This document shows positions 1 through 64,000 of a stretch of DNA of 64,000 nucleotides, piece after piece; positions within the stretch are counted from its first letter, which is position 1, and the number at the start of each line of letters is the position of its first letter. This stretch comes from Komarekiella atlantica HA4396-MV6. Lineage in GTDB: Bacteria; Cyanobacteriota; Cyanobacteriia; Cyanobacteriales; Nostocaceae. The DNA is taken from the NCBI GenBank assembly GCA_019359395.1, contig JAHHHK010000006.1, positions 124,001-188,000 on the forward strand, read 5' to 3'. The notes under the pieces are model-generated. The model was given only the letters and a program-made list of their open reading frames with translations, was not told where the DNA came from and ran no database searches. Made by a program: the position numbers and the translations under genes.

Positions 1-342
1 TTCGAGAACTAGATTAGGCGGTTTCTCATGTATAATCTACTATCTTTAGAAGTGATTTGTATTAAAAGACATATTGTTTTCTCTGTCTTTGGATGTATTT
101 AGAACAACAATGTAGTCTAGTAAAGTAATACACGATTTTTATTAAAGACTAAGCCGCTCAAAGCCATCTAGCTATATTAAAATATAACTCATCAGCTATA
201 ATCGCTTATTAATTAAATAAAGTAATTTACTTCTAACAAAATCCAACCAAATTTATAGGATGGAAATTGCCCATCCTATAATCAAATATTCAACAGTGTA
301 CCAACTCGTGTATTAAAAGTAAGCTAATGGCTTTGAAATTTA
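1..342. other. Gene-free AT-rich left edge
   Basis: I see no convincing gene here. The stretch is strongly AT-rich and has stops in all frames. Its one clear structure is the hairpin at 253-281, downstream of the CAAD gene. Confidence 0.6.
253..281 (-). terminator. Hairpin downstream of the CAAD gene
   Basis: Perfect 11-bp inverted repeat (TTATAGGATGG / CCATCCTATAA) with a 7-nt loop, about 60 bp past the stop of the minus-strand CAAD gene. The trailing T-run is weak, so it may stabilise the 3' end rather than act as a strong intrinsic terminator. Confidence 0.45.
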
Positions 343-771
343 TTAGCCTACAATTTGCTCTTTCAGCAATTGAATTTCCGTAGCCAATTCTTGCCGAGTT
401 GAAGCTTTGAGCAGATAACGGAAAGTAAACCAAGTAGCGTAGCCAATTCCTATTAACTCAAAAGTTGGTGATAACAGTGGAATATCGCTCATTGCATCCA
501 GTACTGCTAGCACTACCTTAAGTGTAACAATCGCCGCAAAAATTAAAGCTACAGTTATTAAAGACTGACTGTATTCATTAAAAAACTTACTCAAGTAATC
601 AGGCAGTTGCTCTAAAAATTGAGCAATTTGTTTGCCAAAATTCTGCCATTGTGATTCTGGTTCAGGAGCAGGTGGTAACTTTGGTAAGTTTGTAGTTTCT
701 ACACCTTCAAGTGCTAGTAGACCTTGTGGTGACGTAGTATTGATAGATTTGATCTGCTGTTCGGCTTCCAT
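343..771 (-). CDS. CAAD-domain (CURT1-like) membrane protein
   Basis: A 142-residue protein with a proline-rich N-terminal third, then two hydrophobic helices and an amphipathic C-terminal helix. The block with PLLSPTFELIGIGYATWF followed by FRYLL is the hallmark of the CAAD domain. This domain is appended to some cyanobacterial aminoacyl-tRNA synthetases and is related to thylakoid CURT1 proteins; it anchors or curves membranes. Here it stands alone, so a thylakoid-membrane role is more likely than a tRNA role. I chose the ATG at 771; extending to the upstream TTG adds only MPKKN and has no ribosome site. Nothing else in the neighbourhood suggests a pathway. Confidence 0.8.
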   Translation of the reverse strand: MEAEQQIKSINTTSPQGLLALEGVETTNLPKLPPAPEPESQWQNFGKQIAQFLEQLPDYLSKFFNEYSQSLITVALIFAAIVTLKVVLAVLDAMSDIPLLSPTFELIGIGYATWFTFRYLLKASTRQELATEIQLLKEQIVG

Positions 772-953
772 ATTTTTTTTTGGCAATTACGACAGTTTTT
801 TAAGTGATTGAGTTTAAATAAACATTATTTTGAGAGTCGTCAATTGTCAATTATCTGTGGTCAGTTGTATTTACTACTGACCACCATCATTCAGTAGGAG
901 CATTAAAGTCTTATTTATGCTTACCTACTTCTATAAATTTGTTGTTAGCCACT

Positions 954-1415
954 TTAGCTTTTTGGTGGAGCAACAGTCGCTTTGTTAACTACGGCTGTGA
1001 CACCTTTGATTTCTTTAGCTAAAGGTTCAATTTTAGACAACTGATCCTGATTATTTACAGTTCCCGCTACAGTCACAGTGCCATTTTCTACTGCATTAAC
1101 TGTTAACTGTCCACCAGGTATGTTAGCTTCCAATTTAGAGCGAACTTCACTGGCTAGGTCAGCTGGCGCTCTATCTGCATCGCCACCAGTTACCTTATTT
1201 CGCTGTTCACGAGCGCGAATGTCTGCATTTAGTTGTCTTCTGCGGACTTCACTTTGTGCATCTTCTTTAGAAGCTTGTGTTGTCTGTGCAGTCGGTGCTT
1301 GGGGACTAGCATTAACTGTATCGGGCGCATCTACACTGGTTCTAGCAGGATCTTGACAAGCGGCTGCACCAAAAACTAAAAGGCCACTAATTAGGAAAGG
1401 AGTTAGCTTTTGCAT
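954..1415 (-). CDS. BON-domain lipoprotein
   Basis: A 153-residue secreted protein. Residues 1-20 form a signal peptide ending in a lipobox-like GAAAC, so Cys20 is the probable lipidation site. Residues 25-85 are a low-complexity linker rich in Ala, Thr and Arg. A BON domain follows (about 85-150), with the typical pattern of LASEVRSKLEANIPGG, VENGTVTVAGTVNN and a closing GVTAVVNKATV. BON domains bind lipid or envelope components in OsmY-like stress proteins. It is in tandem with the stress-like protein upstream (139-bp gap), so both may respond to osmotic or desiccation stress. The lipobox lacks Leu at -3, so lipidation is likely but not certain. Confidence 0.8.
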   Translation of the reverse strand: MQKLTPFLISGLLVFGAAACQDPARTSVDAPDTVNASPQAPTAQTTQASKEDAQSEVRRRQLNADIRAREQRNKVTGGDADRAPADLASEVRSKLEANIPGGQLTVNAVENGTVTVAGTVNNQDQLSKIEPLAKEIKGVTAVVNKATVAPPKS

Positions 1416-1554
1416 ATGTTTGATTCTGGCTCGAAAGAAGTCTGTTAATATTTACGGCAGTAATGAGGAGCAAGCAAGTGTTTTAAGAGAGAGCAAGGTT
1501 ACGACATTCTTGCTCTAGCAATTTTTTAGGATGAGTGTGACTGACAACTTTGGG

Positions 1555-2826
1555 TTAAACTGTTTCATCTCGACGATCAACAATGATTACAGAAGGATCG
1601 TGAGTTCCTGTTGAGTAATTGGTGCGAACGGTATCAGAATTTGTAACTCTATCAAAACCAGAGCGATGTTCGCTTAAATCAGTAGCATCATAGATGGCGA
1701 ATTCTTCTATGCCTCGACGTTTTAAAATACCTTCAGCATGACGAATTTCATTTTCCGTACCATCTACAATTACTAAGTAGTCGCCTCGTTGAAAGCGATC
1801 GCTATAAACTCGTGCCCGATCTTCAGGAATTCCTAAGCCTACGAGTCCACCAACAATACCCCCGGCGGCGGCACCTATAGCACCACCAGTTACCGTTGTC
1901 GCTAAAGCAGTCGCAGCTGCACCACCAGCAATTACGGGCCCAATTCCAGGAATTGCTAAAGCGCCTAGTCCAACCAACAAACCGCCTAAACCGCCTAAAA
2001 CGCCGCCTGTAGCTGCTCCAGCTTTTGCTCCTTCACCTGCTTTATTACCTGCACCAGTATTTGTATCTACGCCAGCTATATTTTGACCGCCTGCATCCTT
2101 AGCAATAATAGAGACGTTATTCATCGCAAAACCAGCATCTCGTAATTCTGTAAGTGCTGCTTCTGCATCTCGACGATGAGAAAATGCGCCAATTGCGCGT
2201 CTGCCAAAATCTCTACGAGCTGTAGTTGAAGTTGCAGTAGTAGTGGAGGTAGGCGCTACATAACCAGTTGTTGCATTTCTAGCATCTGGGTGATCATAAA
2301 TACCAAACTCTTCAACACCCCGATGATTTAGAATTGCCTGGGCGCTGGCGATTTCTGCATCTGTGCCATCTATGATGACTAGATAATGTCCCCGCTTGAC
2401 TCGTTCATCGTAAACTCTGGCTCGTTCTTCGGGGATTCCTAACCCAATCAATGCACCCAGTAAACCACCTGCTGCTGCGCCAATACCAGCGCCAGCTAGA
2501 GTTGTAGCAAGAGCGGTTGCTGTTGCTCCAGCGAGCATAATTGGCCCGATTCCGGGAATTGCCAAAGTACCAAGACCAACTAATAAGCCAGTTAATCCGC
2601 CCAAAGCACCGCCTGTGACTGCTCCAGCTTTTGCACCCTCGTCAGATTTATCGCCAACGCGATCGCGTACTTCAGCCCCAGCAATATCATCACGCTCTCC
2701 ATCCTGCGTAATGACAGATACTCTGTCCATGCCAAAACCAGCATTTTTTAAGTCATGGAGCGCTTGTTCAACATCACGACGATTAGAAAATACTCCTACA
2801 GCACGTTTATGTAAACCTACAACCAT
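1555..2826 (-). CDS. Duplicated general-stress (YflT/GSP17M-like) protein
   Basis: A 423-residue protein made of two homologous halves. Each half has an N-terminal GSP17M/YflT-like segment (RAVGVFSNRRDVEQALHDL and RRAIGAFSHRRDAEAALTEL), then a Gly/Ala-rich segment that looks like a glycine-zipper membrane hairpin (GLLVGLGTLAIPGIGPIML and its copy), then a small beta-alpha domain ending in GVEEFGIYDHPD or GIEEFAIYDATD. The ATG at 2826 is chosen over an upstream TTG at 2853 because GGGAG lies 6 nt before it. The family is found among heat- or general-stress proteins; the exact biochemical role is unknown. The tandem duplication is evident in the protein, and both halves still carry every element. 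Confidence 0.8.
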   Translation of the reverse strand: MVVGLHKRAVGVFSNRRDVEQALHDLKNAGFGMDRVSVITQDGERDDIAGAEVRDRVGDKSDEGAKAGAVTGGALGGLTGLLVGLGTLAIPGIGPIMLAGATATALATTLAGAGIGAAAGGLLGALIGLGIPEERARVYDERVKRGHYLVIIDGTDAEIASAQAILNHRGVEEFGIYDHPDARNATTGYVAPTSTTTATSTTARRDFGRRAIGAFSHRRDAEAALTELRDAGFAMNNVSIIAKDAGGQNIAGVDTNTGAGNKAGEGAKAGAATGGVLGGLGGLLVGLGALAIPGIGPVIAGGAAATALATTVTGGAIGAAAGGIVGGLVGLGIPEDRARVYSDRFQRGDYLVIVDGTENEIRHAEGILKRRGIEEFAIYDATDLSEHRSGFDRVTNSDTVRTNYSTGTHDPSVIIVDRRDETV

Positions 2827-3745
2827 GTTTTTTCTCCCAACACTAAAAAGCAATTATTCACAAATTTATAGTTGCCAATAATCCCCTTTATACCTTTTTA
2901 AATAAAATTTTTCATCAATCGCTTGGAGTAATTTTTACCTCTATCATTGGGCATAGGTGAATTTATCCAAATGCGTAAAAATCAGCAAGTATAAAATCTT
3001 GTTTTATTCCCAATGATTTAGTTTTTAGTTTTACTAATTACATAACTATAAATAACTTATTTTTTAATTAATCATTAACTATGTATTATGTCTTTCATTT
3101 TTTATATGTATTGTTCAATATGTTAATAATACATTAGCTTATTTGCAATTATCAAAGCTTTATATTAAGTGAATTTGTGAGCAATTTGACTAGTTTTGCA
3201 AAATATAGATTCACAATCTCTTGCTAGTAAGCAAGAAGGCTAAATTAAAGTTCACCTAGATTGCCGAGTTTCGACTGCGCTGAGGTTTCGACTGCGCTCA
3301 ACCCTCGTCTTCTCAGGGATTGAGCATTGAGCGAACTTGTACTGAGTTTCGACTTCGCTCAACTGCCGCGAAGTCGAAACTCAACTGCCGCGCAGTCGAA
3401 GTAGTCGAAATGCATCTTAAAAATAATTGCAATTTCCTACTTAGCGACTGCCAATTATCGCCAAAGACGTGTAGATTCAATCAGCAGTTGTAGAGATTTA
3501 TCTCAAAAATATATGAATTGATTATTGGTGCGATCGCCGTCAAGTTTATAATCCTACTTAGGTATTCATAATTTTCTTGCGCCTTTCTCCTTATTCAGGA
3601 GATTATGATTCAGGAATTTTATGGTTTTTTGTACCCTAAATAAATCTTGTTTATTTATCGAATTTTTGAGATCTTAAACTGTGTGGACAAGGGTATTATT
3701 TATATTTCCCTTGTCCTATTTGTGGTAAATAACAACTTGAATTAA
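2827..3745. other. Gene-free region with palindromic repeats
   Basis: About 0.9 kb without a supportable gene. It is AT-rich except for the block of palindromic repeats at 3262-3410. The first part carries the promoter and leader of the stress protein. I see no RNA gene. Confidence 0.6.
3262..3410. repeat. Cluster of TTTCGACTGCGCTCA palindromic repeats
   Basis: Several short direct and inverted copies of TTTCGACTKCGCTCA and its complement, separated by CTGCCGCG blocks, together able to fold into a long hairpin. The same family occurs at about 25130-25172. Such repeats are typical intergenic elements of Nostoc-like genomes. Confidence 0.7.
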
Positions 3746-4168
3746 TTACAACAACCCTTCTAATTTGCGGCGAATGTTATCAAGTTCAGAATCAGACAAT
3801 TCTGGTTCTTCTGGTTGTGGATTGGAGCGAGTGTGTTGATCAGTATCCTCCTTAGGGGCATCTGGTTGCCAGTCAGTTTCTTCTACATTAAGTTCGGGAA
3901 CTTTTTCAATGAGAGGGCTGTTTTCTGGGACGATTTCCCATTCATACCCAGCACTTTCGCAAAATTCTTTGATTTCCTCAGCATCAATTGGCTCTGGTGT
4001 AGGTGCGGGGAAGTCTTGAGCTTCTAGCAGCAAAGAAAAGCGCGTAGCGTCGTCTTCTGACTCGAACATGAGAATTTTATTGCGATCGCCTACCCGAATC
4101 GTGTGAATTCCTTCATTTTCAGTTCGAGCGTTAAAAATTAACACAAAAACACGCATAGGTGTAATCAT
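3746..4168 (-). CDS. DUF3110 protein
   Basis: A 140-residue soluble acidic protein. Residues 5-100 match the cyanobacterial and plastid DUF3110 family: MRVFVLIFNARTENEGIHT, then VGDRNKILMFESEDDATRF and LLLEAQDFPAPTPE. The C-terminal 40 residues are charged and probably disordered. The function of the family is not known to me. The first ATG at 4168 is used because AAGGA lies 5 nt upstream; an internal ATG at 4156 (MRVFVLIF) is the family's usual start and is also possible. Confidence 0.8.
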   Translation of the reverse strand: MITPMRVFVLIFNARTENEGIHTIRVGDRNKILMFESEDDATRFSLLLEAQDFPAPTPEPIDAEEIKEFCESAGYEWEIVPENSPLIEKVPELNVEETDWQPDAPKEDTDQHTRSNPQPEEPELSDSELDNIRRKLEGLL

Positions 4169-4429
4169 CTGTCCTTTTTAAAGTCTATTCATATTAAAGT
4201 TCTAGGTTGTCCCTCAGCGAAAGTCACAGCGACAATTTTCACTTTCTGCGGATTTTCCTGAGAGCACCAACATTGTTAAGGATAAATAACGAGTAGTGCA
4301 AATGCCGTAACTCAACCGATAAAGTCTTGGGTTTTGTTGACTTATCCTGGAAATGGCATAGTAAATTATTGTGCCAGTTAATGCTTGTGGTGTGCCAGCT
4401 ACATCCGGCAATTGATACAGTGAAAGCAA

Positions 4430-7400
4430 ATGATTAAATCTCCCAATCTAGATCATCACCCCTCTACTCCTGTCCGCAAACGTGTGTGGTTACTCGTGTT
4501 GAGTCGCGGTGGCATTGCCTTGGGCGGACTTTTGCTCATTGGAATTTTTGGCAGTATTTGGCGGTTGCGGACTTTTGTCCAAAAAGAGTTAACGCCACTG
4601 GCACAACAAAGTCTTACTACTACACTCAATCGTCCGGTAAAACTAGGAAAAGTCAGAGAATTTTCCTTGACTGGAGTGCAGTTTGGCGCTTCAGCCATCC
4701 CAGCAACACCTACAGATAGAGACCGAGTAGATGTCGATTCTGTAGAGGTGGGTTTTAACCTACTGCAATTAATCTTTAACCGCCAATTAAAGCTAGATGT
4801 CACCTTAGTCAACGCCGATGTTTACATTGAACAAGATGATCAAGGGCGCTGGATTACCACTAACATAGCACCGCCAGGTAAAGGCGGAGGCATTAAAACA
4901 GATTTGGATAAACTGCGGTTTCGTAATGGCAGGCTGGCGTTGATGCCGCAGGTGAGGGGAAGAGGGGGAGCAGGGGAGGTAGAGGAAGCAGGGGAGGCAG
5001 GGGAAGCAAAACTACTAACTCAGGACTCAGCACTCAAAAAGCAATCTCCTGTGACGTTTTCGCAAGTCAACGGAACTGCCCAACTCTTAGAAAACAACCA
5101 GCGAATCAAGTTTGACGTGGCAGGTCAAGCGGATAGTGGTGGTAATATTTCTATTCAGGGAGAGACACGTTCCAAGGTACTAGCTGGCAACTTACAGTTG
5201 CAAGGACAAGGTTTGCGGGCTGCGGATGTTACCCGCCTGATCAAATTGCCCTTTAGCTTACAGGCGGGTCGAGTCAATGGCGACTTGCAGCAGGTTCAAC
5301 TAGTACCAGGACAGCCGACTTTATTGTTTGGCAGTGCTAGTTTACAAGGTGTAACGCTTCAAGTACCCCGTGTACCACAACTATTTAACAATATTCAAGG
5401 CAACATCCGTTTCCGGGGAACGGAAGTACAGCTAGACAATGTTGCTACCAATTACAGCAAAATTCCCTTAGTAGCTACGGGGATTATCGACTCTAAAGCG
5501 GGCTTTAAGTTGGCAGGGCGTGTAAATGCGGTGAGTTTGGCAAACGCCCAGGAGGCTCTTAAGGTAACACTGCCTGTGCCTGTTGCCGGGCAAGTAAAAG
5601 CAGATTTGCAGATTGTCGGGCCAACCACTAAGCCAATTCTGTCAGGCAAAGTTGCCACGATTAAAACTGCAAGAATTGACAAAGTTGATTTTAATAGCAT
5701 CAGTAGCAAGTTTGATTTTTATACAGATTCTCCTAGAATTACTTTTAGAGATATTCAAGGTAAAACTACAGTTGGCGGTGAAATTACGGGTGCTGGTATA
5801 ATCCAACTTGGTAAAACTCCCGAATTGGATTTGAATTTCGCAGCTAAGAATATTCCTGGGGATGCGATCGCTAAAGTTTACGAAACCAAACCTAACTTTC
5901 AAATCGGTACTCTCTCAGCTACAGCCCAACTGCGAGGCGCTCCTACCAGTGTCCGAACTGTGGTAAAGTTCCAAGCTCCTGGCGGAACTTACCCCGGAAC
6001 TGGCGAAGTTGCAATCGCTCCAAATCGTACCGTCTCTTTCCGCAATGTAGTTCTTAATGTCGCTGGCGGTACAGTGCGGGGAACTGGCAGTTACGCCAAT
6101 CAACGTTGGCAAGCCGTTGCTCAAGCCTCTGGTGTCCAGGTAGAACCTTTTGTAAATAAAAATCAACTGCAAAATGTCTCTTTGGCTGGGGCGCAGTTCA
6201 ATGGTCGTCTGCTTCTCTCAGGAACTACAGGGCCATTCCAAGTGGCGACAATTCGCACTGAGGGTGCAGGAGTTCAAGTTGCTGGCGGCACAGTTGCAGT
6301 TTCTAATGTCCAGTTGCAAGAGGAAAGCTTTTCCGCCCAATTGGTTGCAAATGGTGTGCGGTTGGGACGAATCTTGAAAAATTCCCCCCCAGTTTTAACT
6401 GGGCCTTTAGCGGGTACGTTTCAAATAGCAGGTAGCAGAGATAATTTTAGCCTCAAAACCTTGCGCGGTACTGGTACGGCTCGCCTTGCTGTTGCTAGTG
6501 GTACAGTTACAGCCAAAAATATTCAAGTTGCTGATGGTGTATATCAGGCACAAATCCAAGCAAATAATGTACCTGTGCAACAGTTGGCAGGAGTTCCACC
6601 ACGGGTAAGGGGAGCGTTAAATGGTGATTTTAAGGTGGCGGGTTCTATTGAGTCCTTCCAGCCGCAAAATATCCAAGCTAGCGGTCAAGCACGTGTGAAT
6701 ATTGGCGGTGGCACGGTTACAGCCAAAAATATCCAACTGGCTAATGGTCGCTATCAGGCGCAAGTCCAGGCAAATAATGTGCCCTTAGAGCAATTGGCCG
6801 CAATACCGCCGCAGTTTCAAGGAGCATTGAATGGTCAATTAAATATAGCGGGTTCGGTGGAGTCTTTCCAACCGCAGAATATCCAAGCCAGCGGTCAAGC
6901 ACAGGTGAATGTTGGAGGTGGCACAGTTACAGCCTCTAACATCCAATTGGTGAATGGTCGCTATCAAGCTGTGGTCGATGCTTCAGGTGTGGAATTAGCT
7001 CGACTGAATCAGCAGTTGCGGGGTCAATTTGGCGGAAAGGTGCAAGTAGTTGGCACGTTAGGAACGTCCAAATTAGCTGATGTGCGTGCTGCTGGTCAGG
7101 TGCGGTTGTCTCAAGGTATACCTGGTTTTGAACAACCCCTAACAGCTGCGATCGCTTGGAATGGTGAAAGGCTTACCATTGAGCAAGCAACTGCTCCAGG
7201 TTTAAATATCACTGGTGACATATTAGCCAATGCACAGGGAGCAGGCATACCGGAAATTACTGCCTTAAATCTTAACGTCCAGGCGCAGAATTATAATCTC
7301 AAACAGCTACCTATTAATCTGCCTAATCAGTTGGCTGTGGCTGGTAAAGCTGATTTTAACGGTCAAATCACTGGGAAGTTGCCTTTGCCGAATGTCACAG

Positions 7401-10150
7401 GGCAAATCAAGTTACGAAACTTTGTAGTTCAAGATATTGCTTTTGAGCCGTTATTAACTGGAAATATTCAGTCAGCGCAGGGACGCGGGTTAAATTTAGA
7501 CTTAACTGGTAGTAATGATCGCATTGCCCTCAATTTGGATGCTAATAATCGTCCCCAATCCTTTTTAGTCAAGTGGCAACAAGCATTAGCATCAGGTCAA
7601 GCTCAAGGGGATAATTTGGCGCTCAAAGTCGAAAACTTCCCGTTAAAAATATTGAATTTGACTGCGCCGCCGAATCTGCGTTTAGGTGCTGGTAGGGTAG
7701 CTGGGTTATTAACTGGGGATTTGCTCGTTAATCAGCAGACATTGGCAGCAAATGGGAATTTAGCGATCGCTAATCCGCAAATTGGATATATTAAAGGCGA
7801 TCGTGTAGCTGCTCAGTTCCGCTATGGTAATGGTCAAGCAACACTCGCCAGTAGTGAATTTATCAAAGGCAACAGTCGTTATGCTTTTGCTGGTACTTTT
7901 GCTCAAACCGCCAAAGGGCCTCAATTACAAGGTAAACTTAATGTCAATCAAGGTAATATTCAAGATGTCCTGGCAGTAGCACAGGTATTTGAATTACAAG
8001 ATTTGCAACGCGGTTCGGCAGAGCCAACCTACGGTACAGCAGCAGATTTGACCACCACCCCCCAAGGTTTACCAAATCAGCCTTTACTGAACCAACTCCA
8101 GCGCTTTTATGAAATTGACGCCCTGCTGGCAGAACAGGAACAACAGCAGATATCCAGACCCATACCAGATTTAGCAGACTTAAAAGGGACTTTCAACGGG
8201 GAAGTAGCTGTAGATACTGCCACAGCCAACGGGCTTTCAGTGCAATTTAATTTAAATGGTCAAAATTTTGTCTGGGGCAAAGAAGAACAACCAGGTCGTT
8301 TTTATACTGCTGATCGGGTAATTGCCGAAGGCAACTTTGAGAACGGAGTATTAAGGTTGCGGCCTTTACGGTTTGAGTCTCAAAATAGACTAATTGCCTT
8401 CGCAGGTAACATTGGTGGTAATGAACAGTCTGGTCAACTGCGGGTAAATAATTTCCCTCTACAAGTACTGAATAATTTTGTCAAATTCCCAGTTGGTGTA
8501 ACAGGTAATCTTAACGCTACAGCCGCTTTAGCAGGTAGCATTGCCAATCCTCAAGCTCAAGGCGAATTGCAAATCACAGAAGGAACGCTGAATCAAAAAG
8601 CAGTAGAGTCAGCGATGGCAAGTTTCAGTTATGCCAATGGACGCTTGAACTTTGGCAGCAACGTATCAGTTGCCGGGCCAGAACCAGTTAATATTACTGG
8701 CAGCATACCTTACCAGTTGCCGTTTGCTTCCGTAGCGCCTGACAGCGAGCAAATTAGTTTAGATGTAAAGGTAGAAAATGAAGGATTGGCATTGTTAAAC
8801 TTGTTGACTAACCAGGTGGCGTTTGAAAATGGTGAAGGACAAGTAGACATTCAGGTGCGCGGGACAAGACAGCAGCCACAGGTAAATGGAATTGCCACGA
8901 TTAATGATGCTACTTTTTCAGCACAAGCTTTACCAGGAAAGGTGAGACGTGTCACAGGTAAGGTACTGTTTGATTTTGACCGGGTTTTAGTAGAAAATCT
9001 TCAAGGTAGGTTTAGTCGGGGTCAGGTAGAAGCTGCTGGAGAGATTCCTATCTTCAACAATGACAAAGTGAGTATCAACAATCCCCTGACTGTTAACCTT
9101 GATCAGTTAAAGGTGAATTTGAAGGGATTGTACCAGGGAGGCGCTAACGGCAATTTGCAGATTACTGGTTCTGCTCTTAACCCATTAGTTGGCGGTAAAG
9201 TAGATTTGTTTGATGGTCAAGTTCTGCTAGCAGCAGATACCAACACTACGCAAAGTTCAAATAGTAGTATCGGTATGTCACTCACTAAAGCCAACAAGCA
9301 GAGTAAAGCTGAAACGGGTAATGAGAATGCAAGGTTTAATAATCTAGAACTAGAGCTAGGGAAAAACGTCCAAATCACTCGTCCACCGATTCTCAGCTTC
9401 CGAGCAACTGGTAATCTGACAGTTAATGGCTCCTTCAGTCAACCCATACCCGATGGCACTATTCGGCTAAAAGCAGGTGGGGTAAATTTGTTTACTACCC
9501 AATTTAGCCTGGCTCGTGGCTATGAACATACTGCAACTTTTACAGCCAATCAACCCCGTGACCCTGATTTAGATATTCAGCTATTTGCCAAGGTACTGGA
9601 CGTAATTCAGAATAGTGACTTTAGTCGCTCAAATTCCACTGGGTTATCAGCCTTAGAAACTGTGCGAGTAGAAGCCAATATCAAAGGCCCTGCCAGTAAA
9701 CTGAACGAAAATCTTCAACTAACTAGTAGTCCGTCACGTGGTCAAACAGAAATTGTGGCTCTGTTGGGGGGTGGATTTGTAGACACTCAAGGACGTGGCG
9801 ATAGTACTCTGGGTTTAATAAACATAGCAGGCTCAGCTGTGTTCAACAACTTTCAGTCAGCCTTTAACCAGATTGGCGATGCTTTGGGTTTAAGTGAACT
9901 GCGTGTATTTCCCACCGTTATCTCCGAGAATCCCGAAGCGGGAAGGAGCAGCTCAAGTTTAGAGTTAGCAGCAGAGGCCGGGATTGATATTTCTCCCAAA
10001 GTTTCCGTTTCCAGCATCAAGATTTTGACCGCAGATGATCCCTTTCAATGGGGTGTAAATTACCGGATAAATGATGAATTTCGGGCGCGTGCTTCCACTA
10101 ATTTATCTGATGACAGTCGTGCAATTGTGGAGTATCAAACGCGGTTTTAG
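4430..10150 (+). CDS. TamB/DUF490 translocation and assembly protein
   Basis: A 1,906-residue protein with one N-terminal membrane anchor (about 19-45), a very long region of repetitive beta-strand segments, and a C-terminal DUF490/TamB domain (about 1,550-1,906) ending in the conserved IVEYQTRF. TamB proteins bridge inner and outer membranes; with Omp85/TamA proteins they support outer-membrane protein insertion or lipid transport, and the plant homologue is TIC236 of the plastid import system. Residues about 624-900 contain 70-residue tandem repeats. Residues about 176-204 are a Gly/Glu-rich insert that looks like a captured intergenic repeat. The start has only a weak GAAAG upstream. The gene is monocistronic, closed by a strong terminator at 10263-10297. 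Confidence 0.9.
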   Translation: MIKSPNLDHHPSTPVRKRVWLLVLSRGGIALGGLLLIGIFGSIWRLRTFVQKELTPLAQQSLTTTLNRPVKLGKVREFSLTGVQFGASAIPATPTDRDRVDVDSVEVGFNLLQLIFNRQLKLDVTLVNADVYIEQDDQGRWITTNIAPPGKGGGIKTDLDKLRFRNGRLALMPQVRGRGGAGEVEEAGEAGEAKLLTQDSALKKQSPVTFSQVNGTAQLLENNQRIKFDVAGQADSGGNISIQGETRSKVLAGNLQLQGQGLRAADVTRLIKLPFSLQAGRVNGDLQQVQLVPGQPTLLFGSASLQGVTLQVPRVPQLFNNIQGNIRFRGTEVQLDNVATNYSKIPLVATGIIDSKAGFKLAGRVNAVSLANAQEALKVTLPVPVAGQVKADLQIVGPTTKPILSGKVATIKTARIDKVDFNSISSKFDFYTDSPRITFRDIQGKTTVGGEITGAGIIQLGKTPELDLNFAAKNIPGDAIAKVYETKPNFQIGTLSATAQLRGAPTSVRTVVKFQAPGGTYPGTGEVAIAPNRTVSFRNVVLNVAGGTVRGTGSYANQRWQAVAQASGVQVEPFVNKNQLQNVSLAGAQFNGRLLLSGTTGPFQVATIRTEGAGVQVAGGTVAVSNVQLQEESFSAQLVANGVRLGRILKNSPPVLTGPLAGTFQIAGSRDNFSLKTLRGTGTARLAVASGTVTAKNIQVADGVYQAQIQANNVPVQQLAGVPPRVRGALNGDFKVAGSIESFQPQNIQASGQARVNIGGGTVTAKNIQLANGRYQAQVQANNVPLEQLAAIPPQFQGALNGQLNIAGSVESFQPQNIQASGQAQVNVGGGTVTASNIQLVNGRYQAVVDASGVELARLNQQLRGQFGGKVQVVGTLGTSKLADVRAAGQVRLSQGIPGFEQPLTAAIAWNGERLTIEQATAPGLNITGDILANAQGAGIPEITALNLNVQAQNYNLKQLPINLPNQLAVAGKADFNGQITGKLPLPNVTGQIKLRNFVVQDIAFEPLLTGNIQSAQGRGLNLDLTGSNDRIALNLDANNRPQSFLVKWQQALASGQAQGDNLALKVENFPLKILNLTAPPNLRLGAGRVAGLLTGDLLVNQQTLAANGNLAIANPQIGYIKGDRVAAQFRYGNGQATLASSEFIKGNSRYAFAGTFAQTAKGPQLQGKLNVNQGNIQDVLAVAQVFELQDLQRGSAEPTYGTAADLTTTPQGLPNQPLLNQLQRFYEIDALLAEQEQQQISRPIPDLADLKGTFNGEVAVDTATANGLSVQFNLNGQNFVWGKEEQPGRFYTADRVIAEGNFENGVLRLRPLRFESQNRLIAFAGNIGGNEQSGQLRVNNFPLQVLNNFVKFPVGVTGNLNATAALAGSIANPQAQGELQITEGTLNQKAVESAMASFSYANGRLNFGSNVSVAGPEPVNITGSIPYQLPFASVAPDSEQISLDVKVENEGLALLNLLTNQVAFENGEGQVDIQVRGTRQQPQVNGIATINDATFSAQALPGKVRRVTGKVLFDFDRVLVENLQGRFSRGQVEAAGEIPIFNNDKVSINNPLTVNLDQLKVNLKGLYQGGANGNLQITGSALNPLVGGKVDLFDGQVLLAADTNTTQSSNSSIGMSLTKANKQSKAETGNENARFNNLELELGKNVQITRPPILSFRATGNLTVNGSFSQPIPDGTIRLKAGGVNLFTTQFSLARGYEHTATFTANQPRDPDLDIQLFAKVLDVIQNSDFSRSNSTGLSALETVRVEANIKGPASKLNENLQLTSSPSRGQTEIVALLGGGFVDTQGRGDSTLGLINIAGSAVFNNFQSAFNQIGDALGLSELRVFPTVISENPEAGRSSSSLELAAEAGIDISPKVSVSSIKILTADDPFQWGVNYRINDEFRARASTNLSDDSRAIVEYQTRF
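4953..5042 (+). repeat. Intergenic-type repeat inside tamB
   Basis: A purine-rich run of GGGGAGCAGGGGAGG-type units, followed by ACTCAGGACTCAGCACTC. Such sequences normally lie between genes in Nostoc-like genomes. Here it is read in frame as a Gly/Glu/Ala-rich insert of about 30 residues, with no frame disruption. Confidence 0.6.
6511..6990 (+). repeat. 210-bp tandem repeats inside tamB
   Basis: The block beginning AGCCAAAAATATYCAA recurs at 6511, 6721 and (diverged) 6931, exactly 210 bp apart, so each unit adds 70 residues. A more diverged unit starts near 6301. The two middle units are nearly identical, pointing to recent duplication or gene conversion. Confidence 0.8.
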
Positions 10151-10262
10151 AGTTTTTACTACGCAAAACTATCCCTTTGCGAATCATAGAGGGACAGACT
10201 TAAACTTTAATTCAAGACAGGGAGAGATTTATCAAACTCACTTTGAATTAACCAAACAATCG

Positions 10263-10297
10263 AAAAAGCGTTGCGTGAAAACTTCGCAACGCTTTTT
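10263..10297 (+). terminator. Terminator after tamB
   Basis: Perfect 13-bp inverted repeat (AAAAAGCGTTGCG / CGCAACGCTTTTT) with a 9-nt loop, ending in T5, 113 bp after the tamB stop. The A-run on the left would also allow it to act on the opposite strand. Confidence 0.85.
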
Positions 10298-10499
10298 CCA
10301 AGATATTAGTGTAGTTTTCTCTCGCCCTTGATTGCCGCTAGAGGGTGTGCTCTTACTCAGCTAAGATTGTTGAATTTATAGTCTAAACAACACAGATTCA
10401 ATTTATTCTCGATGAACTGAGTACACAGATATTGTTTCAAAATCTGCTTTCTCCTTTTTCAAGGTTTTTTGTTGGTGAAACTTTATTGGGAAGTTTTGT

Positions 10500-10685
10500 C
10501 TAATCTTCACTTCTTTGTAGGTTGTAGGTCAGGGGTTGTTGATTATTCTGAACATCGGGTGAAGAATAGTGGGCGATGACAAATACTGGTAGTGTTAGGG
10601 TCAGTAGTGCGATCGCAGTTCCCACAATGTCTGCCAAACGATGGGAATATGTGTCGGCATTGGCAGACTGGCTATTTGAATTCAT
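10500..10685 (-). CDS. Small single-pass membrane protein
   Basis: A 61-residue protein. After a polar head with [20 protein letters not shown] comes one hydrophobic helix (about 20-40) ending in VFVIAHYSS and a short polar tail. The ATG at 10685 is preferred to an upstream GTG at 10712. I recall similar short proteins of unknown function in many cyanobacteria; the Asp/Gly positions before the helix look conserved. No partner is evident. The gene could be missed by automatic calling because of its size. Confidence 0.6.
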
Positions 10686-11544
10686 ACAAAAAATTGAAGT
10701 TCGTCGGATCACTTGTAGGTCTACTCTCTGAGTGAGAGTCTTGATGCTATTTTAGCTATTTTTTAACTGTAAATTGTTTAGCTGTCAAGAAATTCAACCA
10801 GTTTTGCAAGCGTCATAATATTATTTTTATACATGAACATTTTGATACAAAATCTTCAGCTAACGAATCAGGTTTTATTTTGTGACTAATATTTTCAGAT
10901 GCTTTACAGTATGGTGTAACAGATACTTTACGCATGACTGATGATAACAGCATTATAAATTACCTTTTTCCGCTGATTAAAGATTAATTAGCAAAATGTG
11001 TTTTTCTGAACTTATCCAATTATAACATCTGCTAATGCCTTTACTCACTTCATTTTGACGTAATTAGCAATTTGTGATACAGAATACAATTCCTGCAAAA
11101 ATACCGAACATGTATTTGTGTTTTCAATTATTCAACAGTAGATATACATAAAAATATTTGAGACAAAGGAAAAACCAGGTAGTGATGAATTTTGAAACCA
11201 TTAGTCCTTACCGAAGAAATACAGATATATTAATCATCTTATCCAGAATTAATTCAGTGATAATACTAAACAAATATTTTAGAATTTAAATATATTAATC
11301 TGTGCAATATCACTGCAATTTTGTCAATCTGTATATAGGTAGAGTAAAAATATCTTGAACGTAAACAATCACTTGTATTCGACAAATACCCAATCCCAAT
11401 TCCTAAAACTACATAACTATGAGCCTGATTCGGTAAATCTAAGATGGAATGTTTAAGTCCGTTCTCCTGCGGTCGATGCTACGTTTAAAACCACAACTAT
11501 TTAACCGGACTTTATATATAAATCTTATAACAAATTAACCAAGC
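10686..11544. other. Gene-free AT-rich region
   Basis: About 0.86 kb without a supportable gene on either strand. It contains the promoter of the small membrane protein at its left end. I see no RNA gene or strong repeat. Confidence 0.55.
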
Positions 11545-11572
11545 AAAAAAACCGCCACTAAGTAAGGGCGGT
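11545..11572 (-). terminator. Terminator after the DUF362 gene
   Basis: Read on the minus strand: ACCGCC, 10-nt loop, GGCGGT, then T6. It lies 100 bp downstream of the DUF362 stop codon. Confidence 0.75.
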
Positions 11573-11672
11573 CTGGTTAAGCAATCGGAGGGTAATTATA
11601 GGTTACTCTGCTGATAAGTGAATTTGTTGTAGCAGAGTTTGCATTTGTTGTTAGCCTAAACCTAAAGATAAA

Positions 11673-12644
11673 CTAACGTTTACCATAAACACTCATTGGT
11701 TCTTTAATAAACCGGATATAAAGATGCTTAAACGTAGACTTAACTACACGCGGCATAGCAAAATCAATGGGCATTAACTTGTCTGGTAGCTGCCAATCTT
11801 CTATTTTTAGTAAGTCAGGATGTAAGTGAGGAAACTCTATAGCAGCAAGTTCTGGGCAAACTCCCAGTCTTTGAGAAGCTGCAACGGTAGGTACTTGTTC
11901 GGGTGGAACATTGAGGATTTCTATCATTGCTCGGTCTAAGGCAAATACATTTGATGCTGCTGCTAAAATGCCTAGTTGACGAGGTTCGCCGCCACTAGGG
12001 CCATTACCTTCATGACCGATGATCCCATCTAAGATGGTTAAGTTTGGGTTAATTGCTCTAGCGGTTTCTACCAACATTTCAGCAAATCGGTTTGCATCTT
12101 TCCCAGCTTCCATGTGCCACCAAGCTTTCATCTTGCCGGGAACGCAACCAAACAGGTTTTTTACACCTAATGTTAATGTTAGCTGCATATGTGATTTGAC
12201 TTTGGGCAAGTTAATTACTACATCTGCTTCCATCGCTTCTTTGCATAGCCGCAGGTGATTAAAATCTTCATTTACAGTTTGGTAACGCTTGCCGTGAAAC
12301 TCGATAATTGGTAAATTCAGTTCTTCTAAAATATGCAAATAGCCATTTGCGACTGCTACTCCCTTGGCACTGCCAAAAGCTGGACTATCTCCTAAAAATG
12401 GCTTGCCGCCAGCCTCAATTACCATCTGGGCAACTTCGTAAACCAGTTCAGGGCGGGTGGTACACTCTTTAGTAGGACGCGATCCTGTAAGTAGATTCGG
12501 TTTGAGTAAGACGCGATCGCCTTTTTTAACAAAAGCGGCCATTCCTCCTAAAGGTTCCAGCAGTGTGGCTAAAGATTCCCGTAAAGCATCTCGTTCGTAG
12601 GAAGTGGCCCGAATTAAACTGACAGATGGTTTTTGAGTCTGCAT
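11673..12644 (-). CDS. DUF362 family protein
   Basis: A 323-residue protein matching DUF362: [11 protein letters not shown] near residue 42, then [38 protein letters not shown] and [20 protein letters not shown]. Many family members carry a ferredoxin-type CxxCxxC cluster; none is visible here, so this is the short form without iron-sulphur centres. The reaction is unknown. A terminator lies 100 bp downstream. The leader is odd: a heptamer repeat array begins 5 bp before the ATG and leaves no Shine-Dalgarno sequence. Confidence 0.8.
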
Positions 12645-12649
12645 GGTAT

Positions 12650-12766
12650 GGGGATTGGGGATTGGGGATTGGGGACTGGGGACTGGGGACTGGGGAATGG
12701 GAAATGGGGATTGGGGAATGGGGATTGGGGATTGGGGACTGGAGACTGGGGAATGGGGATTGGGAA
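12650..12766. repeat. STRR heptamer array (GGGGATT/GGGGACT)
   Basis: About 16 near-perfect tandem copies of GGGGATT, GGGGACT and GGGGAAT. This is the short tandemly repeated repetitive class known from heterocystous cyanobacteria. It fills the leader of the DUF362 gene. The short open frames across it have no coding support. Confidence 0.9.
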
Positions 12767-12828
12767 ATAAATATTTAGAAATATTTTTTCAGTACCCAAT
12801 GCCCGATGCTCCATGCCTTACTAACTTA

Positions 12829-14250
12829 TTATTCTGACTTGAGGGGTAAAATGCTACTCATTTGTTCTAGATTTAACACTGTGGCTAATTCGGCTTCACT
12901 CATAAGTCCTTGTTCTAGGACAATTTGTCGCAGAGATTTGCCAGTTTCTAAAGATTCTTTGGCAACATCTGCTGCTTTTAAATAACCGATGTGCGAATTG
13001 AGTGCGGTTACTAAAGCTAAACTGCCTTCGGCATATGCTAGACAACGTTCTTTGTTAGCTGTAATTCCTTGGATGCAACGTTGCGCGAGTGTGGCGATGG
13101 TTGACCCAAGAATTTCGATACTGTGAATCAGGTTATAGGCAATCAGCGGCATCATCACATTTAATTCTAATTGTCCTGCTTGGGCGGCTAAAGCGATCGC
13201 ACTGTCGTATCCCATTACCTGAAAACATACCATTGATGTCATCTCTGCCATTACTGGGTTATACTTCCCTGGCATAATCGAGGAACCTGGTTGCACTGGA
13301 GGTAATTGAATTTCTTTCAAGCCAGTTTTTGGCCCTGAATCCATTAGCCGCAAGTCATGGGATATTTTGACTAAATCTTGCGCCAAGTTGCGTAAAGCAC
13401 CGGAAACATTCACAAATGGGGCCATACTCTGCATTGCTGCCATCAGATGGGGTGCAGGTTCTAGGGGAGAGTTTAGCAGTTCTGAGAGAATTTCTACCAC
13501 ACGGGCGCGATATTGAGGATGAGTATTCATACCTGTACCAGCAGCACTACCTCCCAAACCTAGTACCATCAAATCCCCGGAGGCTGTGTAAATGCGGTTT
13601 TGATGTTCTGTCAGAATTTGCGCCCAAGCGCGAAAATTTTCACCCAAACGCACGGGTACAGCATCTTGCATGTGGGTTCTGCCAGATTTGACGATATCTT
13701 GAAATTCTACAGCTTTGTCTTCTAAAGCTGCGATCGCTTTATCTAAACCTGGCTGTAACGTCTTTGACAGCGCCAATAAGCCACCAATCCGAATTGCCGT
13801 GGGAATCACATCATTGGTAGACTGCCCATAGTTAACGTGGTCATTGGGACTAACGCGCTTGTAATTGCCTTTTTGTTCACTGAGAATTTCTAAGGCGCGA
13901 TTTGCCAGTACTTCGTTAACGTTCATGTGGTGGGAAGTTCCAGCACCCGCTTGATAGACATCGACGACAAATTGCTCACGAAATTTTCCAGCAAGTATTT
14001 CATCAGCAGCTTGCACAATTGCCTGACTAATATCTTGGGGAATACAACCAAGTTCACCATTAACAATTGCTGTAGCTTTTTTAATTAGAATACAAGCATC
14101 TACGTAAGTAGGTAAAGGACGTATCCCACTAATAGGGAAGTTTTCGATCGCCCGCAGTGTTTGAATACCGTAATAAACGCTACTGGCAATTTGGCGATCG
14201 CCCATCGAATCGCGTTCGATGCGAAATTCAAAGTCTGGTTGTTGAGTCAT
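12829..14250 (-). CDS. Aspartate ammonia-lyase (aspartase/fumarase family)
   Basis: A 473-residue member of the aspartase/class II fumarase family, a cytoplasmic homotetramer releasing ammonia from aspartate to give fumarate (or interconverting fumarate and malate in FumC). Seen are AGAGTSHHMNVNEVLANRA (substrate-binding region), SGRTHMQDAVPVRLG, and the signature GSSIMPGKYNPVMAEM with the catalytic serine. TSHHMNVNEV fits both subfamilies, but the overall pattern favours AspA; FumC remains possible. The usual Val in the GSSIMPGKVNP signature is Tyr. The ATG at 14250 gives the family's usual N-terminus; an upstream ATG at 14283 would add 11 residues. Confidence 0.8.
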   Translation of the reverse strand: MTQQPDFEFRIERDSMGDRQIASSVYYGIQTLRAIENFPISGIRPLPTYVDACILIKKATAIVNGELGCIPQDISQAIVQAADEILAGKFREQFVVDVYQAGAGTSHHMNVNEVLANRALEILSEQKGNYKRVSPNDHVNYGQSTNDVIPTAIRIGGLLALSKTLQPGLDKAIAALEDKAVEFQDIVKSGRTHMQDAVPVRLGENFRAWAQILTEHQNRIYTASGDLMVLGLGGSAAGTGMNTHPQYRARVVEILSELLNSPLEPAPHLMAAMQSMAPFVNVSGALRNLAQDLVKISHDLRLMDSGPKTGLKEIQLPPVQPGSSIMPGKYNPVMAEMTSMVCFQVMGYDSAIALAAQAGQLELNVMMPLIAYNLIHSIEILGSTIATLAQRCIQGITANKERCLAYAEGSLALVTALNSHIGYLKAADVAKESLETGKSLRQIVLEQGLMSEAELATVLNLEQMSSILPLKSE

Positions 14251-14344
14251 AAATTCTTTGGTAAATATCAAAAAACCGATCATCCCACGCAGGTAAACTC
14301 AGATCAGCTAGTCTGCATAGAATCTGTACATTTTTTAATTCCCT

Positions 14345-14875
14345 ATGACTCTACCTAACTGGATTACCTTTTCTCGCCTGTTGGGGATTCCATTTTTGCT
14401 TTACGGTTTATATAATCCCACACCACAAGCTAGGTGGATATGTTTGACAATTTTTCTAATTGCGGCATTAACTGATTGGTTAGACGGTTATTTAGCGCGG
14501 AAACTCAACCAAATCAGCGAATTAGGTAAGTTTCTCGACCCTCTAGTGGATAAACTTTTAGTACTTGCGCCGTTATTAGTGTTAATTGAACTAGGAAAGG
14601 TTCCAGCTTGGGGAGTGTTTTTGATTTTAGCGCGAGAATTAGCGATCGCAGGTTGGCGAGTCAATCAAACGACAATTACGGGGGCGAATATTTGGGGTAA
14701 ACTCAAAACCGTTAGTCAAATAATGGCGATCGCTCTTTTAATCGCACCCTTACCACCAGTGTGGCAAATCCCATCCCTCATTGCTTTCTGGGTTTCAGTC
14801 GCTTTGACAATCATATCTGGAGTAGTTTACCTGATACCACAAAATCCAACTGGAGTCAGATCCCCGACTTCTTGA
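14345..14875 (+). CDS. CDP-diacylglycerol-glycerol-3-phosphate phosphatidyltransferase
   Basis: A 176-residue integral membrane enzyme that makes phosphatidylglycerol phosphate, precursor of the essential thylakoid lipid phosphatidylglycerol. The CDP-alcohol phosphotransferase motif DGxxARxxxxxxxxGxxxDxxxD is complete, running from DWLDGYLARK to GKFLDPLVDK (about 43-68), and several hydrophobic helices follow. It is divergent from the AspA-type gene (94-bp gap). The last residues (RSPTS) and the stop codon are encoded by a mobile palindromic repeat (14858-14890), so the C-terminus has been reset by that insertion. Confidence 0.92.
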   Translation: MTLPNWITFSRLLGIPFLLYGLYNPTPQARWICLTIFLIAALTDWLDGYLARKLNQISELGKFLDPLVDKLLVLAPLLVLIELGKVPAWGVFLILARELAIAGWRVNQTTITGANIWGKLKTVSQIMAIALLIAPLPPVWQIPSLIAFWVSVALTIISGVVYLIPQNPTGVRSPTS

Positions 14876-14890
14876 AGAAGTCGGGGATCT
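14858..14890. terminator. Palindrome closing pgsA, bidirectional terminator candidate
   Basis: Perfect 16-bp inverted repeat (AGATCCCCGACTTCTT / AAGAAGTCGGGGATCT) with a 1-nt loop. The TGA stop of pgsA is inside it. It lies between convergent genes and belongs to a palindromic repeat family common in Nostoc-like genomes. There is no T-run, so termination on either strand is inferred. Confidence 0.65.
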
Positions 14891-14899
14891 AATAGCCCA

Positions 14900-16498
14900 T
14901 CAAGTCACGATATGAGGCGAGTTAATCGCCGCTACACGGCCAGCATCTACTAAAGCTTGGTACACCATTACCGCTACCTCGGCGCGTGTAGCATCGCGGG
15001 TAGGGTTGAGTTGTTTGAGGTTCGGGTGATTAACGATAATCTGCTTTTCTATGGCTTTTGCTACTTCATCTTTGGCATAGTCGGGAATTTTTGCTTGGTC
15101 ATCGAAAACTTTGATGCTGGTATTATTACCAGATAATCCTAGTCCATTGACTAGAGAGACTATAACTTGCACGCGCTGGATATTCTGGTTAGGGCGGAAG
15201 GTGTTATCGGGAAAACCAGAGAGAAATGAACCTTGATACGCCTGCTGAATTACCTTGGATGCCCAGAAATTATCTGGTATATCCTTGAATTTGCTCACAG
15301 CACGGTTTGGTGATGGGTTGAAAGCTTTTACTAACAAGGCTGCATATTGCGATCGCGTCATTGTAGCATCAGGTTTAAACGTGCGATCAGGAAAACCGTT
15401 GACTATTCCTTGTTTAACTAATTCTCGAATAAACGCAGCTGCCCAATGATTACCAATATCGCTTAAATCAATAGGACTTGGTGTTGGCGTGGGTGTAGGT
15501 AAAGGTATAGGTACAAGTATAGGTGGTGGTGTGGGTGTAGTGGATATCGGCAAGGGTGTTGGTGTGGGTGTAGTGGATATCGGCGAGGGTGTGGGAGTGG
15601 GTGCTGGTGTGGGTGTCAAGATAGGAACCGAACTATCGGCAAACTCTAAGTTTCCCGCAGCTTTAGCCGGATTTATTTGGTTTCCTATTAAAACCAGCTT
15701 ATTGGAACTAGCATTTTGCAAATCAAATTTACCGTTATTGCGTAGGATGTTCCCGCCTGGATTATTGGTACTACCGAGATCAGGAAAGGCAGTTGCAATT
15801 ATTGTCAGGCCATCGTCAGTATTATTTTCGCTGAGATTATTACGTAACACCGGACGCGCACTACCTGAGATGATTATCCCAGAACGGTTTTCGTAAATTT
15901 TGTTTTCTAGAAGTGTGGGTGATGCTGTATCACTAATTGCTATGCCGTAGCCTGTTTTAACGCAGATGTTCCCTTGAATTTGACCTTTGGAATTTCTCGC
16001 GATCGCAATTCCATTGGCTGCATTCTCACTAAAAACATTACCTAGAATAACTGGATTAGCATCACCTGTTGCAAATACTCCCTCACGCTTGCACTGGGTG
16101 AAGGTACAATTAGCTACTGTGGGAGCAGTTGATTCAATCCAAACACCACTACCACGACTAGCTAAATTTGTCACAGTTATCCCCCGCAGTTCGGCGCTAG
16201 TCAGCAGTACAAAAGTGACATTTTGACCAGCAAAAGTGCGACTGAGGTAGTTACCGCTTCCTTCAATCACAATGCCTCTGCCTTTATTGGCTTCATTACC
16301 CACCACTGTTACACCAGATGGAACTGTCAGGGGAAAAACTTCACCACTGGCAGCATTGTAATTTCCTTCTGTCAGTTGAATTTTAGTGCCGAGTGTGGCA
16401 ATTTTGAGGGCTTGCGTAATTGTTTTAAACGGGGTTTGTTGGCTACCAGAGTTGACATCACTCCCTGCTGATGGATTTACGTAAAATAATTGAGTCAT
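14900..16498 (-). CDS. SLH-domain protein with right-handed beta-helix (DUF1565)
   Basis: A 532-residue modular protein. Residues 1-290 are a DUF1565/pectate-lyase-like beta-helix: FYVNPSAGSDVNSGSQQTPF opens it, and repeated GNVFSENAANGIAI / ENKIYENRSGIIISG rungs follow. Residues 295-345 are a Pro/Thr linker. Residues 345-525 hold three S-layer homology repeats (NHWAAAFIRELVKQGIVNGF, FWASKVIQQAYQGSFLSGF and a third). SLH domains bind peptidoglycan-linked polymers, so a cell-surface carbohydrate-binding protein is expected. Oddly, no signal peptide is visible at this N-terminus and no upstream start supplies one. Confidence 0.85.
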   Translation of the reverse strand: MTQLFYVNPSAGSDVNSGSQQTPFKTITQALKIATLGTKIQLTEGNYNAASGEVFPLTVPSGVTVVGNEANKGRGIVIEGSGNYLSRTFAGQNVTFVLLTSAELRGITVTNLASRGSGVWIESTAPTVANCTFTQCKREGVFATGDANPVILGNVFSENAANGIAIARNSKGQIQGNICVKTGYGIAISDTASPTLLENKIYENRSGIIISGSARPVLRNNLSENNTDDGLTIIATAFPDLGSTNNPGGNILRNNGKFDLQNASSNKLVLIGNQINPAKAAGNLEFADSSVPILTPTPAPTPTPSPISTTPTPTPLPISTTPTPPPILVPIPLPTPTPTPSPIDLSDIGNHWAAAFIRELVKQGIVNGFPDRTFKPDATMTRSQYAALLVKAFNPSPNRAVSKFKDIPDNFWASKVIQQAYQGSFLSGFPDNTFRPNQNIQRVQVIVSLVNGLGLSGNNTSIKVFDDQAKIPDYAKDEVAKAIEKQIIVNHPNLKQLNPTRDATRAEVAVMVYQALVDAGRVAAINSPHIVT

Positions 16499-16609
16499 AT
16501 TTATACTGTCAAAAAATACATAGTCATCCTAGCGCTAACTGTTAAAGTAGGTAGCGATCGCTAAAATTAATTTGCAATATTGATTGTGGACACTAAGTTC
16601 GTAATACTC

Positions 16610-16680
16610 GCCTGCGGCGAGAAGCAAGCTACGTAATGGGCTACGCTCTAAGCGTAGCTATGCCGTAGGCTTTACGTAAT
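16610..16680. repeat. Dispersed AAGCGTAGCTATGCCGTAGGCTTTACG repeat
   Basis: The core (about 16648-16676) recurs at about 25090-25115 and, inverted, near 51505-51535. It belongs to the palindromic repeats scattered between genes of Nostoc-like genomes. No gene overlaps it. Confidence 0.7.
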
Positions 16681-16748
16681 TAAGAAAGTCTTACTTAGTC
16701 TGGGTTTCAAGGTTTGTATCTGTTTCATTATTTTCGTGAAATGGTATT

Positions 16749-16944
16749 AGAGGATGTCTGAGAAGTCAAAATTGTCATGCTGAATGAAGCGATAGCGTAA
16801 TGTACCCCTACGGGGAAGCAAGCTACGCGGAGCGTCTCGTAGAGAAGCATCTCAGAAATTAACGGATAATAGAGATTCTTCCTTCCGCTCTGCTCCAGTC
16901 AGAATGACAAAATATACCATTACCTAGCTTTTCAGACATCCTCT
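16749..16944. mobile_element. MITE-like element, type B
   Basis: A 196-bp non-coding element bounded by 17-bp terminal inverted repeats (AGAGGATGTCTGAGAAG / CTTTTCAGACATCCTCT, one mismatch). Its interior carries the TGTCATGCTGAATG...CAGAATGACA inverted core also found, slightly altered, in the type A elements at 17465 and 41915. No transposase is present, so mobilisation would be in trans. Confidence 0.7.
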
Positions 16945-17052
16945 TAGACCTAGCTTGAAAATGAGTGCGGAGGTGTAAAGAAAAGAAGAGATTTTTAAGG
17001 CAGTGCCTTAACTTAAGCGGACTGGCGTCAAGTGTGGTGGAATTTTTTATTA

Positions 17053-17433
17053 TTCTGAACACCAAGTTTCGAGTTCTGAGCACCAAGTTCCAAGTTCTGA
17101 ACACCAAGTTCCAAGTTCTGAACACCAAATTTCGAGTTCTGAACACCAAGTTTCGAGTTCTGAGCACCAAGTTCCAAGTTCTGAACACCAAGTTCCAAGT
17201 TCTGAACACCAAATTTCGAGTTCTGAGCACCAAGTTTCGAGTTCTGAACACCAAGTTTCGAGTTCTGAGCACCAAGTTCCAAGTTCTGAGCACCAAGTTT
17301 CGAGTTCTGAGCACCAAGTTCCAAGTTCTGAGCACCAAGTTCCAAGTTCTGAGCACCAAGTTCCGAGTTCTGAACACCAAATTTCGACTTCTGAACACCA
17401 AGTTCCAAGTTCTGAGCACGAAGTTCCAAGTTC
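17053..17433. repeat. 21-bp minisatellite, 18 copies
   Basis: Eighteen contiguous copies of TTCTGARCACCAAGTTYCRAG. The 21-bp period (7 codons) keeps several frames open on both strands, giving heptapeptide-repeat translations, but none has a start signal or family match, so I treat it as non-coding. Units 1-4 (17053-17136) and 5-8 (17137-17220) are identical, showing an 84-bp higher-order duplication. Confidence 0.9.
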
Positions 17434-17464
17434 TAGCGAACTGGTTTGACCCTTGACCAAATAA

Positions 17465-17630
17465 TAGACCTCTTGCATAAATGCTTAAATTGTCATGTTG
17501 AGCGGAGCGAAACATCTCGGAGATTCTTTCTTGGGGAACCAGGGCGTAGCTTGCCTCCCCGTAGGGGTATACTCCACTACGTTCTGGTCAAAATGACACT
17601 CATAATTTTCGGACTTTTGCAAGAGGTCTA
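17465..17630. mobile_element. MITE-like element, type A, copy 1
   Basis: A 166-bp element with 13-bp perfect terminal inverted repeats (TAGACCTCTTGCA / TGCAAGAGGTCTA). The outermost TA on each side could be a TA target duplication of the IS630/Tc1-mariner type. Compared with the 124-bp copy at 41915-42038 it has about 42 extra bases near 17530-17570 (CGTAGCTTGCCTCCCCGTAG type), a nested repeat insertion. Confidence 0.75.
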
Positions 17631-17708
17631 ATTACTAATTCACGCCTAATGTGAATTACGTTTGATGTGAATTATGAAAATCAACGACATATCAAAAATT
17701 CTGCGTGT

Positions 17709-17739
17709 AGTAGAGACGTAGCAATGCTACGTCTCTACT
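17709..17739. repeat. Palindrome AGTAGAGACGTAGCA
   Basis: Perfect 15-bp arms with a 1-nt loop, 95 bp before the radical SAM gene. It is of the common GTAGAGACGT repeat family; a related partial copy lies near 19404-19446. Confidence 0.75.
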
Positions 17740-17834
17740 CATTAAAAGACAATGGAAACTCTTGTAACAGCATTGCCAGCTATGGCTTCGCTATATTAAC
17801 AGTTAACAGGCAACGGTCAAAAGGAGTTGAAGAG

Positions 17835-18458
17835 ATGGAAACCAAGCCAACTGACCCATCGCTAGCACTCACAGAAATTCCCTCTGGCTATCTCAACATC
17901 ATGGGTTACGTTGATAAATCAGAAGTCAACGGGCCTGGTTGTCGTGCTGTTGTTTGGGTGCAGGGTTGTCCTCGTGAGTGTCCTGGCTGCTTTAATCCTG
18001 ACTCCTGGTCATTTGAGACTAACCAACTGATAGCTATTGATACTCTTGCAAAGAATATTCTCAGCAATTCCCACAATACAGGTTTGACATTTTCTGGTGG
18101 AGAACCCTTTTGGCAAGCGCCTGCATTAGCGTCTTTAGCTAAGAAGGTAAAAGCTGCGGGATTAAATATAATGTCTTTTACTGGATTCACCCTTGAGCAA
18201 CTACAGTCTGAATCTGCACCGCCAGGTTCGCAAGCATTGTTAGAACAATTAGATATCTTGATTGACGGGCCTTTTGTACAAAATCTGGCCATTAATTCTC
18301 CCAATTCTCCCGTTTCTTCTAGCAATCAACGTGTTCATGTACTTAACCCAGCCTTCCAAGACCAAATTACTTGGGCAAGTGACCAGATAGAAGTTCACAT
18401 CCTCAAGAATGGTGGTCGCATTGTTACTGGCTATCAAGGTGGGCTAGAGCTTACTTAG
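17835..18458 (+). CDS. NrdG-like radical SAM activating protein
   Basis: A 207-residue protein of the short radical SAM class that includes the activase of anaerobic ribonucleotide reductase. The cluster motif is in WVQGCPRECPGCFNPDSW (CxxxCxxC, around residues 41-48). The SAM-binding TFSGGEPFWQ and a downstream MSFTGFTLEQL block are also present. The family generates a 5'-deoxyadenosyl radical to activate glycyl-radical enzymes, but no NrdD or other partner lies nearby, so the substrate is unknown. The ATG at 17835 is chosen because AAAGGAG precedes it by about 9 nt; the frame extends upstream through repeat DNA without a better start. Confidence 0.8.
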   Translation: METKPTDPSLALTEIPSGYLNIMGYVDKSEVNGPGCRAVVWVQGCPRECPGCFNPDSWSFETNQLIAIDTLAKNILSNSHNTGLTFSGGEPFWQAPALASLAKKVKAAGLNIMSFTGFTLEQLQSESAPPGSQALLEQLDILIDGPFVQNLAINSPNSPVSSSNQRVHVLNPAFQDQITWASDQIEVHILKNGGRIVTGYQGGLELT

Positions 18459-18483
18459 GAGGGAAGTGAAGGAGTGTAAATTC

Positions 18484-18605
18484 GTAATTCGTAATTAAAT
18501 GGGTACAGAGCTAACACTAAATTAAAAATTTAGTGGTTTTCAAGAGCGCGAAAAGTTCTATGGGAAGGTTTCCCGACAGCCAGGAAACTTTTCAAGACAG
18601 TGGAG
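18484..18605 (-). repeat. Dispersed repeat of about 130 bp, copy A
   Basis: On the minus strand this matches 39776-39900: CCACTGTCTTGAAAAGTTTCCT, a variable GGGAAACC hairpin, AGAACTTTTCGC, ACCACTAAATT, then CTGTACCCATTTAATTACGAATT. A shortened third copy is near 51425-51515. All three are between genes. Confidence 0.75.
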
Positions 18606-18702
18606 GGTACAATAGCTCCTTAGAAATGCAACTACGAATTACGTTAGCGTTGGCGTAGCCTCTCGTAGAGAAGCGGTAGCGAAGAATGAGCGTCATTATC
18701 AA

Positions 18703-19275
18703 TTACGAATTATTTTGACTCGTGCCATGTAGTTTCATAAAACTATCAAAGGCATACCATGCTAATACATACCAGGGAATAATTTCAAATTGCAGACCCT
18801 TAGCTATTAACTGCCTAGCAGCAAGAATACTAAGCCCTAGAGGGAACAGAAAGCGCAAATCAACTGCACCATTTGTTGCTAGCTCGACTTTTTTATTTAA
18901 GTCTACAACTGCATTCGTGACGCCCATTGCTGCCTCAGAGTCATGGGTAATATCGCCGAAAATCAGCCCTATATCTTGTAGAGTGGCAAAAACATTTTCT
19001 AAACTGCTATTTTTCGCACCGTAGTTGATAAGAATACTGCCATGATAAATATTAGTCCGCACCTGACTAATATTAGGTTGTGCTTCTAATATACTGGCAA
19101 TGCGTTGCATTTCCCCTACTTGGCAATAGGGTTGAGCAATTCTTAGCCGTAGCCTACCTGGAGTATTGCTGACAATTTTTGTATATATGTGCTTGGCTGA
19201 AGTTTTTATTGTTGAGTTTGCTTGCTTTATAACTTTAGGCATTTTGGTAAGATGACTGTAATTATTTCTCAACAT
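18703..19275 (-). CDS. HMA_2-like membrane protein without metal-binding cysteines
   Basis: A 190-residue protein. Residues 30-100 form a ferredoxin-like HMA_2-type domain: SNTPGRLRLRIAQPY, then a helix, and VRTNIYHGSILINY. The canonical metal-binding CxxC is absent. Residues about 138-180 are hydrophobic (FLFPLGLSILAARQL and IIPWYVLAWYAF), suggesting two membrane segments. AGGAGG lies 8 nt before the ATG at 19275. It is the last gene of the five-gene P-type ATPase cluster. Probable role: accessory or interaction subunit of that pump; the cargo is unknown. Confidence 0.7.
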   Translation of the reverse strand: MLRNNYSHLTKMPKVIKQANSTIKTSAKHIYTKIVSNTPGRLRLRIAQPYCQVGEMQRIASILEAQPNISQVRTNIYHGSILINYGAKNSSLENVFATLQDIGLIFGDITHDSEAAMGVTNAVVDLNKKVELATNGAVDLRFLFPLGLSILAARQLIAKGLQFEIIPWYVLAWYAFDSFMKLHGTSQNNS

Positions 19276-19459
19276 ACAGTCGCCCTCCTAATAATTAGAT
19301 TTTAAACCTATGACAAAGAAAAACTATTGAGGGAGCAGGGAAAGATAAGGGAGATACAGCAGATTTCAGGTAAATCAAGTACATCAATAAAACCCAAAAC
19401 CCTGTAGAGACGTTACATCTACGGTCTCTAAATGCAACGTCTCTACATGTGATTGTCTC

Positions 19460-19768
19460 TTACGCACCATTATCTGCTGTAGTGTCAACAGGGGTGCTAA
19501 CAGTTTCAAAAGCTGGAGTTTGCTTGTCTTCAGCAATTTCTGCTTTGGCCTCGGCTACAATGTCTTCCCAGGTTTCGCCCAGTTCTGCAAAAGCTCCTTT
19601 GCTCTTTTCGTAAGCAACAAGTCCGCCTTTGATCATTGACTTGGCTAGGGGTTTACCAATTCCAGCGACAACGGGAACTATTACAGGGGCTAGCAGAACT
19701 GCTCCAATACCAGCTATAATTCCTACCGGGCCTGCATCTTCAACGAAATCAGTAATTTTAGGTGCCAT
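19460..19768 (-). CDS. DUF5132 small membrane protein
   Basis: A 102-residue protein with one hydrophobic region (about 13-45, GPVGIIAGIGAVLLAPVIV), then an amphipathic, Glu/Ala-rich cytosolic helix (ETWEDIVAEAKAEIAEDK) and a disordered tail. This matches the DUF5132 family, often beside HMA/P-type ATPase genes. The plan resembles mycobacterial PacL scaffold proteins (one transmembrane helix plus a Glu/Ala-rich motif), although the metal-binding tail of PacL is missing. AGGAGGG precedes the ATG. It sits 73 bp after the ATPase gene on the same strand. Confidence 0.75.
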   Translation of the reverse strand: MAPKITDFVEDAGPVGIIAGIGAVLLAPVIVPVVAGIGKPLAKSMIKGGLVAYEKSKGAFAELGETWEDIVAEAKAEIAEDKQTPAFETVSTPVDTTADNGA

Positions 19769-19841
19769 TGTTAAATTCCCTCCTGTAAATTAGGGAAATT
19801 GTAATAAAGCTTTGAAGTATACTCTGCTCAAGATGGTGATC

Positions 19842-22100
19842 TCATCTTGCTAGTGATAGAGTTGTGTTTGATGAAGGTTTAAGAATTGGACGCAGACCGT
19901 TTACTCCTGCAACCACTGTTGAGCCATTGTTAACTACTGTTGCTGCTAAGGGGTTAAGACCAAACACCACTGCGATCGCCATAGCTGCTAAATTAGGAAT
20001 GGCAACAATACTGGTATTTTGGTGAATTAATTGCTTGGCTTTACGAGCGATCGCCATCGCTTCTAATAAACCATACAAGTCATTCTGCATTAACACCACG
20101 TCTGCTGTCTCGCGGGCAATATCAGAACTATTAGCGAAGGAGACTGAAACATCAGCGTAAGCTAAAGCTGGTGAATCATTAATTCCATCACCTACAAATG
20201 CAACTGTTTTACCTTGTTCGTGTAGTTTGCGGACAACTGTTGCTTTTTGTTCGGGAAAAGCTTCTGCGTGAGTATGCGTTGGCGCAATGCCCAGCTTAGC
20301 AGCTACAGCCTTAGCTGTTCGCTTGTTATCTCCGGTGAGCATGTGAACTTCCACACCTTCGACCGTCAACAATTGAGCAACTACTTTTTGACTTTCTGGA
20401 CGAAGAACATCACTATATTTTATCTTACCTTGAAGTTGCCCATTGCTAGCTACATAAATCGCTGAACTTGCCCCTTTTTGATGACCATTAAGCTGTTCCA
20501 TTTCAATGCCTTGCTGACGCAAAAAGCGATCGCTGCCCACATAAACAATCTCTCCATCAATCTCTGCTTGCACACCCAAACCTAGTTGATAATTCCACTG
20601 ACCACGATTAGGAATCATCACTTGCTTTGCTTCGGCGTAGCGCATCACCGCCTCGGCTACTGGGTGCGTCAAACGTTGTTCAGCCGCCGCAGCTAATGCC
20701 AGTACCCGCGAGCTTGGCGTTGAAGAATTGAGACTCTCAACACCAACAACCCCCACTTCCCCTTTCGTCAGCGTCCCTGTCTTATCAAACACAATTGTGT
20801 CAACTGCTGCTAGTTGTTCTAGAGCACGTCCACTACGGATGAGAATGCCGTGTTTTGCCGCATAAGTCAGAGCCGCCAAAACTGTTGTAGGAATAGATAC
20901 CCGAATTCCTGTACATAAGTCGAGAGTCAGGACGCTAGCTACTCGTCCTGGGTTGCGGGTTGTGGCAAACACTGCCCCACCTAGTAATAAAGTTGGTATA
21001 ACAGCTTTTTCGGCAATTTTTGTAGCGTAGTTCTCCATCCGCGTATCGTGAACAGGAGCTTCTTGCATTAACTTGATACTCTGTCCAGCACGAGTGTCAT
21101 GACCTATCCGTTCCGCCAAGATATAAATCCGTCCCTCGCGCATTAAAGTGGAGGCAAAAACAGCCTGTCCCTTTTTTTTCAAAACTGGCATGGATTCGCC
21201 AGTAAGTTTTTGTTCATCCAGCAGTGCTTTACCCCGCAGGATACTACCATCAACTGGAACCTGTTCGCCGGGATAGACAATAACTGTATCACCGCGCTGC
21301 ACTTCTTGCAGGGAAATTTGTTGCTTGATGCCATCGCGTTCAACCCAGACAAACTGTCCCAAGGAATTGAGTAAATCCAAAGTTTGCAATTGAGATGAAC
21401 GAGCAGTACGATCGCGAATATTTTCGCCAATTTCAATTAAACTCAACATTAGCGATGGTGTGAGAAATTGACCTTGGACAGTAGTAATTGCGATCGCTAT
21501 AAAATCCAAAAAGTCAATGTTCAGTTTGCGCTGCGTCGTGATGCCATCCAAAGCCCTTTGGAAAACAGGCAATGTGGCCAATGCAATGGTTCCTAACATC
21601 ATAATGGGTGGAATAGGCAAGCCTAACGGCCCTCCCAGCAAAGCTAAACTGGTAGCCATAGCCGAAAGTTGCATACTAGGCCAGGATTTATTAGCATCGT
21701 CGTCTGCTGGTGATGTAGTAGCAGGAGTTATTGCTATGTCATTTGCCGCTAGGATCAAATAACTCAAACGCGATCGCATTTTAGCATCTGCAACTAAATC
21801 GCATTTATAAGTAACGACTAACGACGCTGCCGCAGAATTTATCCGTACACTCGTAACCAGGGGATCGCCTTGAACTAACCCTTGCAGCCTATTAGCGTAG
21901 GCTGTATCATGGCGTAATCGAGGCACATGAAACCGTACTCTTCCCCGAATTGCATGGATGACACTGTAGGTAACGTGAGAACTCTGCTGGCGGGAATGTC
22001 CATTGCTATCAGCTAGACGAACTTTCCGATTCTGTTCACCTGCAATCTCGTGAGCAATTATAGTTGGGGGCGATGCTAATTGAACCGTAACTTTTGCCAT
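19842..22100 (-). CDS. P1B-like metal-translocating P-type ATPase with unusual DLC motif
   Basis: A 752-residue pump with an N-terminal HMA-like domain lacking CxxC (about 43-115, AIRGRVRFHVPRL). The actuator TGES (300-303), phosphorylation site DKTGTLT (Asp439), THP (478-480) and hinge GDGIND (637-642) are intact, so ATPase cycling is expected. The transmembrane ion-site helix, usually CPC, SPC or TPC, reads DLCTGIRVSIPT (394-405): only one Cys remains and the preceding Pro is lost. Substrate cannot be assigned; a heavy-metal or other cation exporter in the plasma or thylakoid membrane is the family expectation. The third gene of the cluster, it has AAAGGGA next to the ATG. Confidence 0.88.
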   Translation of the reverse strand: MAKVTVQLASPPTIIAHEIAGEQNRKVRLADSNGHSRQQSSHVTYSVIHAIRGRVRFHVPRLRHDTAYANRLQGLVQGDPLVTSVRINSAAASLVVTYKCDLVADAKMRSRLSYLILAANDIAITPATTSPADDDANKSWPSMQLSAMATSLALLGGPLGLPIPPIMMLGTIALATLPVFQRALDGITTQRKLNIDFLDFIAIAITTVQGQFLTPSLMLSLIEIGENIRDRTARSSQLQTLDLLNSLGQFVWVERDGIKQQISLQEVQRGDTVIVYPGEQVPVDGSILRGKALLDEQKLTGESMPVLKKKGQAVFASTLMREGRIYILAERIGHDTRAGQSIKLMQEAPVHDTRMENYATKIAEKAVIPTLLLGGAVFATTRNPGRVASVLTLDLCTGIRVSIPTTVLAALTYAAKHGILIRSGRALEQLAAVDTIVFDKTGTLTKGEVGVVGVESLNSSTPSSRVLALAAAAEQRLTHPVAEAVMRYAEAKQVMIPNRGQWNYQLGLGVQAEIDGEIVYVGSDRFLRQQGIEMEQLNGHQKGASSAIYVASNGQLQGKIKYSDVLRPESQKVVAQLLTVEGVEVHMLTGDNKRTAKAVAAKLGIAPTHTHAEAFPEQKATVVRKLHEQGKTVAFVGDGINDSPALAYADVSVSFANSSDIARETADVVLMQNDLYGLLEAMAIARKAKQLIHQNTSIVAIPNLAAMAIAVVFGLNPLAATVVNNGSTVVAGVNGLRPILKPSSNTTLSLAR

Positions 22101-22359
22101 TCCCTTTACTCATGTAGATTTACACTTGGTTATCTCTCCCGTCACGCAGATTAAGATAGCGCCAAGAGAGCAAAATAGCCCCAATCTTGCGAGATTGGTT
22201 AGCTGATGGCAGTGCTGATAGATCAAATTCTGTTAGAGTCCTTCTAATACTTTCCCTTATAAGTACCCTGAATCTCCTTTGTGTGTTGGGAAACAGTCAA
22301 AGGCTAAGAGGGAAATTTCACCCTTTCCCCTTTTCCCTTTCCCCCTTAACCGAAAGGTA

Positions 22360-23181
22360 TTAAGAGGCGTTCTCGCTTGCCATCCTTACTGTTACATCGC
22401 TAGCAGATTCAATTAGACTAGCTAAATGTAATACTGCCCTTTCCCAGACGCTTTGAACTTGCTCTTTGGAATCTTGGAGCATTCCAGTTTTATAAGTAAT
22501 CACAATTGATACTGCATCCCGATTAACGCGCTCACTTGTGACTACCGGATCTTCTTTGAGTAAAGCCTCCAAACGTTGGGCGTATTTTGGATCTGAAGCA
22601 ATTTGAGGTACGCGAAACCGCACTCTTCCAGGAATCGCATGAGCAATGTTATACGCAACTTTTGCAGGCTGTTGAGCTAGTTGATGAACTTCCTCGAAAT
22701 GGGTAACAAGCTCCGGCTCTGATTTTGTAGGTTGCTGAGCTAGTTGATCAGGTTTTTGGAGATTAGTAGCAAGCTCCGGCTCTGATTTTGTATACTGTTG
22801 AGCTAGTTGACGAGCTTTTTGGGGATGGGTAACAAGCTCCGGCTGTGAGTTTGAAATAGCTGGTTTTGTGGTTGTTTGCTCAACCGCCACTTCTGCATCG
22901 CTAGCAGTCTGAAGGAGGTTAATCAAATGCCATCGCATCTCAATATCTGACATTACCCCTGGCATATAGGTAATGACAACAGATCCGGCAATAGGATTAA
23001 TTTGCTCACTAATTACCCAAGGTTCAGCTTGCAGCAACGTTAGCAGGCGTTGCTGATATTTGTGATTTTCGCTAATTTGAGGTACATAAAATCCTACTTG
23101 TCCGGCAACTGCATAAGTAATGCTATAAACTACCTTCGTCGGTTGCGTACAGGTGTGAATGGTAGATTTTGAGTCCTCCAT
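22360..23181 (-). CDS. Tandem HMA-like domain protein with 21-residue repeats
   Basis: A 273-residue soluble protein with two HMA_2-like domains: residues 17-90 (VAGQVGFYVPQI) and about 188-260 (IPGRVRFRVPQI). Both resemble the N-terminal domain of the neighbouring ATPase and lack CxxC. Between them lie three 21-residue repeats of the TKSEPELVTHxxKxxQLAQQP type, probably a flexible spacer. GGAGG precedes the ATG by 5-6 nt. It begins 31 bp after the 396-residue protein gene and ends 259 bp before the ATPase gene. Function is inferred only from context: regulatory or docking subunit of the pump. Confidence 0.65.
   Translation of the reverse strand: MEDSKSTIHTCTQPTKVVYSITYAVAGQVGFYVPQISENHKYQQRLLTLLQAEPWVISEQINPIAGSVVITYMPGVMSDIEMRWHLINLLQTASDAEVAVEQTTTKPAISNSQPELVTHPQKARQLAQQYTKSEPELATNLQKPDQLAQQPTKSEPELVTHFEEVHQLAQQPAKVAYNIAHAIPGRVRFRVPQIASDPKYAQRLEALLKEDPVVTSERVNRDAVSIVITYKTGMLQDSKEQVQSVWERAVLHLASLIESASDVTVRMASENAS
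22674..22862 (-). repeat. 63-bp repeat x3 inside the tandem-HMA gene
   Basis: GAGCTAGTTGA...AAGCTCCGGCTCTGA units begin at 22674, 22737 and 22800, exactly 63 bp apart, and encode the 21-residue spacer repeats. Their near-identity indicates recent expansion. Confidence 0.85.
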
Positions 23182-23212
23182 TTTTTCCTCCAGTGTTCCT
23201 GATAGAACTCGT

Positions 23213-24403
23213 CTATAAAGGAAAGTTCGCCATCAAGGCTAAGGAATAAGACAGAGATGCAGGCCTTAAATCAGCCCATAAACTTGATATATCTAGAGGT
23301 TGTCCTTCCAAAACCGTTGTGGTTTTCATCGGTTCACTAGACTGACTAACTGGCTCTGGAGATGGTTGCTGCTCTGTTATTTTAATGAGATTATTAGGTG
23401 GGTTCGTTTGCAAAGCCAACTCCATCAAACTCACCCAATGGGTTATGTTAATCTCACTAGGTTGATAAGCGATCGCGATCGATGCTGCATCACAATTCAC
23501 ACGCACACTCAACACATGGGCATCACTTTTCACTAACCTCTCTAGTCGCTTCGCGTAGGCACGATCTTCAGCAAGTCGAGGCATATTAAACCTGATGCGT
23601 CCCTCAATTGCATGGACTATTCTATAAGCAATTTTTGCTAGTGCTGTAAAGCCAGTATTTTTGTTAACAAAAACAGATTTGCTCTCCTCTTCTGATGAGG
23701 GTTGCGAAGCATTCTTATCCTCTCTTGCAGATTTACCCTTTCTATTTGATAAGGAAAATTGCCGAGGTATTGTATCAGTTGTTTGAGAAGTTTTGCTGAT
23801 TTTTGCTCCTGAAATTTGCGGCTCTAGATAATCAATCACCCGACGGGTTGCATCTGCTGTAATCATGTAGACTGGAATCGCTGCTAAACCGCTGACTCCC
23901 ATTCCTCCGGTTACTGCAAACCCTGTCATTAAGGGAATAAATGAAATAGACTGCTCTTTCCAAAAATCAAGGGATTTCCATGCAGCAAAGGCATCCATCT
24001 CACTGACAGACTCAGACAAAGCTTGAGGCTGGTGAATACCAAATTCTTGCAGTAGCTCCAACACCTGCGGCAATGACAGCTGATTTTCGTCATAAGTGAC
24101 AATCATACTGCCCGTTTGCTGATTGATTACAACTTCCTTCACCCCACACTGTTGCCGTAAATGTTGGGATATACTTTCTAGTCTTGAGCGAAAACTATCT
24201 TCACTAGCGCGGATTCTTACACGCCCAGTCGTAGCATGAATGATTTGCAGTCCATCTGAAGACAGTTGCACTTGTGACTGTGCGACTGCCTCATTTGCAT
24301 TCTGATTAACTTTTACTTCATTGCTTTGGCGTTCAGAAGAAACTAAATCAGAAGACATTTTGGGCTGCGAATTTAACCCGTTGTGACTAACAGTATTGGT
24401 CAT
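23213..24403 (-). CDS. Two-HMA membrane protein of the P-ATPase cluster
   Basis: A 396-residue protein. An N-terminal HMA-like domain (about 50-118) contains ATTGRVRIRASEDSF and VVINQQTGSMIVTYDENQ. A hydrophobic central segment follows (about 155-185, FIPLMTGFAVTGGMGVSGLA), probably a membrane hairpin. After a polar linker comes a second HMA-like domain (about 258-330, AIEGRIRFNMPRL). No CxxC is present in either. It is the first gene of the minus-strand cluster, 93 bp downstream of def, and 31 bp before the tandem-HMA gene. The Shine-Dalgarno sequence is weak. Role probably structural or regulatory for the ATPase. Confidence 0.65.
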   Translation of the reverse strand: MTNTVSHNGLNSQPKMSSDLVSSERQSNEVKVNQNANEAVAQSQVQLSSDGLQIIHATTGRVRIRASEDSFRSRLESISQHLRQQCGVKEVVINQQTGSMIVTYDENQLSLPQVLELLQEFGIHQPQALSESVSEMDAFAAWKSLDFWKEQSISFIPLMTGFAVTGGMGVSGLAAIPVYMITADATRRVIDYLEPQISGAKISKTSQTTDTIPRQFSLSNRKGKSAREDKNASQPSSEEESKSVFVNKNTGFTALAKIAYRIVHAIEGRIRFNMPRLAEDRAYAKRLERLVKSDAHVLSVRVNCDAASIAIAYQPSEINITHWVSLMELALQTNPPNNLIKITEQQPSPEPVSQSSEPMKTTTVLEGQPLDISSLWADLRPASLSYSLALMANFPL

Positions 24404-24496
24404 TTACTCGATAGCTAAACCAAACCATAGGTTAACACTAGGTTAAATGTAGCCTAAGCTTGAGTAGGAAGTATCATTCTTGAGAGCTATTCCGAA

Positions 24497-25030
24497 TTAA
24501 GTATTGTTAACTACTCGTTGTTGGTATTCCTGTTCTGTGAGCATATCGAGAGTACTCTCTAGGCGATCTACGAATACAACACCGTCAAGATGATCGTACT
24601 CATGTTGAAAGATCCGAGCCACAAAATCAGTGAATTCTTGCTTTTGTAACTTGCCATTACGATCAGTGTATTCCACTTCAATTGCCTGATATCTGGGAAT
24701 TAACCCCCTAATCCCTGGAACACTTAAACAACCTTCCCAACCTTTGACAATTTCAGGTGAATGAGCAATGATTCTGGGATTAATCATCGCAGTCGGTTCC
24801 ATTTCCGGGGCATTGGGATATCTAGGATTAGGCCGAGAAGCGACAATCAATAAACGATAAGATTCTGCTACTTGAGGTGCAGCAATTCCCACACCGTTAG
24901 CCTTAGCAACGGTGGCAATTAAATCTTCAATTAATTTTTGAATGTGCTCATCTTGAATATTGTCAACCCCAACAGCTTTTTGACGCAGTATGGGATTGCC
25001 TAATTGAATAATTGGAACTAATTCAGCCAT
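24497..25030 (-). CDS. Peptide deformylase
   Basis: A 177-residue metalloenzyme that removes the N-formyl group from nascent proteins in the cytoplasm. All three motifs are intact: GVGIAAPQ (46-53), EGCLS (99-103, Cys101 ligand) and QHEYDHLDG (142-150; His143 and His147 ligands, Glu144 catalytic). Length and motif spacing are those of type I deformylases. AGGAG lies about 8 nt before the ATG. It is upstream of the HMA/ATPase cluster on the same strand, but there is no functional reason to link them. Confidence 0.95.
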   Translation of the reverse strand: MAELVPIIQLGNPILRQKAVGVDNIQDEHIQKLIEDLIATVAKANGVGIAAPQVAESYRLLIVASRPNPRYPNAPEMEPTAMINPRIIAHSPEIVKGWEGCLSVPGIRGLIPRYQAIEVEYTDRNGKLQKQEFTDFVARIFQHEYDHLDGVVFVDRLESTLDMLTEQEYQQRVVNNT

Positions 25031-25220
25031 GATAAGAACTCCTTTTGGTAGTGGGGGGGCTGCACTTCTCTACTTTGAGGCTGCACCCTAAGCGTAGCTA
25101 TGCCGCAGGCTTTACGGCTCCGTGGCAGTTGAGTTTCGACTTCGCTCAATTGCCGCGTAGTCGAAACTCAGTGACCGAGGGGCAGAGGGTCAGAGGAGAG
25201 AATAATTAATGATTTTTGAC

Positions 25221-25279
25221 AGACGCGATTAATCGCGTCTCTACTCTTGACCCTTGTACAGACGCGATTAATCGCGTCT
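25221..25279. repeat. Two copies of palindrome AGACGCGATTAATCGCGTCT
   Basis: A 20-bp perfect palindrome at 25221-25240 and again at 25260-25279, each followed by CTACTCTT. They lie between def and the protease gene, after other repeat blocks at 25072-25175. This is a common Nostoc-type palindromic repeat. Confidence 0.85.
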
Positions 25280-25291
25280 CTACTCTTAACA

Positions 25292-26554
25292 TCAGCCCTC
25301 ACGTTGTACAGGCAAAGGAGCCGGTCGTACTCCTACTTGTGAACTTTGTCCATCGCGTTCCACTTGTATTTGCAACGTACTTCCGATTTTGCTATTTTCT
25401 ACGAGCTTTTGTACTTCCTCGATTTTTGTCACAGGCTGATTATTAATGCTTTTAATTACATCACCAGATTGTAGTCCAGCGACAGATGCGGGCGATCGCG
25501 GCACAACAGCAACTACTAAAACGCCCTGCTCAGCTCTAAGATTAAGGCGATCGCCAACTCTAGTTTGGATTCTTTCTTTAACTTCTGGTGTCAGTGTCAC
25601 CATCTGAACGCCTAAATAAGGATGCTCGACTTTGCCATTAGCGATTAATTCCTGAGCAATTCTTTGCACCGTGTTGATGGGAATGGCAAATCCCAAGCCT
25701 TGAGCGCCTCGGATAATGGCTGTGTTCATCCCAATCGCCTGGCCACGAGCATTTAGTAGTGGCCCACCAGAGTTACCAGGGTTAATTGCAGCATCGGTTT
25801 GAATGTAATCAACCCGCTTGTCGCTAGCACCGATATCGCTACCAGAGCGGCCTGTAGCACTAATAATCCCAGAAGTAACAGTATTATTTAGACCTAAAGG
25901 ATTACCAATAGCAATTACTGCTTCCCCTGGTTGCAGTCCATCAGAATTACCGACGGCTAAAGTTGGCAGATTATTAGCGTCAATGTTGATTACAGCTACA
26001 TCAGTTACCGGGTCTTCACCCAGTACTTTGCCATCAAAAGTCCGCCCATCTTTGAGTGTAACGGTGACTCTATCAGCACCATCTACCACATGTGAATTGG
26101 TCAAAATTTGACCTGAAGAATTAATAATCCATCCAGAGCCACTACCCCGTTCTACCCGTTGTCTAGGCTGTGATGGTACGTTTTCTCCAAAAAATCGCCG
26201 GAAAAATGGATCGTTAAATTCGTCTGGTACACGAGAAGTGACTGTTCTGGCAGAATCAATCCGAACTACCGCAGGCCCAACCCTTTGCACTACTGCGACT
26301 ACAAAGTTGGGATCTCCAGAAGACGAGATAATTGGCGGCGGAGCAATTATCGGATTGGAGACAGTAGTATTTTGAGGCTGAGTATCGTTTGGTTGAGTCT
26401 CCAATGACTTGGTAGGTAGAAAAGAGCAGCTTCCCAAAAATACCACTGCTAAACCTTTTAGCAGCATCAATAAAACACTGTTGACTCTCCATTCATGGGG
26501 CAAATTATTGGTATCAATATTTTTAGATGTTAAGTAATGGTCTATGTTTTTCAT
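25292..26554 (-). CDS. Deg/HtrA-type serine protease with PDZ domain
   Basis: A 420-residue trypsin-like protease of the HhoA/HhoB/HtrA family, acting in the periplasm or thylakoid lumen on damaged proteins. The catalytic triad is His156 (TNSHVVDG), Asp186 (DPVTDVAVI) and Ser263 (NPGNSGGPL). One PDZ domain occupies about 315-415 ([26 protein letters not shown]). An unusually long N-terminus holds a hydrophobic segment ending in LGSC (Cys43), a possible lipobox, so it may be lipid-anchored. GGAG is 13 nt before the ATG, rather distant. It is divergent from dnaA (166-bp gap). Confidence 0.92.
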
Positions 26555-26720
26555 GTATTTTTAATTCTCCGTGCTAGCCAGGGGGTGGTAGGATATTGCC
26601 TACCGGGTATATCCCAGAATAATTTCAACTTGAAAGCTTGTTTTAGGTCTTGAGTGTCTCAATGCTAAATTGGTGCTTGCTCATATCTTCTATTGTGACG
26701 ATTAGCAGCAAAGGTAGTAC

Positions 26721-28100
26721 ATGATGGAAATTCCCATAGAAATTCTGTGGAGTCAGGTATTAGAGCGTTTACAGCTAGAATTATCCCGACCCACCTTTGA
26801 AACTTGGATCAAAACTGCTAGTGCGGAGCGATTAGAAAATAATTGTTTAGTTATACGTACTCCTAACCCATTTGCTCGCAATTGGTTACAAAAATATTAC
26901 ATCAATACAATCGCCCATGTGGTGCAAGATATTCTAGGGCATCCTGTGGAAATTTATATTACTGTTATCAAAGGAGATGAATCTCATCTTAGTACACAAG
27001 ATGTTACCGAATTCCCAGCTTCCAGCAATATTGCCCAGAGTATTACTACAAACAAACAAAAAGCTACAGAATTAAATTCTAAGTATATATTTTCCCGATT
27101 TGTAGTAGGGGCTAACAACCGTATGGCCCATGCTGCTTCTTTGGCTGTTGCTGAATCTCCAGGTAGGGAATTTAATCCCTTATTTTTATGCGGTGGCGTA
27201 GGCTTAGGTAAAACTCATTTAATGCAGGCTATTGGTCATTATCGCTGTGAAATTTCTCCTGATTGCAAAATATTTTATGTTTCTACTGAGCAGTTTACTA
27301 ATGATTTAATTACAGCAATCCGTAAGGATAGTATGCAAACTTTTCGAGAGCATTACCGGGCTGCTGATGTTTTATTAGTAGATGATATTCAGTTTTTAGA
27401 AGGTAAAGAATATACGCAAGAAGAATTTTTTCATACTTTTAATACTTTACATGAAGCCGGAAAACAAGTTGTGATAGCTTCTGACCGCCCTCCTAATCAT
27501 ATTCCTAGCTTACAAGAACGTCTTAGCTCTCGTTTTTCTATGGGGTTAATCGCAGATATTCAACCACCAGATTTAGAAACTAGAATGGCAATTTTACAAA
27601 AAAAATCTGAATATGAAAATATTCGTCTTCCCAAAGATGTGATTGAGTATATTGCTTCTAACTATACTTCTAATATTCGAGAATTAGAGGGAGCTTTAAT
27701 CCGAGCACTGGCCTATATTTCTATTTGGGGTTTACCCATGACTTTGGGAAATATCGCACCAGTTTTAGAGCCATCTAGTGAGAAAGTAGCAGCTACTCCA
27801 GAAGCAATTTTGACAGTTGTGGCGGATACTTTTGATGTTTCAGTTGAAGACCTCAAAAGCAACTCACGACGTCGAGAAATTAGCTGGGCGCGTCAAATAG
27901 GAATGTATCTAATGCGGCAACACACGGCTCTAAGTTTGCCTAGAATTGGCGAAGAGTTTGGTGGTAAAGATCATACAACGGTAATCTATAGTTGTGATAA
28001 AATCACCCAACTCCGGGAAAGCGATCGCACCTTAGCACAAACACTACGTCAACTAAGCGATCGCATTAATATGACTAGCCGCTCTCAACAATCATCGTAA
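26721..28100 (+). CDS. Chromosomal replication initiator DnaA
   Basis: A 459-residue AAA+ protein that binds DnaA boxes and opens the origin. Domain I is at 1-90, a short linker follows, and the AAA+ core has Walker [10 protein letters not shown] and Walker B VDDIQF. Domain IV carries the DNA-binding helix with [13 protein letters not shown] (canonical RDHTTVLHA). Tandem ATG codons at 26721/26724 follow AAGG. The intergenic stretches on either side have no obvious TTATCCACA-like boxes, so there is no sign of oriC immediately beside the gene. aspS follows 217 bp downstream. Confidence 0.96.
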
Positions 28101-28159
28101 AAGCGACTGGAGACTGGCAAAAGCAGAGGAGCAAAAGAATAACTCTTTTTCCCCCTTAC

Positions 28160-28203
28160 CTAGTCCCCAGTCCCCAATCCCCAGTCCCCAGTCCCCAGTC
28201 CCA
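28160..28203. repeat. STRR heptamer array between dnaA and aspS
   Basis: About six units of AGTCCCC with one AATCCCC variant. It is the same class as the arrays at 12650, 34827 and 48257, in the CCCC orientation. Confidence 0.85.
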
Positions 28204-28317
28204 TAGTTTTCTATTTTTTATTTCACCGGAACTACTACAATTACTATTGATGCTAGATAATGGGAAAGCTTTGACATTTTCTTGCCAATCTAGCCCGGAA
28301 AAACAGACCTAACACTT

Positions 28318-30105
28318 ATGCGAACTCACTATTGCGGCGAACTCCGAAAAGAACATATTGGAGAAACTGTTACCTTGTACGGATGGGTAGACCGTCGCCG
28401 CGATCATGGGGGTGTGATATTTTTAGATTTACGCGATCGCTCTGGAATTCTCCAAATTGTCAGCGATCCGCAACGCACCCCGGATTCCTACGATTCCGCA
28501 AACGCCCTGCGAAATGAATACGTTGTTGAAATCACTGGTAGGGTAACGCAACGTCCTGAAGAATCTTTGAATACCCGCATACCTACAGGCGAAGTTGAAA
28601 TTTACGCCGATCAAATTGTACTGCTCAACGGTGTCCGTAAACAGTTACCCTTTCAAGTTTCCACTGCTGACACCGAGACGGTGCGGGAAGACTTGCGACT
28701 AAAATATCGTTATTTGGATTTGCGACGCGATCGCATGGCGCAAAACATCCAACTACGTCATCAAATTGTCAAGGCTATGCGCCGCTACTTAGAAGATTTG
28801 GCAGGTTTCATTGAAGTCGAAACCCCAATCCTCACCCGTTCCACTCCCGAAGGTGCGCGGGACTATATTTTACCCAGTCGCGTTAACGCTGGTGAGTGGT
28901 TTGCTTTACCACAATCACCGCAGCTATTTAAACAATTACTGATGGTATCTGGCTTAGATAGATATTATCAGATTGCCCGCTGCTTCCGCGATGAAGATTT
29001 ACGCGCCGACAGACAACCGGAATTCACTCAGTTAGACATGGAAATGAGTTTCATGTCCCAAGAAGAAATAATCGAACTAAATGAAAAGTTAGTTTGTCAT
29101 ATTTTCAAAACAGTTAAAGGCATTGAGTTACACCGCCCTTTCCCTCGCTTAACCTATGCTGAAGGGATGGAACGTTACGGCAGTGATAAACCAGATACTC
29201 GTTATGGATTAGAGTTAGTCAACGTCTCGGATGTGCTCAAAGACTCCGGTTTTAAAGTCTTTCGGGACGCCGTTGGCAATGGTGGTGTCGTCAAAATTCT
29301 GCCAATTCCCAACGGTAATGATGTAATTTCTAACGTCCGCATCAAACCAGGCGGGGATTTATTCAAAGAAGCCAACGAAGCGGGTGCTAAAGGTTTAGCT
29401 TACATCCGGGTAAGGGATGATGGTGAAATCGATACTATTGGCGCTATTAAAGACAATCTGTCAGCAGAACAAAAACAGGAAATTTTACGCCGCACAGGTG
29501 CAAAAGCTGGGCATCTTTTGTTATTTGGGGCTGGTGATACTGCTACAGTTAATAAAACCTTAGACAGACTGCGGCAAGTTATCGCTAGAGAGTTTGGGTT
29601 AATTGATCCAGAAAAAATCAACCTGCTCTGGATTACAGATTTTCCCATGTTTGAATGGAATGCTGACGAAAAACGTTTAGAAGCGCTGCACCATCCGTTT
29701 ACTGCACCGCATCCTGATGACTTGAGTGACTTGAAAACTGCACGCGCTCAAGCTTATGATTTAGTATTCAACGGCATGGAAGTAGGCGGTGGAAGTCTGC
29801 GGATTTATCAAAGAGAAATTCAACAGCAGGTATTTGAAGCGATCGGTTTGTCTCCTGAAGAAGCACAAAATAAATTTGGCTTTCTCTTAGAGGCATTTGA
29901 ATATGGTACACCGCCTCATGGTGGTATTGCTTACGGTTTAGATCGCTTGGTGATGCTGCTTGCTGGAGAAGAATCTATTCGAGATGTAATTGCTTTTCCC
30001 AAGACGCAACAAGCGCGGTGTTTATTAACTGATGCACCTTCGGGAGTCGATGTCAAGCAATTGAAAGAACTGCATGTTGCCTCGACTTATAAACCAAAGT
30101 CTTAG
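28318..30105 (+). CDS. Aspartyl-tRNA synthetase
   Basis: A 595-residue class II synthetase of the bacterial type. The N-terminal OB-fold binds the anticodon ([20 protein letters not shown]). Motif 2 contains [20 protein letters not shown], and motif 3 is [15 protein letters not shown] near residue 545. The GAD insertion domain typical of bacterial enzymes is present at about 290-420. It may be discriminating or non-discriminating (also charging tRNA-Asn); the sequence alone does not settle this. A terminator hairpin follows at 30141-30167. Confidence 0.96.
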
Positions 30106-30140
30106 CTTAGTCAAAAGGAATCTATTCTCAGTCAATAGTA

Positions 30141-30167
30141 GGGTGGGCATTGTAATGCCTACCCTTT
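30141..30167 (+). terminator. Terminator after aspS
   Basis: GGGTGGGCATT, 2-nt loop, AATGCCTACCC (one G-T pair), followed by TTT, 36 bp past the aspS stop. Confidence 0.7.
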
Positions 30168-30438
30168 CAACGCGAACACATGAACTAGTGAATTGTAATC
30201 ATTAAATATCAGAGAAACGGCATCAACGGGCTTTTGAGTTGTTGCTCAAACGCTCAGACCGACCGTTGCCACCTAGTTAAACTGATATGTACCCGATGCC
30301 CCTCAAAATCGGTTACACCAAGATTTACAATGAAAATTCTCAACTGAGATAACAAGCGATCGCTGATGTCATTTTTGGGCTGAAAATCCTTGTATAATCG
30401 GTTAAAGTCAGGTTCCTGGCATTTACTATAAAAATAAA

Positions 30439-30645
30439 CTAAAGTGTTTTTAGATAAAGTTTATTTGCTAATTTTGAACATTTGTGTTGTTGGAAAAAAT
30501 AGAGGAGCGATCGCTTATTCCTAATTATCCTTGGCAACTTCACAGATTGAATGTGTCGCCATTCTTCATTAGCTATGCAGAGTTGATAAAACTGCTCGTC
30601 TGTCAAACCTACGGTGGGGGGTATATTCAGGCTGAGAGCTTCCAT
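30439..30645 (-). pseudogene. Truncated Uma2 endonuclease relic
   Basis: From the ATG at 30645 the frame reads MEALSLNIPPTVGLTDEQF and continues YQLCIANEEWRH, which is the typical N-terminus of Uma2 (DUF820) proteins. After about 30 residues the similarity stops: the following 37 residues are unrelated and no PD-(D/E)XK core is present. It is therefore a fragment of a larger gene. Two intact Uma2 genes lie at 38381-39648. The frame can be extended upstream through AT-rich DNA, but this adds no family sequence. Confidence 0.65.
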
Positions 30646-30839
30646 AGGGGTTTTGCCAATAGTGTTAATTTTATTATGAGCGAGGCTGCTAATATAAATT
30701 GTTGTTTGAGGCGATCGCAGATTCAGCAGATTTGTATGCAATATTAGAGTCGAACGATTGTTCAGCTTTATTGCTCTGCGGCGGACAGAAGAGAAAAAAT
30801 AAAGAAATGTAAAGAGCAAAAAGGCAAAAGAGAAAAGGG

Positions 30840-32816
30840 CTAGGGAGTCCTCGCAGGAGAACACACAACCCGAAACCCGATGTCATAGTTGTTGAAGTCT
30901 GGAAGATTCCTGCGGCGATAAGCGGAACGGCAGTAATCAGGATAGATGAGCCAAGAACCACCGCGAAGCAGACACATATAGTTATGATTATGAATTAACC
31001 ATGCCCTGCCATCATTAGGTGCGCTCTGATAGTTATCGTGCCAGTGGTCAAGACACCACTCCCAAACATTGCCGTGCATATCGTAAATTCCAAAGGCGTT
31101 TGCTACCCCAAAACTGCCCACGTCTGTAGTCTGTTTCGGATACTTCCCCTTTGAACCAGAACCATAAATATAAGTTCCATTATAATTTGCTAAATCAGTT
31201 GTAATCGTTTCGCCAAAGTGGAAGGGCGTGGTGGTTCCAGCCCGACAAGCATATTCCCACTCAGCTTCGCTGGGTAGACGATACTCCCGTTCAAATTTCT
31301 GGGAAAGTCGCGCACAAAATTCAACTGCATCTAGCCAGGATACCTGCTCTACAGGGCGATTTACTCTTTTGAAATAAGAAGGGTTAGGTTCCAAGTCATA
31401 GTTAATTGTGGGTAAAGCAGCAACAGCCTGCCATTGTGCCTGAGTTACTTGAAACTTACCCATGAAAAAAGGTTGAATTGTGACTTTATGCTTTGGTTCT
31501 TCGTCGTCACTTCGCTTTAATTCACTTTTTGGAGAACCCATCAAAAACTCACCACCAGGAATAGAAACCATATCCAGGGTAATACCATTCCCCAAGTCAG
31601 CAATGAAGTACTCCGCCTGACCCCGCCAACGGTTAGTTTCCTCACCTTGGGCGTTGACAGTTACTACGTCAAATTCAAACTGCTTGGCTTGATTTTGTTT
31701 TATAAGTCCAGGATATTGTTTAACAGATACGGTCGGTTTTCTCTGACCAATAATCTTTTCTTCTATTGATGCGACATCTTCATCCCTAAAATTCAGGATG
31801 TTTTGTAAACGTTTTAAGGCATTGCGGTCTTTTTCACTGATGGGGTATTGCCGTTTTATTACCTGAGATAAAGCTTGCTCATAACGTTGCAATTTTTGCT
31901 GTCGCTGGCGATATGGTTCAAGAGCCTCGAACTCAATTAAATTAGCCTCCTCAACCGATAATCTCAGCTGATTTCGCAACTCATCTAGATAGATGCGGTT
32001 GATATCGATAATTTCTCCTTCGTCCTCAAGCACAATCTGATCAAATACTTTGCAGTATTTGAGCTTAGGGTCATCAACAGGCGCTTTCGCCAGCCGAATC
32101 CTGTAACCTTCTTTAACAGGATAAAACTGTGGTGTCATCGCAGGAGCAGCTTCCAGCACCTTGCTACTGGCATAATTATGCAACTCATCCGCTGAAATCC
32201 AGCCATCTTCGTCTTGGTCTGCTGTTCCTTTCTCAATTCCCTCTACCAGATAACGAGTGTAGATAGAAAGGTCAGACCCTTCTTGCTCAAAGGAATATTG
32301 AGTGGAGGTGGAAGATGTAAGAATTGCTCGACCTTTACTACCTAACTGTGCCTGGACATCCACAGAACCATCATCTTTGACAGTCAATCCATCAGGAAAA
32401 GCTCCACTAAAGCAACAGTCTAAAATAATTACCTGTCGCTCTGATTTACTGCCATTCATGCTGTCATGGAGGAATCTAGCGGCGACTGCCGTAGGTGTAA
32501 CTAATCTTCCATGTTCTAGGCTAGTTTCACCGCTTGATAGAAAAAGGTTGCGGCTTTCATCTTTAACCCCATGACCAGAAAAGTAAAACAGCAACAAGTC
32601 ATTTTTCTGGCGATTGGCAAACAGCGTGTAAATGGCTCTCTCCATCACCTGTCGCTGTGGATTTGTCAGTACTACCACATCTGCTGCTGCGAATTCACCC
32701 ATTTCAGGATGTATCAAAACCTGCTTGAGGGCTTCCACATCCCTAGAGGCAGAGGGTAACGAGGTTAGACCTAATTCATATTCACTTACCCCAATTAGCA
32801 AGGCAAATTTAGCCAT
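30840..32816 (-). CDS. EACC1-associated caspase with EF-hand loop and C-terminal FGE/C-type-lectin-like domain
   Basis: A 658-residue multidomain protein. Residues 1-245 form a caspase-fold (C14) protease with catalytic His82 (FSGHG) and Cys135 (LDCCFSG). A canonical EF-hand loop, DQDEDGWISADE, lies at 200-211 and suggests Ca2+ control. A helical region follows (250-370). Residues 400-655 are an SUMF1/FGE-type C-type-lectin fold (MVSIPGGEFLMGSP, EYRLPSEAEWEYACRAG, GNVWEWC, LLRGGSW...GFRVVC). The position of the first catalytic Cys of true FGE appears to be Ile624, so it is probably a binding domain. Its start overlaps the EACC1 gene by 8 bp, implying coupled translation. Likely role: stress- or phage-triggered proteolysis or suicide; this is inference. 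Confidence 0.85.
   Translation of the reverse strand: MAKFALLIGVSEYELGLTSLPSASRDVEALKQVLIHPEMGEFAAADVVVLTNPQRQVMERAIYTLFANRQKNDLLLFYFSGHGVKDESRNLFLSSGETSLEHGRLVTPTAVAARFLHDSMNGSKSERQVIILDCCFSGAFPDGLTVKDDGSVDVQAQLGSKGRAILTSSTSTQYSFEQEGSDLSIYTRYLVEGIEKGTADQDEDGWISADELHNYASSKVLEAAPAMTPQFYPVKEGYRIRLAKAPVDDPKLKYCKVFDQIVLEDEGEIIDINRIYLDELRNQLRLSVEEANLIEFEALEPYRQRQQKLQRYEQALSQVIKRQYPISEKDRNALKRLQNILNFRDEDVASIEEKIIGQRKPTVSVKQYPGLIKQNQAKQFEFDVVTVNAQGEETNRWRGQAEYFIADLGNGITLDMVSIPGGEFLMGSPKSELKRSDDEEPKHKVTIQPFFMGKFQVTQAQWQAVAALPTINYDLEPNPSYFKRVNRPVEQVSWLDAVEFCARLSQKFEREYRLPSEAEWEYACRAGTTTPFHFGETITTDLANYNGTYIYGSGSKGKYPKQTTDVGSFGVANAFGIYDMHGNVWEWCLDHWHDNYQSAPNDGRAWLIHNHNYMCLLRGGSWLIYPDYCRSAYRRRNLPDFNNYDIGFRVVCSPARTP
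30870..30962 (-). other. Candidate DGR variable region
   Basis: Codes for GGSW to GFR (residues 619-649) of the caspase-FGE protein. Conserved framework residues (W, P, CRSA, R, P, GF) alternate with variable ones at exactly the sites where cyanobacterial retroelement targets have template AAC/AAT codons. Nearly all variable codons end in C or T (CTC, ATC, TAT, GAT, TAC, TTC, AAC). No reverse transcriptase or template is in this window. Confidence 0.55.
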
Positions 32817-33210
32817 CAGCCTTTGTTACACTAACTTTTATCTTGGAAAGCCTTTCAATGGCACTCAAAGCATCATCTAGCTGCTCTTTATTGCCATACT
32901 CTAGCTTGTACTTTGTGCCATTATCTTCATACTCCAGCTTCACTGTTTTTCCATAGAAGCGATTCCCCAGCGAATCTAAGAGTTCTTTAGCTTTCTTAGG
33001 ATTTACTACAGTTTTCAGCATTCCTGGTATAAATCCCGCTAAAGCTGGTTTACTCCCCTTGGGAATTTCAGATTCTCTAACTGGTTCAGAATTCTCTACC
33101 AACTCACTAATTTCTTGTGCAAGATTAATGGTTAATTCTTCTAATTCTTCTGGCTCTAAATCAATATCAGCATTAGTCAAATCAATCAATACCTGAACAT
33201 TGTTTAACAT
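32809..33210 (-). CDS. EACC1 (effector-associated constant component 1) protein
   Basis: A 133-residue protein with the EACC1 layout: an N-terminal LEPEELEELTINLAQEI helix, a VPLGxx-like linker (EIPKGSKPA), a hydrophobic GFIPGMLKTVV segment, and a C-terminal strand-helix unit (GKTVKLEYEDNGTKYKLEY, then a final helix). EACC1 was described by Aravind and colleagues as the constant component of bacterial conflict systems encoded next to caspases or other effectors. The 3' end overlaps the caspase start by 8 bp. I recognise it from pattern and context; a profile search would settle it. No strong Shine-Dalgarno sequence precedes the ATG. Confidence 0.7.
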   Translation of the reverse strand: MLNNVQVLIDLTNADIDLEPEELEELTINLAQEISELVENSEPVRESEIPKGSKPALAGFIPGMLKTVVNPKKAKELLDSLGNRFYGKTVKLEYEDNGTKYKLEYGNKEQLDDALSAIERLSKIKVSVTKADG

Positions 33211-33409
33211 TAATTTGAGTTTTTACTGCGTTCATTTACCTAAGTATCGTAACTTTTTTTGCTGTACGGGGGTTGCTACTGGTCAGAGAAGGCATTTTTT
33301 ACCTCAGACAACGCTGATTGATGCTGAGACTATGCCGTTATGATTAAATTTAGAGTCAAGTCAAGCGCACTACACAATACCTCAAAGCTGAAGTTGGTGA
33401 AGGGAAACA

Positions 33410-33751
33410 ATGGTAATAGTGGTTGTCGTAATTAACACTCTAATTTCGCTGATGCTACTCTATGCAGCTTGGCGAATCTGGCAACTTAAGCAGCAGTTAG
33501 CATATATAGCAGATAGATTAATTGACTATGAACGCTGTAGCCATGCCGCACTGTATAAAGCACCCGAAAATATTTCTCTGAGTCAGCAGAATATTCATAA
33601 CTTGCGCCAGGGAAACCAAGGGCTACGGGTGCAAATTCAACAAGTGCGACAAATTGTCAGCTTGCTATTTCTGGGACGCCAAGCCTGGCGACGAAATTTT
33701 CCAAGAGTAAAGTTCACATCTGGAAAAAAGACAGTCGCAAAAAGAGTTTAA
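33410..33751 (+). CDS. Small membrane protein with coiled-coil
   Basis: A 113-residue protein. Residues 1-25 are a single transmembrane helix (VIVVVVINTLISLMLLYAAW), followed by a predicted coiled coil (about 26-90) and a basic tail (FTSGKKTVAKRV). I do not recognise a named family. It is followed by the YtxH and DUF948 genes on the same strand (120 and 11 bp apart), which also encode single-pass coiled-coil proteins, so a shared envelope role is plausible. GAAGGGAAACA precedes the ATG. Confidence 0.65.
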   Translation: MVIVVVVINTLISLMLLYAAWRIWQLKQQLAYIADRLIDYERCSHAALYKAPENISLSQQNIHNLRQGNQGLRVQIQQVRQIVSLLFLGRQAWRRNFPRVKFTSGKKTVAKRV

Positions 33752-33871
33752 TAAATAAAAGCAACATTTATAGCTGATATATTGTCACGATAGATTAAAT
33801 AGATAAAATCCTTTGGGTCTTGCAAGGAGAGAAAACCCACCTAAAATGAGTGTAAGGAGAGAAACAATAAG

Positions 33872-34222
33872 ATGTCTAATAACCGTTCTGGAGTATTTAT
33901 TGGCGGGTTGATGTTGGGAGCTACCATCGGTGCTTTAACCGGGTTACTAGCAGCTCCACGCACAGGGCGTGAAACACGTAAATTATTGAAAAAATCTGCC
34001 AATGCTATCCCAGAATTGGCAGAAGATTTATCAACAAGTGTACAAATCCAAGCAGATCGTCTTTCTGCTAGCGCACTGCGAAACTGGGATGATACTTTAG
34101 ATAGATTAAAGGAAGCGATCGCAGCTGGTGTAGATGCCAGTCAGCGAGAAAGCCAAGTCTTAAAACGGCAAACAGCTGCACAAGACTCAGATCCGGTTCC
34201 CCAGCAATTAGAACGCTCATAG
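33872..34222 (+). CDS. YtxH-domain protein
   Basis: A 116-residue protein whose first 50 residues match YtxH: a Gly-rich membrane segment (GVFIGGLMLGATIGALTGLL) followed by AAPRTGRETRKLLKK. The rest is an amphipathic helical tail. The family belongs to general-stress proteins of unknown biochemical role. AAGGAGAGAAACAATAAG stands before the ATG. It is in an apparent operon with the DUF948 gene 11 bp downstream. Confidence 0.85.
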   Translation: MSNNRSGVFIGGLMLGATIGALTGLLAAPRTGRETRKLLKKSANAIPELAEDLSTSVQIQADRLSASALRNWDDTLDRLKEAIAAGVDASQRESQVLKRQTAAQDSDPVPQQLERS

Positions 34223-34233
34223 ATGGCATAACT

Positions 34234-34815
34234 GTGATTGATCCCTTGTTTTGGTTGGGACTGTCTATCCTCTTAGTCGCTACCAGTTTGACTGCGGTTT
34301 TGGTAGCGGCGATACCAGCTTTGCAGGAGCTAGCACGCGCTGCTCGCAGTGCAGAAAAACTATTTGATACCCTCTCACGAGAATTACCACCTACTCTAGA
34401 TGCTATCCGCATGACTGGCTTAGAAATCACTGACTTGACCGATGATGTCAGTGAAGGTGTCAAAAGCGCCGGTCAAGTCGTTAAACAAGTTGATCAAAGC
34501 CTTGATAGTGCAAAAAAACAAGCTCAAAATCTACAAGTAGGCACACGTAGCGTCTTTGTTGGCGTCAAAGCCGCTTGGAAAAATTTTACGCGCCAAAAAC
34601 CTGCGAGGCGAACAGTAGAACGTCTGCCAATTAATGAGACACCGCTAACGTTGCGAGAACGAGAAGCACTCAGACAAGAAAATCGCCGGACAAAAGCAGA
34701 AATATACCGCACTGAGGACGGTTACAACGACGCTGCTAGCTGGGAAACTAGTTTTGAGGATGAAGATTTACTTTCCAAGCCCACAGCCTCCGACGATTGG
34801 TATAACCAAGATTAG
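34234..34815 (+). CDS. DUF948 protein
   Basis: A 193-residue protein with a GTG start. It has one N-terminal membrane helix (LFWLGLSILLVATSLTAVLV), then a long heptad-containing helix with LARAARSAEKLFDTLSRELP and DLTDDVSEGVKSAGQVVKQV typical of DUF948, and a basic-to-acidic disordered tail. The function is unknown. The 11-bp gap to the YtxH gene and a similar architecture suggest that the two form a membrane-associated pair. Confidence 0.8.
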   Translation: MIDPLFWLGLSILLVATSLTAVLVAAIPALQELARAARSAEKLFDTLSRELPPTLDAIRMTGLEITDLTDDVSEGVKSAGQVVKQVDQSLDSAKKQAQNLQVGTRSVFVGVKAAWKNFTRQKPARRTVERLPINETPLTLREREALRQENRRTKAEIYRTEDGYNDAASWETSFEDEDLLSKPTASDDWYNQD

Positions 34816-34826
34816 AAAGCATCAAA

Positions 34827-35010
34827 GGGACTGGGGACTGGGGACTGGGGAAAGAGAATTATTCTTTCGCTTCCCCGTCCCGCGTTAGGGGTTCCTACCG
34901 TAGCTCTCTCTGTCCCCAATTCCTAGTCCCCAATCCCCATTGTTCCTTGTCTCCAGGGGGCCCCACCTTGCCCAATCACGCCACTTGCTTTCCGACGCAG
35001 TGGCTCCCCA
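34827..35010. repeat. STRR heptamers and other intergenic repeats
   Basis: GGGGACT units at 34827-34851 are mirrored by AGTCCCC/AATCCCC units at about 34912-34940, so the RNA could fold into a long imperfect hairpin. At 34976-35008 lies GCCACTTGCT...ACGCAGTGGC, which recurs at 51936-51975. Confidence 0.75.
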
Positions 35011-35139
35011 ATCCCCAGTCTTTTGCTTTGATCCCTTAGATTAGAGTAAAGTAAACAAGTGTAAAGAAGTATCACTTTTCCAGTACTCTTTTAAAACAAC
35101 TTGTTCACTTCTACTGTTGATATTTGTATAAAAACGTCC

Positions 35140-35949
35140 ATGCAGTCTTGTTTTTGGCGACGAATCCTGGTATCTATTGCGGTATTTTTCCTAGCTGGGT
35201 CAATTTGGGTCATGCATTCTCCCCCAGCTCTTGCGTATGACAATCCTGAATTACTACCTGACACTTTTACCCCAGTTGTAGACTTAGCTAAAACTCTTCC
35301 TGAGTTGCAAGAAGAAAAGCTTGTCACAGATTTAGAGCAATTTGAAGCTGATACTGGCTGGAAATTACGAGTATTGACTCAGTATGACCGTACTCCAGGT
35401 CGGGCAGTCATCAAATATTGGGGTTTAGATGACAAAAGTATTTTGTTAGTTGCCGATTCTCGTGGCGGTAACATCCTTAGCTTTAGTGTTGGTGATGCTG
35501 TTTATAAACTTTTACCTCGGACTTTCTGGATAGAACTGCAAACCCGCTTTGGTAATTTGTACTTTGTACGCGAACAAGGCGAAGACCAAGCCATTTTGCA
35601 AGCTCTAGAATCGGTTAAAGGCTGCTTGCTAAAGGGTGGGTGCAATGTTGTTCCTGGATTACCACGGGAGCAGTGGATTCTCACCCTGATTACCTCAATT
35701 ATTGGTGGGATAATTTGTGGATTTGCAGCTCAACCTCACCGCGAAGGACAAGTTTTTGCTTGGCAATGGGCTTTAATTTTCTCTCCTTTATGGGGAATAT
35801 TATTTATTGCCTTCGGAATTGGGCCAGTGGTGACGCGCACGAGTGAATGGCTACCTCTAGTTCGCAATATTGCCGGTTTTCTGATTGGCGTTTTGGTTGC
35901 GTACCTATCTCCTATTTTCAGTCGACCTTCTTCTAGTACTGAGTCCTGA
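35140..35949 (+). CDS. TPM-domain protein, Psb32/TLP18.3-like
   Basis: A 269-residue protein. A signal peptide (about 1-31) ends in PPALAYD. The TPM domain (about 35-170) starts with LLPDTFTPVVDLAKTLPELQ and includes LRVLTQYDRTPG and DDKSILLVADSRGGN. The C-terminus has three hydrophobic helices (about 185-260). In plants and cyanobacteria this family (TLP18.3/Psb32) supports photosystem II repair in the thylakoid lumen. Start chosen at ATG 35140; an upstream TTG would spoil the signal peptide. Confidence 0.85.
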   Translation: MQSCFWRRILVSIAVFFLAGSIWVMHSPPALAYDNPELLPDTFTPVVDLAKTLPELQEEKLVTDLEQFEADTGWKLRVLTQYDRTPGRAVIKYWGLDDKSILLVADSRGGNILSFSVGDAVYKLLPRTFWIELQTRFGNLYFVREQGEDQAILQALESVKGCLLKGGCNVVPGLPREQWILTLITSIIGGIICGFAAQPHREGQVFAWQWALIFSPLWGILFIAFGIGPVVTRTSEWLPLVRNIAGFLIGVLVAYLSPIFSRPSSSTES

Positions 35950-36047
35950 GTTTTAAGTGAGGAGTAATGAGTTTTTAATTAACTCTTCACTTCTCACTCT
36001 ACTTAAGCTGATAAGCTGAAAGCTGATATCTGAGAAGCTTAATAACA

Positions 36048-36677
36048 ATGGAATGGCACGTAACTGATGCTCAAAGTTTAGCAATCATTGATAGTGAAAT
36101 TGGTGATCATGTCTTTTCACCCGCAGAGTATGAGATTGTCCGGCGGGTGGTATATGCCACAGCCGACTTTGAGTATAAGTCTTTGATTCGCTTTTCTGAG
36201 CGTGCCTTGCAAGCTGGTGCAGCAGCATTAGCGGCGCGTACCACGATTGTGGTAGATGTGCCGATGGTGCAAGTAGGTATTGCGTACGATATCCAAAATA
36301 CCTTTGCCAATCCGGTGTATTGCAGCATGGAAGCTTTGACGCGCCCACAAAAAGAAAAAACTCGGACAGCGTGGGGAATAGAAACTCTCGCTAAGCGTTA
36401 TCCAGAGGGCATTTTTGTGGTTGGTCAAGCACAGACAGCACTGACAACATTGGTTGATTTGATTGAGGCTGAGGAAATTAGACCCGCTTTGATAATTGCG
36501 ACTCCAGTGGGATTTGTGAATGTGGATGCTGCCAAAGCGTGTTTACAAGACTCTTTAGTACCTCACATTACAATAGATAGTCGCAAAGGTAATGCAGTTG
36601 TAGCAGCTGCAATCCTTGATGGATTGGTAGACTTGGCTTGGCAAGCCTATGGACAAGATGGACATGGAGGAAATTGA
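36048..36677 (+). CDS. Precorrin-8X methylmutase
   Basis: A 209-residue CobH/CbiC enzyme that moves a methyl group from C11 to C12 to make hydrogenobyrinate in B12 synthesis. Visible are SLAIIDSEIGDH, VRRVVYATADFEY, TIVVDVPMVQVGI, GIFVVGQAQTAL and IIATPVGFVNVDAAK, all typical. No other cobalamin gene lies in the window, consistent with the scattered cobalamin genes of cyanobacteria. No B12 riboswitch is apparent in the 98-bp upstream gap. Confidence 0.92.
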   Translation: MEWHVTDAQSLAIIDSEIGDHVFSPAEYEIVRRVVYATADFEYKSLIRFSERALQAGAAALAARTTIVVDVPMVQVGIAYDIQNTFANPVYCSMEALTRPQKEKTRTAWGIETLAKRYPEGIFVVGQAQTALTTLVDLIEAEEIRPALIIATPVGFVNVDAAKACLQDSLVPHITIDSRKGNAVVAAAILDGLVDLAWQAYGQDGHGGN

Positions 36678-36704
36678 AAAAAGGAGTAGGGGAGCACAAG
36701 AGAA

Positions 36705-37463
36705 TTAATATCTGTAATCTTCTTCATCCCCCTGCTCTTCTGCCCCCCGGTCACTGAGCGGAGCAGAGGTGCTGCGCCTCTGCCCCTCTGAGCGGCGACG
36801 CCGACGCGGTTTTTCCTGCTGGTCTTCACGCAGGCGGCGACCGACTTCATTAAAGAAATCTCTTCGCAGATAAGGATAATCGCTGACCCAGAGGTTGCGA
36901 TTGGGAAAGTATATATCGCTGAATTCTTCAATACTGCTCAAATCTGCGCGATTTGACATTAATATCATTTCTGCAACTTGACCGCGAGCGATAGCTTTGT
37001 GAGCAGGACGTAGTGGTGCTACAAACTCAATGCTAAATCCTGTTTCATCACCTATCTCTAAGTTAATCTGTTTTTCTCGGTTTTCGACAATCACCAATTC
37101 ACCTTTGCTGTTGACGGTTTCTTGCTTACCAATCAACTGGTCTGTAATCCACCAATCTAGGACTCGACCACGGAAAAAGCCGCTGTACTTGTAACGGCGG
37201 CATTGTGAATTCCGCATACTTGCCTGAACCACTGGATACCATAACCAAAAAAAAGCGCTAACTACTCCCAGCACAAATACGATGGCACCAAACTCAAGCC
37301 TGAACAAGGCTTTGACAAGCAGAATCACAACTACAGCAACTACAGAAATTAATAGCCGTTGCAAAAAATTTGAAAACTTCCCCCAGTAGTACTTGTACTG
37401 TAGACCAGTAGCAATCAGGGGGACGAGTTGTTCAAATTTCTGGCGAGTCAGTGGAACAAGCAT
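36705..37463 (-). CDS. Two-helix membrane protein of unknown function
   Basis: A 252-residue protein with two adjacent membrane helices (about 35-80, LLISVVAVVVILLVKALF and IVFVLGVVSAFFWLWYP), a cytosolic domain with GFFRGRVLDWW and IYFPNRNLWVSDYPYL, and an Arg-rich then acidic tail. Homologues in cyanobacteria are often labelled phosphate ABC transporter permease, but nothing here supports that. The last 30 residues are encoded by a purine-rich repeat (36722-36790), so the C-terminus may have been extended by an intergenic repeat. It converges with cobH and is 12 bp from the end of the upstream dapB start. Confidence 0.65.
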   Translation of the reverse strand: MLVPLTRQKFEQLVPLIATGLQYKYYWGKFSNFLQRLLISVVAVVVILLVKALFRLEFGAIVFVLGVVSAFFWLWYPVVQASMRNSQCRRYKYSGFFRGRVLDWWITDQLIGKQETVNSKGELVIVENREKQINLEIGDETGFSIEFVAPLRPAHKAIARGQVAEMILMSNRADLSSIEEFSDIYFPNRNLWVSDYPYLRRDFFNEVGRRLREDQQEKPRRRRRSEGQRRSTSAPLSDRGAEEQGDEEDYRY

Positions 37464-37475
37464 GAGTGCTAAGGT

Positions 37476-38312
37476 TTAGAGTATCTTTTCTAATCCATAT
37501 ACTAACGACTTTAGCGCCAAGACTTTGCGAATTGCCAATAGTACTCCTGGCATATAGCAGGCGCGATCGCTCGTATCATGTCGTAAAGTATAAATCTGAC
37601 CTGCTGCGCCAAAAATTACCTCTTGATGAGCAATTAACCCTGGCAAGCGCACGCTATGAATCCGAATACCTTCATCTGCCTGACTACCCCTGGCTCCTGG
37701 TAATTTCTCCGTTTCTTCCACAAGAGGCTGGTTAAAAGTTTTACCAAATTCTCCTAATAACTGCGCTGTTTGAATCGCCGTACCACTAGGAGCATCAGCT
37801 TTTTGATTATGATGCAGTTCGATAATTTCCACGTGGTCAAAATATTGGGAAGCTGCAACTGCTGCTTGTTGCAACAATACCATACCAATAGAGAAGTTAG
37901 GAATAATCAGGCATCCGGTACTAGCTTTATCGGCAAAGTCTGCCAAGTCTTGAATTTGTTCGGGACTTAACCCCGTAGTGCCAACAACTGGACGAATGCC
38001 GTAGGCGATCGCACTGCGAATATTGTCATAAACTGAATCAGGATGGGTAAAGTCTACAATCACCCCTGGCGGAGATTGTCTATCACCAGCCACATACCCT
38101 AACATCGGTTCTAATTGATTGGTAATCGGCACTTCCAGCGGTTCACTTAAACCCGCCAACTCTCCAGCGTCTTTATCTTGATGTTCTACACTGTGGTCAA
38201 TTGCACCCACTAGATTCAAGTCAGGTGCTTGCGCCACCGCTTTAACTACCTCACGGCCCATCTTGCCAGCAGCACCGTTGACAATAACTGGGATAGGAGC
38301 TTGATTCGTCAT
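37476..38312 (-). CDS. 4-hydroxy-tetrahydrodipicolinate reductase
   Basis: A 278-residue DapB enzyme of the diaminopimelate/lysine pathway. The N-terminal nucleotide-binding loop is NGAAGKMG (12-19), and the catalytic region is [16 protein letters not shown], with His167/His168 and Lys171. [11 protein letters not shown] (110-120) is also typical. The product reduces the dihydrodipicolinate precursor with NAD(P)H for peptidoglycan and lysine. It sits upstream of, and 12 bp from, the minus-strand membrane protein gene, so the two may be cotranscribed. Confidence 0.95.
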
Positions 38313-38380
38313 AGGTCGAGAAATACTTTTTGAGTCAACAAAGGAATTGTAGAGACTTTGGTGATCTAGTGGCTAGCTCC

Positions 38381-39067
38381 TCAAATTTCTGGTTCAATTC
38401 CGGCTGCTCTTAGTTGTGCAGCTAATTGTGCAGTTTTTTCCACTCCCCAAAGCAAGAGTTTGGCATTTTCATCCCACCACCTAAGCCAGTAACCTGTTCT
38501 ATTTTCCCTGGTTCCTTGCCACACTCCCAAGAATAACCCTATTTCAGCAATCCAATAATGATGATTATTATCACAACTCCTGAGTTGATATTGCCCAGAA
38601 CCATCCAACTGATAAACCTCTAAATCTCCGGTTTTTGGCTCGAAAATTACATAATTGGGAACCTGGAGAACTTGTTCATAAAAAAACCACTTCCCAGGGG
38701 GATAGGTAGGTTTGCTGGAATACTCGCTCCCTTCTGTATCAGAAAGAAATTCCATCACGATAGCAGGAATCTCACCTTGTAGTTGAGGGGTATAACTGCG
38801 TATCACTTCTTCTCTAGTAACTGTAATTACTGGTATATAAGCCCAATCTGGAGCTTTGATAATAAACTTTCGATTTAATGTCGCACATATACCATAGTTA
38901 GTGGTAATCAACGCATTTGCTGCTAGCTTGCCAGCAATTTCTAAGCTTTCAGTTAATGCAGCAGCCAATGATGGCTGATTAATGTTATCCACTGGCTCAT
39001 CATCTAATACAAAGTCATCTGGTAGCTTTTCCCAGGTTATTTCGTAATGGGGTGTAATGGCTAACAT
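38381..39067 (-). CDS. Uma2 family nuclease, long form
   Basis: A 228-residue member of the Uma2/DUF820 family (PD-(D/E)XK fold). Seen are a first acidic residue within IIKAPDWAYIPVI, EGEIPAIVMEFLSD-like acidic core and a C-terminal Trp-rich stretch (YWLRWWDENAKLLLW) followed by a coiled helix. The family is expanded in cyanobacteria; biological targets are unknown. Its gene is adjacent to a second Uma2 gene (41-bp gap). Confidence 0.8.
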   Translation of the reverse strand: MLAITPHYEITWEKLPDDFVLDDEPVDNINQPSLAAALTESLEIAGKLAANALITTNYGICATLNRKFIIKAPDWAYIPVITVTREEVIRSYTPQLQGEIPAIVMEFLSDTEGSEYSSKPTYPPGKWFFYEQVLQVPNYVIFEPKTGDLEVYQLDGSGQYQLRSCDNNHHYWIAEIGLFLGVWQGTRENRTGYWLRWWDENAKLLLWGVEKTAQLAAQLRAAGIEPEI

Positions 39068-39108
39068 AGTTTGCTTGACTAATTGAGCTTTTAATGCTTA
39101 ATAGTAAA

Positions 39109-39648
39109 TTATTCAAATATTGGCGACCACACATCAGAAATCACTACTTCCCAGCCTGGGAGCAAGTCTGGCAGAGTCAACACATCGCCATCTTGTAATA
39201 CCACTTTTTCACTAGAACGGTAGACTTCCATAGTTCTAGTTCTGGGGTCTATCAAAATTCCGATTTGAGTACCTAAACTAATAAACTCCTGAATCTTCTG
39301 GCGGAGTTTATCTAAGGAATCAGTCTTAGACTTAACCTCTACTACTAAGTCAGGAACCAATTCTGCATAGTCTTCCGTGGAACGTTTCAGCCTATCTGCC
39401 CGAACAAATGATACATCAGGAGCGCGTAAATCTGTATTAGGCAGTCTGAAGCCAGCACTGGAACCAGCCACACGTCCCAGCTTGCGCGGTCTAACCCAAT
39501 TTCTCAACAAAGCTGCAAACTCGGTTCCGACTTCTTCGGATTCATAACCTGATGGACTCATGACAACTATATCCCCGTTAACTAATTCCATGCGATAGTC
39601 AGGATAAGCTGCCTGTATTTTCTCCAGGTCTTTGACACTCAAAGACAT
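39109..39648 (-). CDS. Uma2 family nuclease, short form
   Basis: A 179-residue Uma2 protein with the usual order: YRMELVNGDIVVMSPSG (N-terminal strand pair), LRAPDVSFVRADRL (acidic residue in PD), and LVPDLVVEVKSKTDSLDKL (ExK motif of the PD-(D/E)XK core). All expected catalytic residues are present, so nuclease activity is possible. It is followed on the same strand by the long-form gene. The two share little sequence, so they are not a recent duplicate. Confidence 0.88.
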   Translation of the reverse strand: MSLSVKDLEKIQAAYPDYRMELVNGDIVVMSPSGYESEEVGTEFAALLRNWVRPRKLGRVAGSSAGFRLPNTDLRAPDVSFVRADRLKRSTEDYAELVPDLVVEVKSKTDSLDKLRQKIQEFISLGTQIGILIDPRTRTMEVYRSSEKVVLQDGDVLTLPDLLPGWEVVISDVWSPIFE

Positions 39649-39775
39649 AAGACCTCCTGAAACATCTAAATCTATATTGGCATTTCTGGTAAAAGTCTAG
39701 AAAAAATACCAGGTTCCTCCTTAATTGTCAATTTAATTCATAATTGATACTTAATAATTCATAATTACAAAAGCG

Positions 39776-39900
39776 TGTTAGCTCTGAACCCACCACTGTC
39801 TTGAAAAGTTTCCTACGGCGGGAAACCCGCCTACAGAACTTTTCGCTAATTGAAGACCACTAAATTAAAAACTGTTGTGCTTGCTCTGAACCCATTTAAT
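39776..39900 (+). repeat. Dispersed repeat of about 130 bp, copy B
   Basis: Matches copy A (18484-18605) in opposite orientation: CCACTGTCTTGAAAAGTTTCCT, hairpin CGGCGGGAAACCCGCC, AGAACTTTTCGC, ACCACTAAATTA and CTGAACCCATTTAATTA. Copy B is framed by AATTATGAATTATGAATTA. Confidence 0.75.
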
Positions 39901-39913
39901 TATGAATTATGAA

Positions 39914-41140
39914 TTATGAATTAGTAATTATTTGGTCAATTCTTCCCATCAACGTTGCAATGATTTGGATTAGTGCTTCTGGTTCAATTGGCTTTGCTAC
40001 ATGCTGCTGAAATCCGGCTGCCAATGCTTGCTGCTGATTAAAATCTCCGGCGTAGGCAGTCAGGGCGATCGCAGGAATTTGCCCACCCTGCTCTGGCGGT
40101 AATGCTCTAATTTGTTGCACTAGCATATAGCCATCCATATTGGGCATTCCAATATCACTAAGCAATACATCGGGCTGATATTGCATTAATGTTGCAAATC
40201 CTTCGTCTGCGGTCGTGGCAGTTATTACCCTCGCTCCCGCCTGCTCTAGCACAAACGCCACAAACTCGCGGGAATCTATTTCGTCATCGATGACTAAAAC
40301 TTGAATTTTATTCAAATCAAGCGATGGCTCAGAAGCGGAATGATCGAGGTTGATGGCGGTGGGGACGGGAATCAACGGCAGTTTTACGGTAAAGGTAGCT
40401 CCTAACCCTTCGCCAGGACTGTCTGCCTGAACTATGCCACCGTGCAGTTCAACCAAATGACGGACGATCGCCAGACCTAATCCCAATCCCCCAAATTTGC
40501 GCGTCGTAGTGCCATCCTGCTGCCGGAAATAGTCAAACACATCGGGCAGAAAGTCAGGATGAATACCCTTGCCGGTGTCGCTAACGGTAATCTGAGCCTG
40601 GTTGCCCACCTGCTCTAAGCGTACCGCCACCCGTCCACCAGCGGCAGTAAATTTGACCGCGTTGGAAAGCAGATTCCAGACCACTTGCTGTAAACGAGTT
40701 GCATCGCCGGAAACCTGTCCAACCGGGTCAAGAGTTGTTTCTATTGTAATGGACTTGGCTTCTGCTGCCAGATGCACCGTTTCGATCGCGGCTCTAATCA
40801 TCGCGGCTGGATTGACTGGACTTACATTCAGGCTGAGTTTACCTTGTAGAATGCGGGAAACATTGAGCAAATCCTCAATCAGTTCGCATTGTAATTTAGC
40901 GTTCCGTTCAATAGTGGCAAGCCCTTGAGCGGTCTTAGTTTTGTCTAGCTTGCCGCTTTGGAGAAGCTTTGACCAACCCAGAATCGGGTTCAGAGGCGAT
41001 CGCAACTCATGTGAAAGTACCGCTAAAAACTCATCCTTGATGCGATTTGCCTGTCTTAACTGCTTTGCTTGCTGCTGGAGTGAAGCCGTCAGGTTTGCTC
41101 GTTCCAGGGCGATCGCGATCTGATCGCAGGTAGATTGCAA
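39914..41140 (-). pseudogene. Hybrid histidine kinase, 3' part of a broken gene
   Basis: Encodes the end of a GAF domain (RAEIELLQSTCDQIAIALER), then HisKA (AVLSHELRSPLNPILGWSKL), HATPase (VVWNLLSNAVKF and DTGKGIHPDF, GGLGLGLAIV) and a C-terminal receiver (QVLVIDDEIDSREF, acceptor Asp in LLSDIGMPNMDG). Only a rare TTG at 41140 could start it. The preceding frame, 41089-41718, encodes receiver and half a PAS domain, and joins in a different frame near 41160. I read this as one gene that lost the remaining PAS and most of the GAF domain, with a frameshift. Confidence 0.75.
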
Positions 41141-41718
41141 CAGTTCAATTTCTGCACGGGGATGGGTTTTCCTAGCACTTCTGCTTCACTCCAGCCGAAC
41201 AGCCGCACCGCCGCCGGATTCCAGAGCCGGACTGTGCCATCCGGTTCAATGAGTGCGATCGCTAAGGGAGACGAGTCAATTAACGTTTTCAGGGTTTGGT
41301 GTGTTTGCTGTAGCTCCTGCTCTGTTCGTTGCCGTTCCCGGCGCTCTTGAGTTTCTCGCAATGCCCGCTGCACCGATGGCACTAACCGCCCTAGCCGTTG
41401 CTTCAGCACATAGTCTGTGGCTCCACTTTTGAGCGTTTCGATCGCTAGTTCCTCACCCAAACTACCGGAGACAAAAATAAATGGCACATCGGGACAAAGC
41501 TTGTGGGCAATTTCCAGTACCGAGATGCCATCACAATCAGGCAGCGTATAATCTGCCAAAATCAGATCAAATTGCTGAATTTCTAGCGCCGTCACAAACT
41601 CAGTGCGAGTTTTTACCCACATGAGTTTGTAGTCGATGCCGCCATCTGATAGTGTAACTTGAAGGACTTCTGCATCCAGTGGGTTATCTTCGAGCAAGAG
41701 AAACTGGAGTGTTACCAT
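41089..41718 (-). pseudogene. Receiver plus half PAS, 5' part of the broken hybrid kinase
   Basis: A 209-residue reading frame. Residues 1-125 form a receiver domain (FLLLEDNPLDAEVL; phospho-acceptor Asp56 in LILADYTLP; FIFVSGSLGEE), residues 126-150 are a coiled linker, and 150-188 are the first half of a PAS domain (LIDSSPLAIALIEPDGTVRLWN). At GKPIPV the PAS match ends and out-of-frame sequence follows to the stop. The product could still work as a truncated response regulator. Confidence 0.7.
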
Positions 41719-42402
41719 TATGATGCCTGCTGTTTCGATAGCGAAAAGTAGAACGTTGCGCCGTGATCAATTTCGCCTTTAGCCTAAGTGTAATAGCCAT
41801 GCCAATGAACAATGCACCGGATATTGGCAAATTCTACCCCTGTTCTGACAAACTCCCCTTAGGGATGCAGGCGTTGGAAAACTTGGAACGGCCGCTCGCG
41901 GTCTTTCATCTTAATAGACCTCTTGCATAAATGTTTAAATTGTCATGTTGAGCGGAGCGAAACATCTCGGAGATTCCTCCCTCCACTACTTCTGGTCAGA
42001 ATGACACTAATAATTTTCGGACTTTTGCAAGAAGTCTAATGTCGTCGCAAGTCATAAGATATCTTAAAGTAAAACGCCTCCAGTTCTTGGTTGACGGCTT
42101 TTAGTTTAACTGTGCTGTTCGACTCGCTGTTATCAAGTCTCGTTCATTTCACACAGTACTATTCAGGCTATTTACGTACAGTAACATTCTGTAAATAAGC
42201 GGACAATCCTTCTGAAGAAGGGTAAATGCGGTTTCCAGTCAAGTGTTAAGTAGCTAGGCGTAAATAAATTAAAGTTTGTAGTAAGGACTTTAGTCCATAT
42301 AATCCTTGTTTTGAGCGATGAATCGCTCACTACGAACTAGGATTTTATTTTATATTTAACAATACTTACCTATTTAATACCATTTAAAACTCAGTATTCA
42401 AC
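41719..42402. other. Gene-free region with a MITE
   Basis: No supportable gene. It contains the type A MITE at 41915-42038. The rest is AT-rich or repeat-like. Confidence 0.55.
41915..42038. mobile_element. MITE-like element, type A, copy 2
   Basis: 124 bp bounded by TAGACCTCTTGCA and TGCAAGAAGTCTA (one mismatch against a perfect inverted repeat). Interior and ends match the 17465-17630 copy, without the nested insert. No coding capacity. Confidence 0.75.
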
Positions 42403-42434
42403 AAAAAAAGAGCCAGAAAGTTAATTTCTGACTC
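42403..42434 (-). terminator. Terminator after psaK
   Basis: On the minus strand: GAGTCAGAAA, 5-nt loop, TTTCTGGCTC, T7. It lies 50 bp past the psaK stop. Confidence 0.85.
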
Positions 42435-42483
42435 ATAGTTGGAGACAAAAGAATCATCAAATAAAGGCTGACGTTGGTAACAA

Positions 42484-42744
42484 CTAGATTCTCCCTAGAT
42501 TATGTAGCCCTAAGATAATGCCCGTTCCTAAGATATGACCAAAGGCGGTAGTTGCTAATAGTGCAGGAACACCAAACCCACCAAGTGGATTGGGTAAGGG
42601 TAGGGCTGGTTCTGCATTGGGATACTTGATTGTGGATTTGCCAAAGGCAATAGCAGCAAGATTCGCTAGAATCATGATGATCCCAACTGTAGGACTCCAT
42701 GATAGGGGTGTGGTTGCAGCAGCTAGTAAGGTCGAAGTTAACAC
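42484..42744 (-). CDS. Photosystem I subunit PsaK
   Basis: An 86-residue thylakoid membrane protein with two transmembrane helices (about 15-38 and 57-80) and a conserved loop (KYPNAEPALPLPNPLGGFG), as in PsaK (subunit X). It binds chlorophyll at the periphery of photosystem I. The start is a GTG at 42744, supported by AGGAG 8 nt upstream. A strong terminator follows. A long leader region lies upstream (to 43410). Confidence 0.93.
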   Translation of the reverse strand: MLTSTLLAAATTPLSWSPTVGIIMILANLAAIAFGKSTIKYPNAEPALPLPNPLGGFGVPALLATTAFGHILGTGIILGLHNLGRI

Positions 42745-43410
42745 CTGATTTGCTCCTGAAAATTATTAATGATTGAAAATATAATCTGAATATTTCAGAG
42801 GTTAATTCCAGAAAACTCCTAATATTGCATTAATATTTAACAGTTATTCTAACTACTTAATACAATCAGCCTCCTGCTGTGGCTTTTTCGCCGCCGGCGA
42901 TTGATTAAGTCTTGCAAGAGCGATCGCCCACAGTTCACATAGTCCATACTGAAAAAAGATGGGTGCAAACCCTTCATCAAGCGAGTTGGAGACTCGGACA
43001 AGTTAAAATAGACAGTGGTGGGTAAACAGCCTCATCAATAAAAACTCTAAACAATCATCATAGAAATGCCATAGTACATTTTTTACAGATAACAAGAATC
43101 ACCTAATTATCAGAGAAGTTTAGAGCACTCAGACGCTTATGTAACTGCGTCAAGTCTATGCTGATATTCTATTACTAGAACTTTTATGTAATTCAAGCAA
43201 AGGGCTGCCAATAAAAGAACTAAGTTTTGGTAATTATACTGGTTAAAAAACATGACTAATATTAATGTGATCGGATTAATTATTTAAATTTGACAATTTG
43301 TAGCCAATAAGAACTGTTATGTTTAGCTTATATGTCAAAGTGAAGTGTAAGCGCGATCGTTGCAAGATAATTTACACTCAAAGTGATACCGATTAATTGT
43401 AGCTTCTGTT
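42745..43410. other. Shared upstream region of psaK and sufE
   Basis: A gene-free divergent intergenic region of about 0.67 kb, which must carry both promoters. On the minus strand a TATATT -10-like box lies about 55 bp before psaK. No clear RNA gene or repeat is visible; one isolated GCGATCGC octamer is present. Confidence 0.5.
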
Positions 43411-43851
43411 ATGTCCTCAACTCTAGATTCTTTGCCACCTGCACTCGCTAAAATTGTCCAGCGCTTTCAACGCGCTTCCGAACCCAAGCGACGCTACGAA
43501 CAGCTAATCTGGTATGCTCAGAAGCTCAATGAGTTCCCAGAAGCAGATAAACTACCTGAGAATAAAGTTCCTGGTTGCGTTTCTCAAGTTTATGTCACAG
43601 CATCTTTGGATGATGGTAAGGTTGCGTTTCAGGGCGATTCTGATTCCCAGCTAACGAAAGGATTAGTAGGGTTGTTGGTTGAAGGATTAAATGGATTAAC
43701 GCCAACTGAAATTGTGCAACTAACTCCAGATTTTATCCAAGCAACGGGTTTAAATGTCAGCCTAACACCTTCCCGCGCCAATGGATTTTACAACATTTTT
43801 AAAACCATGCAAAAAAAGGCGTTGGAATGTAAGTTAGATCTGCCAAACTAA
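43411..43851 (+). CDS. SufE sulfur-transfer protein
   Basis: A 146-residue SufE: it accepts persulfide from a cysteine desulfurase (SufS) for iron-sulphur cluster assembly. The persulfide-accepting Cys56 lies in KVPGCVSQV, and the C-terminal SLTPSRANGFYNIFKTM is the family signature. The rest is of normal length. No suf operon lies in the window. There is no clear Shine-Dalgarno sequence. Confidence 0.93.
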   Translation: MSSTLDSLPPALAKIVQRFQRASEPKRRYEQLIWYAQKLNEFPEADKLPENKVPGCVSQVYVTASLDDGKVAFQGDSDSQLTKGLVGLLVEGLNGLTPTEIVQLTPDFIQATGLNVSLTPSRANGFYNIFKTMQKKALECKLDLPN

Positions 43852-43941
43852 ACTTATTTAGTTAATACTGTCATTGGTCATTAATAAAATAACAAATGAC
43901 AGATTACAAATGAAAAATAACAAATAACAAAATTTAATCTG

Positions 43942-44850
43942 ATGTCTACCAACTTATTATCAACTTCTGATGCTGTTGGCTTTGGTGGAGTAGTTCAAGA
44001 ATATCTCTGGAACTGGAACAATCAGCAATTGCGCGTTGTTTATGAAACTCTCGGTAAAGGTTCCCCACTATTGCTACTCCCAGCTTTCAGCACTGTTTCC
44101 ACACGTTTAGAAATGGGTGAACTTGCAAGGTTACTAGCTCCCCATTTTCAAGTTACAGCGGTTGATTGGCCGGGTTTTGGGGAATCTTCTCGACCTAGTT
44201 TAGACTATAGCCCAGCTTTATATCACGAATTTTTAGCAGATTTTGTCAAATCTGTGTTTCATACCAGTATTACAGTACTTGCCGCTGGTCATGCTGCTGG
44301 TTACGTGTTGCAACTAGCCCAGAGAGAGCCTGGTGTTTTCTCACGGATTGCGTTGGTAGCTCCCACTTGGCGGGGCCCTTTGCCAACAATGGGAGCAAAT
44401 CAGCAGACAGCTGGCATGGTAAAAGAATTAGTGCGATCGCCTATTCTCGGTCAAACTCTCTACAAACTCAATACCACTCCATCTTTTTTAAGTTTTATGT
44501 ACCGCCGCCACGTCTTTACCGACGCGGCTAAACTTACACCCAACTTCATCGAAAAGAAGTGGCAAATAACTCAAAAACCAGGAGCGCGATTTGCTTCTGC
44601 TGCCTTTGTGACTGGTAATCTAGATGCTGTACGCGAGCAATCTGATTTTCTGGCACTTGTGCGTTCTTTATCCGTACCGCTCATGGTAGTAATTGGAGAA
44701 TCCAGCCCTCCCAAATCACGAGCAGAAATGGACGCTGTAGCAGCCTTACCAGGAGTGAAAAGCGTCGTAGTTCCTGGTTCCCTGGGACTGCATGAAGAAT
44801 ACCCAGCAGAGGTTCTAGAAGCAGTTCAAGATTTTTTATTACCCTCATAA
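43942..44850 (+). CDS. Alpha/beta-hydrolase fold protein lacking the nucleophile
   Basis: A 302-residue alpha/beta-hydrolase fold protein. The oxyanion-side strand is LLLLPAF, the family motif DWPGFGESSRP follows (75-85), and the elbow should read GxSxG but is GHAAG (about residue 119), with Ala in place of Ser. A C-terminal His is present in SLGLHEEY. Without the serine it cannot work as a classical hydrolase, so it may be a binding protein or use another mechanism. The gene follows sufE by 91 bp on the same strand. Confidence 0.82.
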   Translation: MSTNLLSTSDAVGFGGVVQEYLWNWNNQQLRVVYETLGKGSPLLLLPAFSTVSTRLEMGELARLLAPHFQVTAVDWPGFGESSRPSLDYSPALYHEFLADFVKSVFHTSITVLAAGHAAGYVLQLAQREPGVFSRIALVAPTWRGPLPTMGANQQTAGMVKELVRSPILGQTLYKLNTTPSFLSFMYRRHVFTDAAKLTPNFIEKKWQITQKPGARFASAAFVTGNLDAVREQSDFLALVRSLSVPLMVVIGESSPPKSRAEMDAVAALPGVKSVVVPGSLGLHEEYPAEVLEAVQDFLLPS

Positions 44851-44926
44851 AATTAAATCCTGACACCAAAATTCAGATCACTGGCAACACTTTTGAGCAT
44901 AAAACTCTACAACTATACCGTAAGAG

Positions 44927-45043
44927 TTATTTGCAAGGACGAGCAATGAAAAATACTCCATAGGGAGCAGCAAAATCAATGACTTCAGCATCTTTGAAAA
45001 CGTAAATGCCCAAGCAAAACCCGGCAATGCGATAAGTTGACAT
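44927..45043 (-). pseudogene. DJ-1/PfpI family N-terminal fragment
   Basis: A 38-codon frame from the ATG at 45043 reads MSTYRIAGFCLGIYVF, then KDAEVIDFAAPYGVFFIARP. That is the start of DJ-1/PfpI (GATase1-like) proteins, including the conserved EVIDFAAPYGVF. It stops at a TAA and no nucleophile-elbow Cys follows. I take it as a truncated relic. Confidence 0.65.
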
Positions 45044-45072
45044 GAGATAATCTCTTGTGTGAATTCTTAGTA

Positions 45073-45657
45073 TTATTGAGCAGCGATAAGTTGTTCTAGT
45101 TCAGTAATTCTGGCTTGTAATACCGCTACTTCTTGTTCGGAATAGCGGATGGGGATGTGTTGCGGACAATTCCAATTCCAGGCTTCAACTTGAAACAGAA
45201 TCACTCGTTCAATCTCCCCTTCATAGTTGGGAACCTTTAGGCGTTCTGTTAGTTGGACATCGTCCTCTACATACCTAGCTCGTCCCCAAATTTTCAACCG
45301 CTTGCGATCGCGATAATCCATTAAAAATAAGAAGGCTTTGTCGTTCTCTGAAAGATTGCCAACAGATACGTACTGGACATTTCCTTTAAAGTCAGCAAAT
45401 CCCAGGGTCTTGTCATCTAATGCTTTTAAAAAACCAGGTTGTCCACCGCGAAACTGAATATAAGGATAACCATTAGAACTGACAGTTCCCAAGTAGAAAC
45501 CATCCATTTGAGCAATAAATTCCTCGATTTGTGGCGTGATAGTATCGTTATCGGGGCCATTTTGTTCAAATCGGGCGTAGGTTTGTCGGGAACCACGTTG
45601 TTCTTGAGCTGCTTTGACGGCAGGAGTAAAGGCGAGTTGTGTAAATTTACGTGGCAT
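45073..45657 (-). CDS. Pyridoxamine 5'-phosphate oxidase family protein
   Basis: A 194-residue flavin-binding split-barrel protein of the PNPOx family. Motifs: FYLGTVSSNGYPYIQFRGG near residue 52, LGFADFKGNVQYVSVGNL, and FLMDYRDRKRLKIWGRARYV. A general role is flavin- or F420-dependent reduction of small molecules; the actual substrate is unknown. It is on the same strand as the GST gene, 49 bp away, and likely in the same TetR-controlled operon. It probably helps detoxification. Confidence 0.85.
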   Translation of the reverse strand: MPRKFTQLAFTPAVKAAQEQRGSRQTYARFEQNGPDNDTITPQIEEFIAQMDGFYLGTVSSNGYPYIQFRGGQPGFLKALDDKTLGFADFKGNVQYVSVGNLSENDKAFLFLMDYRDRKRLKIWGRARYVEDDVQLTERLKVPNYEGEIERVILFQVEAWNWNCPQHIPIRYSEQEVAVLQARITELEQLIAAQ

Positions 45658-45706
45658 AACTTCATCTCATGAGATAGCAATATGAGTCTAGTCAAGGGAG
45701 CATTTT

Positions 45707-46306
45707 CTAGAGCTTTACCATAGGGATGTAACCTGGTAATTGTTTGATTCGAGCTATCCAGTTTTGGATGTGAGGATAGGGGTCAAGGGCAATCTTGCCA
45801 TCAGGTGCTAAAGCGACGTAGGGGAAAACTGCTACGTCTGCGATGGTTGGTCGCTCGAACTCTAACCATTTGCGCGATCGCAAATGTTGATCGAGTTGTG
45901 TAAAAATGAATTCTGCTTTCTGGTTAGCTCGGTCGATATTAATGCTCGTGGCGTTGAACAAGTAGTATAGGCGAGCAGATTCAGGGCCCTGACGGACTTC
46001 GCCTGCGGCGGTAGATAACCAGCGCACAATCTGGCTAAGGGACACCGCATCTAAAGGAAGCCATTGCTCGCCGCCATAGCAACGAGCCAAATAAACCAAA
46101 ATCGCTTGAGCGTCTGCAATAGTTATGTTGCCATCCACTAGTACAGGAACTTGACCAAAGGAATTGAGCGATAAAAACTCAGATGATTTATGTTCTCCCT
46201 TCATCAAATCAACTTTAATCCACTCACATTCAAGATTTAAAAGTGATAGCAACAGAAGGGCTTTATAACTGTTACCAGATAATTCGTAACCGTAGAGCTT
46301 AATCAT
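45707..46306 (-). CDS. Glutathione S-transferase
   Basis: A 199-residue GST with an N-terminal thioredoxin fold (MIKLYGYELSGNSYKALLL, active Ser in SGNS; FGQVPVLVDG; glutathione-binding ADAQAILVYLA) and a helical C-terminal domain. It conjugates glutathione to electrophiles or peroxides in the cytoplasm. The ATG at 46306 is chosen: AGGA lies 9 nt upstream and the family starts there. Divergent from the TetR regulator, with twin operators in the intergenic region. Confidence 0.88.
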   Translation of the reverse strand: MIKLYGYELSGNSYKALLLLSLLNLECEWIKVDLMKGEHKSSEFLSLNSFGQVPVLVDGNITIADAQAILVYLARCYGGEQWLPLDAVSLSQIVRWLSTAAGEVRQGPESARLYYLFNATSINIDRANQKAEFIFTQLDQHLRSRKWLEFERPTIADVAVFPYVALAPDGKIALDPYPHIQNWIARIKQLPGYIPMVKL

Positions 46307-46482
46307 AGAGTTAGTCCTCAATCATGTGTAAATATGAACAGTTTGTTGATAATAAGTCACGTTTTAGTCCAAAGAAGAATGTAAGCATCCTTCATCGTGA
46401 CAAGTCGATTTGTTTAACAAACAGCATTGTTTTGTTTGCCGCAGTTTACAAAGATTCCTTACTTCAAATTGATAGATTTTTG

Positions 46483-46527
46483 TACCGTTCGTTCGGTATA
46501 GAGATACTGTACCGATTGTTCGGTATA
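46483..46527. promoter_or_regulatory. Twin TetR operator candidate
   Basis: Two near-identical inverted repeats: TACCGTTCGTTCGGTATA (46483-46500) and TACCGATTGTTCGGTATA (46510-46527). Each has TACCG-N6-CGGTA symmetry; they are 27 bp apart. A TATAAT at 46524-46529 overlaps the second, so the bound regulator would block the tetR promoter and could control the divergent GST operon. Confidence 0.8.
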
Positions 46528-46558
46528 ATGTCAAGAGATAAAGTTTCAATTTGTGCAA

Positions 46559-47119
46559 ATGGCAAAAGACACGTACATTCCATGCCTGCTAAATCTGTTT
46601 CGACAATATGGTTACGATGGAGCTACCTTATCTAAGATTTCTCAACAGACAGGTCTAGGAAAAGCGAGCCTTTATCACCACTTTCCCGGTGGTAAAGACG
46701 ACATGGTGAATGCCGTATTAAATTTTCTCGAAAGTTACTTGGAGCAACACATCCTACAGGCGCTTCGTGGTGAAGGTGATGCAATGACTCGATTACAGAA
46801 AATGTGCGCTCAGCTCAGTGAGCTATATGAAGGTGGGCAACAACCGTGCCTGTTCGCCATATTGCTTATGGGTTCGGCACGAGACATTTTTCATGCCAAA
46901 GTACAAACTTTATTACGCACATGGATTGATGAGATTGCAACCGTGCTGATTGAGGCAGGATTAGACAAATCGCAAGCAAAGCAGCGAGGAGAAGATGCCG
47001 TCATTGCAATTCAAGGCTCTCTGATTCTGGTGCAAGGCTTAAACGATCTTGCTCCCTTTCAACGTATAGTAAAACAATTACCGCAAGAACTTTGCCGAGA
47101 TATACAAGAGTGTTTGTAA
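46559..47119 (+). CDS. TetR/AcrR family transcriptional repressor
   Basis: A 186-residue regulator. The N-terminal HTH is at about 8-50, with LFRQYGYDGATLSKISQQTG and GLGKASLYHHFPGGKDDMV. The C-terminal ligand-binding domain is helical. The ATG at 46559 is preferred to a GTG two codons earlier. It is divergent from GST and PNPOx-like genes and has twin operators upstream, so it probably represses both and itself. The inducer is probably an electrophile, which is inference. Confidence 0.9.
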   Translation: MAKDTYIPCLLNLFRQYGYDGATLSKISQQTGLGKASLYHHFPGGKDDMVNAVLNFLESYLEQHILQALRGEGDAMTRLQKMCAQLSELYEGGQQPCLFAILLMGSARDIFHAKVQTLLRTWIDEIATVLIEAGLDKSQAKQRGEDAVIAIQGSLILVQGLNDLAPFQRIVKQLPQELCRDIQECL

Positions 47120-47197
47120 CTTCGGCTATGCGGTTATTTTTCTGAAACCCGAATCAATGCCAAGTTCGCACAAAAATATAAAAAGTCTTATCATGGG

Positions 47198-47212
47198 TGA
47201 TAATGATTATCC
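47198..47212 (+). promoter_or_regulatory. Zur-box-like site upstream of the CobW-type gene
   Basis: TGATAATGATTATCC is a 7-1-7 inverted repeat with one mismatch to the cyanobacterial Zur consensus TGATAATNATTATCA. It lies 29 bp before the ATG, where zinc-bound Zur would repress transcription. Confidence 0.8.
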
Positions 47213-47240
47213 ATAAGGTGAGACAAAAGGCATTTAGAGT

Positions 47241-48212
47241 ATGGTGGCTGACGTAATCACACATTCAGTTCCCGTTACTGTTCTGACTGGCTATTTGGGA
47301 GCAGGTAAAACGACTCTACTCAATCACATCCTCACCTACGAACACGGCAAAAAAGTTGCTGTGATTGTGAATGAATTTGGGGAAGTGGGCATTGATAATC
47401 AATTGGTTATCGATGCAGATGAAGAAATATTTGAGATGAATAATGGCTGCATCTGTTGTACAGTGAGGGGCGACTTAATTCGCATCATTAACAATTTGAT
47501 GAAGCGACGTGATAAATTTGACCATTTAGTAATAGAAACAACTGGAATAGCTGACCCTGCACCAGTGATTCAGACATTCTTTGTGGATGAAGATATGCAA
47601 AGCCAACTGTCTCTGGATGCTGTGGTGACAGTTGTGGATGCCAAGCACATCTGGCAGCACTGGGATGCAGACGAAGCACAAGAACAGATTGCCTTTGCCG
47701 ATGTAATTTTACTTAATAAAACTGATTTAGTAGCGCCAGAAGAGTTAGATGAATTAGAAAAACGGATTCGGGCGATGAATGCGATCGCTAAAATTTACCG
47801 TACCCGCAACTCTGAACTAGAAATGGATGCTTTGTTGGGTGTGAAAGCCTTTGATTTAGACCGCGTATTGGAAATTGATCCGAATTTCTTAGGCGAAGAT
47901 GCCCACGTACATGATGAAAGCGTCTTTTCTGTAGCTTTAGTAGAAGCAGGCGCACTGGACGGGGAAAAATTAAACGCCTGGATTTCTGAGTTATTGCGTA
48001 CCCAAGGCCCAGATATCTTTCGGATGAAAGGTATTTTAAATATTGCTGGGGAAGATAATCGATTTGTGTTCCAAGGGGTACACATGATATTCGATGGCAG
48101 ACCCGATCGCCCCTGGAAACCAAGCGAAACCCCAAAAAACGAACTAGTCTTCATCGGTCGCAATCTTGATGCAGCCCAACTCAAACAAGATTTCCTTGCC
48201 TGTCTAGCATAA
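47241..48212 (+). CDS. CobW/ZNG-type GTPase metallochaperone
   Basis: A 323-residue COG0523 G3E GTPase. Walker A is GYLGAGKTT (about 17-25). Zinc is bound by the CxCC motif in NNGCICCTVRGD. The GTPase NKTD is LLNKTDLV. The CobW C-terminal domain occupies about 225-320. These proteins deliver zinc to target enzymes under scarcity. A Zur-like box upstream and znuA nearby indicate zinc-starvation control. The gene is followed by a WD40 gene. Confidence 0.92.
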   Translation: MVADVITHSVPVTVLTGYLGAGKTTLLNHILTYEHGKKVAVIVNEFGEVGIDNQLVIDADEEIFEMNNGCICCTVRGDLIRIINNLMKRRDKFDHLVIETTGIADPAPVIQTFFVDEDMQSQLSLDAVVTVVDAKHIWQHWDADEAQEQIAFADVILLNKTDLVAPEELDELEKRIRAMNAIAKIYRTRNSELEMDALLGVKAFDLDRVLEIDPNFLGEDAHVHDESVFSVALVEAGALDGEKLNAWISELLRTQGPDIFRMKGILNIAGEDNRFVFQGVHMIFDGRPDRPWKPSETPKNELVFIGRNLDAAQLKQDFLACLA

Positions 48213-48256
48213 ATAGGGAGCAGAGAACAGAGAATAGGGAATAGAAAAAATTTTCC

Positions 48257-48301
48257 CATTCCCCAGTCCCCATTCCCCAGTCCCCAGTCCCCAATCCCCA
48301 A
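48257..48301. repeat. STRR heptamer array before the WD40 gene
   Basis: About six AGTCCCC/ATTCCCC/AATCCCC units, ending 5 bp before the WD40 ATG. Confidence 0.85.
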
Positions 48302-48306
48302 TAAAT

Positions 48307-49368
48307 ATGAACTCCACAACCAGCAAATCTAAGGAATTTGAAGAACACTATTCGGGGACACTCTCAGATTATGTAACTGCGATCGCCTGGTCGCCACAAG
48401 GTAAAACTTTAGCAGCAACTTCCGCAGCTGGGGAAGTGATATTGTGGAAAGATGGCGATTTAACAACTTTGCAGACTGGCGACGGTCAATCAGTTGATTG
48501 TGTTGCTTTTTCCCCAGACGGAAAATTTTTAGCTATTGGGGGACAAGATGGACAGGTCAAAATTTGGCAGAACACTGAATTAATCGCCACTTTGAAAAAT
48601 GCCCCAGCGTGGGTTGACAAGCTAGCTTGGAGTCACGTTGGTAATCAACTAGCTTTTAGTTTGGGGCGTTACGTGCAAGTGTGGGATGCAGATACCCGCA
48701 AGGTTGTTGTGACGCTGAATTTTGAAAACTCGTCAGTGCTGGGCATTGATTGGCGTATTGATGGGCAATACCTAGCGATTAGCGGTTATCAGGGAATCAA
48801 GATTTGGCACAGTCCAAACTGGGATGAAGAACCATACATCTTGGATATGCCCACTGTCAGTGTAGCTATGGCTTGGTCGCCTGATGGCAAATTTCTGGCT
48901 TCTGGCAATATGGATCGTAGCGTCACTGTCTTGGAATGGAACAACCCCGACCCTTGGGTGATGCGTGGCTTCCCTGGTAAAATTCGCCAACTAGCATGGT
49001 CAGAAGCTACCACTAAACTGGGGGCGCCAATACTGGCATCATCTAGTGTTGAAGGTATTGTAGTCTGGGAAAAGCTCGAAGATGATTCCTTGGGGTGGGA
49101 GGCACGAGTCTTAACTAATCACGTGGGTGTCATATCTGCGATCGCTTTTGCCCCCAAAAGCTTCCTTCTTGCTTCTGCTGCTACTGATGGTTGGTTGTGT
49201 TTGTGGAACAAAGCCAAGCAAGTATCCCAAGTGATCACGGGTGTTGCAGCTGGATTTTCCAGTCTGGCTTGGCATCCTCAAGGCAAACTGCTTGCAGCAG
49301 GTGGTGAAAATGGCGAATTACTGCTTTGGTCAAGGGTTTCGCGCGGTCAAGGATTCGGGCGAAGTTGA
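48307..49368 (+). CDS. WD40 beta-propeller protein
   Basis: A 353-residue protein made almost entirely of eight WD-like repeats, such as AWSPQGKTLAATSAAGEVILW, AFSPDGKFLAIGG, AWSPDGKFLASG and AWHPQGKLLAAGGENGELLLW. It forms a beta-propeller, likely as a cytoplasmic scaffold. It follows the CobW-type gene by 94 bp on the same strand and may share its zinc-dependent transcript. The leader lacks a Shine-Dalgarno sequence because a heptamer array abuts the start. Confidence 0.88.
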   Translation: MNSTTSKSKEFEEHYSGTLSDYVTAIAWSPQGKTLAATSAAGEVILWKDGDLTTLQTGDGQSVDCVAFSPDGKFLAIGGQDGQVKIWQNTELIATLKNAPAWVDKLAWSHVGNQLAFSLGRYVQVWDADTRKVVVTLNFENSSVLGIDWRIDGQYLAISGYQGIKIWHSPNWDEEPYILDMPTVSVAMAWSPDGKFLASGNMDRSVTVLEWNNPDPWVMRGFPGKIRQLAWSEATTKLGAPILASSSVEGIVVWEKLEDDSLGWEARVLTNHVGVISAIAFAPKSFLLASAATDGWLCLWNKAKQVSQVITGVAAGFSSLAWHPQGKLLAAGGENGELLLWSRVSRGQGFGRS

Positions 49369-49446
49369 GTAATACTCAGTAATCAAGGTTGAAGGTAGCC
49401 CATAAATTGGCTATGCTGTATCAACAATAGTATCTATGTGTCAATT

Positions 49447-49716
49447 ATGAATATAGCCAAACTGATTTTGCTTGCTTGTCCTGTATTTCTCGCATCTATA
49501 CTAATGGTAGCCAACCCGGCGATCGCATCTATTCTGAAATCTACACCTGCTACACAGATTATTACAGTAGCATCTACGCAGCATATTACTGAATTTACAA
49601 CACCATTAGCTCAAGCATCTAATCCAATCATTGAGCAACTTGGATGCAACTGCGGTAATTGCACTCAAGCTAAATTTCAGCAATTACAAGGCAAGCTGCC
49701 ATCTGCCAGTTTTTGA
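49447..49716 (+). CDS. Small secreted protein with CxCxxC motif
   Basis: An 89-residue protein. A signal peptide ends at about ANPAIA (residue 27). The C-terminal end holds LGCNCGNCTQAKFQQLQGKLP with three Cys in CxCxxC. I recall similar short proteins in Nostoc-like genomes, without known function. The motif could bind a metal or form disulphides; the site next to znuA fits metal binding but does not prove it. The ATG at 49447 is preferred to a GTG three codons earlier. A terminator follows immediately. Confidence 0.7.
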   Translation: MNIAKLILLACPVFLASILMVANPAIASILKSTPATQIITVASTQHITEFTTPLAQASNPIIEQLGCNCGNCTQAKFQQLQGKLPSASF

Positions 49717-49739
49717 TAAAGTTACAAGTATAAATACTG

Positions 49740-49767
49740 TAAAGGCACAACATTAGTTGTGCCTTTA
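49740..49767 (+). terminator. Terminator after the small Cys-rich gene
   Basis: Perfect 12-bp inverted repeat TAAAGGCACAAC / GTTGTGCCTTTA with a 4-nt loop, 24 bp past the stop. Confidence 0.8.
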
Positions 49768-50304
49768 TTAATTTCAAATTTCACCCGCGCTTCAAATATT
49801 TTAATTGTCGTAAAGTGTTTGCACTCCAAATTTTACATCAGCCCTGATTAAAAAAGAATAACTCAGTCTCTTGTGCTAGCGATCGCTTCGCGCCACAAAT
49901 ACCCACTGCTGTTCTCCCATAATTTGCTAATTGGTCGTTTTCTTAACTCCACATGCCCACACGTCGTAAACCTACCGCTACAATTGCCATAGATTCACGA
50001 TTCGGCTAGCAAAATCACCTCATATGAACAATAAACACCATCATCTCCACATTGCACGCTTTAATCGCATAATCCCGTCAATTTGCGATATTTGCCAGAA
50101 ATCACCACAATAGTGTAATTGCTGCTTCAGCAGGCGTTGAGAGAACCGCACTAAACTACTTACCAAAGGCACTAACCCCTGCATCACCCTCTTGCGACCT
50201 CTAGTTTTCTAGCCTGCAACGAGAAGCTAACATTTTGCGTAGCACAGACACCTTGGTAGTTGACAGCCTAACCCTGAACCTCTAGTATTTCGCTAAGTAA
50301 ATAT
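49768..50304. other. Gene-free region before znuA, possibly degraded
   Basis: No intact gene. GC content is higher than in other gene-free parts, and short in-frame stretches (for example from ATG near 49950 and ATG near 50024) read for 18-27 codons before stops. It may be a decayed gene, but I do not recognise the family. Confidence 0.35.
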
Positions 50305-50319
50305 TAATAATGATTATCG
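50305..50319 (+). promoter_or_regulatory. Zur-box-like site upstream of znuA
   Basis: TAATAATGATTATCG matches the Zur consensus TGATAATNATTATCA with two mismatches. It is 25 bp before the znuA ATG. Confidence 0.65.
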
Positions 50320-50343
50320 TTTTTATACAATCAGCAGGAGTGG

Positions 50344-51336
50344 ATGATGTCCAACAACCCATTAAGTAATACCTTACGAGCGGCTTTTGTCGCCTTGACG
50401 ATTGGATTTTTTGGGTGCGGAAATCAAGCTGCAAGCACCTCATTCACTCAAACCACCACTAGCGTAAACGATAATCTTCCCCAAGTAGTAGCAACGACAA
50501 CTGTACTGTGTGACTTAACTAAACAGGTTGCTGGGGATACCATTAATCTCACCTGCTTAATTTCCCCTGGTACAGACCCCCACCTTTATCAACCAAAATC
50601 GGAAGATCGCAAAGCCATTGAGCAAGCGAGTCTTATTCTCTATAATGGCTACAATTTTGAACCAGGTTTAATCAAAATAATTAAAGCATCTAAAAACCCT
50701 GCGCCGAAAATAGCCGTTGCTCAAGCTGCTGTGCCTAAGCCACAACGACTCCAGAAAGGTAGCAAGAAAGTTACTGATCCTCATCTTTGGCATAACACCA
50801 ATAATACTATCAGGATGGTGGAAGTAATTAACCGCAACCTGGGAAAATTAGAACCTAATGAAGTAGAAAATTATATTAGTAATGCCAGAAAAATCACTAA
50901 TGAAATAACCCAAATGGATAGCTGGATTAAGTCAACAATTGCCAGTATTCCGCCTAAACAACGTAAATTAGTCACAACTCATGATGCAATGGGTTATTAT
51001 GCCAAAGCATATGGTCTTTCTTTAGCAGGAGCATTGGAAGGCATTAGTACTGCGGAAAAACCAACAGATGCACGAGTGAAAAATTTAGTTACAGGCATTA
51101 AACGCGCTAAAGTACCAACAATTTTTGCAGAGACTACAACTAACTCCAAATTGATTGAGTCTGTGGCCAGAGAAGCAAAAGTGAAAGTTTCTAGCAGAAA
51201 ATTGTATACTGATGCACTTGGTGAACCGGGAAGCGACGGAGAAACTTATCAAAAAATGATGATTGCTAATACACGCACAATTGTAGAAGGGCTGGGAGGA
51301 ACGTACTTGATGTTTGAAGCCAAAGCTACTAAGTAG
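50344..51336 (+). CDS. Zinc ABC transporter substrate-binding lipoprotein
   Basis: A 330-residue TroA/ZnuA-type binding protein. The signal peptide has a lipobox-like GFFGC (Cys25). Metal ligands are probably His in DPHLYQP, His in DPHLWH, His in LVTTHDAMGYY, and Asp/Glu near FAETTT. AGGAG lies 5 nt upstream of the first of two tandem ATGs. Together with the Zur-like box and the CobW-type gene this suggests zinc uptake; manganese is the alternative. The ATPase and permease genes are not in the window. Confidence 0.88.
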   Translation: MMSNNPLSNTLRAAFVALTIGFFGCGNQAASTSFTQTTTSVNDNLPQVVATTTVLCDLTKQVAGDTINLTCLISPGTDPHLYQPKSEDRKAIEQASLILYNGYNFEPGLIKIIKASKNPAPKIAVAQAAVPKPQRLQKGSKKVTDPHLWHNTNNTIRMVEVINRNLGKLEPNEVENYISNARKITNEITQMDSWIKSTIASIPPKQRKLVTTHDAMGYYAKAYGLSLAGALEGISTAEKPTDARVKNLVTGIKRAKVPTIFAETTTNSKLIESVAREAKVKVSSRKLYTDALGEPGSDGETYQKMMIANTRTIVEGLGGTYLMFEAKATK

Positions 51337-53364
51337 CCCAAATAGTGGAGCTAGTGAGTTGCTCTGGTCAAGAAAGTTATAGCAATTGACGTCAACATAA
51401 TTCGTAATTTGTAGTTATAACCAGTCTTAGCTCTAAACCCACCACTGCTTGAAAATTACCAATTATGCAGATTTGGTGGTAGCTTACCCATTTAATTACG
51501 AATTACGTAAAGCCTGCGGCACAGCTACACTTAGAGCGCAGCGGGGCGTAATACTCGGCTTGATAATTGCGAGGAGAATTTTCTTACTTGCTATTCTTGC
51601 ACCTGATAAATTCCGCGCTGTCAGTCCCACTTGCAAAGCAGCTAATCTACTCATGATGAAAATTCACAACCCGACCAACGCAGATAAAGCGCAAGAAGTA
51701 ATACGATTTAACTTTAAAAATGATACAAATACGTTGGTAGTGGCACGGCAATGCCCATACATGTCAACTTAACGTGAAATCTATATCCCGCCTTCAACTG
51801 AAGTTCCTTGCTCATAGCAAAATTCATCTAAAGATTACTATAAAATCGCCCAAAATCCTGAGTCTACTTGAGTAGATTTTTGCTATTAGCCAGAGAATTC
51901 ATTCTCTGGCGGATGAGGAGGTCAACCTAGGAACGCCACTTGCTACAAACCGGGAAACCCGTCCAACGCAGTGGCTCAACTTTTCAAGACAGGTATCAAA
52001 ACTTCTCCTATCGTAGGCGCTGCTTTGTAGCTTGCTTCCGCGTAGGGGTACGTGGGTGCAGAAACGCAGAGATAATAAAGAGTTTGAAATTTCAATACAT
52101 CAAATTTCATCCCCTGATTCAGCAACGCTCCAAATTTTGTATTCATCCTTTCATTTTTAGCCACTACTGCAACATGCATTGAAATGCCACACTTAAGAGT
52201 AAAATTATAACTTTCGTCATAATAAGCTCTATCAGCCTATGATGAAAGTATTAAATCAAATCTTAGACGTTTTTCAGATATGGATAGTTAAATTTAATTC
52301 GTATTATATTGATAATCAGAAAAAAATATACAGATGGCAAGATGTAATTAGATAATATACATGAGGTTAAGCAAAAAGCATATGAGATTTATATGAGATT
52401 TATAGCTTTCATTTTCTTAAATGAATAACTAAACTAAAAATAGTTATAACTAATGAAGCAATATCCATGAAATGCTCATGACTAGTATCTAACAATTTCA
52501 AATACTTCAGGATAATTAACGTTTAAATCCTTGTTTAATTGCCGAGTTGCTTTCACAAAACTTATCATAAAGTGCATGAAGAGTAAAAAAAACTTTATTT
52601 ATATTTCTCAAGTCATTTTCTCATTTTTGGGAGACGGAAACACAAGAGTTCAGAGGACTTTGAGTATTGCTTAACACTTTTTGTACATCCTCTAAAACTT
52701 TTTTTAGGCGATAATTTTAACACTGACTCTACATTTTTTTGCTCTGCAATTGACATACACATAATATAATCTTGGTCAATCAATATTTAGATGTATATTT
52801 CTAAATTTATAAGCAATTGAGTTGGCAATTAAGCTAAGCTTACTGATATAAGGAGCAAAATTTATAAACTGCGGTAAAAAATAAAACGATTAAGCTAAAT
52901 TATATCTTTTCATAACTTCAGTTTAATCTTAAAGTCTTAAACTCTTACACTGTTTGGTTTTTTTATCAGCATAGCATCAAGAAATTTGTCTTGATAAATT
53001 CAGTATTTACTCTTATCAAGATAAAGAGAGTGGTAGTATCAAAAACTGGCGTATAAGTTACCTAAAAAAAGGCAATGCAGATGTTGAAAATTAACTTTAA
53101 AATTTGTAACAACTCACCTACTAGCAGAGAGTGCCAGACTTTAATAGATGATTCATTGATATATATGATGATTTGATAGAGATAAGTTATTTGACATAAC
53201 TCTTGAATAATGTATTATTTGAAAGTCTTTGAATAAAATTTGTATATTGCTTTTTGATAGATATAGATTTTTGTTAATAGTTGCATAAAATTTGAATAAA
53301 TCACAGAGTTATATCAAGAAAGAATAGTCAAATAACATAAAAATCTTATTCAGGAGGGATGCAT
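51337..53364. other. Gene-free 2-kb region upstream of the first NarL-type regulator
   Basis: No supportable gene. 51425-51535 has repeat copy C and an AAGCGTAGCT-type repeat. 51889-51910 is a perfect 10-bp hairpin (GCCAGAGAAT / ATTCTCTGGC). 51936-51975 repeats the element of 34976-35008. From 52200 it is strongly AT-rich and without obvious structure. The regulator's promoter must lie at its right end. Confidence 0.55.
51425..51515 (+). repeat. Dispersed repeat, shortened copy C
   Basis: Starts AGCTCTAAACCCACCACTG and ends ACCCATTTAATTACGAATTAC, as copies A and B, but lacks the central GGGAAACC hairpin. Confidence 0.65.
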
Positions 53365-54027
53365 ATGTACAATACTATTCGAGTTCTAGTGGCTGATAGA
53401 GATTCCTTAATGGGAGTCGCTATTCGTGCTACTTTGATTGCTGAAAAAGATTTGATCATAGTAGGTGAAGCAAACAATCCCGATAAAGTTCAAGAATTAG
53501 AGCGAAAGCTTCAGCCAGATCTATTAATCATTGATCTGGATTCACCAAATTTTACACCACCTGAGCCAATACTCTATTTACATAAATCCTGTCCAAACTT
53601 GAAAATGCTGGCACTAGCTAACTGTGGTGAATTTTATCCCTCTATTTTAAAAGTAGGCGGTATAGTAGGCTGTGTTTTGAAATCTGAAAAGCCGCAAACG
53701 TTAGTTAGTGCTATTCGTACAGTGGTAAAAGGTAATACATGGTATAGTCAGAGCATTTTAGAAGAGCTTGTTGCACAAGAAGAGAATGAACTAAATCAAG
53801 ATGGAAAAGCCACTTTGACAGAGCGAGAGCAACAAGTTCTCAGCATGATTGCACAAGGTTGGGATAATATTCGCATTGCTTGTGAGCTAAACCTTGGACA
53901 TCAGACAGTGCGGAATTATATCAGTCGCATCTATGCTAAATTAGCAGTCAGTTCACGAGCTGAAGCGGTTGTGTGGGCTATGGAACATAGCCAAAAGAGT
54001 TTCAGGAAAGTGCTAGAACCGAGATAG
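53365..54027 (+). CDS. NarL/FixJ response regulator, atypical receiver
   Basis: A 220-residue protein. A receiver-like domain (1-120) begins VLVADRDSLMGVAIRAT; the probable acceptor Asp lies in LLIIDLDSPN, but the following MP is replaced by SPN. The C-terminal LuxR HTH (155-215) has LTEREQQVLSMIAQG and NYISRIYAKLAVSSRAEAV. AGGAGG is 7 nt before the ATG at 53365; the upstream ATG at 53359 is too near the ribosome site. No kinase adjoins, so it is an orphan. It stands before a second regulator and an ABC exporter. Confidence 0.85.
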   Translation: MYNTIRVLVADRDSLMGVAIRATLIAEKDLIIVGEANNPDKVQELERKLQPDLLIIDLDSPNFTPPEPILYLHKSCPNLKMLALANCGEFYPSILKVGGIVGCVLKSEKPQTLVSAIRTVVKGNTWYSQSILEELVAQEENELNQDGKATLTEREQQVLSMIAQGWDNIRIACELNLGHQTVRNYISRIYAKLAVSSRAEAVVWAMEHSQKSFRKVLEPR

Positions 54028-54433
54028 CTATAGCATTGTAGAGTGTGATGCAAAAATCTGAAAAGCATTGTTGCAATCACTGAACTCTGCTTTACGGCAA
54101 GATAGTTACCCTATTAGAGTTGCAGTGGATGCTGTTGGCGAAGTCAAAAAACATCTTTAAACCTTTTCAAGCCTTCTGCTTTCCAGGTGTTTGCCAGAAT
54201 ATATAGCTGTTGCCAGGTAGTTTAGGACATCAGCTGCTCATAAAACTCTGACACCAAGCGAAAAATCAGAGTAGTAGCTTCCCCTGATTGTCTGTATTAC
54301 TGCCAAGAGGCACAAGGCTTTGCGTCTCTTTTTGTGTTCAAAAGACATAAGCTAAGAGTTCTTTTAGAATGCTTGGATAGTAAAACCAAAAAGTTGTCTA
54401 TTCTAATTCCTTGACTAAATTTAAAGTAATACA
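54028..54433. other. Gene-free gap between two regulators
   Basis: A short open stretch (about 54062-54160) translates to a piece with SALRQDSYPIRVAVDAVGEV and KKHL before a stop, with protein-like composition and no start. I do not recognise it; it may be the 3' end of a lost gene. The rest holds the promoter of the next regulator. Confidence 0.4.
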
Positions 54434-55072
54434 ATGATTCGACTTCTGCTTGTAGACGACCAAACGCTGTTTCGGCAAGGATTAGCATCTTTACTCTCAC
54501 TAGAGGAAGACTTAGAAGTTGTTGGTCAAGCTAGTCATGGCAAAGAAGCGATCGCTGTTACCGAACAACTCCAGCCCGATGTTATTCTCATGGATGTGCG
54601 GATGCCTATCTGCGATGGCGTGGTAGCAACACGCGAAATACATCAACGCTTCCCTTGGATCAGAATTCTTGTATTCACAACATTTGATGAAGACGAATAC
54701 ATTTGGCAGTCTTTGCAAGCAGGCGCACTCGGCTATCTGCTGAAAAGTACCCCTGCACCACAGTTGGCTACGGCAATTCGCACCCTACACCAAGGCTACT
54801 GTCAACTTAGTTCAACGATCGCACATAAAGTCTTTGCTCAACTCAACCCTCCACCTTCTGTCAAACAAAACTCTTATCAGCAGCTTTTGAGTGAGCGGGA
54901 ATTAGAAGTGTTAACCCTAGTTACTCAAGGTAAAAATAATCGAGAAATTGCCAGAGTGCTACATCTGAGCGAGGGAACGGTTAAGAACTATGTCAGTCAG
55001 ATTCTAGCTCGATTGGGAGTACGCGATCGCACTCAGGCCGCTCTCTGGGCAAAGCAAAATATTTCCAATTAA
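54434..55072 (+). CDS. NarL/FixJ response regulator
   Basis: A 212-residue response regulator. Receiver 1-120 has LLLVDDQTLFRQGLASLL and acceptor Asp54 in VILMDVRMPICDG. The HTH (145-205) has LLSERELEVLTLVTQGKNNREIARVLH-type signature (split here at residue 150-170) and NYVSQILARLGV. It probably binds DNA as a dimer after phosphorylation. It is 19 bp from the ABC exporter start and likely cotranscribed; an auto-regulated transport operon is plausible. Confidence 0.92.
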   Translation: MIRLLLVDDQTLFRQGLASLLSLEEDLEVVGQASHGKEAIAVTEQLQPDVILMDVRMPICDGVVATREIHQRFPWIRILVFTTFDEDEYIWQSLQAGALGYLLKSTPAPQLATAIRTLHQGYCQLSSTIAHKVFAQLNPPPSVKQNSYQQLLSERELEVLTLVTQGKNNREIARVLHLSEGTVKNYVSQILARLGVRDRTQAALWAKQNISN

Positions 55073-55091
55073 AAGAGTGGAAAACCAAATT

Positions 55092-56903
55092 ATGAAACTT
55101 CATACATCTCTCCTGTCACCTGGCTTGGTATGGTTCTTGCGATTTTCTCTGACTTTTTTTCAAAAGTACTGGGTTCAATGGGTTTTGCTCATCTTGGCAG
55201 TGCTATTCCAACTGGCCTTTGAGGTGCTTGTTCCCTTTGCTTATCAGTTGATCTTTGATCGCGCCATTGTTAATCGTGATGCTAGTTTTCTTATACTCTT
55301 ACTGAGCGGACTGGGCGCTGCTTTTATCATCCAATCCTTAGCTGGTCTTAGTCAGGATTATCTCAGTGCTCGAATAGGAGCAGGTGTTTTGAAAGATATA
55401 CGCCTCAAAATGTTCAATCATTTGCAGCACCTATCCTTGGGTTTTTACACTCGCGTTCAAGCGGGCGAACTTATGTCTCGCTTCTCCAGCGACCTAGCTG
55501 ACATCGAGAGAGCGATTGTCATTGATATCCCGATGGGTACTTTCAACATCCTTTTAATGGTTGTTAGTACCCTCTTACTCTTCGTCGTCGAGTGGCGACT
55601 GGCTCTAGTCACTTTAGTCACGTTGTCCGTAGGCTTCATGGGGCCACACCTATTTGGGTTACGGGTTGCTAAGACCAGTTATAGACGCAGGCAAGACGAA
55701 GCAAAGGTTTTAAGTATACTTCAAGAGAATATCAGTGCTCAACCTGTGATTAGGAACTTTGGATTGCAAAAGTCAGCACTATTCCAATTCCAAAAGCAAC
55801 TGATTGTCTTATTACACAGCAGCCTACGCAGTAACTTCTACAGTGTTCTACTAGGGAGGCTTTCCAACCTGAGCATTAACTTTCTTCAGTTATTAATCAT
55901 TGGTTTTGGTGCCTTTTTAGCCATGCGTGGCTATCTGACAACAGGAGCGCTAGTCGGGTTTATCAGCCTTCTGTTAAACGTGAATATCGCAACTGATGGT
56001 TTGACTCAACAAGTGCCAGCCCTAATAAGGACTACGAGTGGGATGCTACGCATCAAAGAACTGCTGGCTGAGCAACCTGAAGTGACGGATTTAGCCGATG
56101 CATTACCACTATCACAGTTGGCAAAAGATATTCGCTTTGAAAATGTAACCTTTAACTATTACGGAATGCAGCCCATTCTGGACAAAATCAGTTTTACGAT
56201 TCAAGTAGGTGAGTCTGTAGCTTTTGTCGGCCCTAGTGGCTCTGGCAAAAGCACAATCCTCAACCTGCTCGTGCGGTTTTACGATCCTAACGAGGGTTCA
56301 GTCTTGTTTAACGGTTACGACCTGCGACAAGTCACTCAAGCATCGCTACGCGCACAAATAGGCACTGTCTTCCAAGAATCTTTCCTTTTCAACACCACAA
56401 TTCGTGAAAACATCTGCCTGGGTAAGCCCGATGCAACCGATGTGGAAATCGAAGCAGCCGCAAAAGCAGCAGAAATCCATGATACGATCCTACGTTTTCC
56501 TCAGGGATATGACACCGTAGTGGGTGAAAGAGGTGGACAAATCTCAGGTGGTCAGCGGCAGCGAATTGCTATAGCGCGGGCAATCTTACGCAATCCAGCA
56601 ATACTTATACTCGACGAGGCAACTTCGTCGCTAGATCCAGAGACGGAGTTAGCTATCAATACCACCCTAAAAAATTTAGCAATAGGTCGTACCGTCGTCT
56701 CTGTAACCCATCGGCTTACTTCTGTTGTGAATTGCGATCGCATCTTTGTGCTTGAAAGAGGAAAACTAATTGAACAGGGTACTCATAAAGAGTTACTTAA
56801 ACTTCGGGGTCTTTATTATCGACTTTGGTGTAAACAGAGCGGAAAATCTCAAGTTGACGAAAACAGCCTAGAGCAGCCAAAATTGGGAGATTTTTCTCAC
56901 TGA
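55092..56903 (+). CDS. ABC exporter, fused permease-ATPase (MsbA/LipidA type)
   Basis: A 603-residue half-transporter. Six transmembrane helices occupy about 20-310. The ATPase follows: Walker A GPSGSGKST, Q-loop in VFQESFL, signature QISGGQRQR, Walker B ILILDEATSSLD and the switch His in VTHRL. It works as a homodimer, exporting lipids, peptides or small molecules. The ATG at 55092 is chosen; an upstream GTG adds five residues. It follows the NarL-type regulator by 19 bp and converges with the GT1 gene, so it may export the product of the neighbouring cluster. Confidence 0.93.
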   Translation: MKLHTSLLSPGLVWFLRFSLTFFQKYWVQWVLLILAVLFQLAFEVLVPFAYQLIFDRAIVNRDASFLILLLSGLGAAFIIQSLAGLSQDYLSARIGAGVLKDIRLKMFNHLQHLSLGFYTRVQAGELMSRFSSDLADIERAIVIDIPMGTFNILLMVVSTLLLFVVEWRLALVTLVTLSVGFMGPHLFGLRVAKTSYRRRQDEAKVLSILQENISAQPVIRNFGLQKSALFQFQKQLIVLLHSSLRSNFYSVLLGRLSNLSINFLQLLIIGFGAFLAMRGYLTTGALVGFISLLLNVNIATDGLTQQVPALIRTTSGMLRIKELLAEQPEVTDLADALPLSQLAKDIRFENVTFNYYGMQPILDKISFTIQVGESVAFVGPSGSGKSTILNLLVRFYDPNEGSVLFNGYDLRQVTQASLRAQIGTVFQESFLFNTTIRENICLGKPDATDVEIEAAAKAAEIHDTILRFPQGYDTVVGERGGQISGGQRQRIAIARAILRNPAILILDEATSSLDPETELAINTTLKNLAIGRTVVSVTHRLTSVVNCDRIFVLERGKLIEQGTHKELLKLRGLYYRLWCKQSGKSQVDENSLEQPKLGDFSH

Positions 56904-57205
56904 CTGTGTGAGTTAGAAACTTCCAAAGAATGAATTATCGAAAAAACTCAAAAAACTGCAACCATATCTCTCTAAATAGGCATCAAAAGTCTGCCCTTCT
57001 AGTCGCTTTACTTTTGGTAATATTCTGGAGCTTTAGTATTTTTAATTATAGTTAGACAGCAGATATTATCCATCAAACTCTTGCTCTATCGTATTGTTTT
57101 ACGAAATGCTTGATAGAATTTACTTTCTATAAATTTTAATTGAACTGCGACTTATTTCAATAACTTTTTCAGCGAATCAGTTAATACTAATTGAATTTAC
57201 TACAA

Positions 57206-57254
57206 AAAAGCGGTAAGAATATGCTGCCGCCAGTAGCATATCCTTATCGCTTTT
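57206..57254. terminator. Bidirectional terminator between ABC exporter and GT1
   Basis: 20-bp arms (AAAAGCGGTAAGAATATGCT / AGCATATCCTTATCGCTTTT, two G-T-type pairs), 9-nt loop, A-run left and T-run right. Suits both converging transcripts. Confidence 0.85.
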
Positions 57255-57303
57255 AATAATTATCATTATTATTGACTGGATATTTTCTTTTTTGGAAGTT
57301 CCA

Positions 57304-58620
57304 TTATGCTGCTATATAACTTTCAAGTAAATCAATTCCAGTCTCAAACTTATCCAGACGCATGAATTCTTTTTGCATTTGCTCAATGTTCTTAATATAG
57401 CTGTTGTCGCTGGAAATCCGATCAATCAGTCTGGACAATTCCCGATGCTCAATCCACCTCAGATCTCCCCGTACACCCAAGCCATGATAAACTACCCTCG
57501 CCGCATTTCCGGGTTGGTCGTTTCTGGCGGGGAGAACTATCATCGGGACACCAAGACAGATGCACTCTTTGATCGTATTCATCCCTCCATTGGTAATCAT
57601 CATTGAACTTTTCCGCAGAACCGCCATTTGCGGAACCCACTTGCAGGCATACACATTATCTGGAATCTCTCCAAGATCTTCCACTTCGCAGGTGTTTCCG
57701 ATATTAAGTACGAACTCATAGTCTTGTCGTTGCTGGAACGTCTTAAGGGCAACCCGGAAGAACCGCTTGCTGGCTGGATATTCCCAACTGCGTGTGCCCA
57801 ACGAGCAGTAGATTAGCGGTTTAGTACCGCTGAGGCGATCCATTTTGAAATCTTCATCTGCACGTGAGAGATCCACAACACACCCAAGATACTCGGCTCC
57901 AGGACGGGGTTCAAAGTCTAGCCTTTTCGGCATCAAGTAGTGTAGAGGAGACTTGAACATCGGGCCGTAATCTGAAAAACCTACTGTTAATCCCGCTGCA
58001 CGCGCACGACTCCTCACAAATGCCCCTATCCCAAAGTAATATCTGAGGAAGTATTTCGGACGAAATGTTATAAACAATCTCACTACAAAAGCCAACAACA
58101 TCCAGTCCAAAAGAACTATTAATGATGACCATGAGCTGCGATCGGGAATAAATGATGAGTCTGAAGGCGGAATTTTTGAATTAATAAATCCAGCAAATGC
58201 CGTACCAACCCCAACATAGGGAACTCCAGATTCTATAGCCGCAACAGCAACAAATGAAATAATTGAATCAATTAGTACCAGACCTACATTGCACTCTTTG
58301 ATAATCTTGATAGTGTCCTCAAGTATATTCGCCAAAATCTCAGTTTCACGGCGAGTCTGTGCAAGCATCCCTCCGAACCGCTTGGGAAATGGCCTCAAAA
58401 GCTTATAGTGAAACCCTTGTTCTTCTATATATTTCCTGTAATGTTCCACCTGCTGGCTGTGAAGGGAGAGTTTTTCATCTCCTTCTGGTGGGAGAACAAA
58501 CAGCACGTCCCATCCGCGTCTAGAAAAAGCCTTCGCTAATGCCATCATCGGCATGAACCCACCCCATTCAGGATACAAAGCAAACAATACAGACTTCTTT
58601 TCTCGCATTATACGCTCCAT
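57304..58620 (-). CDS. Family 1 glycosyltransferase (MGT-like)
   Basis: A 438-residue GT-B-fold enzyme of the UDP-glucuronosyl/macrolide transferase group. The N-terminal acceptor domain begins SVLFALYPEWGGFMPMMALA. The nucleotide-sugar site is in the C-terminal half: CKWVPQMAVLRKSSMMITNGG then NTIKECICLGVPMIVLP and NDQPGNAARV. It transfers a sugar to small lipophilic acceptors. AGGAG lies 9 nt before the ATG. It is the last gene of the minus-strand cluster, so it probably glycosylates the product made by the upstream genes. Confidence 0.85.
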   Translation of the reverse strand: MERIMREKKSVLFALYPEWGGFMPMMALAKAFSRRGWDVLFVLPPEGDEKLSLHSQQVEHYRKYIEEQGFHYKLLRPFPKRFGGMLAQTRRETEILANILEDTIKIIKECNVGLVLIDSIISFVAVAAIESGVPYVGVGTAFAGFINSKIPPSDSSFIPDRSSWSSLIVLLDWMLLAFVVRLFITFRPKYFLRYYFGIGAFVRSRARAAGLTVGFSDYGPMFKSPLHYLMPKRLDFEPRPGAEYLGCVVDLSRADEDFKMDRLSGTKPLIYCSLGTRSWEYPASKRFFRVALKTFQQRQDYEFVLNIGNTCEVEDLGEIPDNVYACKWVPQMAVLRKSSMMITNGGMNTIKECICLGVPMIVLPARNDQPGNAARVVYHGLGVRGDLRWIEHRELSRLIDRISSDNSYIKNIEQMQKEFMRLDKFETGIDLLESYIAA

Positions 58621-58845
58621 CTTAATATGCTCCTGACAGTTCGTTCATTGTTTATAAGGTGAGAAAAATTTATAGTTGCTAATAATTTATCTGAGTAATG
58701 TTCAAGTAACTTTCAAATGTTACAACGCTACTTTAGCTTGTACTATCGCTTCTTTTTTATCTGGGTACTAACTCGTTTAAGGTAATAAATTGTGTAAAGT
58801 TTATATGTGTTAGTTTTTAGCTTTTAATCTCGTCAAAATTCCAAT

Positions 58846-60450
58846 CTACATTTTTACTAATTTCCAAAGCTGAAGCTTCTTGGGATAAATATCTTCTAGC
58901 TTATATTTTTGCCCTTTCTCCAACTTCTCTTTAATTAATTCCACAGAAAGACTGTGGTTGGGGAGGTATAAAAATACATCACTAAAACTATTAGAAATCT
59001 GGGGCACATTTAGCTCATTTACTAACTGAATCCTTACCTTTGGAGCAAGCAGATGGCTCAGAGATAGTTCATCACCTATACCATTTAACTGACAGGAACT
59101 AATCAAAAGTGGGTGAGTAGCTTTGTTGATTATCTGAACCACTTGGGGAGTGTAGATATTCAAGGACTTATTCCACCAAGTATCTGCTTGAGAACTAATT
59201 GCACAGGACAGAATTCCAACAGAAATCAACGTGATCTGGATCATCTGCCAAAGCTTCTGATGCCATTTAACAAAGGTTGAGGTAATTTGAGTGGTGAGGA
59301 GGTAACTAACAGCTAATTGAATACCCAAATAAAAAGGGATCAGATACCGAGGGTTTACTGATCGAATCCCCCCCCAAATTAGATCGGGTATTACCAAGGG
59401 TAGCGCCGGAACCACAATCAACGTTAAGACAAACAACCAAATCCGTTTTGAAGCTTTGCGACAGAGAAAATAAATTGAATATCCTACCAAAACTAAGATA
59501 AAAGGAATCAAACATAATTGCACATATTCCAATGTAGTGTTATTAAAAGTTCGCTCGAAATCGTAGTTAAAATCAACGAAAAAATAGCTAATGCTAAGAG
59601 TCCACGCTGCAATTAATTCTAAAAGAGATATTTTCGTGTCAGATGTCCAGCTCGTTGTCTCGTGAATTTGGGGTAACTGAATAATAACAACCAACAACCA
59701 GGGCATAAAAGCTAAAAGCCCTATTAGTGACGCAAGTAAATAGGCAGTAACAGTCTTGCTTAATCGGAAGCTTTCAGTTACAACTACATAGATACCATGA
59801 GCAATTGCCACAAACCCAGAAAACAGAAATGTGTACAACCCCAATGCTACGGTTGCTGCGTACATTCCCCAGCTAAACTTCGTTTTTAATCGCATTGCTC
59901 GTAGCAGTGTTGCGCTTGATAGCAAAATCGTCACAGTCCACAAACTATACTGCCGCGCTTCTTGTGCGTATAGTACATGGAATGGCAACACAGCTAACAT
60001 TGCAATTGCTACCCATCCCATCAGAGATGACTTAAATAATTCCAGACATAGCCAATAGAAACAGGGGAACGCTAGCAAGCTAATTAAGGCAGACAAACTT
60101 CTCGTTACCGCGACTGAATTGCCAAACCATTGCACCCAAAACCGCGCAACTACGAAATATAGGGGTGAATGCTGAGGGACTTCCACTGCCAAAGATTTAA
60201 TAGTATCTATCGAAGTTCTTCCAACAGCGGAAAGCTGATATTTCTGTAAATCTTCAACACCAATTTCGCCTCCATCGCAAACCTGCTTGGCCGCTTCTTG
60301 TTGTGTGTAGCCAGAAATCCGTAATGAGGTAAAAGTCTCATCAAACCAGTAGACTTTTCGGTCAAGATTAACGAAGCGAAAAAACACACCCAGTAACAAT
60401 AATACAATGACTAAAAACTTTAACCAGACAATCTGTTTGCGACTTACCAT
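58846..60450 (-). CDS. Family 39 membrane glycosyltransferase
   Basis: A 534-residue polytopic protein with about ten to twelve transmembrane segments. VNLDRKVYWFDETFTSL near residue 28 has the conserved acidic pair of the GT39/ArnT/PMT superfamily, and PQHSPLYFVVARFWVQWFG is the next conserved loop. It uses a polyprenyl-phosphate sugar and works on the periplasmic face. The acceptor is unknown. GAGG precedes the ATG. It is 225 bp upstream of the GT1 gene. Confidence 0.82.
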   Translation of the reverse strand: MVSRKQIVWLKFLVIVLLLLGVFFRFVNLDRKVYWFDETFTSLRISGYTQQEAAKQVCDGGEIGVEDLQKYQLSAVGRTSIDTIKSLAVEVPQHSPLYFVVARFWVQWFGNSVAVTRSLSALISLLAFPCFYWLCLELFKSSLMGWVAIAMLAVLPFHVLYAQEARQYSLWTVTILLSSATLLRAMRLKTKFSWGMYAATVALGLYTFLFSGFVAIAHGIYVVVTESFRLSKTVTAYLLASLIGLLAFMPWLLVVIIQLPQIHETTSWTSDTKISLLELIAAWTLSISYFFVDFNYDFERTFNNTTLEYVQLCLIPFILVLVGYSIYFLCRKASKRIWLFVLTLIVVPALPLVIPDLIWGGIRSVNPRYLIPFYLGIQLAVSYLLTTQITSTFVKWHQKLWQMIQITLISVGILSCAISSQADTWWNKSLNIYTPQVVQIINKATHPLLISSCQLNGIGDELSLSHLLAPKVRIQLVNELNVPQISNSFSDVFLYLPNHSLSVELIKEKLEKGQKYKLEDIYPKKLQLWKLVKM

Positions 60451-60528
60451 GCTGCCTCATAACCAAACTTATTAAAGGATGATTGGAAAAATTTTTTGGT
60501 ATTTTTACCCACCTTGAAAGCGTTAATT

Positions 60529-61902
60529 TTAAAAGGGTTGTCTTGAAAATACTTTTTCGATTGCTAAAGCTAGGCGTAAAAGCGATACCTCAGAGAACGG
60601 TGCTCCCACCAACATCAGACCAACTGGCAACCCTGAAGAAGTGAATCCCACAGGTAGAGAAATTGCACACAATCCAAGCATGTTTGCTAAACGTGTATTT
60701 CGTAATGACAATAGATTCTCTGCGGCGTACTTTTGACTATTTTGTTCTAAATCATTGATAATGGGTGGTACATTTGCCACAGTTGGCATGATAACAGCAG
60801 TATAATCATTCGTTCTCTGCAAATACTGCTTTTGAAGGTCTTTTAACCCCTGATAAACTTGTTGAGCATCACTATCCTGAATTTTTGCTCCTATATAAAA
60901 TCTATCTAGTATGTCTTGTGAAATAGAGTTAGGATGAGCTTCTAAAAATTTCAGCCAATTTTTACTTGCCTCATAGTTAACAATATTACCTTTTGTATTA
61001 ATAAGTTTTAGTGCTTGTTCAAACTCTGGAATATTGCCATTTTTAATAAGTGCCCCTTGTGCTGCAATATTTTCTATAGAAGCATCCAAAATAGCCGCAA
61101 CTTCAGAATCAGCATCGTTCCAGACAATATTTGTACATACTAATAAATTTAAACCTTTACATCCAACGTCCGAAAAATCAATCTTATCAGTCTGAGCAAT
61201 TACATGGTAAAGGACAGCTGCATCTTCGACGCAACGAGTCATAAAACCAACTGTATCTAATGTTTGACTTAGAGGAATAACACCTTCTGTTGAAATTAGT
61301 CCCGCAGTTGTTTTTAAACCAACTAAATTATTCCAAGCAGCAGGTGTTCGGATTGAGCCACCCGTATCAGTTCCCATACCAGCAAAACATAGACCTTTTG
61401 CCACAGCAACAGCTGAACCTGACGAAGAGCCACCTGGAACTCTTGCTTGCTCAGAACCAAAAGGATTTATTGGTGTCCCGAATGTAGGATTAATTCCTAG
61501 ACCCGAAAAAGCCAATTCTGTCATATTGGTTTTACCAAGACAAATAAAGCCAGCATCAACAGATGTTTTGTAAGCTACTGCATCTTTTTGAGCAACTCTA
61601 TCTAATAGAACCTTTAACCCTGCACTTGTCGGTTTACCTTGGATATCAAAATTGTCTTTCCATACAAGGGGAATACCATCATAAAGTGAAAGTCGTGTGT
61701 TAGTAGTCGCCCTTTTATATGCGGCATCTGCTTGTTTTTTGGCTTGTTGCTCAAAAACCTCTACAAATATTTTTTCTTTCCCTACTTCTTGATCAATTTT
61801 AGTTAAAAAATACTCAACTAATTCACGTGGATCTATATTGCCATTGTCAATACCATATCCAATGGCTTCCATAGTTGAATTTTCCCAAACTTGATCAATC
61901 AT
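60529..61902 (-). CDS. Amidase-signature enzyme
   Basis: A 457-residue amidase. The Ser-cisSer-Lys triad is visible: Lys in LVWKDNFD, the cis-Ser in the glycine-rich VPGGSSSGSAVAVA, and the nucleophilic Ser in GTDTGGSIRTPAA. It hydrolyses amides or carbamates; it could belong to GatA, AtzF or general amidase groups, but the lack of GatB/C and the cluster setting favour a metabolite-tailoring role. The ATG at 61902 has GGAG 12 nt upstream. Between GT39 and the isoprenoid-like gene on the minus strand. Confidence 0.87.
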   Translation of the reverse strand: MIDQVWENSTMEAIGYGIDNGNIDPRELVEYFLTKIDQEVGKEKIFVEVFEQQAKKQADAAYKRATTNTRLSLYDGIPLVWKDNFDIQGKPTSAGLKVLLDRVAQKDAVAYKTSVDAGFICLGKTNMTELAFSGLGINPTFGTPINPFGSEQARVPGGSSSGSAVAVAKGLCFAGMGTDTGGSIRTPAAWNNLVGLKTTAGLISTEGVIPLSQTLDTVGFMTRCVEDAAVLYHVIAQTDKIDFSDVGCKGLNLLVCTNIVWNDADSEVAAILDASIENIAAQGALIKNGNIPEFEQALKLINTKGNIVNYEASKNWLKFLEAHPNSISQDILDRFYIGAKIQDSDAQQVYQGLKDLQKQYLQRTNDYTAVIMPTVANVPPIINDLEQNSQKYAAENLLSLRNTRLANMLGLCAISLPVGFTSSGLPVGLMLVGAPFSEVSLLRLALAIEKVFSRQPF

Positions 61903-61956
61903 CACTAGTTACTCCATTAATAGGCTTATTGTAAGAGTCCTAATTTTAGGCTCTTT

Positions 61957-61993
61957 CTCTGCGTCTCTGTCTTGGAAAGTTTGAGACGCAGAG
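61957..61993. terminator. Hairpin between amidase and isoprenoid-like genes
   Basis: Perfect 11-bp arms CTCTGCGTCTC / GAGACGCAGAG with a 15-nt loop. It may stop or attenuate transcription from the isoprenoid-like gene into the amidase gene. No T-run. The half-element at 62037-62049 lies next to it. Confidence 0.45.
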
Positions 61994-62036
61994 ATTAACG
62001 AGAAACTTATCTGTTTACAGTTGATAATCTGATTAA

Positions 62037-62049
62037 TGCAAGAGGTCTA
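62037..62049. mobile_element. Solitary MITE end (type A)
   Basis: TGCAAGAGGTCTA equals one terminal inverted repeat of the elements at 17465 and 41915, but no partner end is found within several hundred bases. It is either a decayed element or a chance retention after excision. Confidence 0.5.
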
Positions 62050-62068
62050 ATAAATAGCCCAAGACAGA

Positions 62069-62839
62069 CTACCATTCCAGAATTGGCTGAGGAATAGTCT
62101 TATCAGAATTATCTTTCTCCAATTCAGATACAAGTTTTATAAATCTTTTTTGCTCTTTCCTTGGTAAACTATCTAGTTTCTTGACAAATAGAGACTCGTA
62201 TCGAGCCAACTCTTTTTTTAGATATTCAGGTGCTTTCTTTCCATAGAATTTAACAAACATGCGGTAGGTGTTGTAGTGGTTTTTATCCACATCATCTTTA
62301 TAATCAGTAATATCATCATAAATATCAATAAGTACTTCTAAAGGCCACATAACATCAAAACACTTTTGATCAAAAGTCTTGTTAGCTACTTGTACTAAAA
62401 TTCCGTGTAGAGCACGTATATCAGAAGTGCGTAGCTCAGTAGCTTTGATAATATCTTCATAAGTTACATCTTTCTGAGATATTAGCTGACTTTCTAATTC
62501 AAAGTATTTTCCTAAATTTTCTAATTCTTGTTCAATTAACGGATGATACAAATTTCTTGTTTTCAGTACATCAACGATGATTTTGTGCTTTTGATTCCAG
62601 GAGTTTTTAACTTCAGAAAATAATTCTTTTTCTTGAAGGGCTTCTACTGCTTCATCAACTTCGTATACTAAAGCTTCTACAAACCCTAGAACTGGATAAT
62701 AAGCAAAAAAATCTTTATGTGAAAGCTCATATAGCGGAAAATAAAGTGATGTAATTAAATCTAAAATTCGGGCCGATTTGTGCATACCCCAATAAGAGAC
62801 ATAGGGTCGCATAACAACATTGCTAGTTAAAGTGGTCAT
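62069..62839 (-). CDS. Class I isoprenoid-synthase-like protein
   Basis: A 256-residue all-helical protein without a signal peptide. LRTSDIRALHG (136-146) and VLIDIYDDITDY, with the DDxxD-like DDITD at 175-179, resemble the Mg2+-binding region of class I isoprenoid enzymes. The rest of the fold is not recognisable by eye. If correct, it binds a prenyl diphosphate and condenses or cyclises it. AGAGG lies 11 nt before the ATG. It is 46 bp after the ACP gene, which suggests joint action on one product. Confidence in the family is moderate. Confidence 0.5.
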   Translation of the reverse strand: MTTLTSNVVMRPYVSYWGMHKSARILDLITSLYFPLYELSHKDFFAYYPVLGFVEALVYEVDEAVEALQEKELFSEVKNSWNQKHKIIVDVLKTRNLYHPLIEQELENLGKYFELESQLISQKDVTYEDIIKATELRTSDIRALHGILVQVANKTFDQKCFDVMWPLEVLIDIYDDITDYKDDVDKNHYNTYRMFVKFYGKKAPEYLKKELARYESLFVKKLDSLPRKEQKRFIKLVSELEKDNSDKTIPQPILEW

Positions 62840-62885
62840 ATCTTATTTACCTCTTTTGGATAATAATCTAGTGGTGAGTTTATCT

Positions 62886-63410
62886 TCAATTAGCTAACTC
62901 TACGTCAAGCTCAAGTTGTTGACTAATATAATCGATAGTCTGTTGTACCGTCAGAAGTTTTGTAGTCGCTTGATTAGAGATTTCAATATTGAATGTTTCC
63001 TCCAGAGCAACTATTAGTTCTAACGTATCTAAAGAATCCGCTCCTAAGTCTCTGGTAAAACTTGCGATGGGAGTAACTTTTTCTGGCTCAATTCCCAACT
63101 TTTCTACAACAATATTTTGGACTTTTTCAAAAACCTTTACCTTCTTCAACTGGTTAGACTGAGTTATTGTTTTAATTTCCTCCATGAGCTTAGCTAATTC
63201 TTTCAAGATCTTTAAAATACGCTGGTAGCGCGGAATATCTTCCTTATTTAAAGGAAAGCCGTTGCGAGCTTGCAGCCATTGCTTACAAATTTGATATCGA
63301 TAACAATCAATGCGAAAGTCTAAAACTTCTGGTGAGGCTGTGCATGGATTTTTATTACTTTGCTTATCTGTCAGAGGCTCACTAATTTTTAATAAAAAAG
63401 AGTTAGTCAT
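62886..63410 (-). CDS. Acyl carrier protein with N-terminal extension
   Basis: A 174-residue protein. The ACP domain is at 90-170 with phosphopantetheine Ser126 in GADSLDTLEL. About 90 extra residues precede it, with a charged helix-rich motif (YQICKQWLQARNGFPLNKED) that I do not recognise. Standalone ACPs are about 80 residues, so the extension is unusual; an internal ATG at residue 76 would give a normal-size ACP. It is 49 bp from the amidinotransferase gene. It probably carries an acyl intermediate of the cluster. Confidence 0.82.
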   Translation of the reverse strand: MTNSFLLKISEPLTDKQSNKNPCTASPEVLDFRIDCYRYQICKQWLQARNGFPLNKEDIPRYQRILKILKELAKLMEEIKTITQSNQLKKVKVFEKVQNIVVEKLGIEPEKVTPIASFTRDLGADSLDTLELIVALEETFNIEISNQATTKLLTVQQTIDYISQQLELDVELAN

Positions 63411-63459
63411 GGCTGATGAGGGAGGATTTTCAAATGTTTAAGTTGTTTTTACATCAGAT

Positions 63460-64000
63460 CTAAAAGTAGGATTGTAATGTGCCGCGACGCCTAATGTCTA
63501 AAGTTGCACAATGAAATGCACCTCCAAAGGGATTGAAGTGTAAAAAATTGCAAGGTATTGGTTTAAATCCCCAATCTTTTAAGGCTTGAATTGTTGGTTC
63601 TTGGGATTTTTCACATATTACTCGTTCTTCATCTAAAACCAAAACATTCATACTTAACCACATACTACAAAGAGCAGCAGTTTCACTGAATAAACCTCCT
63701 TTAACAATAACTGGTTCTGGTGCAACGAGTATGTCCCAAGATTTTAAAATTGATGGCAGTTTTTTAACGTCAATATACTTTGGATTAATCATGACTTTAC
63801 CTGGTGCAAGAGGCACAAATGTAGTGTCAATATGCATAGGTTGTTTTGAGCGTGTCTCAATAGTATGAACACGAAAATCATTTCCCAAATGACGTTGTAA
63901 CCAGTTTATTCCAGCTTCGTTAGTTACATTACTTTTAGTTACGAAAATATCTCTGCCACAGCGGACAAAATCGGCAGCGTCAAAAACAACTTCAGATTCG
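63460..64000 (-). CDS. Amidinotransferase (glycine amidinotransferase family), partial
   Basis: The C-terminal 180 residues of an AGAT-like enzyme that moves an amidino group from arginine to an amine; the 5' part is beyond the window's right edge. FDAADFVRCGRDIFVTKSNV, MHIDTTFVPLAPGKV (catalytic His) and GGAFHCATLDIRRRGTLQSY (catalytic Cys in HCATLD) are all present. CyrA/AoaA and SxtG are natural-product relatives. It heads the minus-strand set, so a guanidino group may be built into the cluster's product. Confidence 0.9.
   Translation of the reverse strand, partial: ESEVVFDAADFVRCGRDIFVTKSNVTNEAGINWLQRHLGNDFRVHTIETRSKQPMHIDTTFVPLAPGKVMINPKYIDVKKLPSILKSWDILVAPEPVIVKGGLFSETAALCSMWLSMNVLVLDEERVICEKSQEPTIQALKDWGFKPIPCNFLHFNPFGGAFHCATLDIRRRGTLQSYF

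Follow-up and report, generated by a model that had tools for sequence, protein, structure and literature searches.

Variable proteins that join an N-terminal orthocaspase-like peptidase to a C-terminal C-type-lectin-like (CLec) domain have been described from cyanobacterial diversity-generating retroelements (DGRs) (Vallota-Eastman 2020, PMC7517822). DGR targets have been regarded as putative antigen sensors in multicellular bacteria (PMC10907252), and low-level adenine mutation has been reported in cultured Nostoc punctiforme (PMC12691664). The variable region (VR) of the Bordetella phage BPP-1 DGR closes with an IMH end and is followed by a hairpin important for homing (PMC3240598), and the trailing RNA of the Bordetella DGR was predicted to be structured (PMC8867640). 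Isolates of Treponema denticola carry VR-bearing targets with neither reverse transcriptase (RT) nor template repeat (TR), which were read as remnants (PMC4891356). The EACC1 system consists of a small 5' gene and a caspase gene with many alternative C-terminal domains, and EACC1 is described as having a single transmembrane helix (Kaur 2020, PMC7159879).

The gene described here lies in a 64,000 nt stretch of the Komarekiella atlantica HA4396-MV6 genome, referred to as the window (G000:C68:124001-188000), where G000 is the window's own genome (a 7.78 Mb draft assembly of 80 contigs, 99.86% complete), G001-G004 are the other genomes of the genus, and L- and C-numbers denote loci and contigs. 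It has the same domain pair as the proteins of PMC7517822 and likewise a VR near the 3' end; the targets described there are internal to the DGR or remote from it and that survey, as set out, starts from genomes with DGR parts, whereas no DGR was found in G000. Targets without RT or TR are already known from T. denticola and the window gene is a further case, with a probable scar. Unlike the targets reported in PMC4891356 it belongs to another phylum and is another protein, and it adds a probable scar of the template RNA together with partial stages in relatives. Its IMH-like end resembles that of BPP-1 (as described in PMC3240598), but half of the window's hairpin is gone and no machinery was found. 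As in the EACC1 system described in PMC7159879, a small 5' gene accompanies a caspase gene with a changing C-terminal domain; unlike that system, the small gene of the window matches EACC1 weakly and the C-terminal domain would be a former DGR target. From the sequence comparisons that follow we consider it very probable that the tail of the target gene is an orphaned ('fossil') DGR VR, the mutator having been lost and the tip being now fixed.

The target gene (30840..32816, minus strand) encodes 658 aa comprising a caspase domain (PF00656, residues 3-221), a linker and an FGE-sulfatase/C-type-lectin-like domain (30864..31574, minus strand; PF03781, residues 415-651, 185.6 bits). The caspase scored 164.3 bits against the NCBIfam family caspase_w_EACC1 (NF047832, EACC1-associated; cut-off 140). 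Overlapping the start of the target gene is an upstream partner gene of 133 aa which is weakly EACC1-like (32809..33210, minus strand). A homologue of this small gene was also found upstream of six further target orthologs, those which were aligned. PF19953 (EACC1) weakly matched four of the seven partner-gene homologues (E up to 0.1, best 0.0032) and was not among the families listed for the window's own partner gene. Within the orphan reading, which as a whole we hold with high confidence, the target gene is taken to be the caspase half of an EACC1-caspase-type two-gene operon, the EACC1 match of the partner being weak. Catalytic formylglycine-generating enzymes carry two active-site cysteines in the motif LCxxxYC after GGS. 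When this was checked by eye the window sequence GGSWLIYPDYC was seen to retain the second cysteine alone, while G004_C160 has GGSYLCAPNYC. As the first of the two active-site cysteines is missing, the target FGE part is probably a binding domain.

The earlier note had placed an LRGGSW...CRSA...GFRVV tail pattern at the end of this gene, and LLRGGSWLIYPDYCRSAYRRRNLPDFNNYDIGFRVVCSPARTP, followed by the stop codon, does close the 658-aa reading frame at that position. The VR, reckoned from the LLRGGSW codons to the last codon, spans 30843..30971 (minus strand) and is supported by its 74.5% match over 110 nt to the TR of L029 and by comparison with the ortholog in G003. It contains a stretch with 15 variable codons (30882..30950, minus strand; residues 623-625, 627-628, 635-638 and 640-645). 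The gene end GCGAGGACTCCC (30843..30854, minus strand) is IMH-like: GAGGACT was present at the gene end in 8/17 target tails, the window included, and AGGACT in 11/17, with variants in the remainder, and TR ends differ from target gene ends at this position. A CT-rich tract lies 3' of the stop codon (30786..30839, minus strand) and was also seen in the other target flanks compared, except L192. The variable codons had further been said to end nearly always in C or T. This was so for 14 of the 15, but it is a weak sign, and we rejected it as proof of a DGR, since 12/16 framework codons of the same stretch show it too; in each of the frozen families C59 and C66, 9/15 variable-position codons have C or T as third base. 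The CRSA-x-R motif was also rejected as a DGR diagnostic, as C59 and C66 carry it in all five genomes of the genus with 'variable' residues that are nearly constant.

The closest ortholog, in G003 of the same genus, is syntenic and has the same upstream genes as the target gene; the comparison is one between species, with one genome per species. The two proteins differ at 13/250 residues in the caspase domain, at 30/200 in the rest of the FGE domain and at 73/165 in the linker (window 31563-32066), which is far above either domain. Within the VR the residues defined as variable by templates differ at 15/15 positions and the framework at 0/17, the variable class having been taken from the adenine-bearing codons of the L029 and G019 templates and the mask having been written after the pair was seen aligned. 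The earlier proposal of a DGR-type variable region on a caspase-FGE protein was supported by this contrast. Moving residue 633 (identical in the pair, with an adenine in the templates, scored as framework) and residue 646 (I/L, unclassed) to the variable class gave 16/17 against 0/16. At the nucleotide level, positions 1 and 2 of the variable codons differed at 21/30 sites compared with 57/227 four-fold sites (binomial 3e-7, Fisher 2e-6). When the mask was slid along the gene against G003 (625 offsets) a score of 1.0 was obtained at residue 619 only, offsets one residue away scored 0.56 and 0.50, and the next best was 0.41; the pattern therefore exceeds what chance would give. Residues 601-620, right before the VR, also vary (7/20 against G003). 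Four-fold sites in the VR framework differed at 7/13 compared with 50/214 elsewhere (Fisher 0.021), an excess that copying of the tail from a template would lead one to expect.

In the control families C59 and C66, taken from the same two genomes, 0/15 and 0/15 variable residues differed, and four further C59/C66 pairs gave 1, 1, 1 and 0 of 15; the FGE domains of both families are more conserved overall (5/200 and 9/200 against 30/200 in the target). Other VR-type pairs vary like that of the window, with 13/15 and 14/15 against G001_C186, and C56 compared with G004_C119 gave 12/15 variable and 3/17 framework differences. The comparison of C56 with its disrupted G003 counterpart on C15 was less clean, with 11/15 variable residues, 16/30 sites at positions 1 and 2 of variable codons, 6/34 at the same positions of framework codons and 10.7% of upstream bases differing. 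Because the two VR classes contrast in this way between G000 and G003 and the controls remain at 0/15, the window tail can be said on statistical grounds to have changed after the species split, at the masked codons and faster than neutral sites. Differences spread equally over all bases, which had been named beforehand as evidence against a DGR, were not what we observed, the change within the VR between G000 and G003 being located at the masked codons.

Consistent with the earlier observation that the window holds no reverse transcriptase, a PF00078 search over G000 gave four places, all on C15 and C19 and none on C68. The best C15 RT was rejected as a DGR RT on account of its intron maturase and HNH domains, as was the C19 RT, a 762-aa protein missed by a regex for the DGR RT motif; the same motif types the DGR RTs among the loci collected from relatives. 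On G000:C15, a contig with two FGE paralogs, three RT matches cluster at 106523-109585, one with maturase and HNH domains and one with an internal stop, and at L003 (G000:C19, 1057-3345) the RT-containing 762-aa protein is preceded by a 180-aa ORF. DGR RT queries returned just weak matches in G000, at the C15 and C19 places. The query is sensitive, matching 17/60 genomes at E<=1e-90; within the genus, G001-G003 yielded no match, G000 yielded the C15 place, and the RT matched in G004 was 30% identical. PF00078 gave two to four places in each of G001-G004, some at contig ends, of which G004:C128 alone was examined, so that the lack of a DGR RT in these four genomes is a result of the DGR RT query. 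For Avd (NF033474) there were three matches in G000 of at most 23.5 bits against a cut-off of 80, and one of the five genus genomes, G004, exceeded the cut-off with a copy that carries a TAG. DNA searches of G000 with tails and templates found no free TR, the nearest sequence being a fused tail on C56, and tblastn gave no match to Avd or RT relics 3' of the target gene (30106-30839). The expectation of a template at another place in the genome was not supported, as no free TR, DGR RT or above-cut-off Avd was found in G000, and with these lacking and a 3' flank that is scar-like, a sensor that is hypervariable now is not supported. A genome with no template repeat or DGR RT had likewise been named as evidence against the proposal, and this is what the G000 searches returned; taken with change that is not spread over all bases, both results fit a VR whose retroelement was lost.

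To place the gene among its relatives we collected 101 loci, 78 of them from a search in which the best 80 of 97 matches were kept. A DGR-type RT (by the same motif) was present in 8/101, a ninth regex candidate (L065) being judged not to be an RT, and same-frame template repeats were found in seven of these eight loci (not L033) and in further RT loci. At the G019 ortholog the order is target-Avd-RT-TR, with an Avd of 141.6 bits (cut-off 80) and a target frame that is broken near the tail. In G006, Avd and part of an RT lie after the ortholog, a full RT being located on another contig. Ten genomes have an ortholog at E<=1e-150, three of which (G006, G019, G022) have an RT match at E<=1e-90. 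Of the targets in G004, one still has a TR some 200 bp downstream of it, with neither Avd nor RT in the interval, and another keeps an Avd with a stop; in G027 an Avd match of 37-39 residues follows the ortholog. On G000:C56 (L186, 7889-8168) and G003:C15 (L190, 8650-8919) a caspase-FGE tail runs into a TR-type 3' flank, which for C56 was matched over 273 nt (73%, E 3.6e-39, single-contig search) and contains the template-RNA hairpin (73 bits). Recombination of a VR with a TR could account for these fused tails. The C56 flank recurs as a second copy of 28 nt at G000:C56:340912-340939. DGR-type RTs were also found on five cyanobacterial plasmids, one of them from Nostoc, with 65-69% identity to the G019 RT at a query coverage of 97% or more.

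Downstream of the template repeats, 19 sequences (L029, L114-L128, L189 and others) align over approximately 180 nt from the TR end onward. Alignment A1 was made from 27 Asn-rich tails; L049, L056 and L112 were set aside because they looked like the ends of ordinary ORFs, L032 (near-duplicate), L055 and L117 (insertions) and L092 and L094 (no recognisable terminal hairpin) were omitted, and L173 was replaced by its longer copy L189. Changes on both sides were found in 29/42 predicted pairs of the template RNA, and two-sided changes numbered 119 cells, while shuffling gave 34.9 (sd 5.1) and the slid controls 11-28; here the structure was predicted on the same alignment as was tested. In the fold the TR end CTCTTC or CTCCC pairs with a downstream GAAGAG or GGGAG. 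A conserved, covarying RNA fold thus follows cyanobacterial DGR template repeats. Rfam gave rRNA alone on four loci with TRs and one match far below the gathering score on the target gene region, and we found no description of this template-RNA fold in cyanobacteria in the literature searched, which was largely open-access. A covariance model (R1) built on the last 58 nt of the template RNA matched 30/60 genomes, all five genus genomes included. All 17 genomes with an RT match at E<=1e-90 are within these 30; most had fed the model, while G009 and G033 had not. The other 13 of the 30 are without an RT match at E<=1e-90 (G000-G004, G010, G011, G013, G015, G026, G034, G036 and G059); among them G004 and G034 had contributed to the model, and fragments of an RT persist in G010 and G034. 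In G015 the R1 hairpin (62 bits) directly follows the target ortholog.

The 3' flank of the target gene appears to bear the scar left by loss of a template RNA. A GC-rich stem of 5-6 bp was found 50-72 nt past the stop in 8/17 target flanks, not in the window's, where alignment with G003 (TCCGCC-GCA-GGCGGA) leaves the left arm and loop of the GC hairpin (30776..30785, minus strand) with the right arm missing. Beyond it is a 23-nt piece (30747..30769, minus strand), probably a scrap of a DGR template RNA's 3' end, recognised with a PSSM and having a longer counterpart in G003. At 23 columns the scrap ranked first of 127,956 window positions with 17.9 bits, a small margin over the runner-up at 16.2; its rank was 1 at 20 columns, 4 at 26 and 12 at 30, and the G003 counterpart scored 23.2 bits (23 columns). 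Model R1 gave no match at the scrap in the window, and in G003 its best match was at the counterpart with E 0.84, so that the scrap is backed by sequence and position and not by structure. It is probably a remnant of the last hairpin of the template RNA, with the deletion junction between it and 30776. In the CT tract and the flank adjoining the VR, G000 and G003 hardly differ.

Templates were compared with VRs in six TR-VR pairs. The five pairs of L029 and L063 mismatched at 11-20 adenines and at 0 of the 73 or 74 remaining positions, and the G004 pair (L189, G004:C119, 6336-7000) had 14/25 at A and 0/80 at non-A positions. As no DGR-like RT was found in the G004 genome, trans action or a very recent loss is possible there. 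Against seven distant TRs the window VR gave an adenine bias with p from 6.5e-4 to 0.15, and p<0.05 was reached with 5/7 TRs for the window VR, 5/7 for C15a, 4/7 for C15b, 1/7 for C59 and 4/7 for C66. Frozen and other paralogs thus show some bias too, and adenine bias against foreign TRs was rejected as proof of a DGR. The G003_C15 tail (L190) differed from a G005 TR of another genus (L118) at 3/74 non-A positions, a likeness that suggests movement of DGR parts between genera.

In the history that we favour, an ancestor would have carried the target gene followed by Avd, a DGR RT and the template RNA, and the tail would have been rewritten at template adenines. Such rewriting, or replacement of the tail from the template, would have continued after the split from the sister species. 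A deletion with one end in the post-gene hairpin and the other within the 3'-terminal part of the template RNA would then have removed Avd, RT and TR, leaving a tail that should now be passed on like any ordinary, fixed binding surface. We infer that the lectin-like tip binds an invader or a partner signal and that the caspase acts on binding, loss of the machinery having frozen one version of the tail. Several observations weigh against this orphan reading: the absence of an R1 match and the small margin at the scrap, a GC stem in 8/17 target flanks only, the variation just before the VR and across the FGE domain, a mask written with the aligned pair in view, an adenine bias that frozen paralogs show as well, and the draft state of the assembly. 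In addition, the deletion seems to be largely common to G000 and G003, as does the C56-type fusion, so that a change of the tail after the split needs a template that is now absent or else independent losses. The loss at the window locus may have come before the split, the tail then being changed from another template in trans, or twice after it; the clean G004 TR-VR pair and the plasmid DGR-type RTs make a trans source possible. The same plasmid RTs (five, one of them from Nostoc), the G004 pair (14/25 A, 0/80 non-A, though the RT query found just a 30% identical RT there) and the change of the tail since the split from G003 would also suit a VR that is still live, its rewriting being done in trans by a DGR that the assembly lacks, such as one carried by a plasmid. 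We judge this quite improbable, as the genome is 99.86% complete with no DGR-like RT in the five genus genomes, no TR in G000 fits the window VR, and the hairpin after the VR is halved, whereas that of BPP-1 is reported as needed for efficient homing (PMC3240598). A related proposal is that the genus has non-autonomous DGRs, in which targets and template RNAs without their own RT or Avd are rewritten in bursts by a plasmid-borne RT, much as some transposons borrow a transposase. This we offer as a rather doubtful suggestion, under which the G004 TR-VR pair and the change in the window VR since the split would be its traces.

Alternatively, the domain might be an ordinary FGE/C-type-lectin one in which selection drives rapid evolution of the surface loops, with a convergent likeness to a VR. 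Non-variable paralogs do share the RGGSW...CRSA...GFR frame, and the target's linker and FGE domain also diverge fast (73/165 and 30/200); set against this, C59 and C66, which have the same fold, show 0/15 changes between the same genomes, in the VR only the masked codons changed while the frame stayed constant, and orthologs adjoin Avd and RT, and we regard the explanation as highly improbable. The greater divergence of the four-fold sites in the framework (7/13 against 50/214, Fisher 0.021) could instead point to a tail swapped by gene conversion or 3'-end transfer from another VR gene with no DGR action in the lineage, the more so as VRs or TRs seem to travel (G003_C15 against the G005 TR, 3/74 non-A mismatches). 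No close donor was found in G000, and since the flank is near-identical in G000 and G003 any conversion tract must have stopped at the VR, which counts against a swap; we consider it unlikely. It overlaps with the orphan reading and is not exclusive of it, the tail being in either case an orphaned VR.

If the orphan reading is right, the window gene shows what may befall a hypermutable bacterial sensor once its mutator is lost: the gene stays and the tip freezes. A short piece of template RNA can mark the deletion of a DGR, and the template-RNA hairpin works as a marker, with 30/60 relatives matching. Surveys which begin from the RT would miss former DGR lineages, because 13 of the 30 hairpin-matching relatives are without an RT match at E<=1e-90. 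With such genes in hand the usefulness of frozen sensors, comparable to a fixed antibody, becomes testable.
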